Positions 1 through 64,000 of a DNA stretch of 64,000 bases are shown in pieces. Source of the stretch: Gemmatimonadota bacterium. GTDB lineage: Bacteria > Gemmatimonadota > Gemmatimonadetes > Gemmatimonadales > GWC2-71-9. The position numbers and the translations under genes are program-made. The notes under the pieces are model-generated. The model saw nothing but the letters and a program-made list of their open reading frames with translations. It had not been told where the DNA came from and did no database searches. Each line of letters begins with the position of its first letter. The stretch's first letter is position 1. The stretch spans positions 186,001-250,000 of the forward strand of contig QHVB01000024.1 in NCBI GenBank assembly GCA_003222195.1. Direction: 5' to 3'.

Positions 1-536
1 TGCAGGCGCGCCGGATGCTCGTCGCCGACTTCCTGCAGCACCAAGCTGCTGCCGACCTCGCTCTCGGCGAGTGGGACAAGCTCCGCTTCTTCGATCTCCC
101 CCGCCGCCGTCGGAATCGGCGCCCCGTGAGGGTCGTAGCGAGGCTCGCCGAGCGCATCCGCCATCCGCTCGATCAATTTTTCGGACACGGCATGCTCCAA
201 GCGCTCGGCTTCGACGTGCACGTCACCCCAGTCGTAACCGAGTTTGCTCGTGAGATACGATTCGAGAATGCGGTGCCGGCGGATCATCTGGAGTGCGGCG
301 CGGCGGCCTTGCGGGGTGAGCTGCACGCCGCGATAAGGCACGTGCTCGATGAGTCCCGTTTCGGACAGCCGCTTCATCATGCCACTCACGGATGGAGGGG
401 CGACGTCGAGCATCTCCGCGATGTCGCTGGTCGTCGCGAAACCGCCTTGACTGGTGAGGTGGAAAACGGACTTCAGGTAGTCTTCGACGGACCGCGTGAG
501 GGATGGGGGCGGCTGCGGCGAACGAATCGTGTTCAA
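1..536 (-). CDS. DtxR/MntR-family metal-dependent repressor (partial)
   Basis: The minus strand encodes the N-terminal 178 residues of a DtxR-family protein; the C-terminus lies beyond the window. Read from the TTG at 536 it gives a winged helix (about residues 17-75, with TTSDIAEMLDVAPPSVSGMM as recognition region), a dimerisation domain holding the metal-ligand motif EAERLEHAVS, and the beginning of an SH3/FeoA-like C-terminal domain. In IdeR/DtxR the third position of this motif is Cys (EACRWEH); here it is Glu, as in MntR, which suggests Mn(II) rather than Fe(II) sensing (inference). The TTG start is chosen because an in-frame stop lies just upstream and GGAG sits 8 bases before it. It has its own promoter and a palindromic operator in the 94-bp gap after the NUDIX gene, so it is probably autoregulated. 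Confidence 0.9.
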   Translation of the reverse strand, partial: MNTIRSPQPPPSLTRSVEDYLKSVFHLTSQGGFATTSDIAEMLDVAPPSVSGMMKRLSETGLIEHVPYRGVQLTPQGRRAALQMIRRHRILESYLTSKLGYDWGDVHVEAERLEHAVSEKLIERMADALGEPRYDPHGAPIPTAAGEIEEAELVPLAESEVGSSLVLQEVGDEHPARL

Positions 537-576
537 GGAGCTCTCCAGGTCAAAGCCCTGTCAACGAGACAGTGCA

Positions 577-607
577 TTAGCCTAGACTAAATTTCAACTA
601 TTGTCAA
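577..607 (-). promoter_or_regulatory. Promoter with overlapping DtxR/MntR-type operator
   Basis: On the minus strand a perfect -35 TTGACA (607-602) is followed after 17 bases by TAGGCT (584-579). The -10 lies inside an imperfect palindrome, TTAGTCTAGGCTAA (590-577), which matches 12 of 14 positions of its own reverse complement and resembles the TTAGG..CTAA pattern of DtxR/IdeR/MntR boxes. Binding there would block RNA polymerase, so metal-dependent autorepression of the adjacent regulator is the simple reading. Confidence 0.7.
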
Positions 608-630
608 GCGAACATGTGGATTTTGTATAC

Positions 631-1209
631 CTAAGAAACTAAGCTAATTAACGGTGTCAGAATGCGCTCGCTCATCCCCCAAATGGTATGATCGCCCAGC
701 CTATATGCAGGAAGTACCCGTCGGGGGATGCCAGGATGATCGACGACGATCTCCCCGAGCACCCCCGAGGCCTGGAGAGCCCGGAAGGACACCCAGAAGG
801 CGTCTTGGACCTCGGCACTGACCACAATACGTGGACGCGAGGTCAACGCGAGTACAAATGGTCGGACGACGACGGGCGGGAGAACGGGAGTCCGCGGGTA
901 CAGGTCGTCCAGGACGCCGAGGCGTTCGGCGCCCGACAGGTCGACGCCGACTTCTTCGCCCGTTTCGCGGATGGCCGTCGCCAGCAGGTCGACATCCCCG
1001 GGATCGCGCCGTCCGCCGGGGAATGCGATCTGCCCCGACCAGGTGTCACCGGCGCGCACGGCCCGGTGGATGAACAATGCTTCCAACCCTTCGTCACCGT
1101 CGTGCAGGATGACGGCGACCGCAGCGGCAATCATCCCCTTTTCGAACGGAATTTCAACGGGCCGGTAGTCGCGCAGCTTGCGACGCGCTGCTTCCAGCGT
1201 GGCAGTCAC
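631..1209 (-). CDS. NUDIX hydrolase, CoA pyrophosphatase-like
   Basis: A 192-residue NUDIX protein. The segment LFIHRAVRAGDTWSGQIAF followed by PGGRRDPGD (about residues 46-72) matches the extra signature upstream of the NUDIX box in CoA pyrophosphatases (NudL/Pcd1 type), and the box itself ends in RETGEEVGV (81-89) with the metal-binding glutamates. Members cleave CoA or oxidised CoA to phosphopantetheine and adenosine bisphosphate; the substrate here is inferred from the family. It lies 29 bp downstream of the FabL-like reductase on the same strand and is probably cotranscribed with it, which would link CoA turnover to fatty-acid synthesis. Confidence 0.85.
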   Translation of the reverse strand: MTATLEAARRKLRDYRPVEIPFEKGMIAAAVAVILHDGDEGLEALFIHRAVRAGDTWSGQIAFPGGRRDPGDVDLLATAIRETGEEVGVDLSGAERLGVLDDLYPRTPVLPPVVVRPFVLALTSRPRIVVSAEVQDAFWVSFRALQASGVLGEIVVDHPGIPRRVLPAYRLGDHTIWGMSERILTPLISLVS

Positions 1210-1238
1210 CCTGGCTCCCGACTCCTAACTCCCAGCTC

Positions 1239-2033
1239 CTAAGCCGACACCTCCTCGCCGCCGTCCACGTTGATCACGTTGCCGGTGATCCAGTCGGCGC
1301 CGGGGTGGGACAGCGCCACGATCGCGCCGCCGAGGTCGGCGGGTGTCGTGAGCCGGTGGTGCGGGTTTCGTTGTGTGGCGATCTCGACGAGCTTCTCGTT
1401 GCCGGGAATCTTGCGGAGCGCCGGCGTGTCGGTCACGCCGCCGCGCAGCGCGTTGACCGTGATCTCATAGGGCGCAAGCTCGAGCGCGAGCTGCCGGGTG
1501 TGGGATTCGAGTGCCGCTTTTGCTGCGGAGACCGCGCCGTAGGTGGCGAAGACGCGCGTCGAGCCCGATGACGTCATCGAAAAGATCCGGCCGCCCCTCC
1601 CCATGAGCCCCTGCTTCACGACGCCTTGCGCCCAGTACACGAGCGAGTGGGCCATCACGTCGAGCGTCATATCGATATTGGGTTTGTTCAGGACATCGAC
1701 CCCGATGTAGGGCTTCAGCGTCCCGAACGCGAGCGAGTGCAGCAGCACGGCGATGTTCAACTGCTGCTTCGCCAGCTCGGCGAGGACCTCGTTCCGTTTT
1801 TCCTCGTCGGCCGCGTTGATGTTGAAGTACTGCGTCTTGCGGCCGAGTTGCTCGATGTCCTTGCGAATCTGGGCGACGTGCTCGAGGCCCGCCTTGCGGT
1901 CGAGGTGCACCCCGACGATGTCATAACCCGCCTGCGCGAGCGCGCGTGCAGCGCCCTCGCCGAAGCCGCTCGACGCTCCGAGGATGAGCGCCCATTTCGA
2001 AGCCTTCATTTGCGCGTGTGGGGTGTCGGTCAT
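1239..2033 (-). CDS. Enoyl-ACP reductase, FabL-type SDR
   Basis: A 264-residue short-chain dehydrogenase/reductase. The nucleotide-binding loop GASSGFGEG is at 19-27. The catalytic pair is Tyr165 and Lys172, that is Y-x6-K, the spacing of enoyl-ACP reductases FabI and FabL, instead of the Y-x3-K of ordinary SDRs (a Val stands where the usual Tyr would be). The C-terminal region with TDTPALRKIPGNEKL and NVINVDGGE also resembles Bacillus FabL (enoyl-ACP reductase III). Expected role: NAD(P)H-dependent reduction of trans-2-enoyl-ACP in the last step of fatty-acid elongation. It is divergent from the symporter gene with only 23 bp between the two starts. A non-FAS SDR role is possible but less likely given the Y-x6-K spacing. 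Confidence 0.78.
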   Translation of the reverse strand: MTDTPHAQMKASKWALILGASSGFGEGAARALAQAGYDIVGVHLDRKAGLEHVAQIRKDIEQLGRKTQYFNINAADEEKRNEVLAELAKQQLNIAVLLHSLAFGTLKPYIGVDVLNKPNIDMTLDVMAHSLVYWAQGVVKQGLMGRGGRIFSMTSSGSTRVFATYGAVSAAKAALESHTRQLALELAPYEITVNALRGGVTDTPALRKIPGNEKLVEIATQRNPHHRLTTPADLGGAIVALSHPGADWITGNVINVDGGEEVSA

Positions 2034-2038
2034 GGCGG

Positions 2039-2044
2039 TATAAT
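2039..2044. promoter_or_regulatory. Shared -10 element of a divergent gene pair
   Basis: The 23-bp gap between the reductase start (2033, minus) and the symporter start (2057, plus) contains TATAAT on the plus strand at 2039-2044; the overlapping minus-strand sequence reads TATTATACC. On the plus strand it ends 12 bases before the ATG; on the minus strand it is only a few bases before the other ATG. No Shine-Dalgarno sequence is visible for either gene, so near-leaderless transcripts in both directions are plausible. Confidence 0.5.
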
Positions 2045-2056
2045 AGCTTCCATCCG

Positions 2057-3307
2057 ATGAGAAGCCACTTGTGGATGGGAATCGGCCTGATCGCCGGACT
2101 TCTGCTTGGCCTCTTCGCGGCCACGCTCGCGCAACACAACAACCCCGCGCTCGCGGCAGTGCTGTTCGGCATTCAGCCGGTTGGCATCATTTTCAAAAAC
2201 CTGCTGTCCATGGTCGCGATTCCCCTGGTCGCGACCGCGCTCTTTGCGGGACTCGCCAAGCTCGGCGAGCTGCGCGCGCTCGGCCGCCTCGTCGTTCGCA
2301 CTCTCGCGTTCTTCTGGGGCACGTCAGTCCTCGCGATCGCGCTGGGGTTCGCCATCGGCAGCGTCATGCTGCCTCAGGCTGCGGTATCGCCGGAAAAACA
2401 GGCGGTCCTGCAGGCCGCGGCGGCTGATCCAGCCGCGATTCAGAGCGCTGCCGCGACCATTCCGACAGGTCTCCAGTTCATAGTCCAACTGGTGCCGGCG
2501 AATCCGTTCAAGGCGGCGGCCGACGGCAACCTGCTGCCCGTGATCGTGTTCGTCACGATTTTCGCGATCGCGACCGCGACCCTGCCGATCGAACGTCGTA
2601 CGCCGCTCATCAACCTGGCCGACGCCGCGACCGACGCGCTCATCCGGATCGTCCAATGGGTCCTCGTCATCGCGCCGATCGGCATCTTTGCACTCGTGGC
2701 GCCGACCGCGGCCCAGTACGGCTGGGACGTCGTGCGCGCGATGCTCTGGTTCATCGCCGCGGTGGTCATCGGCGTTCTCGTGTTCATCGCCGTCGTATAC
2801 CTGCCGAGTGCGGCGCTCATTGCTCGCGTTTCTCCGCTGCGTTTTCTGCGCGCGGCGTACCCGTCCATGTTCATGGGGTTCTCGGCAACGACGTCGATGG
2901 CCGCCCTGCCCAACATGATCGACGCGGCGGATAAGGACCTGCACATCCCGCGGCCGGTGTCCGGTTTCGTGCTGCCGCTCGCAGCGAGCATCAATCGCGG
3001 CGGCAGCGCGCTGTTTCAGGCGATCGCGGTCCTCTTCATCGCCCGCTTGTATGGGATTCCGTTTGGCTTCGGACACATGCTGCAAGCGGGCATCGCGGTG
3101 TTTCTGGCGTCCCTGACCGTCGCCGCAGTGCCCTCGGGCGGCGTGATCAGCCTGTTCCCCGCATTCCAGGCGACCGGTCTGCCGATCGCCGGCCTCAGCA
3201 TTCTGATGGGACTGGATCGCATCTCCGACATGTTTCGCACGATGACGAACGTCACCGGTCATCTGACGACCGCGGTGGTCGTGGCCCCGCGCGAACCCGC
3301 AAAATGA
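2057..3307 (+). CDS. Dicarboxylate/amino acid:cation symporter (DAACS family)
   Basis: A 416-residue polytopic membrane protein of the GltP/DctA family. Visible hallmarks are the re-entrant-loop region SINRGGSALFQ preceded by GFSATTSMAALPNM and the C-terminal GLDRISDMFRTMTNVTG motif with the conserved Asp, Arg and Asn of the substrate site. It should import glutamate, aspartate or C4-dicarboxylates with Na+ or H+. The open frame extends 13 codons upstream, but the ATG at 2057 is chosen because it directly begins the amphipathic first helix and follows the TATAAT element. Its TGA overlaps the ATG of the glycosyltransferase (ATGA), indicating translational coupling. Confidence 0.9.
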   Translation: MRSHLWMGIGLIAGLLLGLFAATLAQHNNPALAAVLFGIQPVGIIFKNLLSMVAIPLVATALFAGLAKLGELRALGRLVVRTLAFFWGTSVLAIALGFAIGSVMLPQAAVSPEKQAVLQAAAADPAAIQSAAATIPTGLQFIVQLVPANPFKAAADGNLLPVIVFVTIFAIATATLPIERRTPLINLADAATDALIRIVQWVLVIAPIGIFALVAPTAAQYGWDVVRAMLWFIAAVVIGVLVFIAVVYLPSAALIARVSPLRFLRAAYPSMFMGFSATTSMAALPNMIDAADKDLHIPRPVSGFVLPLAASINRGGSALFQAIAVLFIARLYGIPFGFGHMLQAGIAVFLASLTVAAVPSGGVISLFPAFQATGLPIAGLSILMGLDRISDMFRTMTNVTGHLTTAVVVAPREPAK

Positions 3308-4419
3308 GTTGGCTGCTCGCGGCACCGTGGATCGTCGTCCTGTCCGTTCTCCTGTACCGATTCACGCGCCGCGAGCCCACGCTGCGCGCGTACGCGCCCC
3401 TCTCCGCCGGGCCCCTCGTATCCATCATCATCCCCGCGCGCAACGAGGCGCGCAACATCGAACGCTGTGTGCGATCTGTGCTGGCCACGCAGTACTCGCC
3501 CATAGAAGTGATCGTCGTGGATGACCGCTCGACCGACGACACAGCGGAGATCGTCGAGGCCGCAGCTGGAGGCCGCGTGCACCTGGTGCGCGGCGTCGAG
3601 CCGGCGGAGGGCTGGTTCGGCAAACAGTGGGCGATCGTGCAGGGGTACCGCGTCGCCAAGGGCGAGTTGCTGCTGTTTGCGGACGCCGACACCACGCACA
3701 GCCCCGAGTTGATCGGCCGGGCGGTGCGGGGGCTGCAGGCGGAGAACGTGGACCTGTTCTCGGTCCTGCCGCGCCAGGAGATGCGGAGTTTCTGGGAGCG
3801 CGTGATTCAGCCGCACGTCTTTCTCGCGCTCGAGAGTGGCCTCGGGAACCTGGCTCGCGTGAACCGCACGCGGGTCGAGTGGCACGCGATCGCTAACGGT
3901 CAGTTCATTCTGACGACGCGCGCTGCCTACGAGAGCGCCGGAACGCACGCCGCCGTTCGACACTCGGTGGTCGACGACCTGCTGCTCGCGCAGCGCTACG
4001 TGCGCGGCGGGAAGGACATCTTCCTCGTCTACGGCGAGGAATTCATGACGACGCGCATGTACGGCTCACTGCGCGAAATCATTGCGGGCTGGTCGAAGAA
4101 CCTGGCGTCGGGCATCCCACTGATGACGCCGCCGCTCCGCCCGATCCGCGCCGTTGCTCCGTACGTCATGTGGTTGCCGGCACTCTTCTGGATTGGGCCG
4201 CCCGTCGCGTGGCTGGCGGGCTCGGATTTCGCCGCCATCGCGACCCTCGCCTCGCTCCTCACCTGGCTGGCGATCTACGGGACGTACCGCGCCCCGCTCT
4301 GGTACGCCGTCCTCTACCCGCTCGGCGCGACGCTGGTGGCGTTCATCATGCTGCGATCAGCCTGGGGAAGGGGAAGAATCGAATGGCGAGGGCGAATCTA
4401 CAAAAGCGAGGCGTCCTAG
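3304..4419 (+). CDS. Membrane-anchored family 2 glycosyltransferase
   Basis: A 371-residue GT2 enzyme. After an N-terminal membrane helix (1-20) come SIIIPARNE (40-48), the nucleotide-binding DDRST (73-77) and the metal-binding DADT (127-130); later VVDDLLLAQRYVRGG fits the ED/QxxRW-type acceptor region, and two or three hydrophobic helices close the protein. The layout resembles hopanoid- or carotenoid-associated GT2 proteins (HpnB, CrtQ-like), so a lipid-linked acceptor is likely, but the sugar and acceptor cannot be told. The start overlaps the symporter stop (ATGA). Its TAG shares the tetramer CTAG with the stop of the convergent transporter gene. Confidence 0.82.
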   Translation: MSWLLAAPWIVVLSVLLYRFTRREPTLRAYAPLSAGPLVSIIIPARNEARNIERCVRSVLATQYSPIEVIVVDDRSTDDTAEIVEAAAGGRVHLVRGVEPAEGWFGKQWAIVQGYRVAKGELLLFADADTTHSPELIGRAVRGLQAENVDLFSVLPRQEMRSFWERVIQPHVFLALESGLGNLARVNRTRVEWHAIANGQFILTTRAAYESAGTHAAVRHSVVDDLLLAQRYVRGGKDIFLVYGEEFMTTRMYGSLREIIAGWSKNLASGIPLMTPPLRPIRAVAPYVMWLPALFWIGPPVAWLAGSDFAAIATLASLLTWLAIYGTYRAPLWYAVLYPLGATLVAFIMLRSAWGRGRIEWRGRIYKSEAS

Positions 4420-5114
4420 CTGTTCGCAACTCCCCACGCGAGAACCAACCCGGCGACGACACTCCCCAGCGCGGCTCCCAGGTGGAGCGTCGTTGCCCAT
4501 CTGCCGCTCCGCTCCGCCGCCAGCTTCACCACGATCGAGAGTGTCAGCGACACGCTCAACATCCCGATGATCGTGCCCACGCCGAACGCCGCGAAGTAGA
4601 CGAGCCGCGACGTGATGTCGGGCGCGGCCGCCACGAGGAGCGCGGCGATGGCTCCGCTCCCCGCCAGACCGTGCGCGATCCCGAAGCCCAGCGAACGCCG
4701 CGCGTCGACCACCGCGTGCGCATGACCATGCGCTGCATCGGTGCCGTGGCTGTGGAGATGAAAGTGCGGACCCGCGGCCGGGTGGGTGTGCACATGCATG
4801 TGCCACCGTCCGCGCACGTACCGCCAGATCACCAGGCTGCCGAGCAGCACCAGGAGTGCGGCGACGAGCAGCTCGGCGGCCGGCCAGAAACGGTCCGGCA
4901 GACTGATCCCGAGGGCGATGATCAGCAGGGCCACCGCGCCGACCGTCACCGTATGCCCCAACCCCCACACGAGCCCCAGCCGGGCGGCGCTCCAGAGCCG
5001 CGCGGAAGGCCGTGTGGCCAGGGTCGAGACGGCCGCAAGGTGGTCTGGCTCAAAGGCATGGCGGAATCCCAGCAGGCCACCGATGGCCAGAACCGCTACA
5101 ATTGAGGGCGTCAT
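4416..5114 (-). CDS. Nickel/cobalt transporter-like membrane protein (NicO/UreH-type)
   Basis: A 232-residue polytopic protein. The motif HAFEPDH (19-25) is the H-x4-D-H signature in the second helix of nickel/cobalt permeases. Between the halves is a histidine-rich loop (about 100-135, dense in H-x-H pairs) typical of metal-handling transporters such as RcnA, UreH or HupE relatives. It may import or export Ni(II)/Co(II); direction cannot be judged. Upstream on its strand TAGATT (5132-5127) lies 12 bases before the ATG, with GGAG between, so it is likely transcribed alone. It is convergent with the glycosyltransferase and divergent from the sigma factor. Confidence 0.75.
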   Translation of the reverse strand: MTPSIVAVLAIGGLLGFRHAFEPDHLAAVSTLATRPSARLWSAARLGLVWGLGHTVTVGAVALLIIALGISLPDRFWPAAELLVAALLVLLGSLVIWRYVRGRWHMHVHTHPAAGPHFHLHSHGTDAAHGHAHAVVDARRSLGFGIAHGLAGSGAIAALLVAAAPDITSRLVYFAAFGVGTIIGMLSVSLTLSIVVKLAAERSGRWATTLHLGAALGSVVAGLVLAWGVANS

Positions 5115-5172
5115 TTTGGCGCTCCAAATCTAACCACAACCTTTTGGCCTGCTTGCATATCCAACCCCGTGC

Positions 5173-5724
5173 ATGGCCCGACAGGTGCTCGAGGACACTC
5201 TGACTGCTGACTCGATTGCGGCCGACACGGCTCTCGCGGCAAGCGGGGACGCCAGTGCATTCGAGCGGCTGTACCGGACTCACGTTGCGCGGGTCCATAC
5301 GCTGGTGCGCCGCATGCTCGACGCCGATGAGGCGGACGACGTCACGCAGGATGTGTTCATTCGCGCGTGGCAGAAGCTGTCGACGTTCCGCGGCGAGTCG
5401 GCATTCGGGACGTGGTTGCACCGGCTGGCGGTGAACGTGGTCCTGGCTCGCCGCAAGCGCGTCGGGATCGAGCGCGGCCGATTCATTACCCAGGAAGAGC
5501 CGCTCGATGGCGTGACGAGCAAGCCGGTGACGCCGGAGCTGTCGATGGATTTCGAGCAAGCGCTGGCGAGCCTTCCCGAGGGAGCACGGCAGGTGTTCGT
5601 GTTGCACGACGTGGAGGGGTATCGCCACGAGGAAATAGCGCGCATGCTCGGCGTCGTGCCGGGCACGTCAAAATCGCAGCTGCATCATGCGCGGATGGCG
5701 CTGCGGAGGCACTTGGAACGATGA
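5173..5724 (+). CDS. ECF-family RNA polymerase sigma factor
   Basis: A 183-residue sigma factor with region 2 (FERLYRTHVARVHTLVRRML, then DVTQDVFIRAWQKLSTFRGE, about residues 30-75) and region 4 (LASLPEGARQVFVLHDVEGY with the helix-turn-helix RHEEIARMLGVVPGTSKSQL). The two regions are joined by a short linker, as in the extracytoplasmic-function class; regions 1 and 3 are absent. The next gene, an anti-sigma factor, overlaps it by ATGA, so the pair is coexpressed and should regulate an envelope response; the two DUF4097 exported proteins just downstream are the obvious candidate targets. CATATC (5156-5161) is a possible -10, 11 bases before the ATG. Confidence 0.93.
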   Translation: MARQVLEDTLTADSIAADTALAASGDASAFERLYRTHVARVHTLVRRMLDADEADDVTQDVFIRAWQKLSTFRGESAFGTWLHRLAVNVVLARRKRVGIERGRFITQEEPLDGVTSKPVTPELSMDFEQALASLPEGARQVFVLHDVEGYRHEEIARMLGVVPGTSKSQLHHARMALRRHLER

Positions 5725-6383
5725 ACGATCAGTGGACAAACCGGCTTTCGGAATACATCGACGGCGAGCTCGACTCGACCGAGCGCGCGGCACTCGAGGC
5801 GCACCTCGCGACCTGCGGTCAGTGCTACGCGACGCTGGGCGATCTGCGCCAGGTGGTCGCGCGCGCGCAGTCGCTCGCCGACACGCCACCCGCGACAGAT
5901 CTCTGGCCGGAAATCGCTCGGGAGATTCGTCGTGAGCAGGCACCGGTACGACGTGACCGCCCCGTCCGCCGCCGTTTCAGTTTGACCGTCGGGCAGTTAC
6001 TCGCCGCGAGTATCGCGCTGATCCTGCTGTCGGGTGGCAGTGTCTGGCTCGCCGTGCAGCAGCGGTCGACGAACACCGCCGCCGAGCCGGCGGTCACCAC
6101 GCAACCTTCAACCGCCAGGGTTGCCAATTGGACGGGGTCCACCGATGTCGCCATCGCCGAGCTGCAGGCCGCACTGACGCTGAACGAGAAGCGGCTCGAT
6201 TCAACGACCGTGCGCATCGTGCGGAAGAATCTGGCCATTATCGATCGGGCGATCGCTGACGCGCGCATCGCGCTGCGGAACGACCCCGGCAACGCGTACC
6301 TGAACCTCCATCTCGCCGACACGATGCGGCGCAAGGTGGAATTGCTGCGGCGTGTGAACGACATGGCTGCAGCCCGGTCCTAG
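5721..6383 (+). CDS. Anti-sigma factor with HC2 zinc finger
   Basis: A 220-residue membrane protein. The N-terminal zinc-finger anti-sigma domain shows SEYIDGELD and H28-x3-C32-x2-C35 (HLATCGQC). A single transmembrane helix follows at about 80-106 (GQLLAASIALILLSGG), then a periplasmic tail with a helical, coiled-coil-like region (AIAELQAALTLNEKRLDS). It should hold the preceding ECF sigma factor at the membrane until a signal arrives. The ATG at 5721 overlaps the sigma stop; the longer open frame upstream is only the sigma gene read in another frame. The DUF4097 gene starts 12 bp after its stop, after GGAGGA, so all four genes form one operon. Confidence 0.88.
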   Translation: MNDQWTNRLSEYIDGELDSTERAALEAHLATCGQCYATLGDLRQVVARAQSLADTPPATDLWPEIAREIRREQAPVRRDRPVRRRFSLTVGQLLAASIALILLSGGSVWLAVQQRSTNTAAEPAVTTQPSTARVANWTGSTDVAIAELQAALTLNEKRLDSTTVRIVRKNLAIIDRAIADARIALRNDPGNAYLNLHLADTMRRKVELLRRVNDMAAARS

Positions 6384-6395
6384 GAGGAGACAGAC

Positions 6396-7487
6396 ATGGT
6401 TGCAATGCTGGCCGCCGCGATGCTGGTCACGCTGGCACCGCAGAGGCAAACCGATACGAGCATCGCCGTGCCGGCCGGCGCCAGCCTTTCGGTCAACAAC
6501 TTCGGGGGCGGGATCACCGTCCACGGGTGGAGCGAGAATCGCGTGAAGGTGCATGCGGAGACCGGTCGCCGCGGACGGGTGGAAGTCTCGCTGGTGGGGA
6601 ACACGGTAGTCGTCAAGGCGAGCAGTCGCGAAGGCGCGCCATCGGTCATGGACTTCGACATCACCGTGCCGCAATCGATGGGCATCAGTCTCAACGGGAC
6701 CTACGCGGACATCACGGTCGACGGGGTGCAGGGACCGATCAACGCCGAGACCGTGAACGGCGAGGTCAACGTCCGTGGGGGCAAGGGCATCATCACCCTG
6801 CACTCGATCCAGGGATCGGTGACACTCGCCGACGCCTCGGGACGTATCGAGGTGAACTCCGTCAACGAAGACATCGAGCTGACGAACGTGAGCGGCGAAA
6901 TCAAGGTCGAAACCACGAACGGCGGCATCATGATGACCGGGATCCAGTCGTCGAGCGTCGATGCCGGCACGATCAACGGCGACGTGGTCTACGAGGGTAC
7001 CGTCACGGACGGCGGATCGTACAGCTTCGCGTCGCACAACGGGGACATCTCAGTCTCCATCCCGGAGCGCGCCAACGTCACGGTGACCACGGCGACGGCG
7101 AACGGCGACATCGATGCCAGCTTTGCGCTCCCGCTTACGAGCACGACGGGGAAGCATCGCAAGACGTTCAAGATCGGCTCGGGAAGCGCGCGCATGGAGC
7201 TGGAGTCGTTCCAGGGGGATATCAACATGCGCCGTCCCCAGGAGCTGCGGGATCGGATCGATCGCAAGCACAAGCACGACCAGAACGAAAACGAGAACGA
7301 CAACGATGCCGACTCCAGCTGGCACTTCGACTTTGGCAGCGTGACCGCGTACGCAACGCGATACGCGGCACACTACGCACCCAAGTACGCAGCGCAATAT
7401 GCCGCGCAGTACGCGCCCAGATATGCGCGGCAGTACGCGCGCATGTACGCGCACCAGTACCGGTATCAATACCAGTATCAGCACTAA
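6396..7487 (+). CDS. Exported DUF4097 beta-repeat protein with tyrosine-rich tail
   Basis: A 363-residue protein whose first 15-20 residues form a short signal peptide-like segment. Residues about 20-280 are a DUF4097-type repeated beta-strand (putative adhesin) domain with recurring NGDI, VNGEV and TINGDV turns, expected to build a right-handed beta-helix. A charged linker rich in K, H, D, E and N follows (RKHKHDQNENENDNDADSS). The last 45 residues are an unusual Y-A-x-x tetrad repeat (YAAHYAPKYAAQYAAQYAPR and onward) ending in alternating Y and Q. The operon context with an ECF sigma and anti-sigma factor suggests an envelope-stress or surface function; the molecular role of the family is unknown. 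Confidence 0.75.
   Translation: MVAMLAAAMLVTLAPQRQTDTSIAVPAGASLSVNNFGGGITVHGWSENRVKVHAETGRRGRVEVSLVGNTVVVKASSREGAPSVMDFDITVPQSMGISLNGTYADITVDGVQGPINAETVNGEVNVRGGKGIITLHSIQGSVTLADASGRIEVNSVNEDIELTNVSGEIKVETTNGGIMMTGIQSSSVDAGTINGDVVYEGTVTDGGSYSFASHNGDISVSIPERANVTVTTATANGDIDASFALPLTSTTGKHRKTFKIGSGSARMELESFQGDINMRRPQELRDRIDRKHKHDQNENENDNDADSSWHFDFGSVTAYATRYAAHYAPKYAAQYAAQYAPRYARQYARMYAHQYRYQYQYQH
7350..7484 (+). repeat. In-frame 12-bp repeat coding tyrosine tetrads
   Basis: The 3' end of the first DUF4097 gene is a degenerate 12-bp tandem repeat of the form TACGCRxxxNNN, encoding Tyr-Ala-x-x about ten times, and then shorter TACCRGTATCAR units encoding YRYQYQYQ. The amino acid periodicity of four would put all tyrosines on one face of a helix. 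Confidence 0.8.
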
Positions 7488-7500
7488 CTCCGGAGACTCC

Positions 7501-8277
7501 ATGCGGACCTTCTTGATCGTGAGCGCACTCGCCGCCGGCGCCATCGCAACCGCGTCGGCTCAAGACTTCAACTGGCATGGCCGGATCGCCGCCGGTAAGC
7601 GGCTCGAAGTGAAGGGCGTCAACGGCGACGTGCGGGCGGTCCTCGCCAGCGGCGCCGAGGCGGTGGTGAATGCTCGCAAGCACGCGCGCCGCTCCGATCC
7701 GGACGAAGTCGAGATCAAGGTGGTCGAATCGGACGAAGGCATTACGATCTGCGCCGTCTATCCCACGCCGCGCCGCGCCCGCCGCGAGAACACCTGTGAG
7801 CCGGGTGATCGCTGGAGCTCCAGCACCGACAACAACGATGTGACGGTCGACTTCGAGGTGCAGGTACCCGCCGGAATCGAGTTCAACGGCCAGACGGTGA
7901 ACGGCGAGATGTCCGCCGAGGGTCTCAAGGGCGATGTGCGGGCGAGCACCGTGAACGGCAGTGTGCGCGTGACCACGACCGGCCTGGCGGAAGCATCAAC
8001 CGTGAACGGGTCCGTGTACGCGCAGATGGGCCGGGCAGACTGGAACAACGATCTCGAGTTCAGCACCGTGAACGGCGGGATCACACTGATTCTGCCAGGA
8101 AAGCTCGACACCGACGTGCGTGCCACCACCGTGAACGGCGACATCGAGACCGACTGGCCGCTCATGATTACCGGGCGGTTCAGCAACCGGCGGATACGTG
8201 GCACGATCGGCGCGGGCGGCCGCGCGCTCAGTCTGAGTACGGTGAATGGGGAGATACGGCTCAAGAAGGGCACGTAA
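7501..8277 (+). CDS. Exported DUF4097 beta-repeat protein
   Basis: A 258-residue protein beginning with a clean signal peptide (MRTFLIVSALAAGAIATASA, cleavage before QDF). The rest is a DUF4097-type beta-strand repeat with eight or more VNG turns (GVNGDVRA, TVNGEMSA, TVNGSVRV, TVNGGITL, TVNGDIET, TVNGEIRL). The ATG at 7501 is preceded by CGGAG at a good distance, 13 bp after the stop of the first paralogue. The two neighbours share fold and repeat motif but this one lacks the tyrosine tail. It is the last gene of the sigma factor operon, closed by the terminator at 8334-8359. Confidence 0.8.
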   Translation: MRTFLIVSALAAGAIATASAQDFNWHGRIAAGKRLEVKGVNGDVRAVLASGAEAVVNARKHARRSDPDEVEIKVVESDEGITICAVYPTPRRARRENTCEPGDRWSSSTDNNDVTVDFEVQVPAGIEFNGQTVNGEMSAEGLKGDVRASTVNGSVRVTTTGLAEASTVNGSVYAQMGRADWNNDLEFSTVNGGITLILPGKLDTDVRATTVNGDIETDWPLMITGRFSNRRIRGTIGAGGRALSLSTVNGEIRLKKGT

Positions 8278-8333
8278 TCGCACCAGCTCGCAGTCGTTCG
8301 GTACCGAACTCCTAGGCATGTAGCACGACCTTG

Positions 8334-8359
8334 ACCCCCTCGTAGTCCGAGGGGGTTTT
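8334..8359 (+). terminator. Rho-independent terminator
   Basis: A perfect 9-bp stem (ACCCCCTCG at 8334-8342 with CGAGGGGGT at 8348-8356), a 5-base loop TAGTC and a T run. It closes the sigma/DUF4097 operon. The next gene's possible TTG or GTG starts (8358-8366) lie immediately behind it, so the methyltransferase gene needs either a promoter inside or just before this hairpin or partial read-through. Confidence 0.88.
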
Positions 8360-11357
8360 GGTGTTGCGGGACATCCTTGCCCGCGCAACGCAGATCGAGA
8401 GTCTCCGCGAGCTGTTCGCCGCGCTCGGCTATGAACCCGCGCGGGAGTCGGTGCCGGTCGAAGCCTGGCTCGGCGCAACCGCTGGCATCGCGCGCGCCGC
8501 CCTGATCGGGCGCCACGGCGCATTCCGCGTCTTTGCGCTGGAGGCCGCCGCTCCCGAGGACGCCGCGCGCGCTGCCGCGCGCCGTCTGTCGGCCAGTGCG
8601 GAGCGCGGGCTCGCATGCGCCGTGGGAGGCGAGCCGGGGCGGCTCGTCTGCGCGGCCGGACCGGTCGGCCTTCGCATGGCGACGATCCCCCTGGCCAATC
8701 CTTCCGGTGCCGCGCTGGCCATTCTCGAACGGCTCGCCCCGGCAAGCAATGAGTCAGCACTCGCCCTGTCGCTGCGCATCGGCGAGGTGCTCGCGAGCGA
8801 AGGCGTGACGCCCCGCTTCTTCCGCGCATTTCGCGGCATCCTGGAGCGGCTGACGGAGCAGCTGCACACTCCGCGCTCGCGTGTCGACCGCCATGCTCTC
8901 ACCCTCACGGTGCTCACCCGCATGCTCTTCCTCTATTTCATCCAGTCGAAGGGCTGGCTGAACGGTGATCGCCGCTACATCGCCCACCTCCTCGATCGGG
9001 CACTGTCAGGGCGGCATCACTTCCATCGCTCCTTTCTGCACGCGCTCTGCTTCGGCGCCCTCAATCGCCCTCCCGCGCGGCGCGGAGCTGCCGCACGCGC
9101 GCTCGGCAGCATCCCATTTCTCAACGGCGGGTTGTTCGAACCGTCGCCACTCGAGCGACAGCACGGCCCCGCGATCTGGGGCAACAGCGATTGGCGCGCC
9201 GCATTCGACGATCTGTTCGAGCGCTTCCATTTCTCTGTGCGCGAGCACGACGCCGGCGAGTTCATCGCGCCTGACATGCTCGGTCGCGTGTTCGAAGGGG
9301 TGATGGATCCCGATGAACGCCGGACCAGCGGCAGCTACTACACGCCTGCGTCGCTGGTCCGTGAAATGGTGCGGGCGGGCCTCGAAGCCGCACTCACCAG
9401 TCGCTTTGGCATGTGCGCGTCGGCTGCCGCGCGATGGGTGCATGACGGCCTCCCACCGCAACCGGCTCCGGACCTGCGCGGGCTCACCGTCCTCGACCCT
9501 GCCGTCGGATCTGGAGCCTTCTTGCTAGGAGCGCTCGACGTCTTGGCGGCGCTCAGGCGCGCCGCCGGCGACGGGCCCGCCGCGGCCGTCAAGCGCGACG
9601 TCCTCGCCCACTCGTTGTTTGGCGTCGATCTCACGCCGACCGCCGTGCGGCTTACCGAGCTGCGGCTCTGGCTCGCCCTGGTCGCGGACGATGAAACTCC
9701 CGACCTCGAAGCCATCGCGCCGCTTCCCAATCTCGACGGGCATATCCTTCAGGGCGACGCGCTGCTCGACCCGCTGACCCTGGCGGCTTCGCTCGGCGGC
9801 CGCGCGATCCGAGGAGGCGCCGGAGAGGCGCGACGGCTAAGGGCCGCGCGACGTGATCACTTCGTCCTGGCCGGACCGGAAAAGCGCCATGCACAGGCGG
9901 AGCTCAGCCGCGCCGAAGCTGTACTCGCGCGGAGACTGCTCCGTGACGGCTGTATCGCATTGGAGCGGGCCATCAACGAGCTGCTCAGTACGGCGCGCAA
10001 TCGCGATCTGTTCGGCCGGCGCCGCGGGCTCGATCATGAGCAACGCGTGCGCCTGAGCCGGCTGCGGCAAACCTTGCGCGACTTGCGCGCGGCGCAGCGG
10101 CGGCTGCGACTGGACGGCGCGGCGCCATTCTTCGCGTTCGAATCGCACTTCGCCGACGTCATGCTCCAAGGCGGGTTCGACGTCGTGACCGGCAACCCGC
10201 CGTGGGTGCGCGCGGAGCGGCTGCCGCCCCGCGTGCGTGAGATTCTTACGACGCGCTACTCCTGCTGGCGGCCAGCCGGGACGCGCGGATTCGCGCATCT
10301 CCCCGATCTCGCCGTGGCGTTCGTGGAACGCGCGCTCGAGCTGGCGCGGCCCGGGGGCGTCGTCGCGCTGCTGGTTCCGGCAAAGCTCGCGACCAGCGGC
10401 TACGGCGCGCCGCTCCGGACGCGATTGGCGCACACCACGCGCATCGAGCGAGCGTGCCCCTTGCCCGAACCGATGGCGCTGGCCTTCGGCGCAGCCGTCT
10501 ACCCCATGGCGCTGGTTGCCGCGCGAGCCGATCCGTCGGGCACCGAGATGACGGGCACGACGCTCGGTGCCAAGCCCGCAGCGCCTGCCATTCCCCAGCG
10601 GCAGCTGCAGCACGACGGTGGAGGGCCGTGGATTCTCATTCCCGGCGCCGACCACGTCCGCCGCCGGCTGCGGGGGGAATTCCCCACGCTCGGGGATCGC
10701 TGGACGCCACAGCTCGGCGTAAAAACCGGCGCCGATGACGTCTTTCTACTCGACCGTGAATGTCCGGGCACCCGGCCAGCAATTCGCGGTCGAGACATCG
10801 CCGCGTGGCGCTGCCGCCCGCGCCGCTATGTGTTGTGGACTCACGGGAGCGACGGGCTGCCGCTCCCGCGATTGCCACGGGAGCTCGCCGAGCGACTGTC
10901 GCGTCATGAAGAGCGGCTCAAGCGGCGCGCCGATTACCGCGCCGGCCCGCCCTGGCAGCTGTTTCGCACGAGCCTCGGCTTCGCGTCGCATCGCGTGATT
11001 TGGCCGGACCTGGGCCGCCGCCTCACTGCTGCTGTACCGGCTGCGGATCTCGTGCCGCTCAACACCGTGTACGGTATCGCGACACGCGACGCGAGCGATG
11101 CGGCCGCGCTCGCGGCCCTTCTCAATTCAGGCTGGGTGACGGCGCTCGCCCGGCTCGTCGCCGATCCAGCGCGAGGCGGGTTCCGCCGCTTCAATGCGAG
11201 CGTCGTGCGCGGCCTCCCGGTGCCGCCCGCCGGGTCGGGCGCCTGGGCTGCGCTCGCGCGGCGCGGCATGTCCTGTGAACCCGCTGATGACCTCGTCGCT
11301 GACGCCCTCCATCTCGATGAGTCCGATCGCCGCGCGCTGGCCACGGATCCTGTCTGA
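8358..11357 (+). CDS. Adenine-specific DNA methyltransferase, Eco57I/type IIG-like
   Basis: A protein of about 999 residues. The N-terminal 150 residues resemble the degenerate nuclease-like region of Eco57I/PglX-type enzymes, but no PD-(D/E)XK triad is evident. The N6-adenine methyltransferase core carries GSYYTP (about 325-330), motif [13 protein letters not shown] (about 380) and the catalytic NPPW (613-616, in [15 protein letters not shown]). The C-terminal third ([38 protein letters not shown]) looks like a TaqI-like target-recognition domain. The start is TTG 8358, GTG 8361 or TTG 8364; none has a clear ribosome site. It overlaps the downstream SNF2 helicase, forming a two-gene module that may be restriction- or defence-related. 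Confidence 0.85.
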
Positions 11358-13605
11358 GCACCTCGTCCCCGTGCCGGAACCCCTCGCCGTCGCGCTCCAG
11401 CCGGCGGGGGAAGCGTCGCCGCGAGAGGTCGTCTGCAGCGCCGCGCGGGCGCTGCTCGACAGCGCACCGCTGGTCCCGAGAGCGACGCCCATCGCGTGGC
11501 CTGCGTGGCTCGCGCCGCATCAAGTCCCGGCCGCCGAACGCCTGACCGCCATCATCGCTCGCCACGGTGGCGCGCTGCTCGCGGACGAGGTCGGGTTGGG
11601 CAAATCGTACGTCGCGCTTGCCGTCGCCCTTGCGCAGCGCGAACCGTTCATGCTGGTCGTTCCCGCCGTACTCGTGCCTCAGTGGCGCACTCTGTTGGAA
11701 CGGTTCGCCGTGCAAGAAATCCCCATCATCACACACGAATCCCTCAGCATCTCGCCGGGCCGCCCGTCCGGCCGTCCGACCGTCATCGTCGATGAAGCCC
11801 ACCGCTTCCGCAATCCCGACACGAACCGTTACCGGGCGCTCGCCCGCCTCGTCGTCGGGAGTCGCGTGCTGCTGGTGACCGCCACGCCGATCCATAACTG
11901 CGTCGCGGATCTGCTCCACCTCTTGCGTCTGTTTTTGCGCGATCATGCCCTTGCCGCGCTCGGCGTGCCTTCCCTCCGAAACGCCGCGCGGCGTGAAGCC
12001 GACACGTCCCTGGCGCAGGTCGCCGTCGCCCGCGTCATCGTGGCGCGCTCGCGTGAGCGAGTGCGGACGGGATACGACGGCGGCCCGGTGAGCATGGTCT
12101 TCCCGCGATCGACAACCGCAGCGTTGCGGGCTGCTCCAGCACCAGACGCGTTGATCACGGCGCTTGCAACGGGCGTCTCCTCGCTACGCGCAGGGGGCGG
12201 AGCCGCGCCGCTGCTCCGGCTGATGCTGTTACGCCGTTTGGGGTCCAGTGTGGCGGCATTTCGCGCGGCGCTCACCCGGCACGAGACCTATCTCGACCTC
12301 GCAACCGGGGCCGCGACCGAGGGGCGCTCGCTTACGCCGCGGGAGTTTCAGCGCTGCTTCCCGCGCGCCGCGGAATCGGATATCCAGCTCGTCCTGTTTC
12401 CGCTGCTCCTCGAGGCGGCCAGCGAACCGGCTGCGCCATTGGCCGATGATCGCCGCACCCTGGCTCGCCTACGCGAGCTCCTGACGCATGCCGCCATCGC
12501 CGACCCCAAGGCCGATGCGCTGGAACGTCTCCTCGCTGAACGGCCCGCCAAGACCATCGTCTTCACCGACGCGCAGCCGACGGCGCGATATCTCATGCAG
12601 CGGCTGCGCTTCGCGCGCCGCGCGGCGGTATTCGGACACGCCGGCCGCTTCGCATCAGGCGATGCCTCACGCGCGGAGGTGCTGCGGGCCTTTGCGCCGC
12701 GCGCGCAGGGTGGGCCCCAGCCCGCCGCCGCCCTCGAAACCGATCTCCTGATCGCCACTGACCTGCTGAGCGAGGGCCTCAATCTCCAGGATGCCGAGCG
12801 CGTGGTGCATTACGATCTGCCGTGGAGTCCGGCGCGCCTCGCTCAGCGTGTCGGCCGGATCGACCGGCTCGGCTCGGTGCACGCTTCGATCAGCACCGTC
12901 ACGTTCCTGCCGTCGCCGACGTTGGCCCGTGCGCTCGCGCTCGAAGAGCGACTGGCCCGGAAGGTTCGCGACCAGCAGGTCGCAGGTACCGGCGGCCGCC
13001 TCGACTGGTGTGACCAGCTCGCAACGCTCGCGTCGTCGACCTGCGGTGCCGCGCTGGGCGCGTTTGCGGGGGTTGCGGGAGAGGAGGCCTGCACCGTAAT
13101 CGTGGTGCGGATCGCAAAGCTCGTGGAGGCGATCGTTGTCGAAGGGAACACGCCTCGAACCAATCCAGCAGCCGCAACGCGGATCCTCGCCGCCGCCCGC
13201 ACCAAAGCGCCGGTCGACGTCGATCGTAATCTGCTGCAGCAGGCGATTGACGCGGCGGCGCCGTTGATCAAGTCCCGTCTCACCGCCGTACAGGACGCAC
13301 GGTGGCGAGCCAGCGATCGAGACCGACTTGCCCGGCGACTCATTCCCTGGGTGCTGTCCGCTGGGCGACGTGCGGCACGCCGCGGGGATGGTGAGCAACT
13401 CGGCGCGCTCGACGCTCTGGTTTCGCGTTTGGCGTCGGGGATGACTGCAGGGGAGGAGCTGCTGCTGGAAGTGTTATTGTCTCGGCAAGAGCCGCTGGTA
13501 GTGCCAGACCTGCTGGCGTGGCATCACGGGCTGCCGCCCGCCGACACGGGATACTCACCCATTGAGGTTGAGCTCGTTGCCGCATTGATGGTCGTCGCGC
13601 TGTAG
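11287..13605 (+). CDS. SNF2-family DNA helicase/translocase
   Basis: About 772 residues from the ATG at 11287 (ATG 11317 is an alternative; neither has a visible Shine-Dalgarno). Helicase motifs: GLGKS (Walker A, Lys about 106), DEAH (169-172), TATPIHN (198-204), and in the second lobe [12 protein letters not shown] and [11 protein letters not shown] (about 520-530). The architecture is that of HepA/DrmD-like SNF2 ATPases. No nuclease, PLD or methyl-binding domain is recognisable in the C-terminal 200 residues. It overlaps the methyltransferase gene by about 70 bp and so is cotranscribed. The pairing recalls the methylase plus SNF2 component of DISARM class 1, but drmA, drmB and drmC are absent. 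Confidence 0.85.
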
Positions 13606-13608
13606 ATT
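13603..13608 (+). promoter_or_regulatory. -10-like element TAGATT before a GTG start
   Basis: TAGATT ends 7 bases before the GTG of the HAD phosphatase gene and overlaps the stop of the helicase gene. There is no Shine-Dalgarno sequence in the 10-bp gap. This fits the leaderless pattern seen elsewhere in the window. Confidence 0.4.
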
Positions 13609-13615
13609 CCCCCGA

Positions 13616-14266
13616 GTGACGCTCACAACGTTTCTCTTCGATCTCGACGGCACAATCATCGATTCAATCGAGCTGATCCTGCGCTCCTACCGCCATACGA
13701 TGGAGCTGCATCGCGGCAACGAGCCGCTGCCGTCCGATGAGGTGTGGATCAAAGGTCTCGGTACTCCTCTCTGGACGCAATTCGGCGAGATCACCGCTGA
13801 CAAAGAAGAGATCGAGGCGATGGTGCAGACCTACCGCACGTACAACCTCGCGCACCACGACGCGCTCGTGAAACCGTACGACGGCGTCGTCGACGAGATC
13901 CGGCGGCTCCAGACTGCCGGCAAGCGACTCGGCGTGGTGACCAGCAAGCTGCGCGATGGCGCGATGCGCGGCATCCGGATCTCCGGGCTTGACCAGGTGT
14001 TCGACGTCGTCGTCGGCTGTGACGACGTCAAGCACTTCAAGCCACATCCCGAGCCGGTCCTGAAGGCGGTTCAGGAGCTTGGCGTCACGCGAGAGGATAC
14101 GGTGTTCGTGGGCGACTCCCGCCACGACATGGAATGCGGCCGCGCCGCGGGCGTCAAGACCGCCGCCGTGCTCTGGGGACCGTTCGACCGCCCGCACCTC
14201 GAGGACCTGTCGCCCGACTACTGGCTGGAGAAACCGGGAGACCTGCGTCAGCTTTACGAACCATGA
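13616..14266 (+). CDS. HAD-family phosphatase, phosphoglycolate/PpaX-like
   Basis: A 216-residue HAD-superfamily hydrolase: motif I FDLDGTIID with nucleophile Asp9 and acid/base Asp11, a helical cap (about 15-85), motif II VVTSK, motif III Lys in KPHPEPVLKA, and motif IV FVGDSRHDMECGRAAG. The general shape is that of phosphoglycolate phosphatase (Gph) and pyrophosphatase PpaX; the exact substrate is not readable. The start is GTG, 10 bp after the helicase stop. Its TGA overlaps the ATG of the aminotransferase gene, so these two are coupled. Confidence 0.82.
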   Translation: MTLTTFLFDLDGTIIDSIELILRSYRHTMELHRGNEPLPSDEVWIKGLGTPLWTQFGEITADKEEIEAMVQTYRTYNLAHHDALVKPYDGVVDEIRRLQTAGKRLGVVTSKLRDGAMRGIRISGLDQVFDVVVGCDDVKHFKPHPEPVLKAVQELGVTREDTVFVGDSRHDMECGRAAGVKTAAVLWGPFDRPHLEDLSPDYWLEKPGDLRQLYEP

Positions 14267-15399
14267 GCTCTCAAAAATTCGTCCCGTTCGAGCTGGAACG
14301 CTGGCAAAGCACCTGGGAAAACCGGGTGCGCTTCAATCTCTCCGAATCCGGCGTGCACCCGCTCTCGATCCAGGAGCTGCTTGGTCTCGCCGGCGCCTCC
14401 TCCCTCCCGCTGCTCGACGTGCGCCTCGGCTACAGCCAATCGAATGGCACCGATCTACTCCGCGAGCGCATCGCGGCGCTCTACCCCGGTGCCTCTCCTG
14501 ATCAGGTGCTCGTCACGACCGGCAGCTCCGAAGCGAACTTCGTCACGTGTTGGCGCTTGCTCCAGCCCGGCGACAAAGTGGCCGTGATGATGCCGAACTA
14601 CCTCCAGACCTGGGGACTGGCGCAGAACTTCGGCGCAGAGGCGAAGGCGTTGCAGCTCCACGAGAAGGAAGGATGGGAGCCGTACGTCGAGGAGATTCGC
14701 ACCGCCATCGCGCCCGGCACCAAGCTCGTCGTAGTCACCAATCCGCATAACCCGACCGGCCACGTGCTCGGCGACGCGGCACGCAAAGCGATCCTCGAGC
14801 GCGCCGCCGAGGTGGGTGCCTGGGTCCTCGCGGACGAGGTCTATCAGGGCGCGGAGCGTGATGGCAAGACGACCCCGTCGTTCTGGGGCAGCGGCTACAA
14901 CAAAGTGATCATCGTGAACGGCCTGTCGAAAGCGTACGGCCTCCCGGGCCTGCGCATCGGCTGGATCGTCTCACCGCCCGGCTTCAGTCAGGAGGCGTGG
15001 GCGCGGCACGATTACACGACGATCGGCCCGTCGGGCGCGTCCGACCATCTCGCCGCCGTCGCCCTCGATCCCCACGTGCGCGACAAGCTGATCGAGCGGA
15101 CGCGGCGCATCCTGCACGCGAACTATCCGGTGATGGAAACCTGGCTCAAGACGTTTGGCGACACGTTCACCTGGCATGCACCGCACGCCGGCGCGATCTG
15201 CTGGGCCCGCTATCGCGGCGCAATCCCGGCGCCTGAAGTCGTCGAGAAACTGCGCGCGCAGCACAGCGTGCTGCTCTGTCCGGGTGATCACTTCGGGATG
15301 CCGGGCTTTCTCCGCTTTGGCTACGGCGGCGAGCTGCAACATTTCCAGGAAGCGCTCGCGGAAACCGAGCGCGGGCTGCGTCGCCTGTTCAGTGACTGA
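14263..15399 (+). CDS. Class I/II PLP-dependent aminotransferase
   Basis: A 378-residue fold-type I enzyme. The PLP lysine is Lys223 in VNGLSKAYGLPGLRIGW; the preceding NPHNPTGHVL and LADEVYQG carry the Asn and Asp/Tyr that contact the cofactor. Family members use aspartate, alanine or related amino acids; the substrate is undetermined. The ATG overlaps the HAD gene stop by ATGA; the frame can be read further upstream but that is the HAD gene out of phase. The aldehyde dehydrogenase follows after 16 bp, suggesting a small operon that transaminates and then oxidises an amino acid derivative. Confidence 0.87.
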   Translation: MSSQKFVPFELERWQSTWENRVRFNLSESGVHPLSIQELLGLAGASSLPLLDVRLGYSQSNGTDLLRERIAALYPGASPDQVLVTTGSSEANFVTCWRLLQPGDKVAVMMPNYLQTWGLAQNFGAEAKALQLHEKEGWEPYVEEIRTAIAPGTKLVVVTNPHNPTGHVLGDAARKAILERAAEVGAWVLADEVYQGAERDGKTTPSFWGSGYNKVIIVNGLSKAYGLPGLRIGWIVSPPGFSQEAWARHDYTTIGPSGASDHLAAVALDPHVRDKLIERTRRILHANYPVMETWLKTFGDTFTWHAPHAGAICWARYRGAIPAPEVVEKLRAQHSVLLCPGDHFGMPGFLRFGYGGELQHFQEALAETERGLRRLFSD

Positions 15400-15415
15400 G
15401 TGAGGCCTTGGATCT

Positions 15416-16819
15416 ATGACGACGAAGCAACAGCAGAAGGAACGGGAAACCGCCGTGATTCGCGCGCCCCAAGACGGCAGTGAGGTCGGCGTGGTGGCGC
15501 TGGCCGGGCCGGAGGACGTGCGCGCGGCCCTCGATGCCAACGTCGCCGCGGCGCGCGCCTGCCGGGAGATGCCCGCCTACGCCCGCGCGGCCACCCTGCG
15601 CAAGGTCGCGGATGGGCTGGAGACGGGGCGAGCGGAGTTCGCTCGCACGCTGGCGCTCGAAGCCGGCAAGCCGATCGCACAGGCGAAGACCGAAATCGAT
15701 CGCGCCATCGCCGTGTTCCGCGATGGAGCCGAAGAGGCCACACGGATCGGCGGTGAAGTACTCCCTGCCGATGTCGTCCCCTCTGGCACGGGCCGGATCG
15801 CCATCACGCGCCGCTTTCCACTGTCGCCGATCGCGGCGATCACGCCGTTCAACTTTCCGGTCCTGCTCGCGGCTCACAAAATCGCGCCCGCCATGGCCTG
15901 CGGCGCGACGATCACGCTCAAGCCGCCGCCCCAGGATCCCCTCACGTCGCTGCGGCTGTTCGATCTCGTCCAGGCGTCCGGCTACCCCGACGGCGCCGCC
16001 AACGTCGTTCCCTGCCACGTCGAGGTCGCGCAGATCCTCATCGAGGATCCGCGCGTGCGGCTCATCACGTTCACCGGCAGCGCCAAAGCCGGCTGGGCGA
16101 TTCGCGCCAAGGCGGGAACCAAGCGCGTCGCGCTCGAGCTGGGCGGCAATGCGGCGGTCATCGTCGAGCCCGACGCCGACCTGACGTGGGCGGCGGCCCG
16201 CTGCGCCATCGGCGGCTTTACGTACGCCGGCCAGTCCTGCATCTCGACGCAGCGGATCCTCGTCCAGGAACGCGTCTCTCAGACGTTTCTCGATCTGCTC
16301 CTGGACAAAGTGAAGCACCTGAAGGTCGGCGACGTGCTCGACGAGCACACGGACGTCGGCCCCATGATCTCGCTCGAAGCCGCCGAGCGCGTCGAGCGCT
16401 GGATCGCCGAGGCAGTGGCCGCCGGCGCGAGAGTCGAGTTGGGCGGCAAGCGCAACGGCGTGTTCTTGCAACCGACGGTGCTCACGCACACCAGCGCCGC
16501 CATGAAGGTGAACTGCGAGGAGGTGTTCGCGCCCCTCGTGACCGTCACGCCGTACCGGTCGTTAGATGAAGCGATCGAGTGGACGAATGCCTCGCCCTAC
16601 GGGTTACAGGCGGGCGTGTTTACGACGAATCTGCAGACCATGTTCCGGCTGCACGCCGAGCTGGACGTGGGCGCCGTGAACGGGAACGACATTCCCGGCT
16701 TCCGCGTGGATCGCCTGCCGTACGGCGGCGCCAAGGCCTCGGGCCTCGGTCGGGAAGGCGTGCGCTACGCGATCGAGGAGATGACCGAGCGCCGGGTGCT
16801 GACGCTCAAGCTCGATTAG
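15416..16819 (+). CDS. NAD(P)-dependent aldehyde dehydrogenase
   Basis: A 467-residue ALDH-superfamily protein. The general base Glu241 lies in ALELGGNAAV and the catalytic Cys275 in YAGQSCISTQR; the coenzyme region includes ITPFNFPVLL and TFTGSAKAG. The usual KPSE-type motif is KPPPQDP here. Relatives include succinate-semialdehyde and lactaldehyde/glyceraldehyde dehydrogenases; I cannot choose among them. It is the last gene of the helicase, HAD, aminotransferase, ALDH run and ends 3 bp from the stop of the convergent Pit gene. Confidence 0.88.
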   Translation: MTTKQQQKERETAVIRAPQDGSEVGVVALAGPEDVRAALDANVAAARACREMPAYARAATLRKVADGLETGRAEFARTLALEAGKPIAQAKTEIDRAIAVFRDGAEEATRIGGEVLPADVVPSGTGRIAITRRFPLSPIAAITPFNFPVLLAAHKIAPAMACGATITLKPPPQDPLTSLRLFDLVQASGYPDGAANVVPCHVEVAQILIEDPRVRLITFTGSAKAGWAIRAKAGTKRVALELGGNAAVIVEPDADLTWAAARCAIGGFTYAGQSCISTQRILVQERVSQTFLDLLLDKVKHLKVGDVLDEHTDVGPMISLEAAERVERWIAEAVAAGARVELGGKRNGVFLQPTVLTHTSAAMKVNCEEVFAPLVTVTPYRSLDEAIEWTNASPYGLQAGVFTTNLQTMFRLHAELDVGAVNGNDIPGFRVDRLPYGGAKASGLGREGVRYAIEEMTERRVLTLKLD

Positions 16820-16822
16820 CCG

Positions 16823-17854
16823 CTAGACCAACGCCCGCAAGATCAGGTAACCGAGACCACCGATGCCGGCCGCCGCCGGGATCGTGGCGACCCAGGCCCA
16901 CACGATCCGGCCCGCCACGCCCCACCGCACCGCGGAGAACCGTTGCACCGCCCCGACCCCCGTTATCGCACCGGTGATCGTGTGCGTGGTACTCACCGGG
17001 ATGCCGTAGTGCGATGACACGAAGAGCGTAATCGCGCCCGCCGTTTCCGCGCAGAACCCCCCGAACGGGGTCAGCTTCGTGATGCGCTGCCCCATCGTCT
17101 TCACGATGCGCCAGCCGCCCGCCATGGTGCCGAGGGCGATTGCGGCCCCGGCCGCCACAATGACCCAGGTCGGGATGTGATTGGGATCGGTGAGGTGAAA
17201 TGCTTGGATTGGAAAGTTCACGAACAGTGCCTGGCTGGAAACGAGGAGCGCGACGATGATGCCCATCGTCTTCTGTGCGTCGTTCGTACCGTGGCCAAGC
17301 GAATACGCGGCGGCCGAGACGAGCTGAAGCACCCGGAACGCTTTGTCGACCCGGCGTGGCAGCGATCGTCGCAGCGACCACGACAGCGCCACGGTCAGCA
17401 GCAGCGCCAGCATGAACCCCATGACCGGCGCGACCACGATGAAGATGAGGGTCTTGGTCCAACCACTCGCGATGATCGCGGAGAATCCCGACTTGGCGAC
17501 TGCAGCGCCGGCATAGCCGCCGATGAGGGCGTGCGACGACGACGTCGGCAGTCCCAGCCACCAGGTGACCAGGTCCCAGATGATTGCTCCCAACAGCCCA
17601 CCGAGCACCACGGTCGAATCGACGACGTTGAGATCGATCAGCCCTTTGCCCACGGTCTTCGCAATCGCGGTCCCGAACACGAACGCGGCAATGAAGTTCC
17701 AGAACGCAGCCCAAATAACCGCCGCGCTCGGTGAGAGCACGCGCGTCGACACGACAGTGGCAATCGAATTGGCCGCGTCGTGAAACCCATTGATGAAATC
17801 GAAGATGAGAGCGACGACGAGAATCGCCAGAACGAACCAGACGGAGGCCGTCAT
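16823..17854 (-). CDS. Low-affinity inorganic phosphate transporter (Pit family)
   Basis: A 343-residue polytopic protein with both Pit signature repeats: DFINGFHDAANSIATVV with LPTSSSHALIGG in the N-terminal half and SLGHGTNDAQKTMGI with PVSTTHTITGAI in the C-terminal half. It should carry metal-phosphate with H+ or Na+. The ATG at 17854 overlaps the stop of the upstream DUF47 gene by one base (TGATG), so both are translated together; the longer open frame upstream is the DUF47 gene out of phase. Confidence 0.93.
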   Translation of the reverse strand: MTASVWFVLAILVVALIFDFINGFHDAANSIATVVSTRVLSPSAAVIWAAFWNFIAAFVFGTAIAKTVGKGLIDLNVVDSTVVLGGLLGAIIWDLVTWWLGLPTSSSHALIGGYAGAAVAKSGFSAIIASGWTKTLIFIVVAPVMGFMLALLLTVALSWSLRRSLPRRVDKAFRVLQLVSAAAYSLGHGTNDAQKTMGIIVALLVSSQALFVNFPIQAFHLTDPNHIPTWVIVAAGAAIALGTMAGGWRIVKTMGQRITKLTPFGGFCAETAGAITLFVSSHYGIPVSTTHTITGAITGVGAVQRFSAVRWGVAGRIVWAWVATIPAAAGIGGLGYLILRALV

Positions 17855-18468
17855 CAGGCGTGCTTGATCGTGATAGACTCGACCACATTCGCCACGTCTT
17901 CGGCCTGGTCGAGGGTGCCCTCCAGATTGTCGTAGATCTCTTTCCACTTGATCAGCTCGATGGCGTCGCGCTCTTTCTCGAAGAGCTGTCCCAGCGCCTC
18001 GTGGTAAATCGAATCGCCTTCTTCTTCGAGCTGCTTCGCCTCCACGGCGTACTTCATGACGTCGTTGCCCTTCTTGAGCCGGCTCACCGCTTCCCACAGC
18101 ACGCCCATCATCCGCCCCAAAACGTCGACCAATCGCAGCACGCCTTGCGGCGCGACCCCGAGGCGAAAGATCTGCGTCCGCCGCGCGGTGCCGTCCATCG
18201 CGTCCATGACATCGTCCAGATCCGACGCCAGTTGGTGAATGTCTTCGCGATCGAGCGGCGTAATGAACGTGCGGTCGAGACGGTTGACGACCTCATGCGT
18301 GACCTGATCGGCCTCGTGCTCCAACCGCTTGATGGCTTCGACATGGGGCGTGCGGCGGTCGGGCGCAGCCTGGAACAGCTGCCGCAAATGCTCCACCGCT
18401 TCTTTGTTGCGAGTGGCGACTTGGGTGAACAAATCGAAAAACTCTTCTTCGCGCGGCAGGAGACGCAC
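17854..18468 (-). CDS. DUF47 Pit accessory/regulatory protein (PhoU-like)
   Basis: About 204 residues of an all-helical PhoU-like DUF47 protein, starting RLLPREEEFFDLF as is typical of the family and containing KRLEHEADQVTHEVVNRLDR and FITPLDREDIHQLASDLDDV. Partner genes of this type sit directly before pit and control phosphate uptake. I choose the GTG at 18468 because GGAG lies 5 bases upstream and family members begin there; the frame is open to an ATG at 18522, which would add 18 atypical residues. The start faces the APC permease across a 69-bp divergent region. Confidence 0.85.
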   Translation of the reverse strand: MRLLPREEEFFDLFTQVATRNKEAVEHLRQLFQAAPDRRTPHVEAIKRLEHEADQVTHEVVNRLDRTFITPLDREDIHQLASDLDDVMDAMDGTARRTQIFRLGVAPQGVLRLVDVLGRMMGVLWEAVSRLKKGNDVMKYAVEAKQLEEEGDSIYHEALGQLFEKERDAIELIKWKEIYDNLEGTLDQAEDVANVVESITIKHA

Positions 18469-18523
18469 GGTATCTCCAGGGGCGTGGTGGACCGCAAAGA
18501 TAGCGGCCCCGGCGAATGACAAC

Positions 18524-18529
18524 TAGGTT
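18524..18529 (+). promoter_or_regulatory. -10-like element TAGGTT before the APC permease
   Basis: TAGGTT followed by ATCGGCTC and directly the ATG at 18538. There is no Shine-Dalgarno sequence in the 8-base gap, so the transcript would begin at or next to the start codon. Confidence 0.4.
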
Positions 18530-18537
18530 ATCGGCTC

Positions 18538-19977
18538 ATGACCCCTACCCCGGCGCAATCCCAGCCGGTCGAGTTCGTCCGCGCGATCTCCCGGCTCGAC
18601 GCCACCGCCCTCGTCGTCGGATCGATGATCGGTTCCGGCATCTTCATTGTGTCGGCCGACATCCTGCGGCAGGTCCATTCCCCGGGCCTGCTGCTCACCG
18701 TGTGGCTCCTGTCAGGCGTCGTGACGCTGTTGGGCGCGCTGTCCTACGGGGAGCTCGCGGCGATGTATCCGAAGGCGGGGGGGAACTACATCTATCTCCG
18801 CGAGGGGATCTCGCCGCTGTTCGGCTACCTCTACGGCTGGACGCTGTTCGTCGTGATTCAGACCGGCACGATCGCGGCGGTCGCCGTCGCGTTCGCGCGG
18901 TTCACCTCGGTGCTCTGGCCCTCGCTCTCGCCGGACGTGCTGCCCGGCCTGGGCACGACGCTGCATCTGCCGCAGCCCATCGGCGACGTCGCGGTCGGTG
19001 TTTCGCTGCAGCGCATCTTTGCGATCGCCTCGATCGTGCTGCTCACTTGGATCAATGTGCGCGGCGTGCGCACCGCGGCGTTCATCCAAACCACGCTGAC
19101 GGCGATCAAGACCGCATCCCTCGCCGCGCTGATTCTGCTCGGGATCACGATCGGGCGAAACGCCGAGGCGATCGCCGCCAACTGGGGCGCGAACTTCTGG
19201 GCCGGCGGCGCCTTGACGCTGGCGGTCTTACCAGTGGTCGGCGCGGCCATGGTGGGTTCGCTCTTCTCGATGGACGCGTGGAATAACGTCGGGTTTGCGT
19301 CGGGCGAGCTCAAGAATCCCGAGAAGGACGTGCCGTTCGCGATGGGTGCCGGCGTCTTGATCGTGACGACGCTCTACGTCCTCGCGAACGTCTCCTACCT
19401 GGTCGTCCTCCCACAGGACGCCATCGCCCATGCGCCGCAGGATCGCGTCGGCACGGCGGCATTGCAGGCGATGTTCGGCGCGCCTGGCCTGTACATCATG
19501 GCGATCGCGATCATGATCTCGACGTTCGGCTGCAACAACGGGCTGATTCTGTCGGGCGCCCGCGTGTATTACGCGATGGCGAAGGACAATTTGTTCTTCA
19601 AATCGGCAGCCAATTTGCATCCAAGTTTCAAGACGCCGGCACTCGCGTTGATCGTACAGGCGATCTGGACATGCGTGCTGTGTCTCTCCGGGACGTACGG
19701 CCAGCTGCTCAACTTCGTGATCTTTGCCGCCGTGGTGTTCTACACGATCACGGCGATCGGCATCTTCCGTCTCCGGAAAACCCGGCCCGACATTCCACGG
19801 CCGGTGAAAGCGCCGGGGTACCCAATCCTGCCCGCCCTGTATGTCGTGCTGACCGGTCTGATCGCCGTCGACCTGCTGGTACAGGACTCCACCCGGACGT
19901 ACGCGTTCTTGGGGCTGATCCTGGTGCTGTTGGGAGTGCCGGTGTACTTCGCGTGGAGGCGCCTGGCTGCCGCATAG
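18538..19977 (+). CDS. APC-family amino acid permease
   Basis: A 479-residue, 12-helix transporter of the amino acid-polyamine-organocation superfamily. The first helix has the substrate-binding unwound motif GSMIGSGIFI (about 28-37); SMDAWNNVGFASGELKNPEKD in the middle is the helix 6-7 loop typical of the APA/LAT branch. The substrate is an amino acid, otherwise unspecified. It is flanked by the divergent DUF47/pit pair and the small zinc-ribbon gene, with promoter-like elements on both sides, so it is probably a single-gene transcript. Confidence 0.88.
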   Translation: MTPTPAQSQPVEFVRAISRLDATALVVGSMIGSGIFIVSADILRQVHSPGLLLTVWLLSGVVTLLGALSYGELAAMYPKAGGNYIYLREGISPLFGYLYGWTLFVVIQTGTIAAVAVAFARFTSVLWPSLSPDVLPGLGTTLHLPQPIGDVAVGVSLQRIFAIASIVLLTWINVRGVRTAAFIQTTLTAIKTASLAALILLGITIGRNAEAIAANWGANFWAGGALTLAVLPVVGAAMVGSLFSMDAWNNVGFASGELKNPEKDVPFAMGAGVLIVTTLYVLANVSYLVVLPQDAIAHAPQDRVGTAALQAMFGAPGLYIMAIAIMISTFGCNNGLILSGARVYYAMAKDNLFFKSAANLHPSFKTPALALIVQAIWTCVLCLSGTYGQLLNFVIFAAVVFYTITAIGIFRLRKTRPDIPRPVKAPGYPILPALYVVLTGLIAVDLLVQDSTRTYAFLGLILVLLGVPVYFAWRRLAAA

Positions 19978-19986
19978 GTTTCGGGT

Positions 19987-19992
19987 TATATT
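19987..19992 (+). promoter_or_regulatory. -10 element TATATT of the zinc-ribbon/radical SAM pair
   Basis: TATATTCGGGG at 19987 onward ends 8 bases before the ATG at 20001. The same TATATTCGGG string appears before imuB (22882) and, as TATATTTCGGG, before the Lhr-like helicase (minus, 35086). The start of transcription would be within a base or two of the ATG. Confidence 0.5.
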
Positions 19993-20000
19993 CGGGGTGT

Positions 20001-20126
20001 ATGGCTGTACGGAAACCCCGGGAGTGCCCGCCCAAACCCCCTTCGTGTCCCGATTGCGGCGCCAAGACCGTCCACCAGTCGGGGTGTCTCCTATGTCTCC
20101 AATGCGGCTGGGCGCGGTGTGGCTAA
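20001..20126 (+). CDS. 41-residue zinc-ribbon miniprotein
   Basis: A 41-residue ORF, MAVRKPRECPPKPPSCPDCG and onward, with C16-x2-C19 and C32-x2-C35 plus C9, C29 and C40. The pattern CPDCG, then GCLLCLQCGWARCG, is the zinc ribbon found at the C-terminus of class II ribonucleotide reductases and in some stand-alone proteins. A promoter-like TATATT sits just before it and its stop overlaps the GTG of the radical SAM gene by 8 bases, so it is the leader gene of that transcript. Function unknown; metal-dependent nucleic acid or protein binding is a reasonable guess. Confidence 0.7.
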   Translation: MAVRKPRECPPKPPSCPDCGAKTVHQSGCLLCLQCGWARCG

Positions 20127-21174
20127 CCGCCAGCTGCCGCTGCTCCCCGTTGACCAACCGTCAGGCTGTCCGCCCGTCATTCTCGACGAGCGCCTCCGCG
20201 GCACCCGCTTCGTCTCCCTCACCCCGAACCGCGTCCTCAACTCGCCCAAGTCGACGGGCATGGATTACTGGTCGCTCAATCCCTATGTCGGCTGCGAGTT
20301 CGGCTGCAGCTACTGCTACGCGCGCTACACGCACCGCTACGTCGTCGAGCGGGCGCACGATGCCGGCAAGCTGACCGACGCCGAGTTCGCGGATTATCGC
20401 GGCGCGCACGGCTGGGAAGCGTTCGAGAAGCGGATCTTCGTGAAAGAGCATGTCGTCGGCGCGCTGGAGGCGGATCTCAAGCGCGTGCCGCTCGGCCAAT
20501 GCATCGTGATCGGTACCGCGACCGATCCCTACCAACCCGCCGAGCGCCGGTTTCGGATCACGCGCGCGGTGCTGCAGCGGCTGACGCGCTGTGAGGGTCT
20601 CTCGTTCGGCATCATCACCAAGAGCCCGCTGATCGCGCGCGACTGTGATCTGCTCGTACGGTTGCAGGAACGCAACGAAGTCCAGATTCACATTTCATTG
20701 ATTACGCATGACGCCAAACTCGCGCGCAAACTCGAAGCGCGCTCGCCGGTGCCGGCGGCTCGCCTGCGCGCGTTGCGCAAACTCGTCGACGGCGGCGTCA
20801 ATGCCGGACTGATCGTCGCACCGGTGCTTCCCGGCATCACTGACGACGTCGCCCATCTCGACGCGCTGTTCGCTGCCGCACGTGACGCCGGCGCGCGTTT
20901 CGTCCACGCCGGTGCGTTGCGGCTCTACGCCGCCGTACGCGATCGCTTCTTACCGGTGCTGGGAGAACATTTTCCAGATCTGGTACCAAGGTACCAGCGC
21001 GCGTACGCGCGCCAGGCGGGCGCACCGCAAGAGTACGCGCGCGCGTTGTCGCGCCGCGTGGAGAAGCTGCGGCGCAAATACGGCTTCAAGAACCACCCCG
21101 GGATGATCGATCGCTACCGGCCGGCCAAGATGCCGGTGCAGGGCGAGCTGGAGCTGCGCGGCAGCCTGCCTTAA
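20119..21174 (+). CDS. Radical SAM protein, SPL/Rv2578c-like
   Basis: A 351-residue radical SAM enzyme with the cluster motif C59-x3-C63-x2-C66 (NPYVGCEFGCSYCYARY). The start region RGTRFVSLTPNRVLNSPKST and GTATDPYQPAERRFRITRAVL place it in the group annotated as SPL-family or Rv2578c-like radical SAM proteins, related to spore photoproduct lyase; no substrate is established for most of them. The GTG start overlaps the zinc-ribbon gene. The mutasome operon 1.7 kb downstream suggests a DNA-damage context (inference). Its TAA shares TTAA with the stop of the convergent lipoprotein gene. Confidence 0.83.
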   Translation: MANRQLPLLPVDQPSGCPPVILDERLRGTRFVSLTPNRVLNSPKSTGMDYWSLNPYVGCEFGCSYCYARYTHRYVVERAHDAGKLTDAEFADYRGAHGWEAFEKRIFVKEHVVGALEADLKRVPLGQCIVIGTATDPYQPAERRFRITRAVLQRLTRCEGLSFGIITKSPLIARDCDLLVRLQERNEVQIHISLITHDAKLARKLEARSPVPAARLRALRKLVDGGVNAGLIVAPVLPGITDDVAHLDALFAAARDAGARFVHAGALRLYAAVRDRFLPVLGEHFPDLVPRYQRAYARQAGAPQEYARALSRRVEKLRRKYGFKNHPGMIDRYRPAKMPVQGELELRGSLP

Positions 21175-21845
21175 CCGCCCCCGACGCGGCGGAAGACCCG
21201 TGTCTCTCCGCAAACCGCAGCCGTCGCGGTGTGGATGTAGCCGGTCACCAACGCAGCCGACAACCCGGCTGTATCCGCCTGATCCTCGAGTACGAGCGCG
21301 GCATTGGGTGTGTAAAGGCCCATTGGCCGCACGCGCGCGCAGTTCAGCGAGTCGCGTTCGATATTCACGTACCCGGCGGCATTCCGGCGCGACGCATCCG
21401 CCCCACTCCGTCGCACCACGACCTCACCGAACTTGCTCACCGCCAGATTCTGCGCTCCCGCCGAGAGCGCAAAAGCCAGGGTGGGGGCGCGCATTTCATA
21501 GCTGCGCGCCGACAGTGCCGCGAGACCGGGTGCCGTGCCCGCGGTGTCGATCGCGATTACGGCGAGCAATGCCCGAGTACGTGCGGTCAGACACTCGATG
21601 TGATCGTTGCCGACCAGGAAATAGGGCGCGAAAGTGACCGCCGACTGATCGGCGGACGCACCGGCCCGAAACTGCGGGTTGATCGCACAGACACCCCATA
21701 CGACGAGCCTCGTGCGGAAGGGCTGACCGGCGTTTACTTCGGCGGGCCAGTCCATCCACTGGACCGTGACAGGATCGATTTTGGCGTTGGGCTCGCACGC
21801 TGCGAGGAGGCCTAGAACGAATACCAAGGATCGTGCTTGGCGCAT
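21171..21845 (-). CDS. Hypothetical lipoprotein
   Basis: A 224-residue protein with a lipoprotein signal peptide (MRQARSLVFVLGLLAAC, lipobox LAAC at about 14-17). The mature part has several Thr/Ala/Val-rich beta-like stretches and at least four further cysteines (WGVCAIN, HIECLT, LNCAR, VCGET) that could form disulphides in the periplasm. I recognise no domain. It lies 15 bp downstream of the DUF72 gene on the same strand, so is probably cotranscribed, and its stop overlaps that of the radical SAM gene. Confidence 0.65.
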   Translation of the reverse strand: MRQARSLVFVLGLLAACEPNAKIDPVTVQWMDWPAEVNAGQPFRTRLVVWGVCAINPQFRAGASADQSAVTFAPYFLVGNDHIECLTARTRALLAVIAIDTAGTAPGLAALSARSYEMRAPTLAFALSAGAQNLAVSKFGEVVVRRSGADASRRNAAGYVNIERDSLNCARVRPMGLYTPNAALVLEDQADTAGLSAALVTGYIHTATAAVCGETRVFRRVGGG

Positions 21846-21860
21846 ACTCGTTCTACCCGC

Positions 21861-22829
21861 TTAGGTAGCCTCCGCGTCACCTTCCACCCACATACGCGCC
21901 ACCGCCCGGATCGTCCCGGGTGCGTTTCCCTCGGCGCGATTGTTCGCCAGGATGAACGCCTCGACTCGGCGGCGGTGGGCTTCACTGACGAGACGGAGCA
22001 GATCCTGCCGCAGACTTCGCAGCGGCTCCTGCACCCGGTCGTACGGCTGGAATTGTTTGACGGCGTCGGCATAGCGGCGGCCCGGTTTGAGCAACGCGCG
22101 TGCAACTGTGAAGGCCGTGGGAAACGTCCAGCCGAGGTCGATCTGCTCGCCGATCGGCGGCATTTCGGTCCATGAGTTGAACACGTGCGCCACGCCATGC
22201 CGCTTCAGGACCTCGCCATGCACTGGGGTGAGCAGCTCCGGATTGCGCAGCTCGACGGCATAGCGAAAGTCTTTGGGCAGCTCACTGAGGAAATCGTCGA
22301 GCTGGTCGGCCCATTGTAGCGGATCTGGCAGGTCCTTCCCACGCATCGCTTGGAACTCGAACACAAAGCACCCCGCGTGATCCCGAAACACTCGGCTGTA
22401 AGCCCCCAGCACATTGTCTTTGAAGCGCACCGCGTTCAGAAAGTCAGGATTGCGCATCCCGGCGAGACCCGGCTGCGGCGAATCCTGACCCAATCGCATT
22501 GCGGTGATACGGTCCCAGACCTTGCTGACACACGGGAACGCCGGCGGCAGGGCACGAGCGTAGGACTGCAGCTCCTCTTCCGAGGGCGGATCGTAGAACA
22601 CGCTGTCGATCCCGACTGTGCGAAACAGGGGATAGCGCGTGTATTCCTCGAGTCGCTTGGCCGGCTGCGGACCGCGATAGCGGCGGTGGTAGACATCGCC
22701 AAACCAACCGTCATAGGTCCAGGTGGACGTGCCGAAGCGAATGCCAGGCGGGATGCCTCTGCCGAGCTGGACGAGCTCTGGGCTGGGGGGCGGAAGTGCT
22801 TCAGGCCCAAAGAGATCCGCTTGCGTCAT
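21861..22829 (-). CDS. DUF72-family (YecE-like) protein
   Basis: About 322 residues of a DUF72 TIM-barrel protein: IRFGTSTWTYDGWFGDVYHR near the start, then FPCVSKVWDRITA, FEFQAMRG, FRYAVELRNPELL and YAVELRNPE, all conserved positions of the family. The biochemical function of DUF72 is unknown. ATG 22829 is preferred to the TTG two codons upstream (22835); TTAGACT lies 6 bases before the ATG, another leaderless-looking arrangement. It is divergent from imuB across an 80-bp region. Confidence 0.85.
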   Translation of the reverse strand: MTQADLFGPEALPPPSPELVQLGRGIPPGIRFGTSTWTYDGWFGDVYHRRYRGPQPAKRLEEYTRYPLFRTVGIDSVFYDPPSEEELQSYARALPPAFPCVSKVWDRITAMRLGQDSPQPGLAGMRNPDFLNAVRFKDNVLGAYSRVFRDHAGCFVFEFQAMRGKDLPDPLQWADQLDDFLSELPKDFRYAVELRNPELLTPVHGEVLKRHGVAHVFNSWTEMPPIGEQIDLGWTFPTAFTVARALLKPGRRYADAVKQFQPYDRVQEPLRSLRQDLLRLVSEAHRRRVEAFILANNRAEGNAPGTIRAVARMWVEGDAEAT

Positions 22830-22881
22830 GCCCAAAGTCTAATCTTCCCGAGGCTGCTTGCGAGTGACGTGATCTTCGGGA

Positions 22882-22887
22882 TATATT
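22882..22887 (+). promoter_or_regulatory. -10 element TATATT of the mutasome operon
   Basis: CGGGATATATTCGGG surrounds this hexamer; it ends 9 bases before the in-frame TTG at 22897 and 24 before the ATG at 22912. I see no Gram-negative or Gram-positive style LexA box in the 80-bp divergent region, so damage control, if any, uses another operator. Confidence 0.45.
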
Positions 22888-22911
22888 CGGGTCCCCTTGG
22901 GGCTTTTGTCA

Positions 22912-24192
22912 ATGTCGCGACGTCCTACGAGCTCGCTCGCCGCCTGCGTCTGGGTTCCCCTCTTCCCGCTCCGCTGTGAAGAGGCTCGTCATGAGGGGCT
23001 GTCGGCTTACCCCACGGCCCTGCTCGCCCCTGACACCACACGCAAGCTCTGGCAAGTCTCCCCGCTCGCCCGCCATGCGGGGGTGAAGCCGGGAATGACC
23101 GTCAGCCAGGCGATCGGGCTCTGTCCCACGCTGCGGCTCATCGAACCCGACCCGGTCCATTACGACGAGCGCTTCTCTCACCTGCTGTCGGCACTGAGCG
23201 AAGTGAGCCCGGTGGTCGAGCCAGGCGAGTTGGGGCTCGCGTACGTGGGGACTGACGGGCTGGAGGGGATTTTCGGCTCGCCAGGAAAGATCCTCGAGGC
23301 GATACGGCGGACGGTCGGACAGTCGGACGGTCGGACGGTTCGACTGGGATGGGGATTCGGGAAGTTCGTCGCGTGGGTCGCCGCTTCGCGTTCCAAGCCT
23401 GACGAAGCAGTGATCGTTCCGGTCGGATCAGAAAGGAAATTCCTCGCCTCCCAGCCGATCGCCGTCCTTCCGCTCGACACCGATATCCATCGCCGGCTCC
23501 GGCAACTCAATATCCGCACGCTGGGCGCGCTCGCGGCGATTCCTGAAGCGGCGGTCACCGCGCAGTTCGGTGACGTGGGGAAACGCCTGTGGCGACTCGC
23601 CGCCAGCCGCATCGCGGAGCCCGTCGCGGGACGCGTCACGCTCGAGCCGATCGTGGTCGCGCTCACATTCTTCACACCGGTGAGCGAGCGTGAGTTGCTC
23701 GTGCACTCGCTCGAGCAGCTGATCGCACGCGCGCTCAATCATCCCCGCCGCATCGGCTGGCGCGTGCACGCGGTGCGGCTGCGTGCCGATCTCGAGGGTG
23801 GGGATGTGAGTGAAAACGCAGGTAGGGGCGCAGCATGCTGCGCCCCTACAAACCGTTCGTGGCTCGTCAATGTGATATTGAAGGATCCGACCGCCGACGG
23901 TGATCGCATCGCGGCACCGTTGAAAGTCAGGCTCGAACAGTCGCCACCCACCGGCGCCGTCGAGCGTCTCGTACTCGAGTTCACCGCGTTCGCTCCTGGA
24001 ACCGCCGAGCTGCAACTCTTCGCACGCGACGCCGCGGCTGCCGCGCGTGCTGGGCAACAGCGTGCGTTGCACCATGCCGCGCGCGAAGTCCGGATGCGCG
24101 TGAAACGCGCCAATCTCTATCACGTCATCGAGGTGCAGCCATGGTCGCGCCTGCCCGAGCGCCGCTACGCACTGATCGACTACGAGCCGTAA
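22912..24192 (+). CDS. imuB: ImuB-type Y-family polymerase-like protein
   Basis: About 426 residues (TTG 22897 would add five). It has the Y-family fold but the usual catalytic acids are missing: the palm starts ACVWVPLFPLRCEEARHEG where active enzymes have D-x-D, and AYVGTDGLEGIFG replaces the SIDE motif. This is the feature of ImuB, the non-catalytic hub that links DnaE2 to the beta clamp. The C-terminal part ends in WSRLPERRYALIDYEP, typical of the family. An 8-bp microrepeat (23308-23339) and a perfect 28-bp palindrome (23822-23849) are inserted in frame. Operon: imuB, DUF6504, dnaE2, unknown gene. No imuA is adjacent. Confidence 0.87.
   Translation: MSRRPTSSLAACVWVPLFPLRCEEARHEGLSAYPTALLAPDTTRKLWQVSPLARHAGVKPGMTVSQAIGLCPTLRLIEPDPVHYDERFSHLLSALSEVSPVVEPGELGLAYVGTDGLEGIFGSPGKILEAIRRTVGQSDGRTVRLGWGFGKFVAWVAASRSKPDEAVIVPVGSERKFLASQPIAVLPLDTDIHRRLRQLNIRTLGALAAIPEAAVTAQFGDVGKRLWRLAASRIAEPVAGRVTLEPIVVALTFFTPVSERELLVHSLEQLIARALNHPRRIGWRVHAVRLRADLEGGDVSENAGRGAACCAPTNRSWLVNVILKDPTADGDRIAAPLKVRLEQSPPTGAVERLVLEFTAFAPGTAELQLFARDAAAAARAGQQRALHHAAREVRMRVKRANLYHVIEVQPWSRLPERRYALIDYEP
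23308..23339 (+). repeat. Four tandem 8-bp units inside imuB
   Basis: CGGACGGT, CGGACAGT, CGGACGGT, CGGACGGT in direct tandem within the imuB coding region (a 32-bp stretch, encoding a GQSDGRTV-like surface segment). Similar CGGACGG-rich strings occur in the SNF2 helicase gene (about 11763-11783, reverse orientation), dnaE2 (25822-25856) and the HrpB-like helicase (about 40293-40315). Confidence 0.7.
23822..23849. repeat. Perfect 28-bp palindrome inside imuB
   Basis: GTAGGGGCGCAGCA followed immediately by its exact reverse complement, with no loop bases. It is read in frame as AGRGAACCAPT within the little-finger/C-terminal half of ImuB, a segment that looks foreign to the surrounding protein. 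It has the look of a dispersed REP-like palindromic repeat that landed in a gene without disturbing the frame. Confidence 0.9.
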
Positions 24193-24428
24193 ACGAGCCC
24201 CGCACCGTCACGGTGGAATTGCATGAATCCGGTCTGATGAAGGTCGGACGCCTGGGCGGCCGGTCGGTTGGAAACGTCGAAGCGATTCTCGAATCGTGGC
24301 GAATTGACGATGAATGGTGGCGTCAACCGATTTCGCGCTCGTATCTGGAATTGTTGTTAGAAGGAGGAAAGCGCGTGGTGGTATTTCAAGATCTCATGAC
24401 AGGTCTCTGGTTCATGCAGCAGCCATGA
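24141..24428 (+). CDS. DUF6504-like small mutasome-associated protein
   Basis: A small protein of up to 95 residues; the conserved part begins near RTVTVELHESGLMKVGRLGG and holds WRIDDEWWRQPISRSYLELL with LLEGGKRVVVFQDLMTGLWF, the pattern of the small DUF6504-type proteins found between imuB and dnaE2. The ATG at 24141 would overlap imuB by 52 bp; the GTG at 24213 gives a 71-residue protein starting after the imuB stop and is an equally good choice. Its TGA overlaps the dnaE2 ATG (ATGA). The function is unknown; its position suggests a mutasome accessory. Confidence 0.7.
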   Translation: MVAPARAPLRTDRLRAVNEPRTVTVELHESGLMKVGRLGGRSVGNVEAILESWRIDDEWWRQPISRSYLELLLEGGKRVVVFQDLMTGLWFMQQP

Positions 24429-27400
24429 CTCACGGGATGTATGCGGAGCTGCATTGCCACTCCGCCTTTTCATTCCTCGACGGCGCCTCCCCGCCCGACG
24501 AGATCCTCGCGGAAGCGCACCGGCTGGGCTATCCCGCACTCGCGCTCACGGATCGCAACGGCATCTACGGCTCGCTCGCGTTCGCGCACGCCGCCCAACC
24601 GCTCGGCCTGCAGGCGATCACCGGTGCCGAGGTCACACTCACCAATGGCAGTCATTTCATTCTGCTCGCTGAGACGTCGCAGGGATACACAAATCTTTGC
24701 CGGCTCCTCACCGAGACGCACCTCGACGCCGAGCGACTCGACCCACGACTCCCACTCACGGCCCTCGAGGCGCGGCATGACGGGCTGATCATTCTCTCCG
24801 GGGGACGCCGCGACGGATTGTTGCCGCGGACAATGGAGACCGAGGGGATCAGCGCCGCCATCAAACTCGCGCAGCACTGCAAGGAAGTCTTCGGGCGAGA
24901 CAGGTTTTTCGTCGAGATCCAGCGAAATCGTGTCCGTGGGGATATTGCGCACACTCGCGCCCTGATCGACATCGCTGGCAACTTGCAACTTGCCGTCTGT
25001 GCAACTGGAAATGTCCACTACCACAAGCGCGAGCTGTACCGGCTGCACGACGTCATGGTCGCGATCCGTCATCGGACGACGCTCGATGGCTCGCATCGGG
25101 TGCGAAATCCGAATAGCGAATTTTACTTGCGGCCACTGGACGAAGTCGTGGCGCTGTTCAGTGACTGTCCAGATGCTGTCGCCACTACATTGGTCATCGC
25201 CGAGCGCTGTAAGGCCTTCGACCTCACGCGCGACCTGGGCTACACCTTCCCGGACTTCCGCGGCTCGGGTCGCGCCCCCGCGCCCCAGGCGTTGGCCGAG
25301 CTGTGCCACGCCCGAATGCGGGAGCGCTACCCGCCTGGCTCCCTCTACCACGCGCAGGCGGTGCGTCGTCTCGAAGACGAGCTGCAGCTGATCGAGCACC
25401 ACAAGCTCAGTGGCTTCTTCCTCGTCTATCATGACCTCTTCGATCTCGCCCGCGAAGTCGCGGCCGACATCCGGCGCGGGTCGCGGCGGGCCATGGGCAA
25501 CCTCCTTCCCGGCCGGGGACGCGGGTCGTCCGTCTCCTCGATCGTTTGCTACCTCCTCGGCCTGTCGCACATCGATCCGATCGCCAACAAGCTCTTTCTG
25601 GGCCGCTTCCTGAACGAGACGCTCGCGTCGGTGCCGGATATCGATCTCGATTTCCCGCGCGAGATCCGGGAGGAGCTGATTCGCCGGGTGTACACCCGGT
25701 ACGGGGCCGAGCACGCCGGACTGGTGTGCTCGTTTCCCACCTATCGCCTGCGATCGGCCGTCCGCGAAATCGGCAAGGCCCTCGACTTGCCGCTCGGCGA
25801 AATCGAATTGGTCGCGAAACTGTCGGACGGGAGGGCGGACGGGCTAGCGGACGAGATGGAGCATCTGCCGGGGTTTGCCGGCCGCAAAGATGCTCCGTTA
25901 TGGAAAGAGCTGTGTCAGCTCGCGCAGGAGATTCGCGGGCTCCCGCGCCACGTTTCGCAACATCCGGGAGGCATGATCATCTCGTCGCGCCCGCTGATCG
26001 AGCTGGTGCCACTCGAGCGCGCCGCGATGGAGGACCGCGTCGTCTGCCAGTGGGACAAGGATTCCTGCGACGACGCGCGCTTCATCAAGATCGATTTTCT
26101 TGCGCTGGGCATGCTGTCGCTCGTCGAAGATTGCGCCGAGCTGATCGCGCGCCGCACTGGAACCGCGCCCGATCTCTCACGCATCGATTTCGAGGACCCC
26201 GCGATCTACGACCGCATCTGCGCCGGCGACACGATCGGCCTGTTTCAAATCGAGAGTCGCGCGCAGATCCAGATGATCCGGCGCAGCCGGCCGCGGAACC
26301 TGGAAGACCTCGCGGTCGAAGTCGCGATCGTGCGACCGGGGCCGATCGTCGGGGGGGCCGTGAACCCTTACGTCAGGCGGCGAGAGGAACAGCGCCGCGC
26401 CCACGCGGCCGGCCGGCCATACGAGCCGCCCATGGACCACCCCTTGCTCCGCGAATGCCTCGCCGAAACGCTCGGCGTCATTCTCTATCAGGATCAGGTA
26501 CTGCAAGTGTGCCAGGCGCTCGCGGGATTCACGACCGGGCAATCCGAAGCGCTGCGCCGCGCGATGAGCCGCCGTCGCTCGCACGATCTGATTTCGGGCT
26601 TCTGGGAAGAATTTCGGGCCGGCGCCGTCGCCCGCGGCGTCCCCGAAGCCACGGCGGAGAAAGTCTTCAGCCAGGTGATCGCGTTCAGCGAATTCGGATT
26701 CCCCAAGTCGCATGCCGCGGCGTTCGGCCTGCTCGCGTATCAATCGGCATGGCTCAGACACTATCACCCGGTCGAGTACTACGTCGCCCTGTTCAATAAT
26801 CAGCCGATGGGATTCTACTCGATCGATGCGCTGGGCCGCGATGCGCTGCGCAACGGCATCGAGATGCGGTTGCCCGACATCAACCGGAGCGATGTGTGGT
26901 GCACGGTGGAGGGCCACACGGTGCGGATCGGACTGGGCTTCATTCGTCATTGGAGCGAAGAGACCGCCACGGCAACCGTCGTCGAGCGAGAGCACCATGG
27001 TCCGTTCAAAAGCGTGGGTGATTTCATCCGGCGCGCACCGCCCATGCTCAAACGCACCGCAATCGAAGCGCTGATGTGGGTCGGCGGCTGCGATGCCTTC
27101 GGTCTGACGCGCCGCGAAATGTTATGGCAGGTCGGTCTCTGGCTGCCACCCAAGGCCTCGCGCTCCGTGGACGGCCGGGGCCGCCGGCAGCTCGAGCTGG
27201 CGCTGAACCACCCCCATGAGCAGCTGGCCTTCGGCGGCCTCACACCGCATGAGCGTCTGCTCGCAGAGTATGCCACGCTGGGCTTCTCGGCCAGCGGCCA
27301 TCCTCTGTCTTTGGTGCGCAACGCCTTACCACCCGGACTCACGCTCAATCGCGATCTGGACGACTTGAAAGCCGGCGTGAAATGTCAGGTGGCGGGTCTG

Positions 27401-27730
27401 GTCGTCGCTCGCCAGCGGCCGGAGACCGCCAAAGGAATCGTCTTTCTCCTGGTCGAGGACGAAACGGGAATGACGAACGTGATCGTGCGGCCTGATGTCT
27501 ACGATCGCTATCGGGCCGCTGTGCGAGGGGAGCCGTTCGTCCTGGTAACCGGTAAGTTGGCCAAGGACGACGGGACCGTGAACGTGCTCGCAGAGAAAGT
27601 GGAAGGATTGAAGCTTCAGGGGACGAGTGCTTTCAACGATGACCCCTCCCCCGTCACCCGTCCCACGTCCCCATTCTCTTTCTTGCGAGCCATGCGTCGC
27701 GTCGCTCCCGATTCCAAGGACTGGGGATGA
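24425..27730 (+). CDS. dnaE2: Error-prone DNA polymerase III alpha subunit DnaE2/ImuC
   Basis: A 1101-residue C-family polymerase. N-terminal PHP domain (YAELHCHSAFSFLDGASPP), catalytic palm with PDIDLDFPRE (about 404-412), a fingers region with DQVLQVCQALAGFTTGQSE, SHAAAFGLLAYQSAWLRHYH and YYVALFNNQPMGFYS, diagnostic of DnaE2 rather than DnaE1, and a C-terminal OB-fold (CQVAGLVVARQRPETAKGIV). It performs translesion synthesis and induced mutagenesis together with ImuB. The ATG at 24425 overlaps the preceding stop and its own TGA overlaps the next ATG, so four genes are translationally coupled. Confidence 0.95.
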   Translation: MTHGMYAELHCHSAFSFLDGASPPDEILAEAHRLGYPALALTDRNGIYGSLAFAHAAQPLGLQAITGAEVTLTNGSHFILLAETSQGYTNLCRLLTETHLDAERLDPRLPLTALEARHDGLIILSGGRRDGLLPRTMETEGISAAIKLAQHCKEVFGRDRFFVEIQRNRVRGDIAHTRALIDIAGNLQLAVCATGNVHYHKRELYRLHDVMVAIRHRTTLDGSHRVRNPNSEFYLRPLDEVVALFSDCPDAVATTLVIAERCKAFDLTRDLGYTFPDFRGSGRAPAPQALAELCHARMRERYPPGSLYHAQAVRRLEDELQLIEHHKLSGFFLVYHDLFDLAREVAADIRRGSRRAMGNLLPGRGRGSSVSSIVCYLLGLSHIDPIANKLFLGRFLNETLASVPDIDLDFPREIREELIRRVYTRYGAEHAGLVCSFPTYRLRSAVREIGKALDLPLGEIELVAKLSDGRADGLADEMEHLPGFAGRKDAPLWKELCQLAQEIRGLPRHVSQHPGGMIISSRPLIELVPLERAAMEDRVVCQWDKDSCDDARFIKIDFLALGMLSLVEDCAELIARRTGTAPDLSRIDFEDPAIYDRICAGDTIGLFQIESRAQIQMIRRSRPRNLEDLAVEVAIVRPGPIVGGAVNPYVRRREEQRRAHAAGRPYEPPMDHPLLRECLAETLGVILYQDQVLQVCQALAGFTTGQSEALRRAMSRRRSHDLISGFWEEFRAGAVARGVPEATAEKVFSQVIAFSEFGFPKSHAAAFGLLAYQSAWLRHYHPVEYYVALFNNQPMGFYSIDALGRDALRNGIEMRLPDINRSDVWCTVEGHTVRIGLGFIRHWSEETATATVVEREHHGPFKSVGDFIRRAPPMLKRTAIEALMWVGGCDAFGLTRREMLWQVGLWLPPKASRSVDGRGRRQLELALNHPHEQLAFGGLTPHERLLAEYATLGFSASGHPLSLVRNALPPGLTLNRDLDDLKAGVKCQVAGLVVARQRPETAKGIVFLLVEDETGMTNVIVRPDVYDRYRAAVRGEPFVLVTGKLAKDDGTVNVLAEKVEGLKLQGTSAFNDDPSPVTRPTSPFSFLRAMRRVAPDSKDWG

Positions 27731-28305
27731 GCGCTCGAGAATCCTGCACCCTCGGCTTTCGCGTGAAATCGGGTTGGGCTGCGGCCGTCCTCATCGCGAA
27801 TTCCCAACGCGCGCCCACGGTCATCGACAGCCGTGTGATCGAGCTGGCCGACCCCGGCGTGCCGGATTCCCGCCAACCCTTTCACGCCGGTTTCGGGACG
27901 GAGCAGACCGACACCACGAAGGTGACGCGTCTGATACATGGCATCGAGCAGTTTTCGCGCCGCAGTATCGCGGCGTTGTTGGCTGATTACCGGAAGCAGC
28001 ACCACGTACGTCGTGCCGGCGTCGTGGTCGCTTCATTGACCGATCCAGCGACGATAGGGAACCAGCATATGCGGGCCCACGCCTCTGAGGGCCGGCTGTT
28101 TCGCACGGTGCTGGTCGACGCGCTGGAGCACTGCGATGTCGCCGTTCGAGTCGTCCTCGAACGGGAGGCCTACGAATTGCTGGGCAAGGCGCTCCGGCGG
28201 TCCCCAACCGAGGCGAAGCACAAGGTCGCAGCGTTGGGTGAGCGTGTTGCTCGGTGGCGCGCCGAGCAGAAGGTGGCCGCCGCGGCGGCGTGGCTGGTCA
28301 GCTAA
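27727..28305 (+). CDS. Unknown protein, fourth gene of the mutasome operon
   Basis: A 192-residue protein of no family I can name. It starts GFRVKSGWAAAVLIANSQR, followed by IDSRVIELADPGVPDSRQPF, then a helical region with HHVRRAGVVVASLTDPATIG and a C-terminal basic helix (RRSPTEAKHKVAALGERVAR). A glycine/small-residue strand near the N-terminus followed by alternating strands is compatible with an RNase H/actin-like fold, but that is only a guess. Its ATG overlaps the dnaE2 stop (ATGA), which argues for a role tied to the polymerase. Confidence 0.6.
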   Translation: MSARESCTLGFRVKSGWAAAVLIANSQRAPTVIDSRVIELADPGVPDSRQPFHAGFGTEQTDTTKVTRLIHGIEQFSRRSIAALLADYRKQHHVRRAGVVVASLTDPATIGNQHMRAHASEGRLFRTVLVDALEHCDVAVRVVLEREAYELLGKALRRSPTEAKHKVAALGERVARWRAEQKVAAAAAWLVS

Positions 28306-28340
28306 TGGCGTTTTGCAGCTCAGCGCCGCATCCTGTACGC

Positions 28341-29285
28341 ATGCGAATCCTGCTGTGCTGCCTGCTGGTGGTCGCGTGCGGCGGAGGGCCGTCTCCCGAG
28401 AAGACGGCACCGGCGCCGCCTGCTCCACCCATGCGGGTGTTCGATCGCACGCTGCATGCGATGACGTTCAACGGCACGCGCCTGACCTACCGCCTCACCG
28501 GGGACAGCGGTGCGCCCCCGATCGTCTTCGTCCACGGCACGTTGGCTGATCTCAATTCGTGGTCAGGCCAGGAGAATCTCTTCGCGCAGCGATACCGCGT
28601 GCTGGTGTACAGCCGTCGCTATCATCGGCCGAATCCCCAGGCCGAGGACAATCAGACGTACTCCCCCAAGCTGCACTCCGAGGATCTCGCGGCCATGCTG
28701 CTGACGCTGGAACTCGCGCCGGCACAGATCATCGGTTCGTCGTACGGCGCGTACACGGCCCTCCAGCTGGCACGCGACCATCCGCAGCTCGTGCGCGGGC
28801 TCGTGCTCGCCGAGCCGCCGATCTCTTCGCTGCTCACCGGATCGGAGTCGGGGGACTCGGCCCGGCGCGCGTTCTACAGGAACTCGCTCGATCCGGCGCG
28901 TGCCGCGTTCGTGAGGGGAGACTCCGTCGCGGGTGTGCGACTCTTTTTCGACGCCACGACGAGACGCGGCACGTTCGACCGCCTTCCCGCGGCCGCGCGC
29001 GCCAGCCTGCTGGCGCATGCCTTCGAGCTGCGGCGCGAAATGCTCGCCGAGCGCGGCGACTACCTGCCACCCGTGACGTGCGCCGACCTCGGAAGGATCA
29101 CGACGCCCGTGCTGCTCGTTCGCGGTGAGCGCAGTCCCCGAATGTTTCAGTTGATCATGGATGAGCTGGCGCGCTGCCTGCAAAACGACACCACGGTGAT
29201 CATTTCCGGTGCGGGGCATCCGCCGCACACGAGCAATGCCGCGTACTTCAATCTGGTCGTGTTACGGTATCTCGCCTCGCACTAG
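28341..29285 (+). CDS. Alpha/beta-hydrolase lipoprotein
   Basis: A 314-residue alpha/beta hydrolase with a lipoprotein signal (MRILLCCLLVVAC, lipobox VVAC). The oxyanion segment VFVHGTLADL, the nucleophile elbow GSSYGAYTAL (Ser), the acid in VLLVRGERSPRM region and the final His in SGAGHPPHTS form the expected catalytic set. Substrate unknown; esterase or peptidase-like activity outside the inner membrane is likely. ATG 28341 is chosen because it starts the signal peptide; the longer frame upstream overlaps the preceding gene. Confidence 0.8.
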   Translation: MRILLCCLLVVACGGGPSPEKTAPAPPAPPMRVFDRTLHAMTFNGTRLTYRLTGDSGAPPIVFVHGTLADLNSWSGQENLFAQRYRVLVYSRRYHRPNPQAEDNQTYSPKLHSEDLAAMLLTLELAPAQIIGSSYGAYTALQLARDHPQLVRGLVLAEPPISSLLTGSESGDSARRAFYRNSLDPARAAFVRGDSVAGVRLFFDATTRRGTFDRLPAAARASLLAHAFELRREMLAERGDYLPPVTCADLGRITTPVLLVRGERSPRMFQLIMDELARCLQNDTTVIISGAGHPPHTSNAAYFNLVVLRYLASH

Positions 29286-30211
29286 TATTCCTCGCCGCCG
29301 CACCCGCTCTGACCGCACAGCATCGCAGTGCGCAGCTCCTCGCCGCCGCCCAGGCACACATCGCCACGAGGCAATGGGACAGCGCCGACGCCGAATTATC
29401 TGACGCGCTCGCGAGCGCCCCGTACATCATGGACAGCTCCTGGGCGTACGTCTGGCGCGGCGTGCTGGAATACCAGCGTGGCCACTACCAGCTCGCCCGG
29501 CTCAATGTGCGGCGCGCGTTGGCACTCTATCCCGATCCGGGCGTCCGCGGACTCGACACAATCTCTCCCGGCCTGGCGAATCTGTTTGACGTCGAGTCCC
29601 GCGCGCATCGAACCTTCCGGGCGTGGGATCTCGATCAACCGGTGCGCTGGCTGACCGCACCGCAGTTTGTTTACCCGCGCGAGCTGCGCCGCCGCCGCGT
29701 GTCGGGAGCGGCGGTCGTACGGATGCTCGTGGATACGCTCGGCCACGTGGAGGAGCGCAACATCGAGATTCTGGAAATCCCGGACTCCGCGTTCAGCACG
29801 GCGCTGAAACAGACGCTGACAAGCGTACTGTTCAGCCCGGCGCGCATTGCCGGAAAGCCGGTACGCAGTCTCGTCTCGTACCGCTTCAATCTCACGCCGC
29901 CGCCGCCGCGCGATCCGGTCCACCTCATTGACCTGGCGCGGACACAGCTGCGAACCGGACAACCCGACAGCGCGATGGAGCTTCTCGAAGAGGCGCTCGA
30001 TCCGGTGAACGACGCTACACCCGCGGTTCTGGTCTACGCCGAGCTGGTACAAGGCATCGCGTGGCAGGCGAAACACGACACGGCGCGCGCCGCCGGCTCC
30101 TTTGAGCTGGGACTCGGGCAATATCGCCAGCTCGCGGCGCGGGGCGTGGACTTCGCTCCCTTCCTGCGCAGCCTGGCGGACTCCATCCGCTTGACGGCGC
30201 GGCGAGAATGA
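29264..30211 (+). CDS. Exported protein with TonB C-terminal-like domain; start codon unclear
   Basis: From ATG 29429 the frame gives 260 residues, but the same frame is open upstream to 29165 and encodes a clear signal peptide ([18 protein letters not shown], about 29267-29322) followed by helical repeat-like sequence, with no ATG, GTG or TTG available. The middle part ([53 protein letters not shown]) matches a TonB C-terminal domain; flanking helices look TPR-like. Either initiation is non-canonical, overlapping the hydrolase stop at 29283-29285, or a base is missing near 29260 (one extra base would connect the frame to GTG 29259). Coordinates of the start are therefore approximate. Confidence 0.6.
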
Positions 30212-30215
30212 TGGC

Positions 30216-30752
30216 ATGAGCACACAATTGGCCACCCTGGCCGGCGGCTGCTTCTGGTGTCTCGAGGCGGTCTTCGAGCAGCTCCGGGGCGTCACGAAGG
30301 TGACCTCCGGCTACTCGGGCGGGCAGGTCCCGAGTCCGAGTTACGAGGCGGTTTGCACCGGCACGACGGGACATGCTGAAGTCGTCCAGGTCGCGTTTGA
30401 CCCCGACGAAATCTCCTTCCGTGACCTGCTGGGCGTGTTCTTTACGCTGCACGATCCCACCACGCTCGATCGCCAGGGCGGCGATGTGGGGACCCAGTAT
30501 CGGTCGGCGATCTTCTCCCACGACGACGCGCAGCGGCGCACCGCCGAGGAAGTCGTCCGCGAGCTGGAAGCCGAGCACGTGTTCGATGACCCGATCGTGA
30601 CGAAGATCGAGCCGTTGAAGGCGTTCTATCCCGCCGAGGAGTACCATCGGAAGTATTACAGAAGGAACCCGAACCAGCCCTACTGCCGGGCGGTCATCGC
30701 ACCCAAAGTCGCGAAGTTGCGCAGCAAGTACTTGGAAAAGCTGAAAGTCTAA
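30216..30752 (+). CDS. msrA: Peptide methionine sulfoxide reductase MsrA
   Basis: A 178-residue MsrA with the active-site motif [11 protein letters not shown] (catalytic Cys12) and the conserved [33 protein letters not shown] and [11 protein letters not shown] segments. It reduces the S-epimer of methionine sulfoxide in proteins, using thioredoxin. It follows the TonB-domain gene after 4 bp and so is probably cotranscribed. Its stop overlaps that of the convergent Lhr-like helicase in the tetramer CTAA. Confidence 0.95.
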
Positions 30753-33700
30753 CCTGCGGCCTTGCTCTTGCCGAGGTAGGTGCGCACGAGCGGTGCGGGC
30801 CGGCGGCGGAGCAGCGCACCGCGCAGCATGTCGCCTTCCTCGGATGGCACGTCAACGAGGAAGCGCTCTCTCCCCTCTGCTTCTTTCACCACAATCGGCA
30901 CACCGTCGCGATAGAGAATGCGGTTCGTCGTAATCGCCGGAACGGCCTCATCAGGCGTGAGAATGCCGACGAGGTTCAGGGGATCCGCGCCGCTCACGGC
31001 GATCAGTTCCCCTTCCCCATGCTCCCGGCGGGTGGTCCGCAGGAGTCCGATCGCTTCCGGCAGGGCGTACTGCTCCCCTGAAAATCCCCCGACGAACCGG
31101 CCGCCGCGAATCTCACCACGCGCCTCGAGTCGCCGGAAGACGCGCAGGATGTCGCGCCACGGCGCGAGCAGCGTCTCGCGCTGCACGAGCCGCCGGAACA
31201 CCACCCCGTAGCGCCGCAGCAACTGCCAGGCGATCGCCTCGGCGATCTGTTCGGCGGGAATCGGCGGCGGTGAATGGCTACGCGCCCAGCGTCCCGCGGT
31301 CTCGACGCCGAACGGTGCGATCCTCCCGCGGCGCCGATACCCGCCGCCCAGCGGCCGCCGGCGATCCGAAGGCACCAGCAGCGCCCGCAATCCGGCAAAG
31401 CTGTCCGAGGACACAAGCCCCCAGGCGACCAGCTCGGCCAGTCCCTTCTCGACCTCCGTGCGCAACAACCCGGTGGCGTTGACGAGGTCGCCGAAGAACA
31501 GAGCGCCGCGCGACTCGAACGCCGTGAGCAGCGCCTTGCCTGTCGACGAGAGCGGCAGCGTCGCTGGATCCACTTCGGGGTTCCCCGCTCTCCAGACCTC
31601 ACCTCGCTCCCGCCGGAAGAGAGCGACCGGTGTAGAGCGAACGGGACCGACCTTTCTGGTCCGCGTTCCGCCTTCCGCATTCCGCGTTGCCGTCAGCCTC
31701 CCCCACGCGATTTCGCCGGACAGGCACAGCCCGTCGAGCCACAGCGGATCGTAGTCAGTGAGCCGGGCTGGCAGCACCTCGGACTCCCACGCCCCCGCCG
31801 CCAGCTCGTAACCGTCGAGCAGGTCGAGAACGGCCGCCAGACCCTCCGGTCCCTCGGCCCGCGACTCGGTCGCCAATCGCTGCCACTTGAAGAGGAAGCG
31901 CAGGAAATCCGCCGCTGTGACCGGTTCGATTTCTTTGCGCAACCGGTCGAGCGTGTAGCGATGAATCCGCGCCAGCAACCGCCGCTCGCACCACTCGGTG
32001 GCAGCGACGCCGGAGGAGAAATGGCCACGGAGCGCGAACCCCTCGTGCTCGAGCGCTGCCAGCGCGAAGTCCACGTCGGCCACCGGCAACGCCAGGGCCT
32101 CGCCGATTTCAGGGGCCATGGTGGGACCTACCACCTCGAGGCGCCCGCGAACCAGCTCGCGAATCGCGTCTTCCCTGGTCCAGACCTTGGTTGCTTCGCG
32201 CTCCGGCGGCACCACCGCCGGCTCGTTGCGAGCGCCCGGGAACGCCGCCTGAACCAGCGGCAGCCGTTCCGTCGCCACCCAGAGACGCCCGTCGACCGTG
32301 GTCACGCGACCGGCACGCTCCAGGTCGTCGTACTTGTCTTTCCAGGATGCGTGTGTGCCGGCTTCCACACTCGGAACCGCGCCCATGATCAGCAGCGCGT
32401 CGTGCAGCTCGTCTGCCGTTTCCGGATCGGGCCATGCTTGCTCGCGCACCAGATCGATGGCGGACTGATCGAGCTTGCCGAATTCCTCGGCCGTCTTCAC
32501 ATCGAGGCCGCGGCGGGTAATGACCGCCTGCGTCCGGCGCTCCTCGAGCGGTGCATCGTCGAGGAACGCATAAGGCCGCGCGTTCAGAACTTCGTGACAC
32601 AGCGGCGACGGCTCGGTCGTGTCGCGCGCGATGAGGGTGAATTGCCCCGCTTCCATGCCCTCCAGCACGTGCTTCAGGCCGGGGAAGTCCATCGCCTCGA
32701 GCAGGCAGTCGTCGATCGTCTGATTCACGAGCGGATGATCGGGAATCTCGCGATCGCCGACGAGGTTCTCCGGACACGCGAGCTGATCCGGGAAGACCGC
32801 CGCGACGAGGTCTTCGGCCTCCATGCGCTGCAGCGGCGTCGGCACTTTGCGGCCGCCGCGGAACCGCAGCACCGCCAGGGCGCGTGTCGCATTCCAGCGC
32901 CAACGCGTCCCGAATACCGGCGCATCGAGCATTGCCTGCACCAGCAGGTGCTCGGCCGTCGCAGGCTTCAAGTATTGGAAGACGTCTTCGAGTGGGAAGC
33001 TGTGCTGCGGTCCCAGCGACAAGATGATGGCGTCTTCAGTCGCCGCCGCCTGCAGCTCGAAGTTGAAGCTGCGGCAGAACCGCTTGCGGAGCGCGAGACC
33101 CCACGCGCGGTTGATGCGGCTGCCGAAGGGCGCGTGCAACACGAGTTGCATCCCGCCCGCCTCGTCGAAGAAGCGCTCCAGCACCAGGCATTTCTGTGTT
33201 GGGATCGTCCCGAGGATGACGCGGGTCGCCGCGAGGTACTCGACGATGGTCCGTGCACCCGCTTCGTTCATGCCGATCGTGTCGACCAGCCACCGAATCG
33301 CCGCCGGCTGGTCGTCCAGCCGGTCGGCGATGTCCTGACGCAGCCGGGAGACTTCTTCCGACAGCTCGTTCGTACGGCCCGGTGCTTCGCCCAACCAGAA
33401 CGGCAGCGTCGGCGGCTGGCCTTTGGCGTCGGCCACACGCACCTGCCCCGACTCGACTCTGACGATCTGATACGATGTGTTGCCCAGCTGGAAGATGTCG
33501 CCAGGCGTGCTCTCGATAGCGAAGTCTTCGTTCAGCGTCCCGACGAACGTCTCGGTCGGCTCGAGAATCACCCGATAATCACCGAGATCGGGAATGGCCC
33601 CACCTGAGGTGATCGCGGCAATCCGCGCTCCCCGGCGTCCTTTCAGCTTCTTGTTGATGCCATCGTAGTGGACATGCGCGCTGCGCCGCCCACGCCGCGT

Positions 33701-35071
33701 GGTGAACCCCCCGGCAAGCATCTGCACGACATCGTCGAATTCCTTGCGGCTGAGCTCGCGGTACGGATAGGCGGACCGCATGCGCTCATAGAGCGCCGCT
33801 TCGTCCCACTCTTCGCAGGCCGTGGCGGCCACGATCTGCTGCGCCAGGATGTCGAGCGGCTTGTTTGGAATGATGAGTCGATCGAGCCGCCCCTCGCGCG
33901 TTGCGCGCAGCAACGCCGCGCATTCGATCAGCTCATCTCGCGATAGCGGGAACACGCGTCCCTTGGGGATGGCTCCGAGCCGGTGCCCCGCCCTGCCCAC
34001 GCGCTGCAGGAGTGTGGCAATCGATCGGGTCGACCCGACTTGAATGACGAGGTCCACGCTGCCGATGTCGATCCCCAGCTCGAGTGATGCGGTGGCGACG
34101 AGCGCCTGCAGCTCCCCGCGCTTGAGCCGTTCCTCGGCCTCGAGCCGCTTCTCGCGCGACAGGCTGCCGTGATGGCTGGTCACCCGATCGGCGCCAAGGC
34201 GCTCCGAAAGGTGCATCGTGAGCCGCTCGCACAGCCGGCGCGTGTTCACAAACACGAGCGTCGTCTTATGCTGCGAGATCAGCTCGGCAATCCTCGCATT
34301 GACCTCTTCCCACACTTCCGCCGACATCACGGCCTCGAGCGGCGACGATGGGATCTCGAGCGCCAGATCGAGTGTGCGGATATGGCCCGCGTCCACGATG
34401 GTGGGCAACGCCTGGCCGGTGCCGACCAGGAATTGAGCGATCTCCTCGATTGGCCGTTGGGTGGCCGAGAGGCCGATCCGTTGTGGCCGCTTGCCGATCA
34501 GCGTGTCGAGCCGCGCCAGCGACAGCGCCAGATGGCTGCCGCGCTTGTCACGCGCCACGGCGTGGATTTCGTCGACGATCACCGTGCGGACCGAGCGCAG
34601 CATCTCGCGCGCGCGCTCGGAGGTGAGAATCAGATACAGGGACTCAGGCGTGGTGACGAGGATGTGGGGTGGGCGACTGAGCATCGCCTGCCGTTCCGAC
34701 TGTGGCGTGTCACCGGTCCGAACCAACGTCCGGACCTCGACGTCGGGCAGGCCCTGCTCCGTCAACGAAGCGCGGATTTCGGCGAGCGGCTCCGACAGAT
34801 TCTTCTGTACGTCGTTGGACAGCGCTTTGAGCGGGGAGACGTAGACGACCTGCATCTCATCCCGCAGCTCGCCGCTTAACCCCTGCCTCAGCAACCCATC
34901 GATGGCCGAGAGAAAAGCCGCGAACGTCTTGCCGGAACCCGTCGGCGCCGCGATGAGCACGTCCGCGCCATTCTGAATGACCGGCCACGCGCGCTTCTGC
35001 GGCTCGGTCGGTTCGGCGAAGCGGGTCGAGAACCAGCGTTCAATGACAGGATGGAAACGCGACAGCGGCAT
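30749..35071 (-). CDS. lhr: Large Lhr-type ATP-dependent helicase
   Basis: A 1440-residue superfamily 2 helicase: Walker A APTGSGKT (42-49), DEIH ([15 protein letters not shown]), LSATQRP, and motif [13 protein letters not shown], then the winged-helix and beta-barrel Lhr core and the long C-terminal domain ([19 protein letters not shown] and the end region [13 protein letters not shown]) as in Escherichia coli Lhr (about 1538 residues). Lhr proteins are implicated in DNA repair, some being induced together with mutasome genes in mycobacteria. ATG 35071 is chosen because it starts the family-typical N-terminus and follows TATATT by 9 bases; the longer frame runs into ispH. Confidence 0.92.
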
Positions 35072-35080
35072 AAGGCCCGA

Positions 35081-35086
35081 AATATA
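35081..35086 (-). promoter_or_regulatory. -10 element TATATT of the Lhr-like helicase
   Basis: On the minus strand TTCGGGTATATTTCGGGCC lies in the 28-bp gap between ispH and the helicase start; the hexamer ends 9 bases before the ATG. The helicase can thus be transcribed apart from the ispH operon. Confidence 0.5.
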
Positions 35087-35099
35087 CCCGAAAACCCCG

Positions 35100-36290
35100 C
35101 TAGCCGCGCAGGGCCGCCATCCGCTCGATCGTCTCGCCGATCTTGTTGTTCGGCGTCGACGCGCCGGCCGTAATGCCAATCTTGAGCGGGCCATCCGGCA
35201 GCCACCGCTCCCGTCGCTCTTCGGTGGCATGCGTGCCGACCGGCCGATACCGGATGCTGCCGTCCGCCACATCGATGCAGGCCGCGTCCTCGATGTGATA
35301 CGTCGTGACTTTCTCATTGCAAATGGCCGCAAGGTGCGTGGTGTTGCTCGAGTTGTATCCGCCGATCACCACCATCAGGTCGAGCGGCTCGGCGATCAGT
35401 TTGAGCACCGCGTCCTGACGTTCCTGCGTCGCCGAACAGATCGTGTCGAAGGTTCGGAAGTGTTCAGTCGCCGCGGCGGCGCCCCAGCGCCGCCCCATGC
35501 TTTTGCCCACTTCACCGGCGATGGCCAGCGATTCGCCCGAGAGCATCGTGGTCTGATTCGCGACGCCGACGCGCTGCAGGTCGCGATCCGGATCAAAGCC
35601 CGGGGTCATTTTGCCATTGAACTGCTCGAGAAACTCCTCTCTCGTCCCCCGTCCCTCGATGTACTCGCACACGACGCGGGCCTCACTCATGTCGCGCACG
35701 ACGAGATATTTGCCACCGGGATACTTGTTGACCTGGCTCGAGGTGGCCTTCGTCTCCTCGTGGTAATTCTTGCCGTGAATCAGCGCGGTGAATCCGTCGC
35801 GCGCGTACGACTCGACCCGTTTCCAGACGTTGAGCACCGACCCGCACGTCGTATCGACCAGCACGCACCCGATCGCCCGCAGTCGCTCGAAGTCCCTGAC
35901 CGGCACGCCGAATGCCGGCAGGATCACCACGTCATTTGCGCTGACCGAGCTGAAGTCGAACTCACCATCCCGCCCCTCTGGCCGGTGCAGGAACTGCACG
36001 CCCATCGCGGCGAGCTTCTGATTGACGTGCGGATTGTGAATGATCTCGCCGACGAGAAACGTCCGCTTGTCGGGAAACTTGGTGCGCGTTTCGTAGGCGT
36101 ACTCGACCGCGCGGTCCACGCCGTAACAGAAGCCGAACTCGCCTGCCAGCCGGAACGTAAGGTCGCCGACTTCGAGCGTGTAGCCGGAAGCGCGGATAGC
36201 ATCGACCACCCGGCTGTGATAGTCGGCCGAGAGCACCCCTTCGATGGCGCCCTTGAGCCCGAACCCTTTGCGGAAATAGGTCTGTTCCAC
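35100..36290 (-). CDS. ispH: 4-hydroxy-3-methylbut-2-enyl diphosphate reductase (IspH/LytB)
   Basis: A 396-residue IspH, last enzyme of the MEP isoprenoid pathway, with the three [4Fe-4S] cysteines in [13 protein letters not shown] (Cys55), VDTTCGSV and [12 protein letters not shown], and the substrate-binding HNPHVN and [11 protein letters not shown]. It is about 80 residues longer than the E. coli type, with an extra N-terminal stretch and an internal insertion, as in the long forms of cyanobacteria and plants. The Gfo/Idh oxidoreductase stop lies 4 bp upstream, so it belongs to the minus-strand operon from the thioesterase onward. Confidence 0.95.
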
Positions 36291-36294
36291 GCGC

Positions 36295-37371
36295 TCAATC
36301 TAACTGGACACCGCGGCCGCCGCGGACCGCATCGAGCACGCGCTGCACCTGCCAGCCGTCGCGGAAGGTGGCGGGTTCCCCCTGCGGGGTACCGCCGCGG
36401 ATCACCTGCACCATCTCACGCATCAGCCGCACGAAGGAGCGCGCCCACATGTTGTCCGGATTGATCTTCTCCCACAGATCATCCGTCGCGGAGATGTCCT
36501 CCAGCGGACCTCCTGCCTTCGCCAGCTCGAGTTTCGTTTCGCCGCTCAGGACCAGGGTCCCTTCGCTCCCGGTTATCTGGCCGTGGTGGCCCGTTCCGTG
36601 ATGGGCGACGGTGCTCAACGTGATCGTAGCCACCGCACCGCTGCGCGTCCGCAAGACGCAGCCCGCGAAGTCGTCCGCGGTAACTGGACGAAGGTTGCCC
36701 GTGTCGTCTTTGCGTTGCTTGACGAATGTCTCGACAAGTCCGGCGACGTATCTGATTTCACTACCCGTCCAGAACCGGCACAGATCGATCAGGTGTGACC
36801 CCACAGCGCCGAGGATGCCGCCGCCGCGCGAAGCGTCGAACCACCAGTTCCACGGCGCGTCGGAGGTTTGCGGCCTGCCATCTCCCCGGAGATACGGCTT
36901 GAGCGAGAGCTCGATGTGGCGAACCTCGCCGATCGCGTTCGACCGAATCAGCTCGCGCGCGCGCCGGCGGTTCGGCTCGAAGCGCAATTCATGGTCGATC
37001 CAGGCGAGCCTGTCGGGATGCTGTGCGGATGCTGTCACCATCTGCGCCGCTTCGAAAGCATCCAGCGCCATGGGTTTTTCGCACAGGACGTGCTTTCCGG
37101 CCTCGAGCGCCGCCATTGAGTAGCGCGCGTGGGAATCAGGCGTCGACGAAACGACCACCAAATCCACGTCGGGCGAGCGCGCGAGCTCCGTTCCGTCGGT
37201 GAAGACGTGTGCCGAGCCGAACTCGCGCGCCACTGTCTCCGCGTTCGCTCGGCGCCCGCTCGCGATGGCGGTGGCTTTGGCGCCAGGTACGAACGCTAGC
37301 CCGGGAAGCTGCACGCGGCGGGCGAATCCGGACCCGATGAAGCCGATACGGACGTCGCTCGCCGAGCTCAT
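36295..37371 (-). CDS. Gfo/Idh/MocA-family oxidoreductase
   Basis: A 358-residue NAD(P)-dependent dehydrogenase: N-terminal Rossmann motif GFIGSGFARRVQLPGL, the catalytic Lys in CEKPMALDAFEAAQ, and a C-terminal alpha/beta domain with WFDASRGGGILGAVGSHLID, which carries the conserved Asp/His pair. The substrate is a sugar, inositol or related compound; not identifiable. The ATG overlaps the lipoprotein stop (ATGA) and the stop is 4 bp before ispH, indicating tight coupling. Confidence 0.88.
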   Translation of the reverse strand: MSSASDVRIGFIGSGFARRVQLPGLAFVPGAKATAIASGRRANAETVAREFGSAHVFTDGTELARSPDVDLVVVSSTPDSHARYSMAALEAGKHVLCEKPMALDAFEAAQMVTASAQHPDRLAWIDHELRFEPNRRRARELIRSNAIGEVRHIELSLKPYLRGDGRPQTSDAPWNWWFDASRGGGILGAVGSHLIDLCRFWTGSEIRYVAGLVETFVKQRKDDTGNLRPVTADDFAGCVLRTRSGAVATITLSTVAHHGTGHHGQITGSEGTLVLSGETKLELAKAGGPLEDISATDDLWEKINPDNMWARSFVRLMREMVQVIRGGTPQGEPATFRDGWQVQRVLDAVRGGRGVQLD

Positions 37372-37877
37372 GGCTGCGCGACGCAGAACACGGTATCGGT
37401 CGGACGGGCAAGGGGAACGTCGTGGTATTCGATGCGCGTGGGCGTCCGGATCGCGTTCTCGATACCCGATCCCTCGATCCGCCCGCTGACCTTCGCGCCC
37501 CCCCTCCCCCCCTCGCGCCGAAGCTGGACGGTGCCGGTATCGAAAAAGAAAGCGTGTGCCACGTCCCTGAGCAGATAGCGCACCGCGACCGTCGCGCCGG
37601 GCGTGGTCGTATCACCCGGTACGATGATCCGGTAGGCGGCGGTGACCACGCTATCGCGATATCGCAGACGTACGAGCACGCCGGTGCCCTCGGGACTCAC
37701 GGCTTCCAGAAGCATGGATCGTCCATCCGAACAGCGGTGCGTCACCGCGGGAAGAGAAATGCGAACCGTGTCTCGCGGGGGAAATGCGACCACCGCGTCA
37801 ACACGGAGCGGCTCGTCGCCACCACCCTCGCAGCAAGTCAGAAGCAGGAGCAGGGCAGGGACTCTTAGCGAGGTGAT
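37368..37877 (-). CDS. Putative lipoprotein with apparent ATC start
   Basis: The frame encodes a lipoprotein: starting at ATC (37877-37875) it reads (M)TSLRVPALLLLLTCCEGGG, a textbook type II signal peptide with lipobox LLTC, followed by about 150 residues of beta-rich sequence (VRISLPAVTHRCSDGR, VLVRLRYRDSVVTAAY) that I cannot assign. No ATG, GTG or TTG exists near the signal peptide; the only canonical start, an ATG at 38006, adds 43 disordered residues from inside the thioesterase gene. GGAG sits 8 bases before the ATC and the thioesterase stop (37867-37865) lies within the first codons, so re-initiation at ATC is plausible. The TGA overlaps the next ATG. Confidence 0.6.
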   Translation of the reverse strand: MTSLRVPALLLLLTCCEGGGDEPLRVDAVVAFPPRDTVRISLPAVTHRCSDGRSMLLEAVSPEGTGVLVRLRYRDSVVTAAYRIIVPGDTTTPGATVAVRYLLRDVAHAFFFDTGTVQLRREGGRGGAKVSGRIEGSGIENAIRTPTRIEYHDVPLARPTDTVFCVAQP

Positions 37878-38341
37878 GGTGTGACTCCGAGAAATTTGCG
37901 TGCCGCCTCGGGGGGGAGCGTATGGGGAGCCAGCGACGCGATCAGACCGGCGGGGAGGGGGATCGGCTTCAATTTCCTGCGATCGACGCAGACCAACACC
38001 ATCCATCCCGCGGCTCCGAGTGCCGTCGCGTCCGCTCGCAAAACATCGAAGTGCAGGGTAAGCGACTTTGTCCCCACCTTGCCGACATATGCCGCAATGC
38101 GTAACCGGTCATCGAGGCGCGCCGGCCAGTAAAACTCGGAGTGCACCGCCTTGCGCGGCAAAAAGATGTCGTATTCGTCAAACATCCGTGCGTACGCGAG
38201 CCCGCAGTGCCGAAACATTTCGGTTTCGGCGATCTCGAACAGGCGAACGTACGAACCGTAGAAAATGATGCCGGCGAAGTCTACGTCAGACCAACGGACG
38301 TATTCCTCGATGACGAACGGCTGCGGTGCGGGGGAGCCCAT
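37865..38341 (-). CDS. Hotdog-fold acyl-CoA thioesterase (YbgC/FcbC-like)
   Basis: A 158-residue 4HBT-type hotdog protein with the family's catalytic segment WSDVDFAGIIFYGSYVRLFE (the Asp in SDVDFAG is the conserved acid) and VHSEFYWPARLDDRLRIAAY. YbgC-like enzymes hydrolyse short- to medium-chain or aromatic acyl-CoAs and can be tied to the Tol-Pal system; the acyl specificity here is unknown. It heads the minus-strand operon thioesterase, lipoprotein, oxidoreductase, ispH. TAGCTT followed by CTCCGGGGG lies directly before its ATG, another candidate leaderless promoter. Confidence 0.85.
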   Translation of the reverse strand: MGSPAPQPFVIEEYVRWSDVDFAGIIFYGSYVRLFEIAETEMFRHCGLAYARMFDEYDIFLPRKAVHSEFYWPARLDDRLRIAAYVGKVGTKSLTLHFDVLRADATALGAAGWMVLVCVDRRKLKPIPLPAGLIASLAPHTLPPEAARKFLGVTPSPR

Positions 38342-38361
38342 CCCCCGGAGAAGCTAGGAGA

Positions 38362-38790
38362 CTACGGAGAGGCGCGGAAGCCGTCCATCCCGTAGGACTT
38401 GAGCCGTCTCCAGAGCGTCGTGCGACTGATACCGAGCCGACGCGCAGTCTCCGCGAGCTTGCCGCTGGTGTCCTGAAGTGTCGCGGTGATGGCTTGGCGC
38501 TCGCGCTCAGCGAGAGTGAGCGGTCCGGTCTGGGGAAGGATCGCTGCTTCGCCGAGATTTTGCGTGCCGTTTTTCAGGAGAGAGAACCTGGCGCCGAGAC
38601 TCTGCAGTCGGTTCCGCACGTCACCGTTTTGTCCGTCAATGACGCGGCGGGCGCTGGCGTTCGCGTAGAGCAGGCGGCCTTGCTGATCGAAGATCACAAC
38701 ACCCTCGGTAACAGAATCGATGACCGCACGCACGAGGGGGGAAAACGTGGCGGGGATGCCGCCCGCAGGGCTGACAGGCTTGTCGATCAT
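38362..38790 (-). CDS. PAS-Fis type small transcriptional regulator
   Basis: A 142-residue protein: an N-terminal PAS-like domain (VRAVIDSVTEGVVIFDQQGR, LLYANASARRVIDG) followed by a Fis-type helix-turn-helix (ATLQDTSGKLAETARRLGIS, RTTLWRRLKSYG) as found at the C-terminus of sigma-54 activators. The AAA+ domain that usually joins these parts is missing, so it cannot activate sigma-54 in the classic way and may act as a simple DNA-binding sensor. ATG 38790 (after GAGG) is chosen over the TTG at 38811. The gene follows a 179-bp divergent region shared with the TetR gene. Confidence 0.8.
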   Translation of the reverse strand: MIDKPVSPAGGIPATFSPLVRAVIDSVTEGVVIFDQQGRLLYANASARRVIDGQNGDVRNRLQSLGARFSLLKNGTQNLGEAAILPQTGPLTLAERERQAITATLQDTSGKLAETARRLGISRTTLWRRLKSYGMDGFRASP

Positions 38791-38852
38791 TGGTTGGTTA
38801 TCCTCATACAAAACATGCCGGTCCGAGGTTTCATGTGGACGACGCGGGCTGT

Positions 38853-38939
38853 TAGATTCGTGTCAAGATGAGACTCGCTCATGAGGCAAAAGGTTGCTGG
38901 TTAGGTTTCGGTCTGCGTCCCTTCTTAATGAGTTCTTAA
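38853..38939 (+). other. Promoter-like TAGATT with possible 23-codon leader ORF
   Basis: In the divergent region, TAGATT (38853-38858) lies 9 bases before an ATG (38868) that opens a 23-codon frame, MRLAHEAKGCWLGFGLRPFL and three more, ending in TAA at 38937-38939, 30 bp before the TetR start. It could be a leader peptide or a chance frame; the only support is the promoter spacing seen at other genes here. Confidence 0.3.
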
Positions 38940-38941
38940 TG
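38922..38941 (+). repeat. Direct repeat TTCTTAATG before the TetR gene
   Basis: Two exact copies of TTCTTAATG (38922-38930 and 38933-38941) with an 11-bp period, i.e. about one helical turn, 29 bp before the TetR start. A possible operator; the protein that would bind is unknown. Confidence 0.45.
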
Positions 38942-38969
38942 CCCTCCAGCATCGACCGCCGGGGCAACC

Positions 38970-39458
38970 TTGCCTAAGGACGCCGCCTCTACCCGCTCCA
39001 ACATCCTCGCGGCCGCCGTGCAGACGCTCCAGCGCGGAGGCGTGGAAGGCTTCACCCTCGACGCGGTCGCCCGGCGTGCCGGCGTTGTGAAAGGGTTAGT
39101 CCTCTATCACTACGTATCACGCGACCGATTGCTGCGCGCCGCCGCCTCCCAGATCGACGCCTCCCGCAGTGCCGCGCTCGAGCGCGCCCTGTCCAGCCCC
39201 GGCGCGGCTGGTCTCGAAGCGTGCTGGGAGGAGTTGCGCCGCCAGTCGGAAGACGGCACGACACGGGCGTGGTTAAGCCTCTGTGCGGCAGGTCTTGTTG
39301 ACCGATCGGCCAAGAAGGCCGAGTTCGAGGTTGCCGCCCGCGATGCCATCGTGGACGGCTCCGCCATTGCCCTGGCGACGGGCGTGCCGCTCGCCGATGC
39401 CCGCGACGCTTACGACGCGCTCTGGCTTTCCTTGCTTGAAGTAACCGCGAAGGCCTAG
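38970..39458 (+). CDS. TetR-family transcriptional regulator
   Basis: A 162-residue regulator, somewhat short for the family. The N-terminal helix-turn-helix is typical: SNILAAAVQTLQRGGVEGFT, LDAVARRAGVVKGLVLYHYV. The C-terminal ligand domain is compact and Ala-rich. The start is the TTG at 38970; no in-frame ATG or GTG precedes it. The target could be its own promoter region or the divergent PAS-Fis gene. The stop shares the tetramer CTAG with that of the convergent helicase gene. Confidence 0.8.
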   Translation: MPKDAASTRSNILAAAVQTLQRGGVEGFTLDAVARRAGVVKGLVLYHYVSRDRLLRAAASQIDASRSAALERALSSPGAAGLEACWEELRRQSEDGTTRAWLSLCAAGLVDRSAKKAEFEVAARDAIVDGSAIALATGVPLADARDAYDALWLSLLEVTAKA

Positions 39459-42013
39459 CGCCGCCGCGGCCGCCTGCCGCCGCGCATGACGCGAGCGCGA
39501 TGCATCGTCCCCAGCGTTCGCAGTCCCTGTCGCAATTCCTCGAGGGAGCTCGCCCGCACAGCTTCGTGCTTGCCACGGGTTACGGTGTAGCGCACCGGCC
39601 GGTCGAACGCCGGCAAGTCCTTAGGATGCAGCCGCCGCGCCTGCCCCTCCTTGAGCCGGAGTCGCACCACCCCGACGCCATGCTCGACGTCGTAATCCAC
39701 CGGCACGCGATCACCATAGAGAAACACTGAGGAGGGCAATGCATCGAGGCGGTGGCGTTCGCTTTCGGATATGGCCGCATCAGGGTCGACGTCAATCCGC
39801 CTGCCAATGAACGCATCCCACGAATTCACGCCGGTGAGTTGCGCCGCGATCTGTCCCGCCACCTGCTCCGGTTGAGCCTGGCTCAACCGGCCCCCCGAAC
39901 GACGCCAATAGTGCCCGAACCGCTCCAACGCGCGTCGGACTCTGGACTGATCCGGATGCGGCGTCGCCCCTGCGAGCAGCCCCTCGACTAAGGCCCCTCG
40001 GGCGGGTTCAGCCAACTCCGGAGGGAAGGGGCTTGGCAACGGCTCGACGTCCCGATCGAGCGTGAAGCCGAAATAGTCGACGGTCCGAACGACCATCAGT
40101 CCTTCGCGCCGGCGCTGTCGTTCGAAGACAACCACGGGCTTGCCGCGGCGGGCGTAGCGTCGAATTGCGCGCTCTGGTATCTGCGTCCCTTCGATACTCG
40201 CGCGCGGCACACCAAATCGGTCAGCGAAATACCGCAGAGACCCAGCGATCGCCCCCCAGCTGCCGCTCACCGAGCTGCGGCTCACCCGCGCCTCCCGCCC
40301 GTCCGCCGTCTGTTCGTCTATGACGAGATCGAAAGGCATGATCTTGGCCAAAAGGTCAGCAAAGAATTCCAGAGTCTTGCGATCGCCATAGGGGAGTTTG
40401 GCGGGCAACGGTAGCTCCAGCTGCCGGTAGACGGACGCGGTCCCCAACGCGATGTCCTCGATGGCCTTGACCAGTACACCACGATCCTCGGCCCAGCGCT
40501 CGATCTCCTCTTCTCGAAACAGGTGACGGGGCAGGCCATACACTTCGCCCAGGTATCCGTATTTGTTTACCGCTTCCGCATACACGTTGTACGCCGTGAT
40601 TTGATCCGACCCCGGCACAATGAGTCCGCCGAGTTGACGTTCCTCGCGCGTCATGCGATGCAGCGATTCGATGTTGGAGGCCACCGCGACCACAGGCACC
40701 AACGCCGGCTCGGCGTGGTACAGCATTTCACCCCAGGGCCGCTCCACCGGCATGGCCTCGACATCCCGCCCGTAAGTCGTTAGCCGGCCATGCTCTATGA
40801 GCCCGCGCTCTGTGAGGAGCTCGACGCTTTCACGGTAGGCACGTCGATCGAGCGGGACCGGCAAATCGAGCTCTGTGGCGTCGACACCGATCGCGGCGCA
40901 GGTAATCGCCACGCGCTCCGCATCGCCGGCGAGCTGGAACTCGGGCGCCGTAGGCCGGAGCTGCTCAAACGCGAGGTCGCGGTCACTGAGGATGTACACT
41001 TCCCCGTGCTGGACCCGTCCATGCACCCGGCCCGCCATCTGTAAGATCTCATTCGCACCCAGGTAGGAGCGTGTCAGAACATTCTTGCCGCGCTCGACCA
41101 CGTTTGTGTAGCGCGCATCGTAGATCACGACTGTGTCGAGCCCGCGAATGTTGAGTGCGGACTGACCGGCGGCCGTCATCGCCAGGAGGAAGGGGCGTTT
41201 GACCAAACCGTCAAGAAAGGGACGTATGACCCGGATCGGCTCGCCACCGTGATAGAATGCCGTCGCGAGGTTGGGCCAGCGGTCGCCGAGCTCTCTGGCG
41301 ATCTGCTCGACCTCCGCTCTGGTTGGCACAAACACCGCGACTCCCCGCCGTTCGCGGATAACGCCCTTCATGAAACGGTCGTTCAAGAACTCGAGCGGCT
41401 GCTCTGCCAGCACATTGACTTGGGCGGCCTTCGCGGGGTCGAACGCCCGCGTTTCCAAGACTTCGGCAGACTGGAGGTAGCCGGAATAGAAGGTCGGATC
41501 GACCGTGGCAGATAACCAGATGAATCGGCAGCGGGCCCGTTTGCCAAGCGCCAGGCACAGCTCCATCTCGGCCGAGGTTTGATGAATTTCGTCGACGACC
41601 AGTGTGTCTTGTGCCGTGATCAGGCCGTCCTGGAACCAGCGCCGCGCAATGCCGGTCGTGACGATGACGACGTTCCAGGTCGGAGTTTCCGGGGTGGCTT
41701 CTCGCTCGCGATTGACCACGCCGACTTTCAGCGGCGCCTGCAGGATGGTCTCCGCCATGCTGCGGATGGCTAGCGTCTTTCCGGTGCCGGTACCGGCGAC
41801 GATCCCAAAGCCGTGACCAGATCCGGCAAGCCGACGGATATCGTCTCCGTGTTCACGCTCCAGCAGGGTCTCGAGCCTGAGTCCCAGGGCTAATTCGATC
41901 GTTTCGCAAGCCGCGCGCGTGGGCGCGATGACGATGACTCGCCCGGTGGTCGGTTCGGCTGCGAGAAAGGCCTGGGGATCGGGGGGGAGGAAGTGGTCGC
42001 GGGATATGCGCAC
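39455..42013 (-). CDS. DEAH-box helicase, HrpA/HrpB-like
   Basis: An 852-residue superfamily 2 helicase. Walker A is GTGTGKT (about 75-81), the DEAH box is DEIH (LVVDEIHQTSAEMELC), motif III LSATVDP, and motif VI QMAGRVHGRVQHG; a helicase-associated winged-helix region follows (VELLTERGLIEHGRL). The N-terminal part and DEIH motif resemble HrpA/HrpB RNA helicases, while the C-terminal 350 residues include a distinct domain (LVIDEQTADGREARVSRSSV). The start is GTG, 6 bases after TATATT on the same strand. RNA or DNA preference cannot be read from sequence. Confidence 0.82.
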   Translation of the reverse strand: MRISRDHFLPPDPQAFLAAEPTTGRVIVIAPTRAACETIELALGLRLETLLEREHGDDIRRLAGSGHGFGIVAGTGTGKTLAIRSMAETILQAPLKVGVVNREREATPETPTWNVVIVTTGIARRWFQDGLITAQDTLVVDEIHQTSAEMELCLALGKRARCRFIWLSATVDPTFYSGYLQSAEVLETRAFDPAKAAQVNVLAEQPLEFLNDRFMKGVIRERRGVAVFVPTRAEVEQIARELGDRWPNLATAFYHGGEPIRVIRPFLDGLVKRPFLLAMTAAGQSALNIRGLDTVVIYDARYTNVVERGKNVLTRSYLGANEILQMAGRVHGRVQHGEVYILSDRDLAFEQLRPTAPEFQLAGDAERVAITCAAIGVDATELDLPVPLDRRAYRESVELLTERGLIEHGRLTTYGRDVEAMPVERPWGEMLYHAEPALVPVVAVASNIESLHRMTREERQLGGLIVPGSDQITAYNVYAEAVNKYGYLGEVYGLPRHLFREEEIERWAEDRGVLVKAIEDIALGTASVYRQLELPLPAKLPYGDRKTLEFFADLLAKIMPFDLVIDEQTADGREARVSRSSVSGSWGAIAGSLRYFADRFGVPRASIEGTQIPERAIRRYARRGKPVVVFERQRRREGLMVVRTVDYFGFTLDRDVEPLPSPFPPELAEPARGALVEGLLAGATPHPDQSRVRRALERFGHYWRRSGGRLSQAQPEQVAGQIAAQLTGVNSWDAFIGRRIDVDPDAAISESERHRLDALPSSVFLYGDRVPVDYDVEHGVGVVRLRLKEGQARRLHPKDLPAFDRPVRYTVTRGKHEAVRASSLEELRQGLRTLGTMHRARVMRGGRRPRRR

Positions 42014-42019
42014 TGCCGG

Positions 42020-42025
42020 AATATA
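42020..42025 (-). promoter_or_regulatory. -10 element TATATT of the HrpB-like helicase
   Basis: On the minus strand TATATTCCGGCA leads straight into the GTG start at 42013, a gap of 6 bases, with no room for a ribosome-binding site. Confidence 0.5.
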
Positions 42026-42039
42026 GAAAGAGGGCCTAC

Positions 42040-42074
42040 AAAAAATTCCCCCCCCCCACGAGGTGGAGAGGGGG
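42040..42074 (-). terminator. Rho-independent terminator of the small exported-protein gene
   Basis: On the minus strand CCCCCTCTCCAC, loop CTC, GTGGGGGGGGG, then AATTTTTTG: a long G/C stem with a few G-U pairs followed by six T. It lies 15 bp after the stop in the second reading frame of the frameshifted gene (42089), supporting that as the true gene end. Confidence 0.75.
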
Positions 42075-42088
42075 TCAGGCGTGAGGTC

Positions 42089-42372
42089 CTACCAGCCGCG
42101 ATGATAGCGGTGTCGGTGAAACCGATAAGGCCGCACGACGATGACTCGCGGTTCCCGGTAGTATCGCGAGGCCACCACGATTACGGGCGCGCGGGACGGT
42201 AGCGATGGAAGTAAAGGTGTGCGTAGCGGTGGTAGTACGGGCGGCCGACGACGACCTGGCCGGCAAAATATGGATCTCCAAAACTCAATGAAACACCGAC
42301 GCGGGTCTGCACGCGTCCGACTGAGGTGCCGAGAACAACCAACAATGCAACGAGAACCAGCATGCGTTTCAT
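42089..42372 (-). pseudogene. Small exported Tyr/Arg-rich protein, frameshifted
   Basis: ATG 42372 is preceded by a perfect AAGGAGG. The first frame reads a signal peptide (MKRMLVLVALLVVLGTSVG) then FAGQVVVGRPYYHRYAHLYF and stops at 42181-42183 (63 residues). In another frame the sequence right after continues as VIVVASRYYREPRVIVVRPY, RFHRHRYHRGW and stops at 42089, just before a terminator. The composition (Y, H, R, VVV) clearly belongs to one protein of about 94 residues; the break falls in a GCGCGC run near 42184-42195. Either a real frameshift mutation or a sequencing error. No enzymatic function is apparent; such Tyr/His/Arg-rich exported peptides are common in this kind of genome. Confidence 0.7.
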
Positions 42373-42512
42373 GGCTTCCTCCTTGATTGGAGGCTTCATT
42401 AGGAAGAGGCGTGCCACGAGAGGCGGTCGCTGTAAGTTGTTTGTTGTTAGTTACTTATGTTGTGAGCGTCATATCGCGCGTGTCCGTCCACAGAAACACC
42501 TGTCCTTCCTCT

Positions 42513-43580
42513 CTAATCTCCGAAACTTACCCCCAGGTCCCGGGCCGTGGCGATGGTATCAGAGTCGAGCGGCACGCGGCGCGGAGCTGCAAGCGCCTCT
42601 TCGATGGCGATCGGGACGATCCGGGGCGGCTGTAACGCCACCATCATCCCGAACTGCCGCTCGGCCACCAGGCGCACGGCGGCGGCACCGAATCGCAATG
42701 CCAGCAATCGATCAAACGTCGTCGGACTACCGCCGCGCTGCAGATGCCCGAGCACCAGCGACCGCGCCTCCTTTCCCGTCATCTGTTCGATGGAATGGGC
42801 CACCTTGTCGCCGATGCCGCCGAGTCGTTCGTGGGCGGGATCGATGAGAGAGACCGTGCCGCCTTTCGGAACGGCGCCCTCGGCCACGACGACAATGCTG
42901 AAGTGCCGCCCCTCGGCTTCGCGGCGGCGGATCTTGTCGCACACCTTGTTGATGTCGAACGGGATTTCGGGAATCAGGATGACATCGGCCGAGCCGGCGA
43001 TTCCTGAATGCAGCGCAATGAACCCGGCGTAGCGGCCCATCACTTCGACGACCATCACCCGCTCGTGACTTTCGGCGGTCGAATGGACCTTGTCGATCGC
43101 GTCCGTGGCGGTGGACACCGCGGTATCGAAGCCAAACGTCGCGACGGTGCCACCAACGTCGTTGTCGATCGTCTTGGGCACGCCAACGACTGGAAGTCCT
43201 TTCTTCCACAGCGTCAGGACGATGCCGAGCGTGCCTTCGCCGCCGATCGCCACGAGAGCATCCAGCCGATTCGAGCGAAAGGATTCGAGCAGCTCATCCG
43301 TCCGATCCAATTCCGCCCACGTCCCGTCCGACTGCTGCATGCGCCAGTTGAGCGGATTACCACGATTCGACGTGCCGAGAATCGTGCCGCCGAGGTGCGT
43401 GATCCCGCGAACCTCGTTGGGGCCCAGCGGCATGAGCTCGCCCTCGCCCAGCAGGCTCCCGAATCCCCGCCTGATTCCGACGCATTCCCAACCGCGATGG
43501 ACGGCGCTCAACACGACGGCCCGGATGACGGCATTCAGCCCAGGCGCGTCACCGCCGCCGGTGGAGATCCCAATTCTCAC
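42513..43580 (-). CDS. pfkA: 6-phosphofructokinase (mixed-substrate, group III type)
   Basis: A 355-residue PfkA-family enzyme: GGGDAPGLNAVIR at the N-terminus, GGEGT (113-117) at the phosphoryl-donor site and PKTIDND (135-141) with the catalytic Asp. E. coli ATP-PFK has GGDGS and PGTIDND; the PPi enzymes have GGDDT and PKTIDND. The combination of Gly at the first site with Lys136 at the second is that of group III (Amycolatopsis-like), whose members may use PPi or ATP, so the donor is uncertain. The start is GTG 43580, overlapping the selenoprotein's TGA (GTGA): the two are translationally coupled. Confidence 0.9.
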   Translation of the reverse strand: MRIGISTGGGDAPGLNAVIRAVVLSAVHRGWECVGIRRGFGSLLGEGELMPLGPNEVRGITHLGGTILGTSNRGNPLNWRMQQSDGTWAELDRTDELLESFRSNRLDALVAIGGEGTLGIVLTLWKKGLPVVGVPKTIDNDVGGTVATFGFDTAVSTATDAIDKVHSTAESHERVMVVEVMGRYAGFIALHSGIAGSADVILIPEIPFDINKVCDKIRRREAEGRHFSIVVVAEGAVPKGGTVSLIDPAHERLGGIGDKVAHSIEQMTGKEARSLVLGHLQRGGSPTTFDRLLALRFGAAAVRLVAERQFGMMVALQPPRIVPIAIEEALAAPRRVPLDSDTIATARDLGVSFGD

Positions 43581-43831
43581 CGCTTGCTGGAGGGAGTGTT
43601 GGGGCCGGCTGCCCCGCGAATCAACCGCAGCACTTCGCCGGGTTCGGCATGCCGCTTGGTGGTTTTTTTGGAGAAGACCCGATGTCCGTCGACGTCTACC
43701 TCGAAGACGCCGCCTGACGATTGGATCAGCCGCACGTCAGCATGCGGGAAGGCATCGCGGAGCTCGGCCGCCAGACCGGTGGCCCGAGGCTCGTAGTTTC
43801 AGATGACGCAGTATTCGATGGTGACGGTCAT
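43577..43831 (-). CDS. SelW/Rdx-family selenoprotein (CxxU), UGA-encoded Sec11
   Basis: ATG 43831 opens a frame MTVTIEYCVI, TGA (43801-43799), then NYEPRATGLAAELRDAFPHA and on to a second TGA at 43579-43577, 84 residues in all. The part after the first TGA is plainly the rest of a SelT/SelW/SelH (Rdx) thioredoxin-like protein: the redox motif is Cys8-V-I-Sec11, where relatives have CxxC or CxxU, and SSGGVFEVDVDGHRVFSKKT is the conserved second half. A hairpin with apical GGUCU lies 21 bases after the UGA (bacterial SECIS). Its final TGA overlaps the pfkA GTG. Expected role: thiol redox reaction in the cytoplasm; partner unknown. It is divergent from the signalling gene. Confidence 0.88.
43763..43788 (-). 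promoter_or_regulatory. Bacterial SECIS element
   Basis: On the mRNA: CUCGG, bulged G, CC, A-C mismatch, CC, loop GGUCU, GG, C, GG, CCGAG. The stem has nine Watson-Crick pairs and the apical loop starts with GGU, the same GGUCU found in the fdhF SECIS of E. coli that SelB recognises. The loop begins 21 bases after the UGA, within the 16-37 base range described for bacterial SECIS elements. Confidence 0.82.
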
Positions 43832-43887
43832 GGCGTGAAGGATAGTCGCGCTTGACACCCCGCGCCACGTCGCCGACCTTGCGCGAC

Positions 43888-46008
43888 ATGCGGCTTCCGT
43901 CGCGCTTCTCGGCGGCACCGGCGCTCATCGTGCGTCTCGCGGTTTCCGTTGCCGCGCTGGTCAGCTTCGGCGCTGCGCTTGTCGCCTACGTCAACGGCCG
44001 CGTTCCCGCCGGGGAGAATCTGCCGTTCGCCGGCGCCCTGCTCGTCCTCGTCGCCGCGATCACGCGCCGCTACGGCATCGCGCTCCCGGGAAACGGCTTC
44101 TCGTCGTACGTCCTCGGCGTCATGCTGTACGCCATTCTCGACCGCGGCTGGGCGTTCGCCGCCATCGTCGCGCCCTTCGCGATGCTCGCGGGCGACGTGC
44201 TCCTCCGGCGTGTGCCGGTGCGCACCGCGCTCGGGAATGCCGCTCACCTGACGGCGGGATCCGCGTTCGTCGGCTGGATGTACCTCCGTCTGAGCGGCGC
44301 CACCGGGGCCGCCGCTCTTTCCGCGGACAACGCCTGGGTCGTCGCGCTCACGGTCGTCCTGTTGCCGGTCATCGTGAACGGCACGTTCTATCTGGAGCTC
44401 GCACTGGGGCAGACGATTGCGTGGGTGGATGCGCAGCTGACACTGCGCTGGGAATCGATCGTCTATCTCGTGTCCGCGGCGCTGGCGCTGACCTGGCTGG
44501 CCGTCGCGCATGCGGTCATTCCCGTTGGAACACGCGGGTTACTGTTCGCCGCCCTCGGGATTGCCACGGCCGGCAGCTTGCAGGTGTTGCGATTGGGCGT
44601 GCGTGCCGACGAGCTGAGCCTGATTCAACGACTCGCCCAGGTGATCGCCGCCGAGCTCACGTTGACGCAGAGCTTCAAGCGCGTACAGGAGCTGACCAGG
44701 CAGCTCGTCCCCTGGGAACAGATGGGCTTTGCCCGCTACGATGCACGGACCCGGCAGATGGAGCTCGTGGCCGACACGGCGGCGCAGCCGGGCACGACAT
44801 TCCGCTTCGATTCCGACGCCGGTCTGACCGGCGAGGCGGTGCGGCTGAAGCGCCCCGTCGTGGCGCATGGCCTCGCCAAAGATCAAGTCGTCGTGCCGGG
44901 CGGGGAAACGCCCGGTTCGGAGATGCTCGTCCCGCTGTACCACGCCGGCCAGCTGGTGGGCTTGTGGAGCGTGCGGCACTCCGATCCGGCGATGTACCGC
45001 CAGTCGGACGGGGATCTCCTCGAGCTACTGGCGCCGCAGCTTGCGCTGATGGTCGCGATCGATGGCTCGCTGCGCCCCGTCACGGGCGCCTCTGATCAGA
45101 CGATGCAGTACGTCCAGACACTCACGGCCACCACGGAAGAGATCCACGCGTCGAGTGAGGAAGTTGCGGCCGCCGCCCAGCGCGCCAGCCACGGCGCCGG
45201 GCAGGCGGCGACTCTGGTCACCACGGCATCGCGCGAGGCCGGCCAGCTGAAAGACAGCGCCGCCGAGCTGGCGGCGGCCGGCGATCGGACGCGCGAAGCG
45301 GGCGCGCAAATGGAGAAAACCGCCGACCGCGTGCGGACCGGAACTCAGGACGCCGTGCGTCAGTTGACCGATCTTGGCGCCACCACCGAAGAAAGCGCCG
45401 CCGAGGTCGGGCGGCTGCGTGAAGTCGCCACGCAGGTCGAGAAATTCTCCGAGACGCTCGGGTTCGTCGCGAATCAGACGAATCTGCTCGCCCTCAACGC
45501 GACGATCGAGGCGGCGCGCGCGGGCATTCACGGGCGAGGATTCGCGGTGGTCGCCGACGAGGTCCACAAGCTCGCCGAAGCGAGCGGGCGCGAGGCGCGC
45601 AACGTCGGCAAAGCGGTCCAGGACACGCGCCGGGCGTTGGACCGCGCCGCCCAGTTGATCGAACGAATCCGCGGCGATCTGCGCCAGGTGGTTCAGAACT
45701 CCGCCGCGTGGCTGCAGGACCTCGATCGTATCGCGGAGGCCGCCGCCGAGACGGCACGGGCCGGAAAACAGGTGGCGGAGTTCGGTCGCCAGAGTACCGA
45801 CCTGGCGGCGAAAATCACCGAGTCGCTCGGTCAGGCGCGCGCGGGAGCCCAGACTTCCAGTCAGGAGGCCGAAGCCGTTGCGGCGGCGGCCGCCGAGCAG
45901 TTGCGGGCCATCCAGGATCTCGCGCATGGCGCGACCGAGTTGTCAGCCCTTGCCGAGCAGCTGAGGCAGGCGCTCCGCTTTATTCGCGGCGGAAACGGCC
46001 ACCCCTAG
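43888..46008 (+). CDS. Membrane GAF/methyl-accepting signalling protein
   Basis: About 706 residues: an N-terminal block of six to eight transmembrane helices (to about 230), a GAF domain ([20 protein letters not shown] to [13 protein letters not shown]), then a methyl-accepting chemotaxis signalling domain whose hairpin tip is [20 protein letters not shown] with [16 protein letters not shown]. It probably senses an internal or membrane signal and drives a CheA-type kinase; no HAMP domain or periplasmic sensor is present. The frame is open from a TTG at 43852, but that TTG coincides with a TTGACA -35-like hexamer, so I prefer ATG 43888. It stands alone and is divergent from the selenoprotein gene. 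Confidence 0.87.
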
Positions 46009-46094
46009 ACCAGGCGGATGGTGACGCGCGCTACAGGGGTTTCTCAACTCGAGGTCGATTATTAAAGTGGAGTGCCGCTAACCTCGGGAGAGAC

Positions 46095-47546
46095 ATGCGC
46101 ACGCGGACGACGCTGCTGGTGCTGGGCCTGAACGCCGTTCCTGCCCTCTGCGTCGCGCAGCATGCTCATCAATTCGAAATCGGCGCGTTCGGCTCGTTCA
46201 CCCGCTACGACCGTGCGTTCGGCCTAGACAACAAGATCGGCGGTGGCGGTCGCCTCGGCTATTTCTTCAGCCGTTCGATCGGCTTCGAGCTTGAGCTGGG
46301 CTACCAACAGCCCCACCCGCTAGGCGGCGTGTCCAACCCGGCGTTGTCACTAGGCAGCGGCAGTCTCGCGCTCAACCTGGGAAACGAACACAACCTCTTC
46401 TATATCCTCGGCGGCTACACGCGCCTCCAGTTCAGTTGGGATGGCGGCACCAACTTCAACTTCAAGGACAACGCCGTTCACGGTGCGCTCGGCGATCGGA
46501 TCTTCTTCGGCGAACGCGTTGCACTGCGCGTCGAAGGGCGGGCGATCTACTCTCCCAACACCCACCACATCAACGGCGGGTGGGCGGGACACGTGGTGGC
46601 CTCCGCCGGATTGTCGATCTTCACCGGTCCGAGCGCGTTCCGTGACACCGATCGAGACGGCGTTCCCGACAACAAGGACAATTGTCCCAACACACCGGTG
46701 GGTGCCGTCGTGGACGCGAAGGGGTGCCCGCTCGATTCCGATCGCGATGGCGTGCCTGATGGCCTCGATGCATGCCCGAACACCGTCGAGCACGCGGAAG
46801 TCGATGCTCGCGGCTGTCCCAAGGACAGCGACGGCGACGGTGTGTACGACGGCATCGACAAGTGTCCCGGCACTCCCGTCGGCGCCCGCGTGGACGCGCA
46901 GGGATGTCCCACCGATGCCGACTCCGACGGCGTGCCGGACGGGCTCGACCAATGCCCCAACACGCCGAAGGGCGCGACGGTCGATGCGACCGGCTGCCCG
47001 GTGGATAGCGATCACGACGGCGTGCCGGATGGCCTGGACAAGTGCCCTAACACGCCCCCGGCGACGGAAGTCGATTCCGTCGGTTGCCAGCGCGTGACGG
47101 ATAGCGACGGCGACGGTGTCGACGATGCGAAGGACAAATGTCCCGGGACGGCTGCCGGCACTCGCGTCGATTCGGTCGGCTGCCCCATTCTCTTCACCGA
47201 AGCACGGACGCCTGTCGTCCTGCGGGGCGTGACGTTCGAGATCGGCCGGTCGGCGCTGAAGCCGGATTCCTACACGATCCTCGACATCGTCGCGGCTTCC
47301 CTGGTCGCTAATCCAGACATCAAGATCGAAATCGCGGGCCACACCGACAACACGGGCTCGGCTGCCACCAACACGCGCTTGTCGCAGGCACGAGCGGAAG
47401 CGGTGCGCGCCTATCTCGCAAGCAAGGGTGTCGCGCCGGACCGAATGATCGCCAAGGGCTACGGCCCCACGCAGCCCGTCGCGCCAAATACGACGCCCGC
47501 CGGCCGGGCGCAGAACCGGCGCGTCGAGCTGCGGCAGACCAACTGA
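46095..47546 (+). CDS. OmpA-family outer-membrane protein with six TSP3 repeats (first copy)
   Basis: A 483-residue protein: signal peptide (MRTRTTLLVLGLNAVPALCVA), an eight-stranded OmpA-like beta-barrel (about 22-180), six thrombospondin type 3-like calcium-binding repeats of about 30 residues (DSDxDGVPDGxDxCPNTP), and a C-terminal OmpA peptidoglycan-binding domain (VTFEIGRSALKPDSYTILDI, IEIAGHTDNTGSAATNTRLS, ending GRAQNRRVEL). It should bridge outer membrane and cell wall. GGGAGAG precedes the ATG. The second paralogue starts 13 bp downstream, so both are in one operon. Confidence 0.93.
   Translation: MRTRTTLLVLGLNAVPALCVAQHAHQFEIGAFGSFTRYDRAFGLDNKIGGGGRLGYFFSRSIGFELELGYQQPHPLGGVSNPALSLGSGSLALNLGNEHNLFYILGGYTRLQFSWDGGTNFNFKDNAVHGALGDRIFFGERVALRVEGRAIYSPNTHHINGGWAGHVVASAGLSIFTGPSAFRDTDRDGVPDNKDNCPNTPVGAVVDAKGCPLDSDRDGVPDGLDACPNTVEHAEVDARGCPKDSDGDGVYDGIDKCPGTPVGARVDAQGCPTDADSDGVPDGLDQCPNTPKGATVDATGCPVDSDHDGVPDGLDKCPNTPPATEVDSVGCQRVTDSDGDGVDDAKDKCPGTAAGTRVDSVGCPILFTEARTPVVLRGVTFEIGRSALKPDSYTILDIVAASLVANPDIKIEIAGHTDNTGSAATNTRLSQARAEAVRAYLASKGVAPDRMIAKGYGPTQPVAPNTTPAGRAQNRRVELRQTN
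46644..47186 (+). repeat. Six 90-bp TSP3 repeats
   Basis: Six degenerate in-frame units of about 90 bp encoding D-x-D-x-DGVPDG-x-D-x-CPNTP-x-G-x-x-VDAxGCP. The aspartates form calcium sites and the two cysteines per unit can pair. Confidence 0.9.
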
Positions 47547-47559
47547 GCGGAGGTACAAC

Positions 47560-49239
47560 GTGAGAACGATCGCCACAATCGTGATAATGATGGTTGCGAC
47601 AAGCAGCCTCTCGGCTCAGTACGACCGGCGCTACGAAGTCGGCTTGTTCGGCGCCTTCACGAAGTACGACAAGGCGTTCAATCTGGCCAGCAAGATCGGC
47701 GGCGGCGTCCGCTTCGCGTACGCCTTCACACCGATGATCGACGTCGAGGTCGAGGCGCTATTTCAATCACCGCAGGACGTCGGGACTGCACACCTCGAGC
47801 CGTTGATCGGCGGTGGCAGTCTCGTCGTGAACGCCCTGAACGCGCCCCGCATGTCGGTCTACGTGCTGGGTGGATATTCCCGGCTGGACTTCGGCGCGAC
47901 CAGCCCGTACCGCTTCACGGACGGAGGATTCCACGGCGGCGCGGGCGCCAAGTTCTTCATGAGCTCGCGGTTCGCGCTGCGATTCGAAGCGCGCGGCATC
48001 TACACTCCGAGCACGACGAGCGCATTTCCCGGGGCCAGCAAGAGCGCGACCCATCTCGTCGCATCCGCCGGACTCGCGTTCTTCCAACCGGACGCGGCTC
48101 GGCGGGCGGGCGACGCCGATGGCGACGGCGTGCTGGATAAGGACGACGCCTGTCCCGACACACCGATCGGTGCGACCGTCGACAAGCGCGGCTGCCCCGC
48201 AGACGCGGACGGCGATGGCGTCTTGAACGGTATCGATCAGTGCCCCGACACGCCGGCTGGCGCGACCGTCGATGCGCGCGGGTGCCCGCACGATCAGGAC
48301 GGCGACGGTGTGCTGGACGGCATCGATCAATGCCCCGACACACCCGCGGGCCAGAAGGTCGATGCCAAAGGGTGTCCGCTGGCGGCGCCCGGACTCGCGG
48401 ATTCCGACGGTGATGGCGTAAACGATCTCCTCGACAAGTGCCCTGGGACACCTGCGGGCGCCAAGGTCGATAGCGACGGATGCCCGATCGATTCCGACCA
48501 TGACGGCGTCTGGGACGGCATCGACAAATGCCCCGGCACGCCGGCAGGCGCGACCGTGGATGCGACGGGTTGCCCGCACGATTCGGACGGCGACGGCGTC
48601 TTTGACGGCATCGATCAGTGCCCCAACACGCCGACGGGAACGCCCGTCGATGCCACCGGCTGCCCCCTCGACAGCGACAAAGACGGCGTGCCGGACAACC
48701 TCGACAAATGCCCCAACACGCCGGCCGGCATCAAGGTCGATGCTAACGGCTGCCCGATCGAGCACGATTCCGACGGCGACGGGGTGCCCGATCAGTTGGA
48801 TCGTTGCCCCAACACGCCGCCCGGATCAAAGGTGGATCAGTTCGGCTGCGTGCTGCTGTTCGAGGTCACGCCGGCTCCGCCCGGGGCACCGCCGGCCCGC
48901 CCGACGCTGATTCTGCAAGGCGTCAATTTCCAGACGGGACGCTCGATCCTGACGCGCGAGTCGTACGCGGTGCTGGACCAGGTTGCGGCCTCACTGGTCG
49001 CGAACCCGGAAATCCGGATCGAGATCGCCGGATATACCGACTCGACCGGCCGCAAACTGACGAACATGCGGCTCTCGATGGGACGGGCGGGAGCGGTGCA
49101 GCACTATCTCGCCCGCAAAGGAGTCAATCCGATGCGGATGCGGGCGCGGGGATTTGGAGCCTCTGGCTACATCGCCCCGAACTCGACGGCGGAAGGACGA
49201 GCGAAGAACAGACGGGTCGAGTTGCATAAGCTGAATTAG
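47560..49239 (+). CDS. OmpA-family outer-membrane protein with eight TSP3 repeats (second copy)
   Basis: A 559-residue paralogue of the preceding gene with the same order: signal peptide (RTIATIVIMMVATSSLSA), beta-barrel (about 20-180, YEVGLFGAFTKYDKAFNLAS echoes the first copy's FEIGAFGSFTRYDRAFGLDN), eight TSP3 repeats and OmpA domain (VNFQTGRSILTRESYAVLDQ, ending GRAKNRRVEL). The start is GTG with a perfect GCGGAGGT five bases upstream. It differs in repeat number and in a longer proline-rich linker before the OmpA domain. Followed by a strong hairpin at 49262-49292. Confidence 0.93.
   Translation: MRTIATIVIMMVATSSLSAQYDRRYEVGLFGAFTKYDKAFNLASKIGGGVRFAYAFTPMIDVEVEALFQSPQDVGTAHLEPLIGGGSLVVNALNAPRMSVYVLGGYSRLDFGATSPYRFTDGGFHGGAGAKFFMSSRFALRFEARGIYTPSTTSAFPGASKSATHLVASAGLAFFQPDAARRAGDADGDGVLDKDDACPDTPIGATVDKRGCPADADGDGVLNGIDQCPDTPAGATVDARGCPHDQDGDGVLDGIDQCPDTPAGQKVDAKGCPLAAPGLADSDGDGVNDLLDKCPGTPAGAKVDSDGCPIDSDHDGVWDGIDKCPGTPAGATVDATGCPHDSDGDGVFDGIDQCPNTPTGTPVDATGCPLDSDKDGVPDNLDKCPNTPAGIKVDANGCPIEHDSDGDGVPDQLDRCPNTPPGSKVDQFGCVLLFEVTPAPPGAPPARPTLILQGVNFQTGRSILTRESYAVLDQVAASLVANPEIRIEIAGYTDSTGRKLTNMRLSMGRAGAVQHYLARKGVNPMRMRARGFGASGYIAPNSTAEGRAKNRRVELHKLN
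48112..48852 (+). repeat. Eight 90-bp TSP3 repeats
   Basis: Eight degenerate units of the same 30-residue TSP3 pattern as in the neighbouring gene, the fourth with a short LAAPGLA insertion. Confidence 0.9.
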
Positions 49240-49261
49240 CAGGCCTGCAAACGGGGCTGAC

Positions 49262-49304
49262 GGGGTCAGGACGAGCAAATCGTCCTGACCCCTAGTATTT
49301 TTTG
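49262..49304 (+). terminator. Perfect 13-bp hairpin, terminator or REP-like palindrome
   Basis: GGGGTCAGGACGA (49262-49274), loop GCAAA, exact reverse complement (49280-49292), then TAGTATTTTTT. It sits 22 bp after the second OmpA gene and fits a rho-independent terminator, although the T run begins five bases late. The stem sequence is also of the GGGGTCAGGAC...GTCCTGACCCC kind seen in dispersed REP-like elements. Confidence 0.7.
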
Positions 49305-49330
49305 CTCGCCCCGATCGGATCGAGCTGCGT

Positions 49331-51421
49331 ATGCGTCTGCAACACGCCGTGGTCGTTGGATTCGTCCTCCTGCCGAGCACCCTGTTGCCGCAGCAGCGGC
49401 CCTGGCAGCCCACCGACTACTATCGATTGAACGTCGTCAGCAATCCGGCGCTTGCGCCCGACGGCCGGCGAGTGGCCTTCGTCCTGACGACGGTCGTGGA
49501 AGACAAGGACCGCCGCCACACCGAGATCTGGATGGCGCCGGCCGATGGCTCTGCCCCAGCATTCCGCTACACCAGCCCGTCGACGGAAGCCTCGAGTCCC
49601 CGCTGGTCGCCGGACGGCAGCCTGCTCGCGTTCTCAAGCAAGCGCGAGGGCTCGGACGACGACATCTGGTTCTTGCGGACGTCAGCCCCGGGCGGCGAAG
49701 CGTTCCAGATCAAAGGCGTGCACGCGATGCCGGTCTTTTCGGCGGATGGCCGCTGGCTCACCTACGCCTGGCGCGGCGACGAGCCGGACAGCATGAAGAA
49801 GGAAACGTGGCGCACCCGCGTCTCGCCGAGCGCGATCACCCATGGACCCGATCCGAAGCGGTTCGACGGGCGCGTGTACACGTCGATCCCGGTTGTCGCC
49901 GATGAGCGCGGCTACCTCCCGCCGCGCGAGACGCGCCGGCCCAGTCATCTCTACCTCGTGCCGCTCGCCGGCGGCACACCGCGTCAGCTCACCAGCGGCG
50001 AGCTGAGTCAGACCTCACCCGCGTGGTCACCTGACGGCAAGACGATCATCTTCGAGCAGGATTCCACCGAGAATCAGGAAGTCCGCGACGACGCATATCC
50101 GGCATTGTTTCTCCTCACGATCGCCGACGGCACGACACGAGCGCTTGGGACCGGGTTCGCTCAAAGCAGCTCTCCCGCCTGGTCCCCCGATGGCAAGACG
50201 ATCGCGTTCGTGTGCTCGAAGGGCCGTGGCATGGAGAACGACATCTGCGTCATTCCCGCGACCGGCGGAACCGCACGAAACCTGACCGCGGACTGGAGCC
50301 TCGACCCGAACGACCCTAGCTGGTCGGCCGACGGCAAGACGATCTACTTCAGCGCCGAGACGAGCGGCAACGTGCACCTCTTCGCGGTCGCTGCGGCGGG
50401 CGGCCCAGCCCGGCAAGTCACGACGGGTGAGCGGCAGCTGCGTGGCTTCACCCTGAGCAGCGACGGACGCTCACTCGCCTACACGGCGAGTGACATCACG
50501 CACGGAACGGAGTTGTACGTGACTGCGCTGGCTCCGGCCCACGGCACAGAGCGCCGGCTCACGATGTTCAATGATTCGCTCTTCAAGCAAGTCACCCTCA
50601 TTCCGGCCGACACCTTCTGGTTCACCGGCGTCGGCGGCTTGAAGATCGAAGGGTGGTTGATGAAGCCGTTCGGGTATCAGCCGGGGAAACGCTATCCGCT
50701 CGTGCTCTCGATTCACGGTGGGCCGCACTCGAACTACGGCAACGTGCTGTTTCCGGAATTCCAGATGCTGGCCGGCCAGGGGTACTGGATGCTGTTTACC
50801 AACCCCCGTGGCTCGACCGGATACGGCCATGCGTTTACCTACGCGACACGGGGCCGCTGGGGCATGGAGGACTACCAGGACTTGATGCAGGCCGTCGATC
50901 TCGCCATCGCTCGCGCCAAGGGGGGCGTGGATACCACGCGCATGGCGGTGCTGGGCGGATCGTACGGCGGATTCATGACGAACTGGATCGTCGGCCACAC
51001 GAATCGCTTTCGAGTGGCGCAAACCGATCGCTCGATCTTCAACTGGTATTCCTGGTACGGCTCGTCGGACGCGCAGGGGCTGACGGAGTACGAGTTCCGC
51101 GGCGCGCCGTGGGAGAGCGATTCCCTGTACCGCGTGCTGTCGCCGATGGCCTACGCCACCAACATGCATACGCCGATGCTGATCGTGCATTCCGAGGACG
51201 ACAAGCGCGTGCCGATCACCGATGCCGAGCAGCTGTTCATGTCGCTCCGCAAGCGGGGCGTTCCCGCGGAGTTCGTGCGGTACCCACGCTCCTTCCACGG
51301 CTTGTCCCGCACCGGCCCGCCGTGGTTGCTGGTCGACCGGTTGGAACGCATCCGCACGTGGTTCGCGCACTGGATCGGAACGGGCGACGCGGCACCGGCC
51401 GTAACGACGAGCGGGCATTGA
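49331..51421 (+). CDS. Exported S9-family prolyl oligopeptidase/acylaminoacyl peptidase
   Basis: A 696-residue protein with a signal peptide (MRLQHAVVVGFVLLPSTLLP), an N-terminal TolB/DPP-like beta-propeller (repeated SPAWSPDGKTIIFE, SPAWSPDGKTIAFV, PSWSADGKTIYFS) and a C-terminal alpha/beta-hydrolase domain with nucleophile Ser544 in GGSYGGFMTNW, Asp in VHSEDDKRVPI and His in SFHGLS. It should cleave short peptides in the periplasm. Its TGA overlaps the TTG of the M14 peptidase gene, so the two exported peptidases are coupled. Confidence 0.92.
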   Translation: MRLQHAVVVGFVLLPSTLLPQQRPWQPTDYYRLNVVSNPALAPDGRRVAFVLTTVVEDKDRRHTEIWMAPADGSAPAFRYTSPSTEASSPRWSPDGSLLAFSSKREGSDDDIWFLRTSAPGGEAFQIKGVHAMPVFSADGRWLTYAWRGDEPDSMKKETWRTRVSPSAITHGPDPKRFDGRVYTSIPVVADERGYLPPRETRRPSHLYLVPLAGGTPRQLTSGELSQTSPAWSPDGKTIIFEQDSTENQEVRDDAYPALFLLTIADGTTRALGTGFAQSSSPAWSPDGKTIAFVCSKGRGMENDICVIPATGGTARNLTADWSLDPNDPSWSADGKTIYFSAETSGNVHLFAVAAAGGPARQVTTGERQLRGFTLSSDGRSLAYTASDITHGTELYVTALAPAHGTERRLTMFNDSLFKQVTLIPADTFWFTGVGGLKIEGWLMKPFGYQPGKRYPLVLSIHGGPHSNYGNVLFPEFQMLAGQGYWMLFTNPRGSTGYGHAFTYATRGRWGMEDYQDLMQAVDLAIARAKGGVDTTRMAVLGGSYGGFMTNWIVGHTNRFRVAQTDRSIFNWYSWYGSSDAQGLTEYEFRGAPWESDSLYRVLSPMAYATNMHTPMLIVHSEDDKRVPITDAEQLFMSLRKRGVPAEFVRYPRSFHGLSRTGPPWLLVDRLERIRTWFAHWIGTGDAAPAVTTSGH

Positions 51422-53772
51422 CGCTGCGAAACGGCGTGCTCCTGGCGCTGGCAGGAGCTCTGCTGGCGGGACCCGTACCCGCCCAGCAGCGGCGCGCGCG
51501 CCGCCCTGCGCCGCCGCCGGCATCCACCCGCCGGGCTACTCCCGCGATTCCCACGCCGCGGTCCATGCTCGGGTTCGAGCCCGGGGACGATCGCAAGCTC
51601 GTCGAATGGCCGGTTTTGGTGCGCTATTACGAAGCGCTGGCCCGGGCGAGTGATCGCGTCGATTACCGCGAGCTTGGCAAGACGACGCTGGGGGCGCCGC
51701 TCATCGCCCTCGTCATTTCGAGCCCGCAGAACCTGCGGCGGCTCGACTCGTACCGGCAGCTCAACGCCGAACTGGCGGACCCACGCAGCTTTCGCACCAG
51801 CCGCGCCGCGCGCGATGCGCTGCAGAACGGCAAGGCGATCGTGCTGATCACGTCGAGCATTCACTCGACTGAAGTCGGCGGCCATCTCTCGCCGGTTGCC
51901 CTAGCCTATCGCTTGGCGACCGATACGAGCGCCACCACGCGCGCCATCCTCGACAATGTGATTCTGTGGCTGGTCCCGTCATTGAATCCCGACGGCGTGA
52001 CCATCGTCGCCAAGTGGTATAACCACACGCTCGGCACCAGCGCCGAAGGGACGTCGCCGCCGGAGCTGTACCATCACTACGCCGGTCACGACAACAACCG
52101 GGACTGGTACGCGTTCACCCAGGTCGAAACCCAGCTGACCGTCGATTCGCTCTACAACGTCTGGCACCCGCAGATTGTGCACGACATTCACCAGATGGAT
52201 GCGAACGGCGCCCGGTTGTTTCTTCCTCCCTATCTCGATCCGGTCGAGCCCAACGTCGATCCGTTGCTGATCGACGGCGTCAACGCCCTGGGGACCGCGA
52301 TGGCCTGGGAGCTCGCCGGTCAGGGCAAGACGGGGATCTCGATCAACTCGACCTACGACGCCTGGACGCCGGCCCGCGCCTACCAGCATTACCACGGCGG
52401 GGTGCGCATTCTCTCGGAGACGGCCAGCGCCGATCTCGCCACCCCCATCGACATTCCCTTCGATCGGCTGCAGGCCCGCGCGCGTGGCTACAATCCCCGC
52501 GAGCGGTCGTGGAATTTTACGAATCCGTGGCACGGCGGGCGCTGGTCGTTACGGGATATCGTGTCGTACCAGACCGAAGGCGCATACGCGCTGCTGGCGC
52601 ACGCCGCGCAGGCGCGCGAGCGGTGGCTCGCGAATTTCTTCAACGTCGAAACGCACGCGATACGCGGGTGGCGCGACTGGCCATACGCCTATGTCATCCC
52701 GGCGCGGCAAGACTCCGTTGGGCTGAGCGCGCTGCTCGGCATCCTCCGGCGCGGCAGCGTCGAGATACGCACCGCGCTGCAATCGTTCACGGCCCAGGGA
52801 CAGCGCCACGCGGCGGGCACCTACGTCATCGTGCTGCGGCAGCCGTACGCGGCGTTCGCAAAAACGCTGCTCGAGCCGCAGCACTATCCCGATCGCCGAT
52901 TGTATCCCGGCGGCCCACCCGAGAAACCGTATGACGTGACAGCCCACACGCTGCCTCTCCTGATGGGTGTGAACGCGGTGGCTGTGAATGACTCACTCCG
53001 GGTACCGCTCTCCGCGCCGATCACACCTCGATCGGTAAGTCCGATTCCACCCTTCGTCGCAGACACGCCGCGCATCGGTCTGTACAAGTCATACGACGCA
53101 GCGATCGACGAGGGCTGGACGCGGTGGGTCTTCGACAAATCGAAGGTGCCGTACACGTCCCTCGTCGACTCCGTGGTGCGCGCCGGTAAGCTGCGCGATC
53201 AGTTCGACGTGATCATCCTGCCCGACCAGTCCCCGAATGAGATTCTCGAGGGACTCCCGCCGCGCTATCCCGCGCCGTATTCGGGAGGCATCGGTCCCGA
53301 CGGCAGTGAGGCGCTGCGGCAGTTCGTGCTCGACGGCGGAACGTTGGTCGCGCTGAACGAGGCGAGCCGCTTTGTGATCCAAGCGTTGCTCCTGCCCGTG
53401 CGAAACGTGCTCGAGGCGGTGAGCGAAGAGGACTTCTATGCGCCCGGGTCAATTTTCCGACTCGAGCTCGACACCTCGAGCGCGATTGCGCGCGGCATGC
53501 CGCGAGAAACGATGGGCTGGTTCCAGGGCGGACCCGCGTTCGAGGTGCTCGACTCGACGGTGACGCACGTCGTGGGGCGGTGGCCGGATGATCCCGCGCG
53601 CGTTCTGCTCTCCGGTTGGGTGCTCCGCCCCGAGCGCATCGCGGGCAAGGCCGCCATCCTCGAAGTGCAACAGGGAGCCGGACGGATTATCCTGTTCGGC
53701 CTGCGGCCGCAGTATCGCGGCCAGAGCATTGCGTCGTACCCCTTACTGTTCAATAGCTTACGACGCAAATGA
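51418..53772 (+). CDS. Exported M14-family metallocarboxypeptidase
   Basis: A 784-residue protein. From the TTG at 51418 (overlapping the S9 stop as TTGA) it starts with a signal peptide (TLRNGVLLALAGALLAGPVP), then a proline/arginine-rich linker and the M14 domain with zinc ligands in SSIHSTEVGG (H-x2-E) and a later His, substrate residues in LVPSLNPDGV and AGHDNNRDWY. The C-terminal half (from about 480) includes a GATase1-like beta-alpha fold (FDVIILPDQSPNEILEGLPP), common in secreted M14 proteins of this group. The much longer open frame upstream lies over the S9 gene and is not coding. Confidence 0.87.
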   Translation: MTLRNGVLLALAGALLAGPVPAQQRRARRPAPPPASTRRATPAIPTPRSMLGFEPGDDRKLVEWPVLVRYYEALARASDRVDYRELGKTTLGAPLIALVISSPQNLRRLDSYRQLNAELADPRSFRTSRAARDALQNGKAIVLITSSIHSTEVGGHLSPVALAYRLATDTSATTRAILDNVILWLVPSLNPDGVTIVAKWYNHTLGTSAEGTSPPELYHHYAGHDNNRDWYAFTQVETQLTVDSLYNVWHPQIVHDIHQMDANGARLFLPPYLDPVEPNVDPLLIDGVNALGTAMAWELAGQGKTGISINSTYDAWTPARAYQHYHGGVRILSETASADLATPIDIPFDRLQARARGYNPRERSWNFTNPWHGGRWSLRDIVSYQTEGAYALLAHAAQARERWLANFFNVETHAIRGWRDWPYAYVIPARQDSVGLSALLGILRRGSVEIRTALQSFTAQGQRHAAGTYVIVLRQPYAAFAKTLLEPQHYPDRRLYPGGPPEKPYDVTAHTLPLLMGVNAVAVNDSLRVPLSAPITPRSVSPIPPFVADTPRIGLYKSYDAAIDEGWTRWVFDKSKVPYTSLVDSVVRAGKLRDQFDVIILPDQSPNEILEGLPPRYPAPYSGGIGPDGSEALRQFVLDGGTLVALNEASRFVIQALLLPVRNVLEAVSEEDFYAPGSIFRLELDTSSAIARGMPRETMGWFQGGPAFEVLDSTVTHVVGRWPDDPARVLLSGWVLRPERIAGKAAILEVQQGAGRIILFGLRPQYRGQSIASYPLLFNSLRRK

Positions 53773-53823
53773 GGGCTTAATCCTTGCCCGGTTGGGGGTC
53801 AGTTTCCTATGTTGGTGACCCCT

Positions 53824-55011
53824 ATGAAGTTGGCTCGGCAGGCAAGCGCTCTCTTGCTCTGGGCCGCGACATGCAGTCGCGGCCTTTTTGCCCAACAACT
53901 GCCCTCGTCGCCCGACAAGTTCCAGCTCCGCGGAGTCGAGCTGCGGTACGTCCTGCCAGAGCCGCTCTTCGATAACGAGCAGACGACCGAACCGATCAAG
54001 GCCCTGTACGTCAACGCGTGGGCGTTTGGCTCCAGCAAGCTCGCGCAACTGGTCCGTCTCGCGGACTCGACCGAGATCAACGCGTTCGTGGTCGACATCA
54101 AGGATGACACGGGCTGCCTGCTGTATCCCTCTGACGTCAAGGTCGCGCAGGACATCGGCGCGACCAAGTGCGTGCGCACCCGCGACGTCGAGTCGCGGCT
54201 CGACACGCTGCGCGCCCACGATATCTACGCCATCGCGCGCATCGTCGTCGCCAAAGATCCGCTGCTCGCCGAGCGGCGGCCCCATTGGTCGGTGCAGAAT
54301 CGCGACGGCAGCGGGTTGTGGCGCGATCGGATCGGCATCGCTTGGGTGGATGCGTACAACGACTCGGTGTGGATCTACGCGGCGCAGCTCGCTCAGGAAG
54401 CGGTGAAGCTCGGCTTCAACGAGGTGCAGTTCGACTATGTGCGCTTCCCCGATGAGCCGAAGGAAGCGATGGCGCAGGCGGTCTTCGCCGCCCGCAAGCC
54501 CGGCGAAACGCAACGCGAGGGCGTCCAGGCGGGGATCGCGATACTCACGCATCGCATCCAGCCGCTCGGCGTGCCGGTCACGTTCGACATCTTCGGCCTG
54601 ACGGCGTCCGCCACGAATGACCTGGGCATCGGCCAGGTGTGGGAAGATTTCGTCAGCGTCGCCGACGTCGTGTTACCGATGGTGTATCCCAGCCACTATT
54701 ATCGCGGCAGCTACGGACTCGCCTGGCCGAATGGCGAGCCGTATCGAGTCGTGCGCAATGCATTGAGTGAAGCGCTCGAGCGCTCTCGGCCACTGGTCAA
54801 GGCCGCCACGATTCGGCCGTATCTCCAGGCATTCACGCTCGGCCGGCGCAAGCCGCGCTACACGCCGCACGAAATTCGTGAGCAGATCCGCGCGGCCGAA
54901 GAGCTGGGCATCGACACGTGGGTGCTGTGGAATCCCCGCAGCGTCTATCAGCGCGACTCACTGCGCCCCTACCGGGAGCAGGTGGCGATAGTTCCGGGCG
55001 GCACACAGTAG
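53824..55011 (+). CDS. Putative glycoside hydrolase (DUF4015-type TIM barrel), exported
   Basis: A 395-residue protein starting MKLARQASALLLWAATCSRG, a signal peptide, so ATG 53824 is preferred to the ATG at 53809, whose TATGTT also looks like a -10. Motifs VKALYVNAWAFGS-like start, INAFVVDIKDDTG, FNEVQFDYVRFPDE, VTFDIFGLTA and VVLPMVYPSHYYRG are those of the DUF4015 putative glycoside hydrolase family; the acidic residues at the strand ends are candidate catalytic groups. It may act on a cell-surface polysaccharide. It follows the M14 gene by 51 bp. Confidence 0.85.
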   Translation: MKLARQASALLLWAATCSRGLFAQQLPSSPDKFQLRGVELRYVLPEPLFDNEQTTEPIKALYVNAWAFGSSKLAQLVRLADSTEINAFVVDIKDDTGCLLYPSDVKVAQDIGATKCVRTRDVESRLDTLRAHDIYAIARIVVAKDPLLAERRPHWSVQNRDGSGLWRDRIGIAWVDAYNDSVWIYAAQLAQEAVKLGFNEVQFDYVRFPDEPKEAMAQAVFAARKPGETQREGVQAGIAILTHRIQPLGVPVTFDIFGLTASATNDLGIGQVWEDFVSVADVVLPMVYPSHYYRGSYGLAWPNGEPYRVVRNALSEALERSRPLVKAATIRPYLQAFTLGRRKPRYTPHEIREQIRAAEELGIDTWVLWNPRSVYQRDSLRPYREQVAIVPGGTQ

Positions 55012-55014
55012 CGC

Positions 55015-55020
55015 CATATT
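55015..55020 (+). promoter_or_regulatory. -10-like element CATATT before a lipoprotein gene
   Basis: CATATT directly followed by CACGCA and the ATG at 55027; no ribosome-binding site fits between the preceding stop and this start. Confidence 0.4.
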
Positions 55021-55026
55021 CACGCA

Positions 55027-55764
55027 ATGATAAAGCTGTGGATACCTCTGGCACTCGCCGGAGTGCTCGGCGCGTGCTCCGACACGAGTGGCGTCGATCC
55101 GGATGCGATCCCTGGACCGGAACTGCTCGCCGTGCGCACGGCCCTCGATTCCGCTTTCCTCCACGATACGACTCTTGATCCTGCCTTCACCGGAGACTCC
55201 GGCCTCTATGCACTGATGTCGACGCTCGTTTTCTTCTTCATCGATCGGGCATCGCGGATCGGTCAGGGCACCGACACAACGCGGGTCGTGGGAATCGAGT
55301 TCGACATCGACGCCACCCAGAATGGCACGCGAGTGATCAGTAACTTCACGACACTGCTCGCGTGGAAGGGCTATGACTCCACCACAAGCACGGTGGACTC
55401 TGTCTTATTCTTGCTGGGCTCCGGGCGCGCTCCGGTGAACGACTCGCTCCGGCCGCGCTTCACGCTCGATTCCGCAAGCACCGGCACCGGCTTCGTCATT
55501 CATGAGGCGAGGAACTCGGCGGTCACCAAGTGGTGGTCACGCGGCGGGCACCTGCGAACGACGGCGAGTCAGTATGGAACCGCGCACGGTACTGCGTCTT
55601 TCTCCGTCGCCCGGGGTTCCTTGAGCGGCGCGTTCACCATCAACGCGAAATTTGTGCCGGATTCGAGTACGGCGGTGACGTCCGCGCTGGATTTTGGAAA
55701 TGGCGCGCGGGCGATCAAGGTGAAGATTCGAGGGACTCTACCATCCCCGGCGCCCATGCGGTGA
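55027..55764 (+). CDS. Hypothetical lipoprotein
   Basis: A 245-residue protein with a lipoprotein signal (MIKLWIPLALAGVLGAC, lipobox LGAC). The mature part is Ser/Thr/Asp-rich and beta-like with no domain that I recognise. Its last 50 bp overlap the 3' end of the convergent aconitase-family gene; the overlap ends both proteins in low-constraint tails (TLPSPAPMR here, MVESLESSP there). Confidence 0.65.
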   Translation: MIKLWIPLALAGVLGACSDTSGVDPDAIPGPELLAVRTALDSAFLHDTTLDPAFTGDSGLYALMSTLVFFFIDRASRIGQGTDTTRVVGIEFDIDATQNGTRVISNFTTLLAWKGYDSTTSTVDSVLFLLGSGRAPVNDSLRPRFTLDSASTGTGFVIHEARNSAVTKWWSRGGHLRTTASQYGTAHGTASFSVARGSLSGAFTINAKFVPDSSTAVTSALDFGNGARAIKVKIRGTLPSPAPMR

Positions 55765-57712
55765 TGTAGCCGGTGATGGCCGAGGCGGCCACCGTATAGG
55801 GGTTGGCAAGGTAGAGTTGACCGGGGCCGGAACGCCCCGGGAAGTTGCGGTTGATCGCGCTGATCGTGACTTCTTCCCGCGTCTTCGACACGCCCGGTCC
55901 CGCATTGATGCAGGCTCCGCACGACGGCTCCAGGAATGTCGCGCCCACGCGCTGAAAGATGTCCAGGTACCCGCGCTCCTCGCAGTAGCGCTTCACGTCC
56001 TGCGACCCACACTGAATGAAGAAGCGCACCCAGGGCGCCACCCGCTCGCCGCGCGCGGCCGCGTCCGCCAGCACGCGCGCATACATATCCATGTCTTCCT
56101 TCTTGCCCGCGGTGCAGGAGCCCGCGTACGCGATGTCGACCTTGATGCGCTCAGCAACGTCATCGATATAGAGCCCGTTTCCGGGATCACCCGGTAGCGC
56201 GATCATCGGCCGGATACTGGCGGCGTCGATCTCGATGACTTGGCAGTACTCGGCACCGGGGTCGCTAGCGAGACCGGCACAGAGCCGCTCCGCCTCCGCG
56301 CGCGACAGCTTCCGATAGTCCATCAGGTACTCGACCGTCTTCTCGTCCGGTGCGACGTAGCCCGTAAAGCCACCCACTTCGGCCGTCATGTTGGTCATCG
56401 TGGCCCGCTCGTCGACCGACAGCGAAGCGACAGCATCGCCACAATACTCCACCAGCTTCCCGATGGCCTTCCCGGTCTTCACGTAGGGATGACGCAGCAC
56501 CTCCAGCATGAAGTCCTTGGCCGTGACGTTGTCGGGTTTCTGGCCACTGACCTCGACCTTGACCGTCTCCGGCACCTGTAGGCGCACATCCTTCGTGATC
56601 CAGGAATTGAAGATCGCCGTCGTTCCCACGCCGAAGGCGATGCAGCCGACAGCCCCGGCGTGCGGTGTATGCGAATCGGAGCCGATGATCACCTGACCGG
56701 GGAGCGCATGCGCCTCGAGAATCTTCGAGTGACAAATCGCTTCCGAGCCGTGGTGGCCGAGCCGCAGCTCGCCGTACAGCTTGATCCCCTGCGCCGTCGC
56801 GAACTCGCGCTGCTTCTTCTCCAGCTGCATCGCGACATCGAGCAGTCCTTCTTTGATGCGTTCCGGTGTCATGGCCTCCGGCAGGAACGTGAGATGATCC
56901 CGAAACATGAGGATCGAGCCGGGATCGTGGACCTTCGCGTCCTTGCCGACGAGCTGCTCGAAGAAGATTGCGGCCATCGGCGTTACGTATTCGTGGCTGA
57001 ACCGGATGTCGGTGAGGACGAATCCTTCATCGCCCGGCTTCACGGCGGGCACGCCGATCTTGCCCTTGGCAGGATCGACCACCCAGCGACGCGCAAGAAT
57101 CTTCTCCCCCAGCGTCATCGGACGGCGCGGCGTCTGGGGCGGATGGAGGACAACGTCACCCTTCAGGCGCGCCATGTTGTAGTTGAACAATCCGCCATGT
57201 TCGATGATGCCCCGCGTGATCTCGCCCTCTCCCGCCGTGAACGCGGAGAGCGGGATGTCGTCGCCGCGACGGACCTTGTCGAGCATGGAGAAATCCGTCG
57301 TCGTGAGGATCCCGAGGTTCTGACAGTTCTCGCGGTAGATGCGTTCGATGCTCTCGGCCACGACCAGCTTGATTCCGGCACACATCTCAGCGTAGGGCGA
57401 CTGCTCGCGGGAGGACCCTTTGCCCCGGCGCTTGCCGCTGACCGCGGCGACGAAACCGCCGCCCTTCACGGCCCCGCGCGAAATCGGGAACTCGTCCCGG
57501 CACTTGAGTCCGACATAGGGGAATTCACCCAGTGTTTCGTCGTAGTAGTAACAGATGTATGCGGGGGTGATTTCATCGGTGGAGATATCGTCGCGCAACT
57601 TGTTGGCCGGCGTCCACGTGGGGTCATTCCCGGCGAGCTGCGCCCGCACGAACGCGGGATCCTCGGTCAGATAGAGGATGCGCCCCTGCAGTCGGACGTT
57701 CGCGTCGCGCAT
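55715..57712 (-). CDS. Aconitase-family hydratase with swivel domain first
   Basis: A 665-residue protein. The N-terminal 200 residues are the small swivel domain (LRDDISTDEITPAYICYYYD, FVAAVSGKRRGKGSSREQSP, with the substrate-binding Arg and Ser), followed by the [4Fe-4S] catalytic domains with HHGSEAICHSKILEAHALPG, IGSDSHTPHAGAVGCIAFGV and cluster cysteines in AYAGSCTAG and EPSCGACINAGPG. In usual aconitases the swivel domain is C-terminal; only AcnB-type enzymes have it first, but AcnB also has a HEAT domain, absent here. Activity could be aconitase, homoaconitase or isopropylmalate isomerase-like. ATG 57712, 6 bases after GATACT, is preferred to ATG 57769, which would overlap the ATG of the divergent gene. 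Confidence 0.85.
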   Translation of the reverse strand: MRDANVRLQGRILYLTEDPAFVRAQLAGNDPTWTPANKLRDDISTDEITPAYICYYYDETLGEFPYVGLKCRDEFPISRGAVKGGGFVAAVSGKRRGKGSSREQSPYAEMCAGIKLVVAESIERIYRENCQNLGILTTTDFSMLDKVRRGDDIPLSAFTAGEGEITRGIIEHGGLFNYNMARLKGDVVLHPPQTPRRPMTLGEKILARRWVVDPAKGKIGVPAVKPGDEGFVLTDIRFSHEYVTPMAAIFFEQLVGKDAKVHDPGSILMFRDHLTFLPEAMTPERIKEGLLDVAMQLEKKQREFATAQGIKLYGELRLGHHGSEAICHSKILEAHALPGQVIIGSDSHTPHAGAVGCIAFGVGTTAIFNSWITKDVRLQVPETVKVEVSGQKPDNVTAKDFMLEVLRHPYVKTGKAIGKLVEYCGDAVASLSVDERATMTNMTAEVGGFTGYVAPDEKTVEYLMDYRKLSRAEAERLCAGLASDPGAEYCQVIEIDAASIRPMIALPGDPGNGLYIDDVAERIKVDIAYAGSCTAGKKEDMDMYARVLADAAARGERVAPWVRFFIQCGSQDVKRYCEERGYLDIFQRVGATFLEPSCGACINAGPGVSKTREEVTISAINRNFPGRSGPGQLYLANPYTVAASAITGYITAWAPGMVESLESSP

Positions 57713-57767
57713 GCGCGAAGTATCACCCCTTGCCTCGGGGCGAGCAAGCGGATTTTCTTGGAAGCTC

Positions 57768-58631
57768 ATGTTCCTTCCTGCCTTTTTTTTGTTGCAAGCG
57801 ACGTTTCACAGCCCGCGCGTGATCGAGAGCTCCGGCGTGGCGGTGAGCCATGCCTATCCCGGCGTGCTGTGGACCCACAACGATTCCGGGGATGGGCCCT
57901 ATCTATACGCGACGGATCTGCGCGGCACCGACCGCGGGGCGTTGCTCGTGCCGGGCGCGCAGGCGATCGATTGGGAGGACATCGGATTGGGTCCCTGCCC
58001 GGTCTCATTCCTGCCGAAGGCCGGCTCGTGCCTCTATCTCGCCGACACGGGCGACAATTTGGAGTTCCGTCCGTTCGTGACGGTCTACGCGATTCCAGAG
58101 CCACCACCGCCGGAACGCGCGGGAGATACGCTCGGAACCACGCGGGCGCCGGCACTCGTGCGCCTTCGGTACCCGGACGGTCCGCACGACGTCGAGGCGC
58201 TTTATGTCTCCCCGCGCGATACGGCTCTGTATCTGGTGAGCAAGGGAGCGCTACGGGGTAGCGCGATCCGGTTGTATCGAGTGGATCGCGGCGCGTGGAG
58301 CGCTCCCGACACGACGTTCGACGTCGTCGTCGCGACGCTCGTGCAGACCCTGGACATCCGCCCCAGCCCTGAAGCGGGCCGCGTCGTCACCGCGGGGGCC
58401 ATCCGACAGGACGGTCGCCTCGTTGCGTTGCGCACCTACTCGGAGATCTACCTGTTTTATCCGGGAGTTGGTGGCCGCCTGTTGCCCGCTCGCGAGCACG
58501 CTTGCAGCATCGCGGGGCTCGAGATCGGCGGTGAAGCGATCGACTTTCTCGATGATTCGACGTTCGTCCTGACGAGCGAAGCGTCCGGCCGGCGCCGGGG
58601 CAGAATCGACACCGTGACCTGCAGTCCCTAA
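57768..58631 (+). CDS. Exported beta-propeller-like protein of unknown function
   Basis: A 287-residue protein with an N-terminal hydrophobic segment (MFLPAFFLLQATFHSP). It contains SGVAVSHAYPGVLWTHNDSG, GAQAIDWEDIGLGP, CLYLADTGDNLEFRPFVTVY and DGPHDVEALYVSPRD, a pattern of widespread exported proteins with a predicted beta-propeller fold and no known activity. Several conserved Asp/Glu/Asn (DSG, DWED, DTGDN) suggest metal or ligand binding. The start lies 55 bp from the preferred start of the divergent aconitase-family gene. Confidence 0.72.
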   Translation: MFLPAFFLLQATFHSPRVIESSGVAVSHAYPGVLWTHNDSGDGPYLYATDLRGTDRGALLVPGAQAIDWEDIGLGPCPVSFLPKAGSCLYLADTGDNLEFRPFVTVYAIPEPPPPERAGDTLGTTRAPALVRLRYPDGPHDVEALYVSPRDTALYLVSKGALRGSAIRLYRVDRGAWSAPDTTFDVVVATLVQTLDIRPSPEAGRVVTAGAIRQDGRLVALRTYSEIYLFYPGVGGRLLPAREHACSIAGLEIGGEAIDFLDDSTFVLTSEASGRRRGRIDTVTCSP

Positions 58632-58645
58632 TGGAGTCGTGACAC

Positions 58646-60256
58646 ATGACGCGCAAATGTTGGAATACTGTCGTGATGCTGGCGCTAACTGCGACCACCG
58701 GCGTGGCGCAGCGATCGTCCACCATCCCCGTCGACACGGCCGCCATGGATGCGCATCTGCGTTTCCTGGCGAGCGACCTGCTCGAGGGTCGTGCCCCGGC
58801 GACGCGCGGTGGCCGCCTGGCGGCGGAATACATCGCCGCCCAGTTCCAAGCTCTGGGACTCGAGCCCGCCGGCGCGAATGGAACGTACTTCCAGCCGGTC
58901 GCGCTGGTGGGAATGACACCCCAACCCTCCCTTTCCTGGGGCAAATCGGGGGGCGCGTCTGATAGTCTCCCATATCGCGACGCATTCGTCGCGTGGGCGG
59001 AACGACCCGAAGCGGACATCTCGGCAACCGGCGACGTCGTCTTCGTTGGCTACGGCATTCGCGCGCCCGAGTGGCAATGGGACGACTACAAGGGCGTCGA
59101 CCTGCACGGCAAAGTCCTGTTGATGCTGGTGAATGATCCTGGGCTCGTGGACTCCACAGTATTCCTCGGCAAGGTCCTCACGTACTACGGGCGGTGGACC
59201 TACAAGCTCGAGGAAGCCGCTCGGCAGGGTGCCGCCGGCGCGATCATGATTCATACGACGGAGAGCGCGACATACCCCTGGGAAGTCGTGCGCGGCTCGT
59301 GGTCGGTCGAGCAGTTCAAGTTGGATCAGCCACGATCGCCCAGCCTCGCGTTCGCCGGATGGGTAACGGAGGCGAGTGCCCGCGCGGCGCTCGCCAAGGC
59401 CGGGCTGAACCTCGATTCGTTGACTCAGGCCGCGGCGCGTCGTGATTTCCACCCGGTATCGACTGGGCTGAGCGCCGCGGTGCGCATTCACAGCGCGCTG
59501 CGCCGCGTGGAGTCGGAGAATGTCGCGGCGCGTCTCCTTGGCCGGGATCAGCGACTGGCCTCTCAGGCGGTGCTCATCACGGCTCACTGGGACCACAAAG
59601 GGATCGGCCCGATCGTGCGTGGTGATTCGATCTACAACGGCGCCGAGGACAATGCCTCCGGCGTTGCGGCAATCCTCGGCGCCGCCAAAGCGATGACCCA
59701 GCTCCCGCGACCCGCGCGCTCCATCCTGTTCGTCGCCACGACCGCCGAAGAGAGTGGTCTGCTCGGCAGCGAGGCCTATGTGCAACACCCGCTCATTCCG
59801 CTCGCACAGACGGCGGCCGTACTGAATCTCGATGTGACGAACGTGCGCGGCGCCACGCGCGACATCGGGGCGGTCGGGATGGATCGCTCGACGTTGGGCC
59901 CCGTCTTCGTGGCCGCCGCCCGCGCGGAGTCGCTGAAAGTAGAATCCCAACCGGACGTGCGCGGGTCGTTTTTCCGCTCCGATCATTTTCCGTTTGCGCG
60001 TTCCGGCGTGCCCGCGCTCTCGATCAAACCGGGCATCGATTTCGTTGGACGTCCGAAGGGCTGGGGCGAACAGCAGGAGAACCTGTACAACCAGGAGCGC
60101 TATCATCAGCCAAGCGATGAGTATCAGCGGGCGTTCCGCTATGATGGCATGGCGCAACAAGTGCGCGTCACGGTGCGAACGGCGCGCGCCATCGCAAACG
60201 ATCCAGCGATGCCCCGCTGGTTGCCTGCTTCGGAGTTCCAGCGGCCGCAGCCCTGA
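58646..60256 (+). CDS. Exported M28-family aminopeptidase with PA domain
   Basis: A 536-residue protein with a signal peptide (MTRKCWNTVVMLALTATTGV). A PA (protease-associated) insert carries EWQWDDYKGVDLHGKVLLML, and the M28 zinc site is formed by AHWDHKG, NGAEDNASGVA, TAEESGLLGS, LNLDVTNVRG and FRSDHFPFARSGVP, all five ligand segments being present. It should release N-terminal amino acids from peptides outside the cytoplasm. It starts 14 bp after the preceding gene, so is probably in the same transcript. Confidence 0.92.
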   Translation: MTRKCWNTVVMLALTATTGVAQRSSTIPVDTAAMDAHLRFLASDLLEGRAPATRGGRLAAEYIAAQFQALGLEPAGANGTYFQPVALVGMTPQPSLSWGKSGGASDSLPYRDAFVAWAERPEADISATGDVVFVGYGIRAPEWQWDDYKGVDLHGKVLLMLVNDPGLVDSTVFLGKVLTYYGRWTYKLEEAARQGAAGAIMIHTTESATYPWEVVRGSWSVEQFKLDQPRSPSLAFAGWVTEASARAALAKAGLNLDSLTQAAARRDFHPVSTGLSAAVRIHSALRRVESENVAARLLGRDQRLASQAVLITAHWDHKGIGPIVRGDSIYNGAEDNASGVAAILGAAKAMTQLPRPARSILFVATTAEESGLLGSEAYVQHPLIPLAQTAAVLNLDVTNVRGATRDIGAVGMDRSTLGPVFVAAARAESLKVESQPDVRGSFFRSDHFPFARSGVPALSIKPGIDFVGRPKGWGEQQENLYNQERYHQPSDEYQRAFRYDGMAQQVRVTVRTARAIANDPAMPRWLPASEFQRPQP

Positions 60257-60327
60257 GCCGTGCAGCAGATTGCACCGCTGCGGGAGTTTCGGAACATCTT
60301 GGAGCGTAATGGGTTAATCTCCGGCGA

Positions 60328-61521
60328 TTGCCTATTGGCCGGGGGGCGGGTAAGTTTGCGCCCGTTTTTAACCCAGCAGCACCAGCTGTTCCGACCTCCT
60401 ACATGGGAGCGGCGTTGGAGATTCCCTCCACGCATACGGTGCCTCTCTCGTGGTTGTACGAGGCAGCCAGTCTTCCAATTCAGTATCGCACGCTCACCGA
60501 AGTTGTCCCCGAGTCGGCTCGTGACTTCGAACAAGTAACCGCGCTCCGCGAGCAGATCCTGCATTACAAGGAAGCTCTCGCGATCGCTCGCAAGCAGAAG
60601 GACACGGGGCTCTGGGGTGCGAATCTGCTGGCACCGGCACCATCGAAGGCCATGGGGTGGAAAGAAGTCGGTACCATCACCCAGTACCGCCGTTTGCTCG
60701 AGCTGGGCTGGCCAGGTGACGCGCGGGTGTTTCGGTTCGCCGATCGGTTCCTGTTCCGGCTGCTGTCGCGTGATGACGATCCCGCGCTGCTCGTCGAGTT
60801 CCAGCGAGCCGCCAAGAGTGATCCCGGCCTCGGCCTCTGGGCGCGGGGGATGGGAGCGCAGGCGGCCGCGGCGGCACTCGCGCGCGGCGCGCACCAGGAC
60901 GATCCGCGGCTGCGCGGCGCGGCGCATCGCATCGCGAGCGATATTTCCATGTATCTGCGCAGCGAGCTGGCGCAGAAGCCGTTCAAGAAGGCGCAAGGCA
61001 AGACCGTGCTTGACCCGCTCGCCTATCCGCCGACCGTCTTCTCGATCGAGATGCTCGCGTTCATGCCGGCGGTCCAGCGGGAGCGGGCCGGCTTTCTCGA
61101 GCGGCTGGCGTCCTACTTTTCGAGTCCGACGTCGCGCCGGTCATTCTTCATTCTGGCCGGCAAGAAGGTCTTTCGGCCGCTGTTCGAGCTCCTGGGCGAC
61201 CCGCTGCATGCCGACGCCCAGGGTCGGGTGAGCGATGTGGCGTTCGCGGTCTATTGGCTGGAATTGCTCGCCCGCTTGGGGATCGTCCGCCAGGTGCCCA
61301 GCGCCAATCGGGTATTAGCTCGGCTGTACAGCGAATGCGACGAAAGCGGCATCTGGAGCCCCGGGGGCCTGCGCGCGATGCCGAAGTCCACGAACCCCGT
61401 GATTTCGCATTACTTCCCCCTCGAAGGCCCGGGGAAGAGTCCGGCACAACGCCAGACGGACGTCACCTTCCGACTGGCGTTGATCGCCAGAATTCTGGGG
61501 ATTCCGCTGAACGTCATCTAG
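60328..61521 (+). CDS. Protein of unknown function
   Basis: A helix-rich protein of 397 residues from the TTG at 60328, or 372 from the ATG at 60403. TTAATCTCCGGCGA lies just before the TTG, similar to the leaderless pattern here, while the ATG has no Shine-Dalgarno site. Regions with SWLYEAASLPIQYRTLTEVV, ALREQILHYKEALAIARKQK and LRGAAHRIASDISMYLRSEL suggest an all-alpha repeat, perhaps of the alpha/alpha-toroid kind, but I do not recognise a family. No signal peptide, so cytoplasmic. Confidence 0.6.
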   Translation: MPIGRGAGKFAPVFNPAAPAVPTSYMGAALEIPSTHTVPLSWLYEAASLPIQYRTLTEVVPESARDFEQVTALREQILHYKEALAIARKQKDTGLWGANLLAPAPSKAMGWKEVGTITQYRRLLELGWPGDARVFRFADRFLFRLLSRDDDPALLVEFQRAAKSDPGLGLWARGMGAQAAAAALARGAHQDDPRLRGAAHRIASDISMYLRSELAQKPFKKAQGKTVLDPLAYPPTVFSIEMLAFMPAVQRERAGFLERLASYFSSPTSRRSFFILAGKKVFRPLFELLGDPLHADAQGRVSDVAFAVYWLELLARLGIVRQVPSANRVLARLYSECDESGIWSPGGLRAMPKSTNPVISHYFPLEGPGKSPAQRQTDVTFRLALIARILGIPLNVI

Positions 61522-61543
61522 TCGTGGTGTACGGCAGAAACAA

Positions 61544-61563
61544 GTAGTAGTATTTGCTACTAC
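61544..61563. promoter_or_regulatory. Inverted repeat at the start of the TrmB-like gene
   Basis: GTAGTAG, six bases, CTACTAC: an exact 7-bp inverted repeat (8 of 9 if the inner bases are included) that ends one base before the GTG at 61565 and contains TAGTAT, a -10-like hexamer. An operator for autoregulation by the adjacent helix-turn-helix protein is likely. Confidence 0.6.
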
Positions 61564-61564
61564 A

Positions 61565-62233
61565 GTGGCACTCGATCTGACACCCTTTGGCTTCACGCCC
61601 ACCGAGTCATTGGCCTACGCGACTCTGCTCCGTCTCGGCCCGTCGACGGGCTATGCCGTCGCCCGCGGTGCCAGGGTGGCGCGCGCGAACGCGTACAGCG
61701 CCCTAGAGGGGCTGGTCGCGCGCGGTGCCGCCACGCGGACGCCGCCACCCAACCGGCCGGCCCGCTATCGGCCCACGGACCCGCAGTCTCTGCTCGCGCA
61801 CCTCGCGACGCTGCAGGGGGAGGCCTTGGATCGCCTCGGCCGGCAACTCCGCGACATCTCACGACCGGGCGAACCGGTGGTCAGGGAAGTCGCCGGCAAT
61901 CGGGCAGTCGCCAATCTCCTGATGCAATTGGTGGCACGCGCCGAACGAAGTGTAGAAGGAGTCATGGCGCTCGAGCTGTGGCGACCGACGCTGCCCGCCT
62001 GGAGACGGGCTGCTGACCGTGCGCAGCTGAAGGTTCGCATGCGCGGCGGGATGCCCGAAGACGCCCCGTCCTGGCTCCAGCCGGCAGGCGATACACCCGA
62101 TGCCACGGTGTTGCTAATCGATGAGGCTCACCTCGTGATCACGTCGGGCGATGGCGATGCGGTCACAGGCTTATGGACCTCCCATCCGCTCATTCTCTTG
62201 CTCGCGCGACGCGCGTTACAGACACCCTCGTGA
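61565..62233 (+). CDS. TrmB-family transcriptional regulator
   Basis: A 222-residue regulator with an N-terminal winged helix of the TrmB type (LTPFGFTPTESLAYATLLRL, GPSTGYAVARGARVARANAY, SALEGLVARGAATRTPPP) and a C-terminal effector-like domain (VVREVAGNRAVANLLMQLVA to LVITSGDGDAVTGLWTSHPL) of the phospholipase D-like fold seen in TrmB proteins. The start is GTG, preceded immediately by an inverted repeat. Its TGA overlaps the GTG of the following hydrolase (GTGA), which is the natural candidate for regulation. Confidence 0.8.
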   Translation: MALDLTPFGFTPTESLAYATLLRLGPSTGYAVARGARVARANAYSALEGLVARGAATRTPPPNRPARYRPTDPQSLLAHLATLQGEALDRLGRQLRDISRPGEPVVREVAGNRAVANLLMQLVARAERSVEGVMALELWRPTLPAWRRAADRAQLKVRMRGGMPEDAPSWLQPAGDTPDATVLLIDEAHLVITSGDGDAVTGLWTSHPLILLLARRALQTPS

Positions 62234-63204
62234 GTCCCCGGCGATTCGTTTGCTGCAGCATCATTCTGGTGTCTGCCTGCCGCGCGGCGGCGATTCCAGA
62301 AGCGCAACGCTATCCCGCGGGGACCCCGTTCCGCGCCCACTACCGGACAGTGGATGGAACGCGACTCCGGCTGATTGACTCCGGAAACGGGACACCGGTC
62401 GTGTTCATTCACGGCATCGGCGCTTCGATGTATGGCTGGCGCTATCAGCTCGCCCCACTCGTGGCCGCGGGGTACCGCGTCGTCGCATTTGATAATCGCG
62501 GCTTTGGATTCTCTGATAAGCCGGCGCACGGATACCACAATGCCGAGTACGCCCACCTGGTTGTGTCGCTGCTCGACTCGCTGGGGATCGCGAGTGCGGT
62601 GCTGGTCGGTCACTCGATGGGGGGTGCGATTGCCGCCGAAGTCGCCCTGGTGCATCCCGACCGGGTGCGGGGTCTCGTCTTGATCGACGCCGCCGGCTTC
62701 GGCGTGAGCTGGCCGGGAGTGCTGAAGATCGCGCGCTGGCCGTTCGTGGGCGCGATCGTCACCTCGTTTCGAGCCCGCTGGGTCACCGGCCGCATCCTGC
62801 GTTCGACCTTCGCCGATCCGAACAAAGTCACCGAAGCCGATGTCGATCAGTACTACGCACCGGTCCCCGACCCGAACTTTGGGCGCGCGTTGCGAGGTGT
62901 GCTTCGGGAATTCAGCTTCGACACGCTCGGTGGACGTCTTGCCAGCGTGCAGACACCCACGCTGATTTTGTGGGGTGATGCGGATCGGTTGATTTCGGTC
63001 CGGGACGGTAGCCGCTTCGGGCGCGAGCTGCCGCGCAGTGAGTTCGTTTTGCTCGAGCACGCCGGCCATAACGCACAAGAAGAAGCCGCCGACAAGGTGA
63101 ATCGTTTGCTGTTGGGTTTTCTCAAGGAAGGTCTGTCCCGCATTCCGGAGAACGTCGCATGGTCCACGCCGCCCTCGCGCTCCTCGCGCTCCAGCAACCC
63201 GTAG
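62230..63204 (+). CDS. Alpha/beta-hydrolase lipoprotein
   Basis: A 324-residue alpha/beta hydrolase with a lipoprotein signal (SPRRFVCCSIILVSAC, lipobox VSAC). The oxyanion region VVFIHGIGASMYGW, the nucleophile elbow VGHSMGGAIAAEV, the acid in LILWGDADRLISV and the His in LEHAGHNAQEE are all present. The fold is close to meta-cleavage product hydrolases and haloperoxidase-like esterases; substrate unknown. The GTG at 62230 is chosen because it overlaps the regulator stop and starts the signal peptide. Confidence 0.84.
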   Translation: MSPRRFVCCSIILVSACRAAAIPEAQRYPAGTPFRAHYRTVDGTRLRLIDSGNGTPVVFIHGIGASMYGWRYQLAPLVAAGYRVVAFDNRGFGFSDKPAHGYHNAEYAHLVVSLLDSLGIASAVLVGHSMGGAIAAEVALVHPDRVRGLVLIDAAGFGVSWPGVLKIARWPFVGAIVTSFRARWVTGRILRSTFADPNKVTEADVDQYYAPVPDPNFGRALRGVLREFSFDTLGGRLASVQTPTLILWGDADRLISVRDGSRFGRELPRSEFVLLEHAGHNAQEEAADKVNRLLLGFLKEGLSRIPENVAWSTPPSRSSRSSNP

Positions 63205-64000
63205 ACACGGCTTACACCGCAAGGATTCGTGAACTGACGACCGAGCTGCGGTTCAACACCGAGCTCACCGACCACCTCCCGGCCGACGCCCGCGTCCCGA
63301 CGCCCCTGAAAGTGCTCGGGTATGTGCCCGGGACGGTCGGGCATCTCTCCTATGTCGCCGACATCACGCGCTACTTCCACGCGCTCGACGATGCGTCGCC
63401 GCGGGTCAAGGTCTTCGACCTCGGCAAGAGCGATGGGGGACGGCCGATGATCGTCGCAGCGATCGCCGATTCGGCCACCATCGCGCAGCTCGATCACTAT
63501 CGCGACATCACCGCCGCACTGGCCGACCCGAGACGCCTGACCGCCGACTCCGCGCAGCGGCTGATCACGGCCGGGAAACCGATTTACTACGCGACCGGTT
63601 CGATCCACTCCCCGGAGACAGGCTCGCCGGAAATGCTGATGGAGCTGGCCTACCGGCTGGCCGTCGAGGAGACGCCGTTCATCCGGCAGATCCGCGACAG
63701 CGTCATAACACTCATCACGCCAGTCACCGAGGTGGATGGGCGGGACCGCATGGTCGACATCTATCGCTACCGGAAGGCGAACAAGAACGTCGGTCCTGGA
63801 TTGATTTACTGGGGCAAGTACACCGCGCACGACAACAACCGCGATGGCATCGTCATGTCGCAGGTGCTGACTCAGACCATGATGAAGGCGTTTTTCGCCT
63901 GGCACCCCACGGTGCTCCACGATCTCCACGAGTCTGTCCCCTTCCTCTATACATCGACCGGGACCGGGCCATACAACCGGGAGCTCGACCCCATCGTCAT
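63159..64000 (+). CDS. M14-family metallocarboxypeptidase (partial, runs off the window)
   Basis: An open frame from ATG 63159 to the window end, 280 codons without a stop. GGAG lies 9 bases before the ATG, and the gene overlaps the hydrolase by 46 bp. The short N-terminus (VHAALALLALQQPV) is a weak signal peptide. The M14 zinc motif is ATGSIHSPETGSPEML (H-x2-E) and the substrate segment is YTAHDNNRDGIVMSQ; VLHDLHESVPFLY holds the third zinc ligand. It is a second M14 enzyme in the window, distinct in sequence from the one at 51418. Confidence 0.85.
   Translation, partial: MVHAALALLALQQPVDTAYTARIRELTTELRFNTELTDHLPADARVPTPLKVLGYVPGTVGHLSYVADITRYFHALDDASPRVKVFDLGKSDGGRPMIVAAIADSATIAQLDHYRDITAALADPRRLTADSAQRLITAGKPIYYATGSIHSPETGSPEMLMELAYRLAVEETPFIRQIRDSVITLITPVTEVDGRDRMVDIYRYRKANKNVGPGLIYWGKYTAHDNNRDGIVMSQVLTQTMMKAFFAWHPTVLHDLHESVPFLYTSTGTGPYNRELDPIV

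Follow-up and report, generated by a model that had tools for sequence, protein, structure and literature searches.

A putative SelW-like selenoprotein gene adjoining phosphofructokinase in Gemmatimonadota

A SelW-like gene with an in-frame TGA

Descriptions of SelW-like selenoproteins in bacteria go back to the mid-2000s, with CxxU forms reported from the Sargasso Sea (PMC1088965) and SelW-like selenoproteins reported across bacteria (PMC1794560). In ocean samples they were, along with SelD, the most widespread (PMC2398784), and they are included in current reviews (PMC9312934, PMC13188914). For SelW of Campylobacter jejuni (CJnc60), full-length translation has been demonstrated by Ribo-seq and proteomics (PMC11955535). 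The protein family is thus already known; its lineage in Gemmatimonadota has apparently gone unrecorded until now.

We analyzed a window (the whole stretch of DNA, 64,000 nucleotides) from a Gemmatimonadota bacterium in which an earlier note had read a SelW/Rdx protein with an in-frame UGA and the motif Cys8-Val-Ile-Sec11. Direct reading of the minus strand showed that all of its coordinates for the gene were correct, with the start ATG at 43831-43829, the in-frame TGA at 43801-43799, and an open frame from there to a final TGA at 43579-43577 (Table 1). The product encoded on the minus strand from 43831 to 43577 is MTVTIEYCVI-U-NYEPRATGLAAELRDAFPHADVRLIQSSGGVFEVDVDGHRVFSKKTTKRHAEPGEVLRLIRGAAGPNTPSSKR, and its frame, its translation, the family profiles, and the conserved TGA all confirm the reading of the motif. 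A plain list of open reading frames with a minimum of 80 amino acids contained no entry at the selW locus; NCBI does hold a family model, NF041051. The selW ATG has no evident Shine–Dalgarno motif upstream (43831-43860, minus strand), and a TATCCT ending 7 bases upstream of the ATG would be compatible with a leaderless mRNA.

Table 1. Coordinates of the features discussed (window positions unless a locus is named).
Feature	Position	Strand	Description and evidence
selW-like gene (Rdx family)	43577..43831	-	84 residues, Sec = codon 11, CVIU at residues 8-11; frame and translation, Pfam Rdx and NCBIfam NF041051, 31/31 relatives with TGA
In-frame TGA, codon 11, read as selenocysteine (predicted)	43799..43801	-	Conserved TGA; natural Cys codon at that position in G136/L134
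SECIS hairpin core	43766..43784	-	Stem 43784-43778 with 43772-43766 (one A.C mismatch), apical loop GGUCU 43777-43773; fold and comparative evidence
ATP-dependent 6-phosphofructokinase (PFK)	42513..43580	-	GTG start overlaps selW stop; PF00365 2.2e-102, TIGR02483 433 bits
Cys-form selW and PFK of G136	L134:1707-1498 and 1480-404	-	

Aligned with SelW/Rdx proteins, as had been suggested, the 84-residue frame passed the curated cut-offs of both family profiles: Pfam Rdx (PF10262) matched residues 2-72 with an E value of 2.4e-21 and 76.2 bits (cut-off 22.6), and NCBIfam NF041051 SelT/SelW/SelH (SelTWH) matched with 98.9 bits (cut-off 88). The nearest solved structures by sequence are 2fa8 and 3dex. 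A structure model built on 22 relatives (mean pLDDT 78, with residues 76-84 below 50) has a thioredoxin-like fold in which the CxxU motif, C8-V-I-U11, comes after strand 2-8. The model superposes on 2fa8 and 3dex with a TM score of about 0.8 and on mouse SelW (2npb) with one of 0.70.

We scanned a genome collection with short patterns of the selW protein, a search that reaches close relatives only. All 31 relatives found, from Gemmatimonadota, Chloroflexota, and Krumholzibacteriota and down to about 42% identity, have TGA at the position of codon 11 and an intact frame beyond it, and invariant residues are present downstream of the TGA; the relatives are not independent, and such counts overstate the statistics. 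A profile search gave SelW-like family matches in 150 of 298 Gemmatimonadota genomes and, among the subfamily matches listed, nearly all have exactly one in-frame TGA, so that the lineage is documented in about half of the sampled phylum. Moreover, the single-contig complete genome G136 carries a Cys form of selW (51% identical, LCVGCNYQPRA) directly before phosphofructokinase. Finding Sec and Cys exchanged at a single syntenic locus is classically taken to mark a selenoprotein, and the exchange in G136 therefore supports the selenoprotein reading. The DNA itself shows the frame, family, conservation, gene order, covarying hairpin, and machinery except for selB. We put the probability that selW is a true selenoprotein gene of the SelW-like Rdx family, with UGA 11 read as Sec, at about 95%.

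The phosphofructokinase neighbor

The final TGA of selW shares bases with the GTG start of PFK (43580-43578) in a 4-base GTGA overlap, as the earlier note had claimed. Of 36 distinct Gemmatimonadota loci, 26 have PFK directly downstream on the same strand; 14 of these have a 4-base overlap (GTGA or TTGA), and in the remainder the genes are -10 to +89 bases apart. The other 10 loci have no PFK with an intact N terminus at that place, and in several of them the next gene is a helicase, the same one that follows PFK in the window. No PFK was found in the flanks examined of the Chloroflexota selW loci. The gene order is a real lineage arrangement within Gemmatimonadota that is absent from some members. 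In open-licence papers, we found no link between SelW and PFK and none between SelW and Gemmatimonadota, and the gene pair appears to be undescribed so far in this phylum.

At L081 (about 1500-2660 of G266:C172 in match orientation), the frame of selW continues into a PFK without the first 48 residues, which is either a gene fusion or an assembly artifact. In L012:4237-5130, PFK aligns over 355 residues within 894 bases, with about 57 residues missing from its interior, perhaps through a deletion or an assembly error. Elsewhere in the window, two adjoining genes on the plus strand (45708-47546 and 47560-49239) were recognized by eye as encoding OmpA-like outer-membrane proteins, both with long DxDxDGVxD runs (thrombospondin type 3-like repeats).

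Since selW leads directly into PFK in most Gemmatimonadota loci examined, often by a 4-base stop/start overlap, both genes are probably carried on one mRNA. The earlier note went further and took the two genes to be translationally coupled, marking a link to glycolytic redox as conjecture; the adjacency proves to be lineage-wide, but translational coupling and redox control of glycolysis are still conjecture. Added to the selenoprotein reading, such coupling would mean that PFK is translated on completion of selW, that selenium supply or Sec decoding sets PFK output, and that SelW acts on glycolytic redox. The 26 loci with PFK directly downstream and the 14 GTGA/TTGA overlaps speak for it, as do the overlapping PFK starts, which by eye have no evident Shine–Dalgarno motif just upstream, and the retention of the selW–PFK pair in the Cys-form genome; moreover, failure at the UGA would stop translation about 220 bases ahead of the PFK start. 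However, bacterial operons often contain four-base overlaps, gaps reach 89 bases in other members, 10 of the 36 loci have no intact PFK there and the Chloroflexota flanks examined none at all, and another gene of the PFK family is present in the genome. On balance, we consider the coupling unlikely. The corresponding general proposal, that Sec decoding is built into a glycolytic-enzyme operon in Gemmatimonadota and that selenium supply and SECIS-dependent decoding set the PFK level, with PFK following selW completion, strikes us as rather improbable. The pair offers a testable lead that links selenium use and PFK, so far by gene order only.

Hairpin and selenocysteine machinery

A hairpin with an apical GGUCU, 21 bases after the UGA and matching the bacterial SECIS rule, had also been proposed from the sequence. 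The rule calls for a loop of 3-9 nt with an early G, a stem of at least 4 bp, a spacing of 16-37 nt, and a minimum free energy of at most -7.5 kcal/mol (PMC13188914). The selW hairpin was borne out on each count, with the loop GGUCU starting exactly 21 bases after the UGA and a folding energy of -17.5 kcal/mol, yet this pass is not discriminating, as 41% of synonymous recodings also pass. Its folding energy is not unusual against shuffles (z of 0.2 to -0.5), and an Rfam scan of the locus gave chance matches only. The hairpin of a single sequence is weak evidence, and it becomes convincing only by comparison.

Comparison does supply this support. Among distinct sequences, 52 of 58 conform to the bSECIS rule against 27.8 expected, an excess that relatedness inflates. 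In 36 distinct Gemmatimonadota sequences, codons 5-11 downstream of the UGA hardly vary at synonymous sites (mean pairwise difference of 0.21 vs. 0.48 elsewhere, p 0.001), and the loop codon is invariably GGT where it encodes Gly (27 of 27) and AGT where it encodes Ser (7 of 7); elsewhere in the same genes, GGT accounts for about 11% of Gly codons. Stem positions change on both sides together: 15-33 from GC to AT or CG, 18-30 from CG to GC, and 20-28 from CG to TA. As a control, we slid the pairing along the sequence, and the core was 94% paired in register vs. 18-65% out of it. In Chloroflexota, the hairpin varies more from member to member, and some of them have a shifted loop. selW thus provides a clear case of covariation in a bacterial SECIS.

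We looked for the selenocysteine genes in the genome, as the earlier note had advised, and found tRNA-Sec (selC; 77.8 bits, anticodon tca), selA (534.9 bits), and selD (392.9 bits), the last with an in-frame TGA of its own. selD (L049, G000:C17:261399-262331) is itself a selenoprotein gene, and its UGA is followed by a hairpin, GGCGCA-GGUCU-UGCGCC, whose loop is identical to that of selW. selB was not found with TIGR00475 and PF09107, which gave only weaker matches that we assign to other GTPases of translation, EF-Tu for example. selB scored above the cut-off in 7 of the 10 genomes of the same genus that were searched, and in relatives it is flanked, as judged by eye, by genes resembling btuF and clpB-tadA. 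In the relative G008, DNA collinear with C95:57972-64000 continues to selB about 19 kb further on, whereas C95 is all N from base 64001 onward in each of the stretches inspected (64001-75000, 78000-90000, and 120000-134000). Because the expected place of selB reads N in C95, its apparent absence is best explained as unreadable sequence, selB itself not having been seen. A ClpB gene on C85, considered as a candidate selB neighbor, was set aside as a different copy (47% identical), and no ortholog of the TadA-like neighbor was found in the genome (best match 31% identical). The earlier note would have given up its reading if the sel genes were missing and the homologs ended at the first TGA; here three of the four sel genes are present, and the homologs run on past it.

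These results bear on whether the UGA could be read through without the Sec system, for example by a near-cognate tRNA that supplies Trp or Cys. The downstream frame would be conserved whatever residue was inserted, and selB was not directly seen; but tRNA-Sec, selA, and selD are all in the genome, a covarying hairpin sits at SECIS distance, selD has the same kind of signal, and the natural variant has Cys, and we regard such readthrough as highly improbable. Least probable of all is that the TGA genuinely ends translation, or is a sequencing error, and that the downstream frame is either an Rdx pseudogene in decay or a plain CxxC protein: the unreadable selB and the Cys form in one relative would agree with it, but the TGA and intact frame in 31 of 31 relatives to about 42% identity and in nearly all phylum matches listed, the invariant downstream residues, and the synonymous constraint around the hairpin oppose it, and TGA conservation led us to reject pseudogene and sequencing error for the family.

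Under the selenoprotein reading, we infer a mechanism in which the SECIS hairpin, its core 15-33 nt after the UGA, would recruit SelB with Sec-tRNA-Sec. UGA 11 would then be decoded in the cell as selenocysteine, yielding the full 84-residue thioredoxin-like protein with its C-V-I-U redox pair. This protein would probably serve as a thiol–disulfide oxidoreductase, forming a reversible selenenylsulfide and acting on a putative redox partner.

Comparison with known systems

The selW product shares its fold and sequence family with the Rdx structures 2fa8 (Atu0228) and 3dex (SAV_2001) and with mouse SelW (2npb). In contrast to selW, 2fa8 and 3dex have Cys at the position of the UGA, and only about a third of residues are identical. 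The bacterial SelW-like (SELENOW-like) selenoproteins of PF10262/NF041051 (PMC1088965, PMC1794560, PMC2398784, PMC13188914) belong to the same families and likewise have CxxU and a SECIS just after the UGA. Those papers leave Gemmatimonadota unmentioned, and in Gemmatimonadota selW precedes PFK in most loci examined.

C. jejuni SelW, after whose group NF041051 is named, resembles selW in its length of about 80 residues and in its UGA read by tRNA-Sec; it comes from another phylum, and it is only there that decoding has been proven by experiment. The Prx–SelW pairs of marine metagenomes (PMC2398784) likewise place a SelW-like gene in a conserved gene pair. However, the partner in those pairs is a second selenoprotein, a peroxiredoxin, whereas the partner in Gemmatimonadota is a glycolytic enzyme without Sec.
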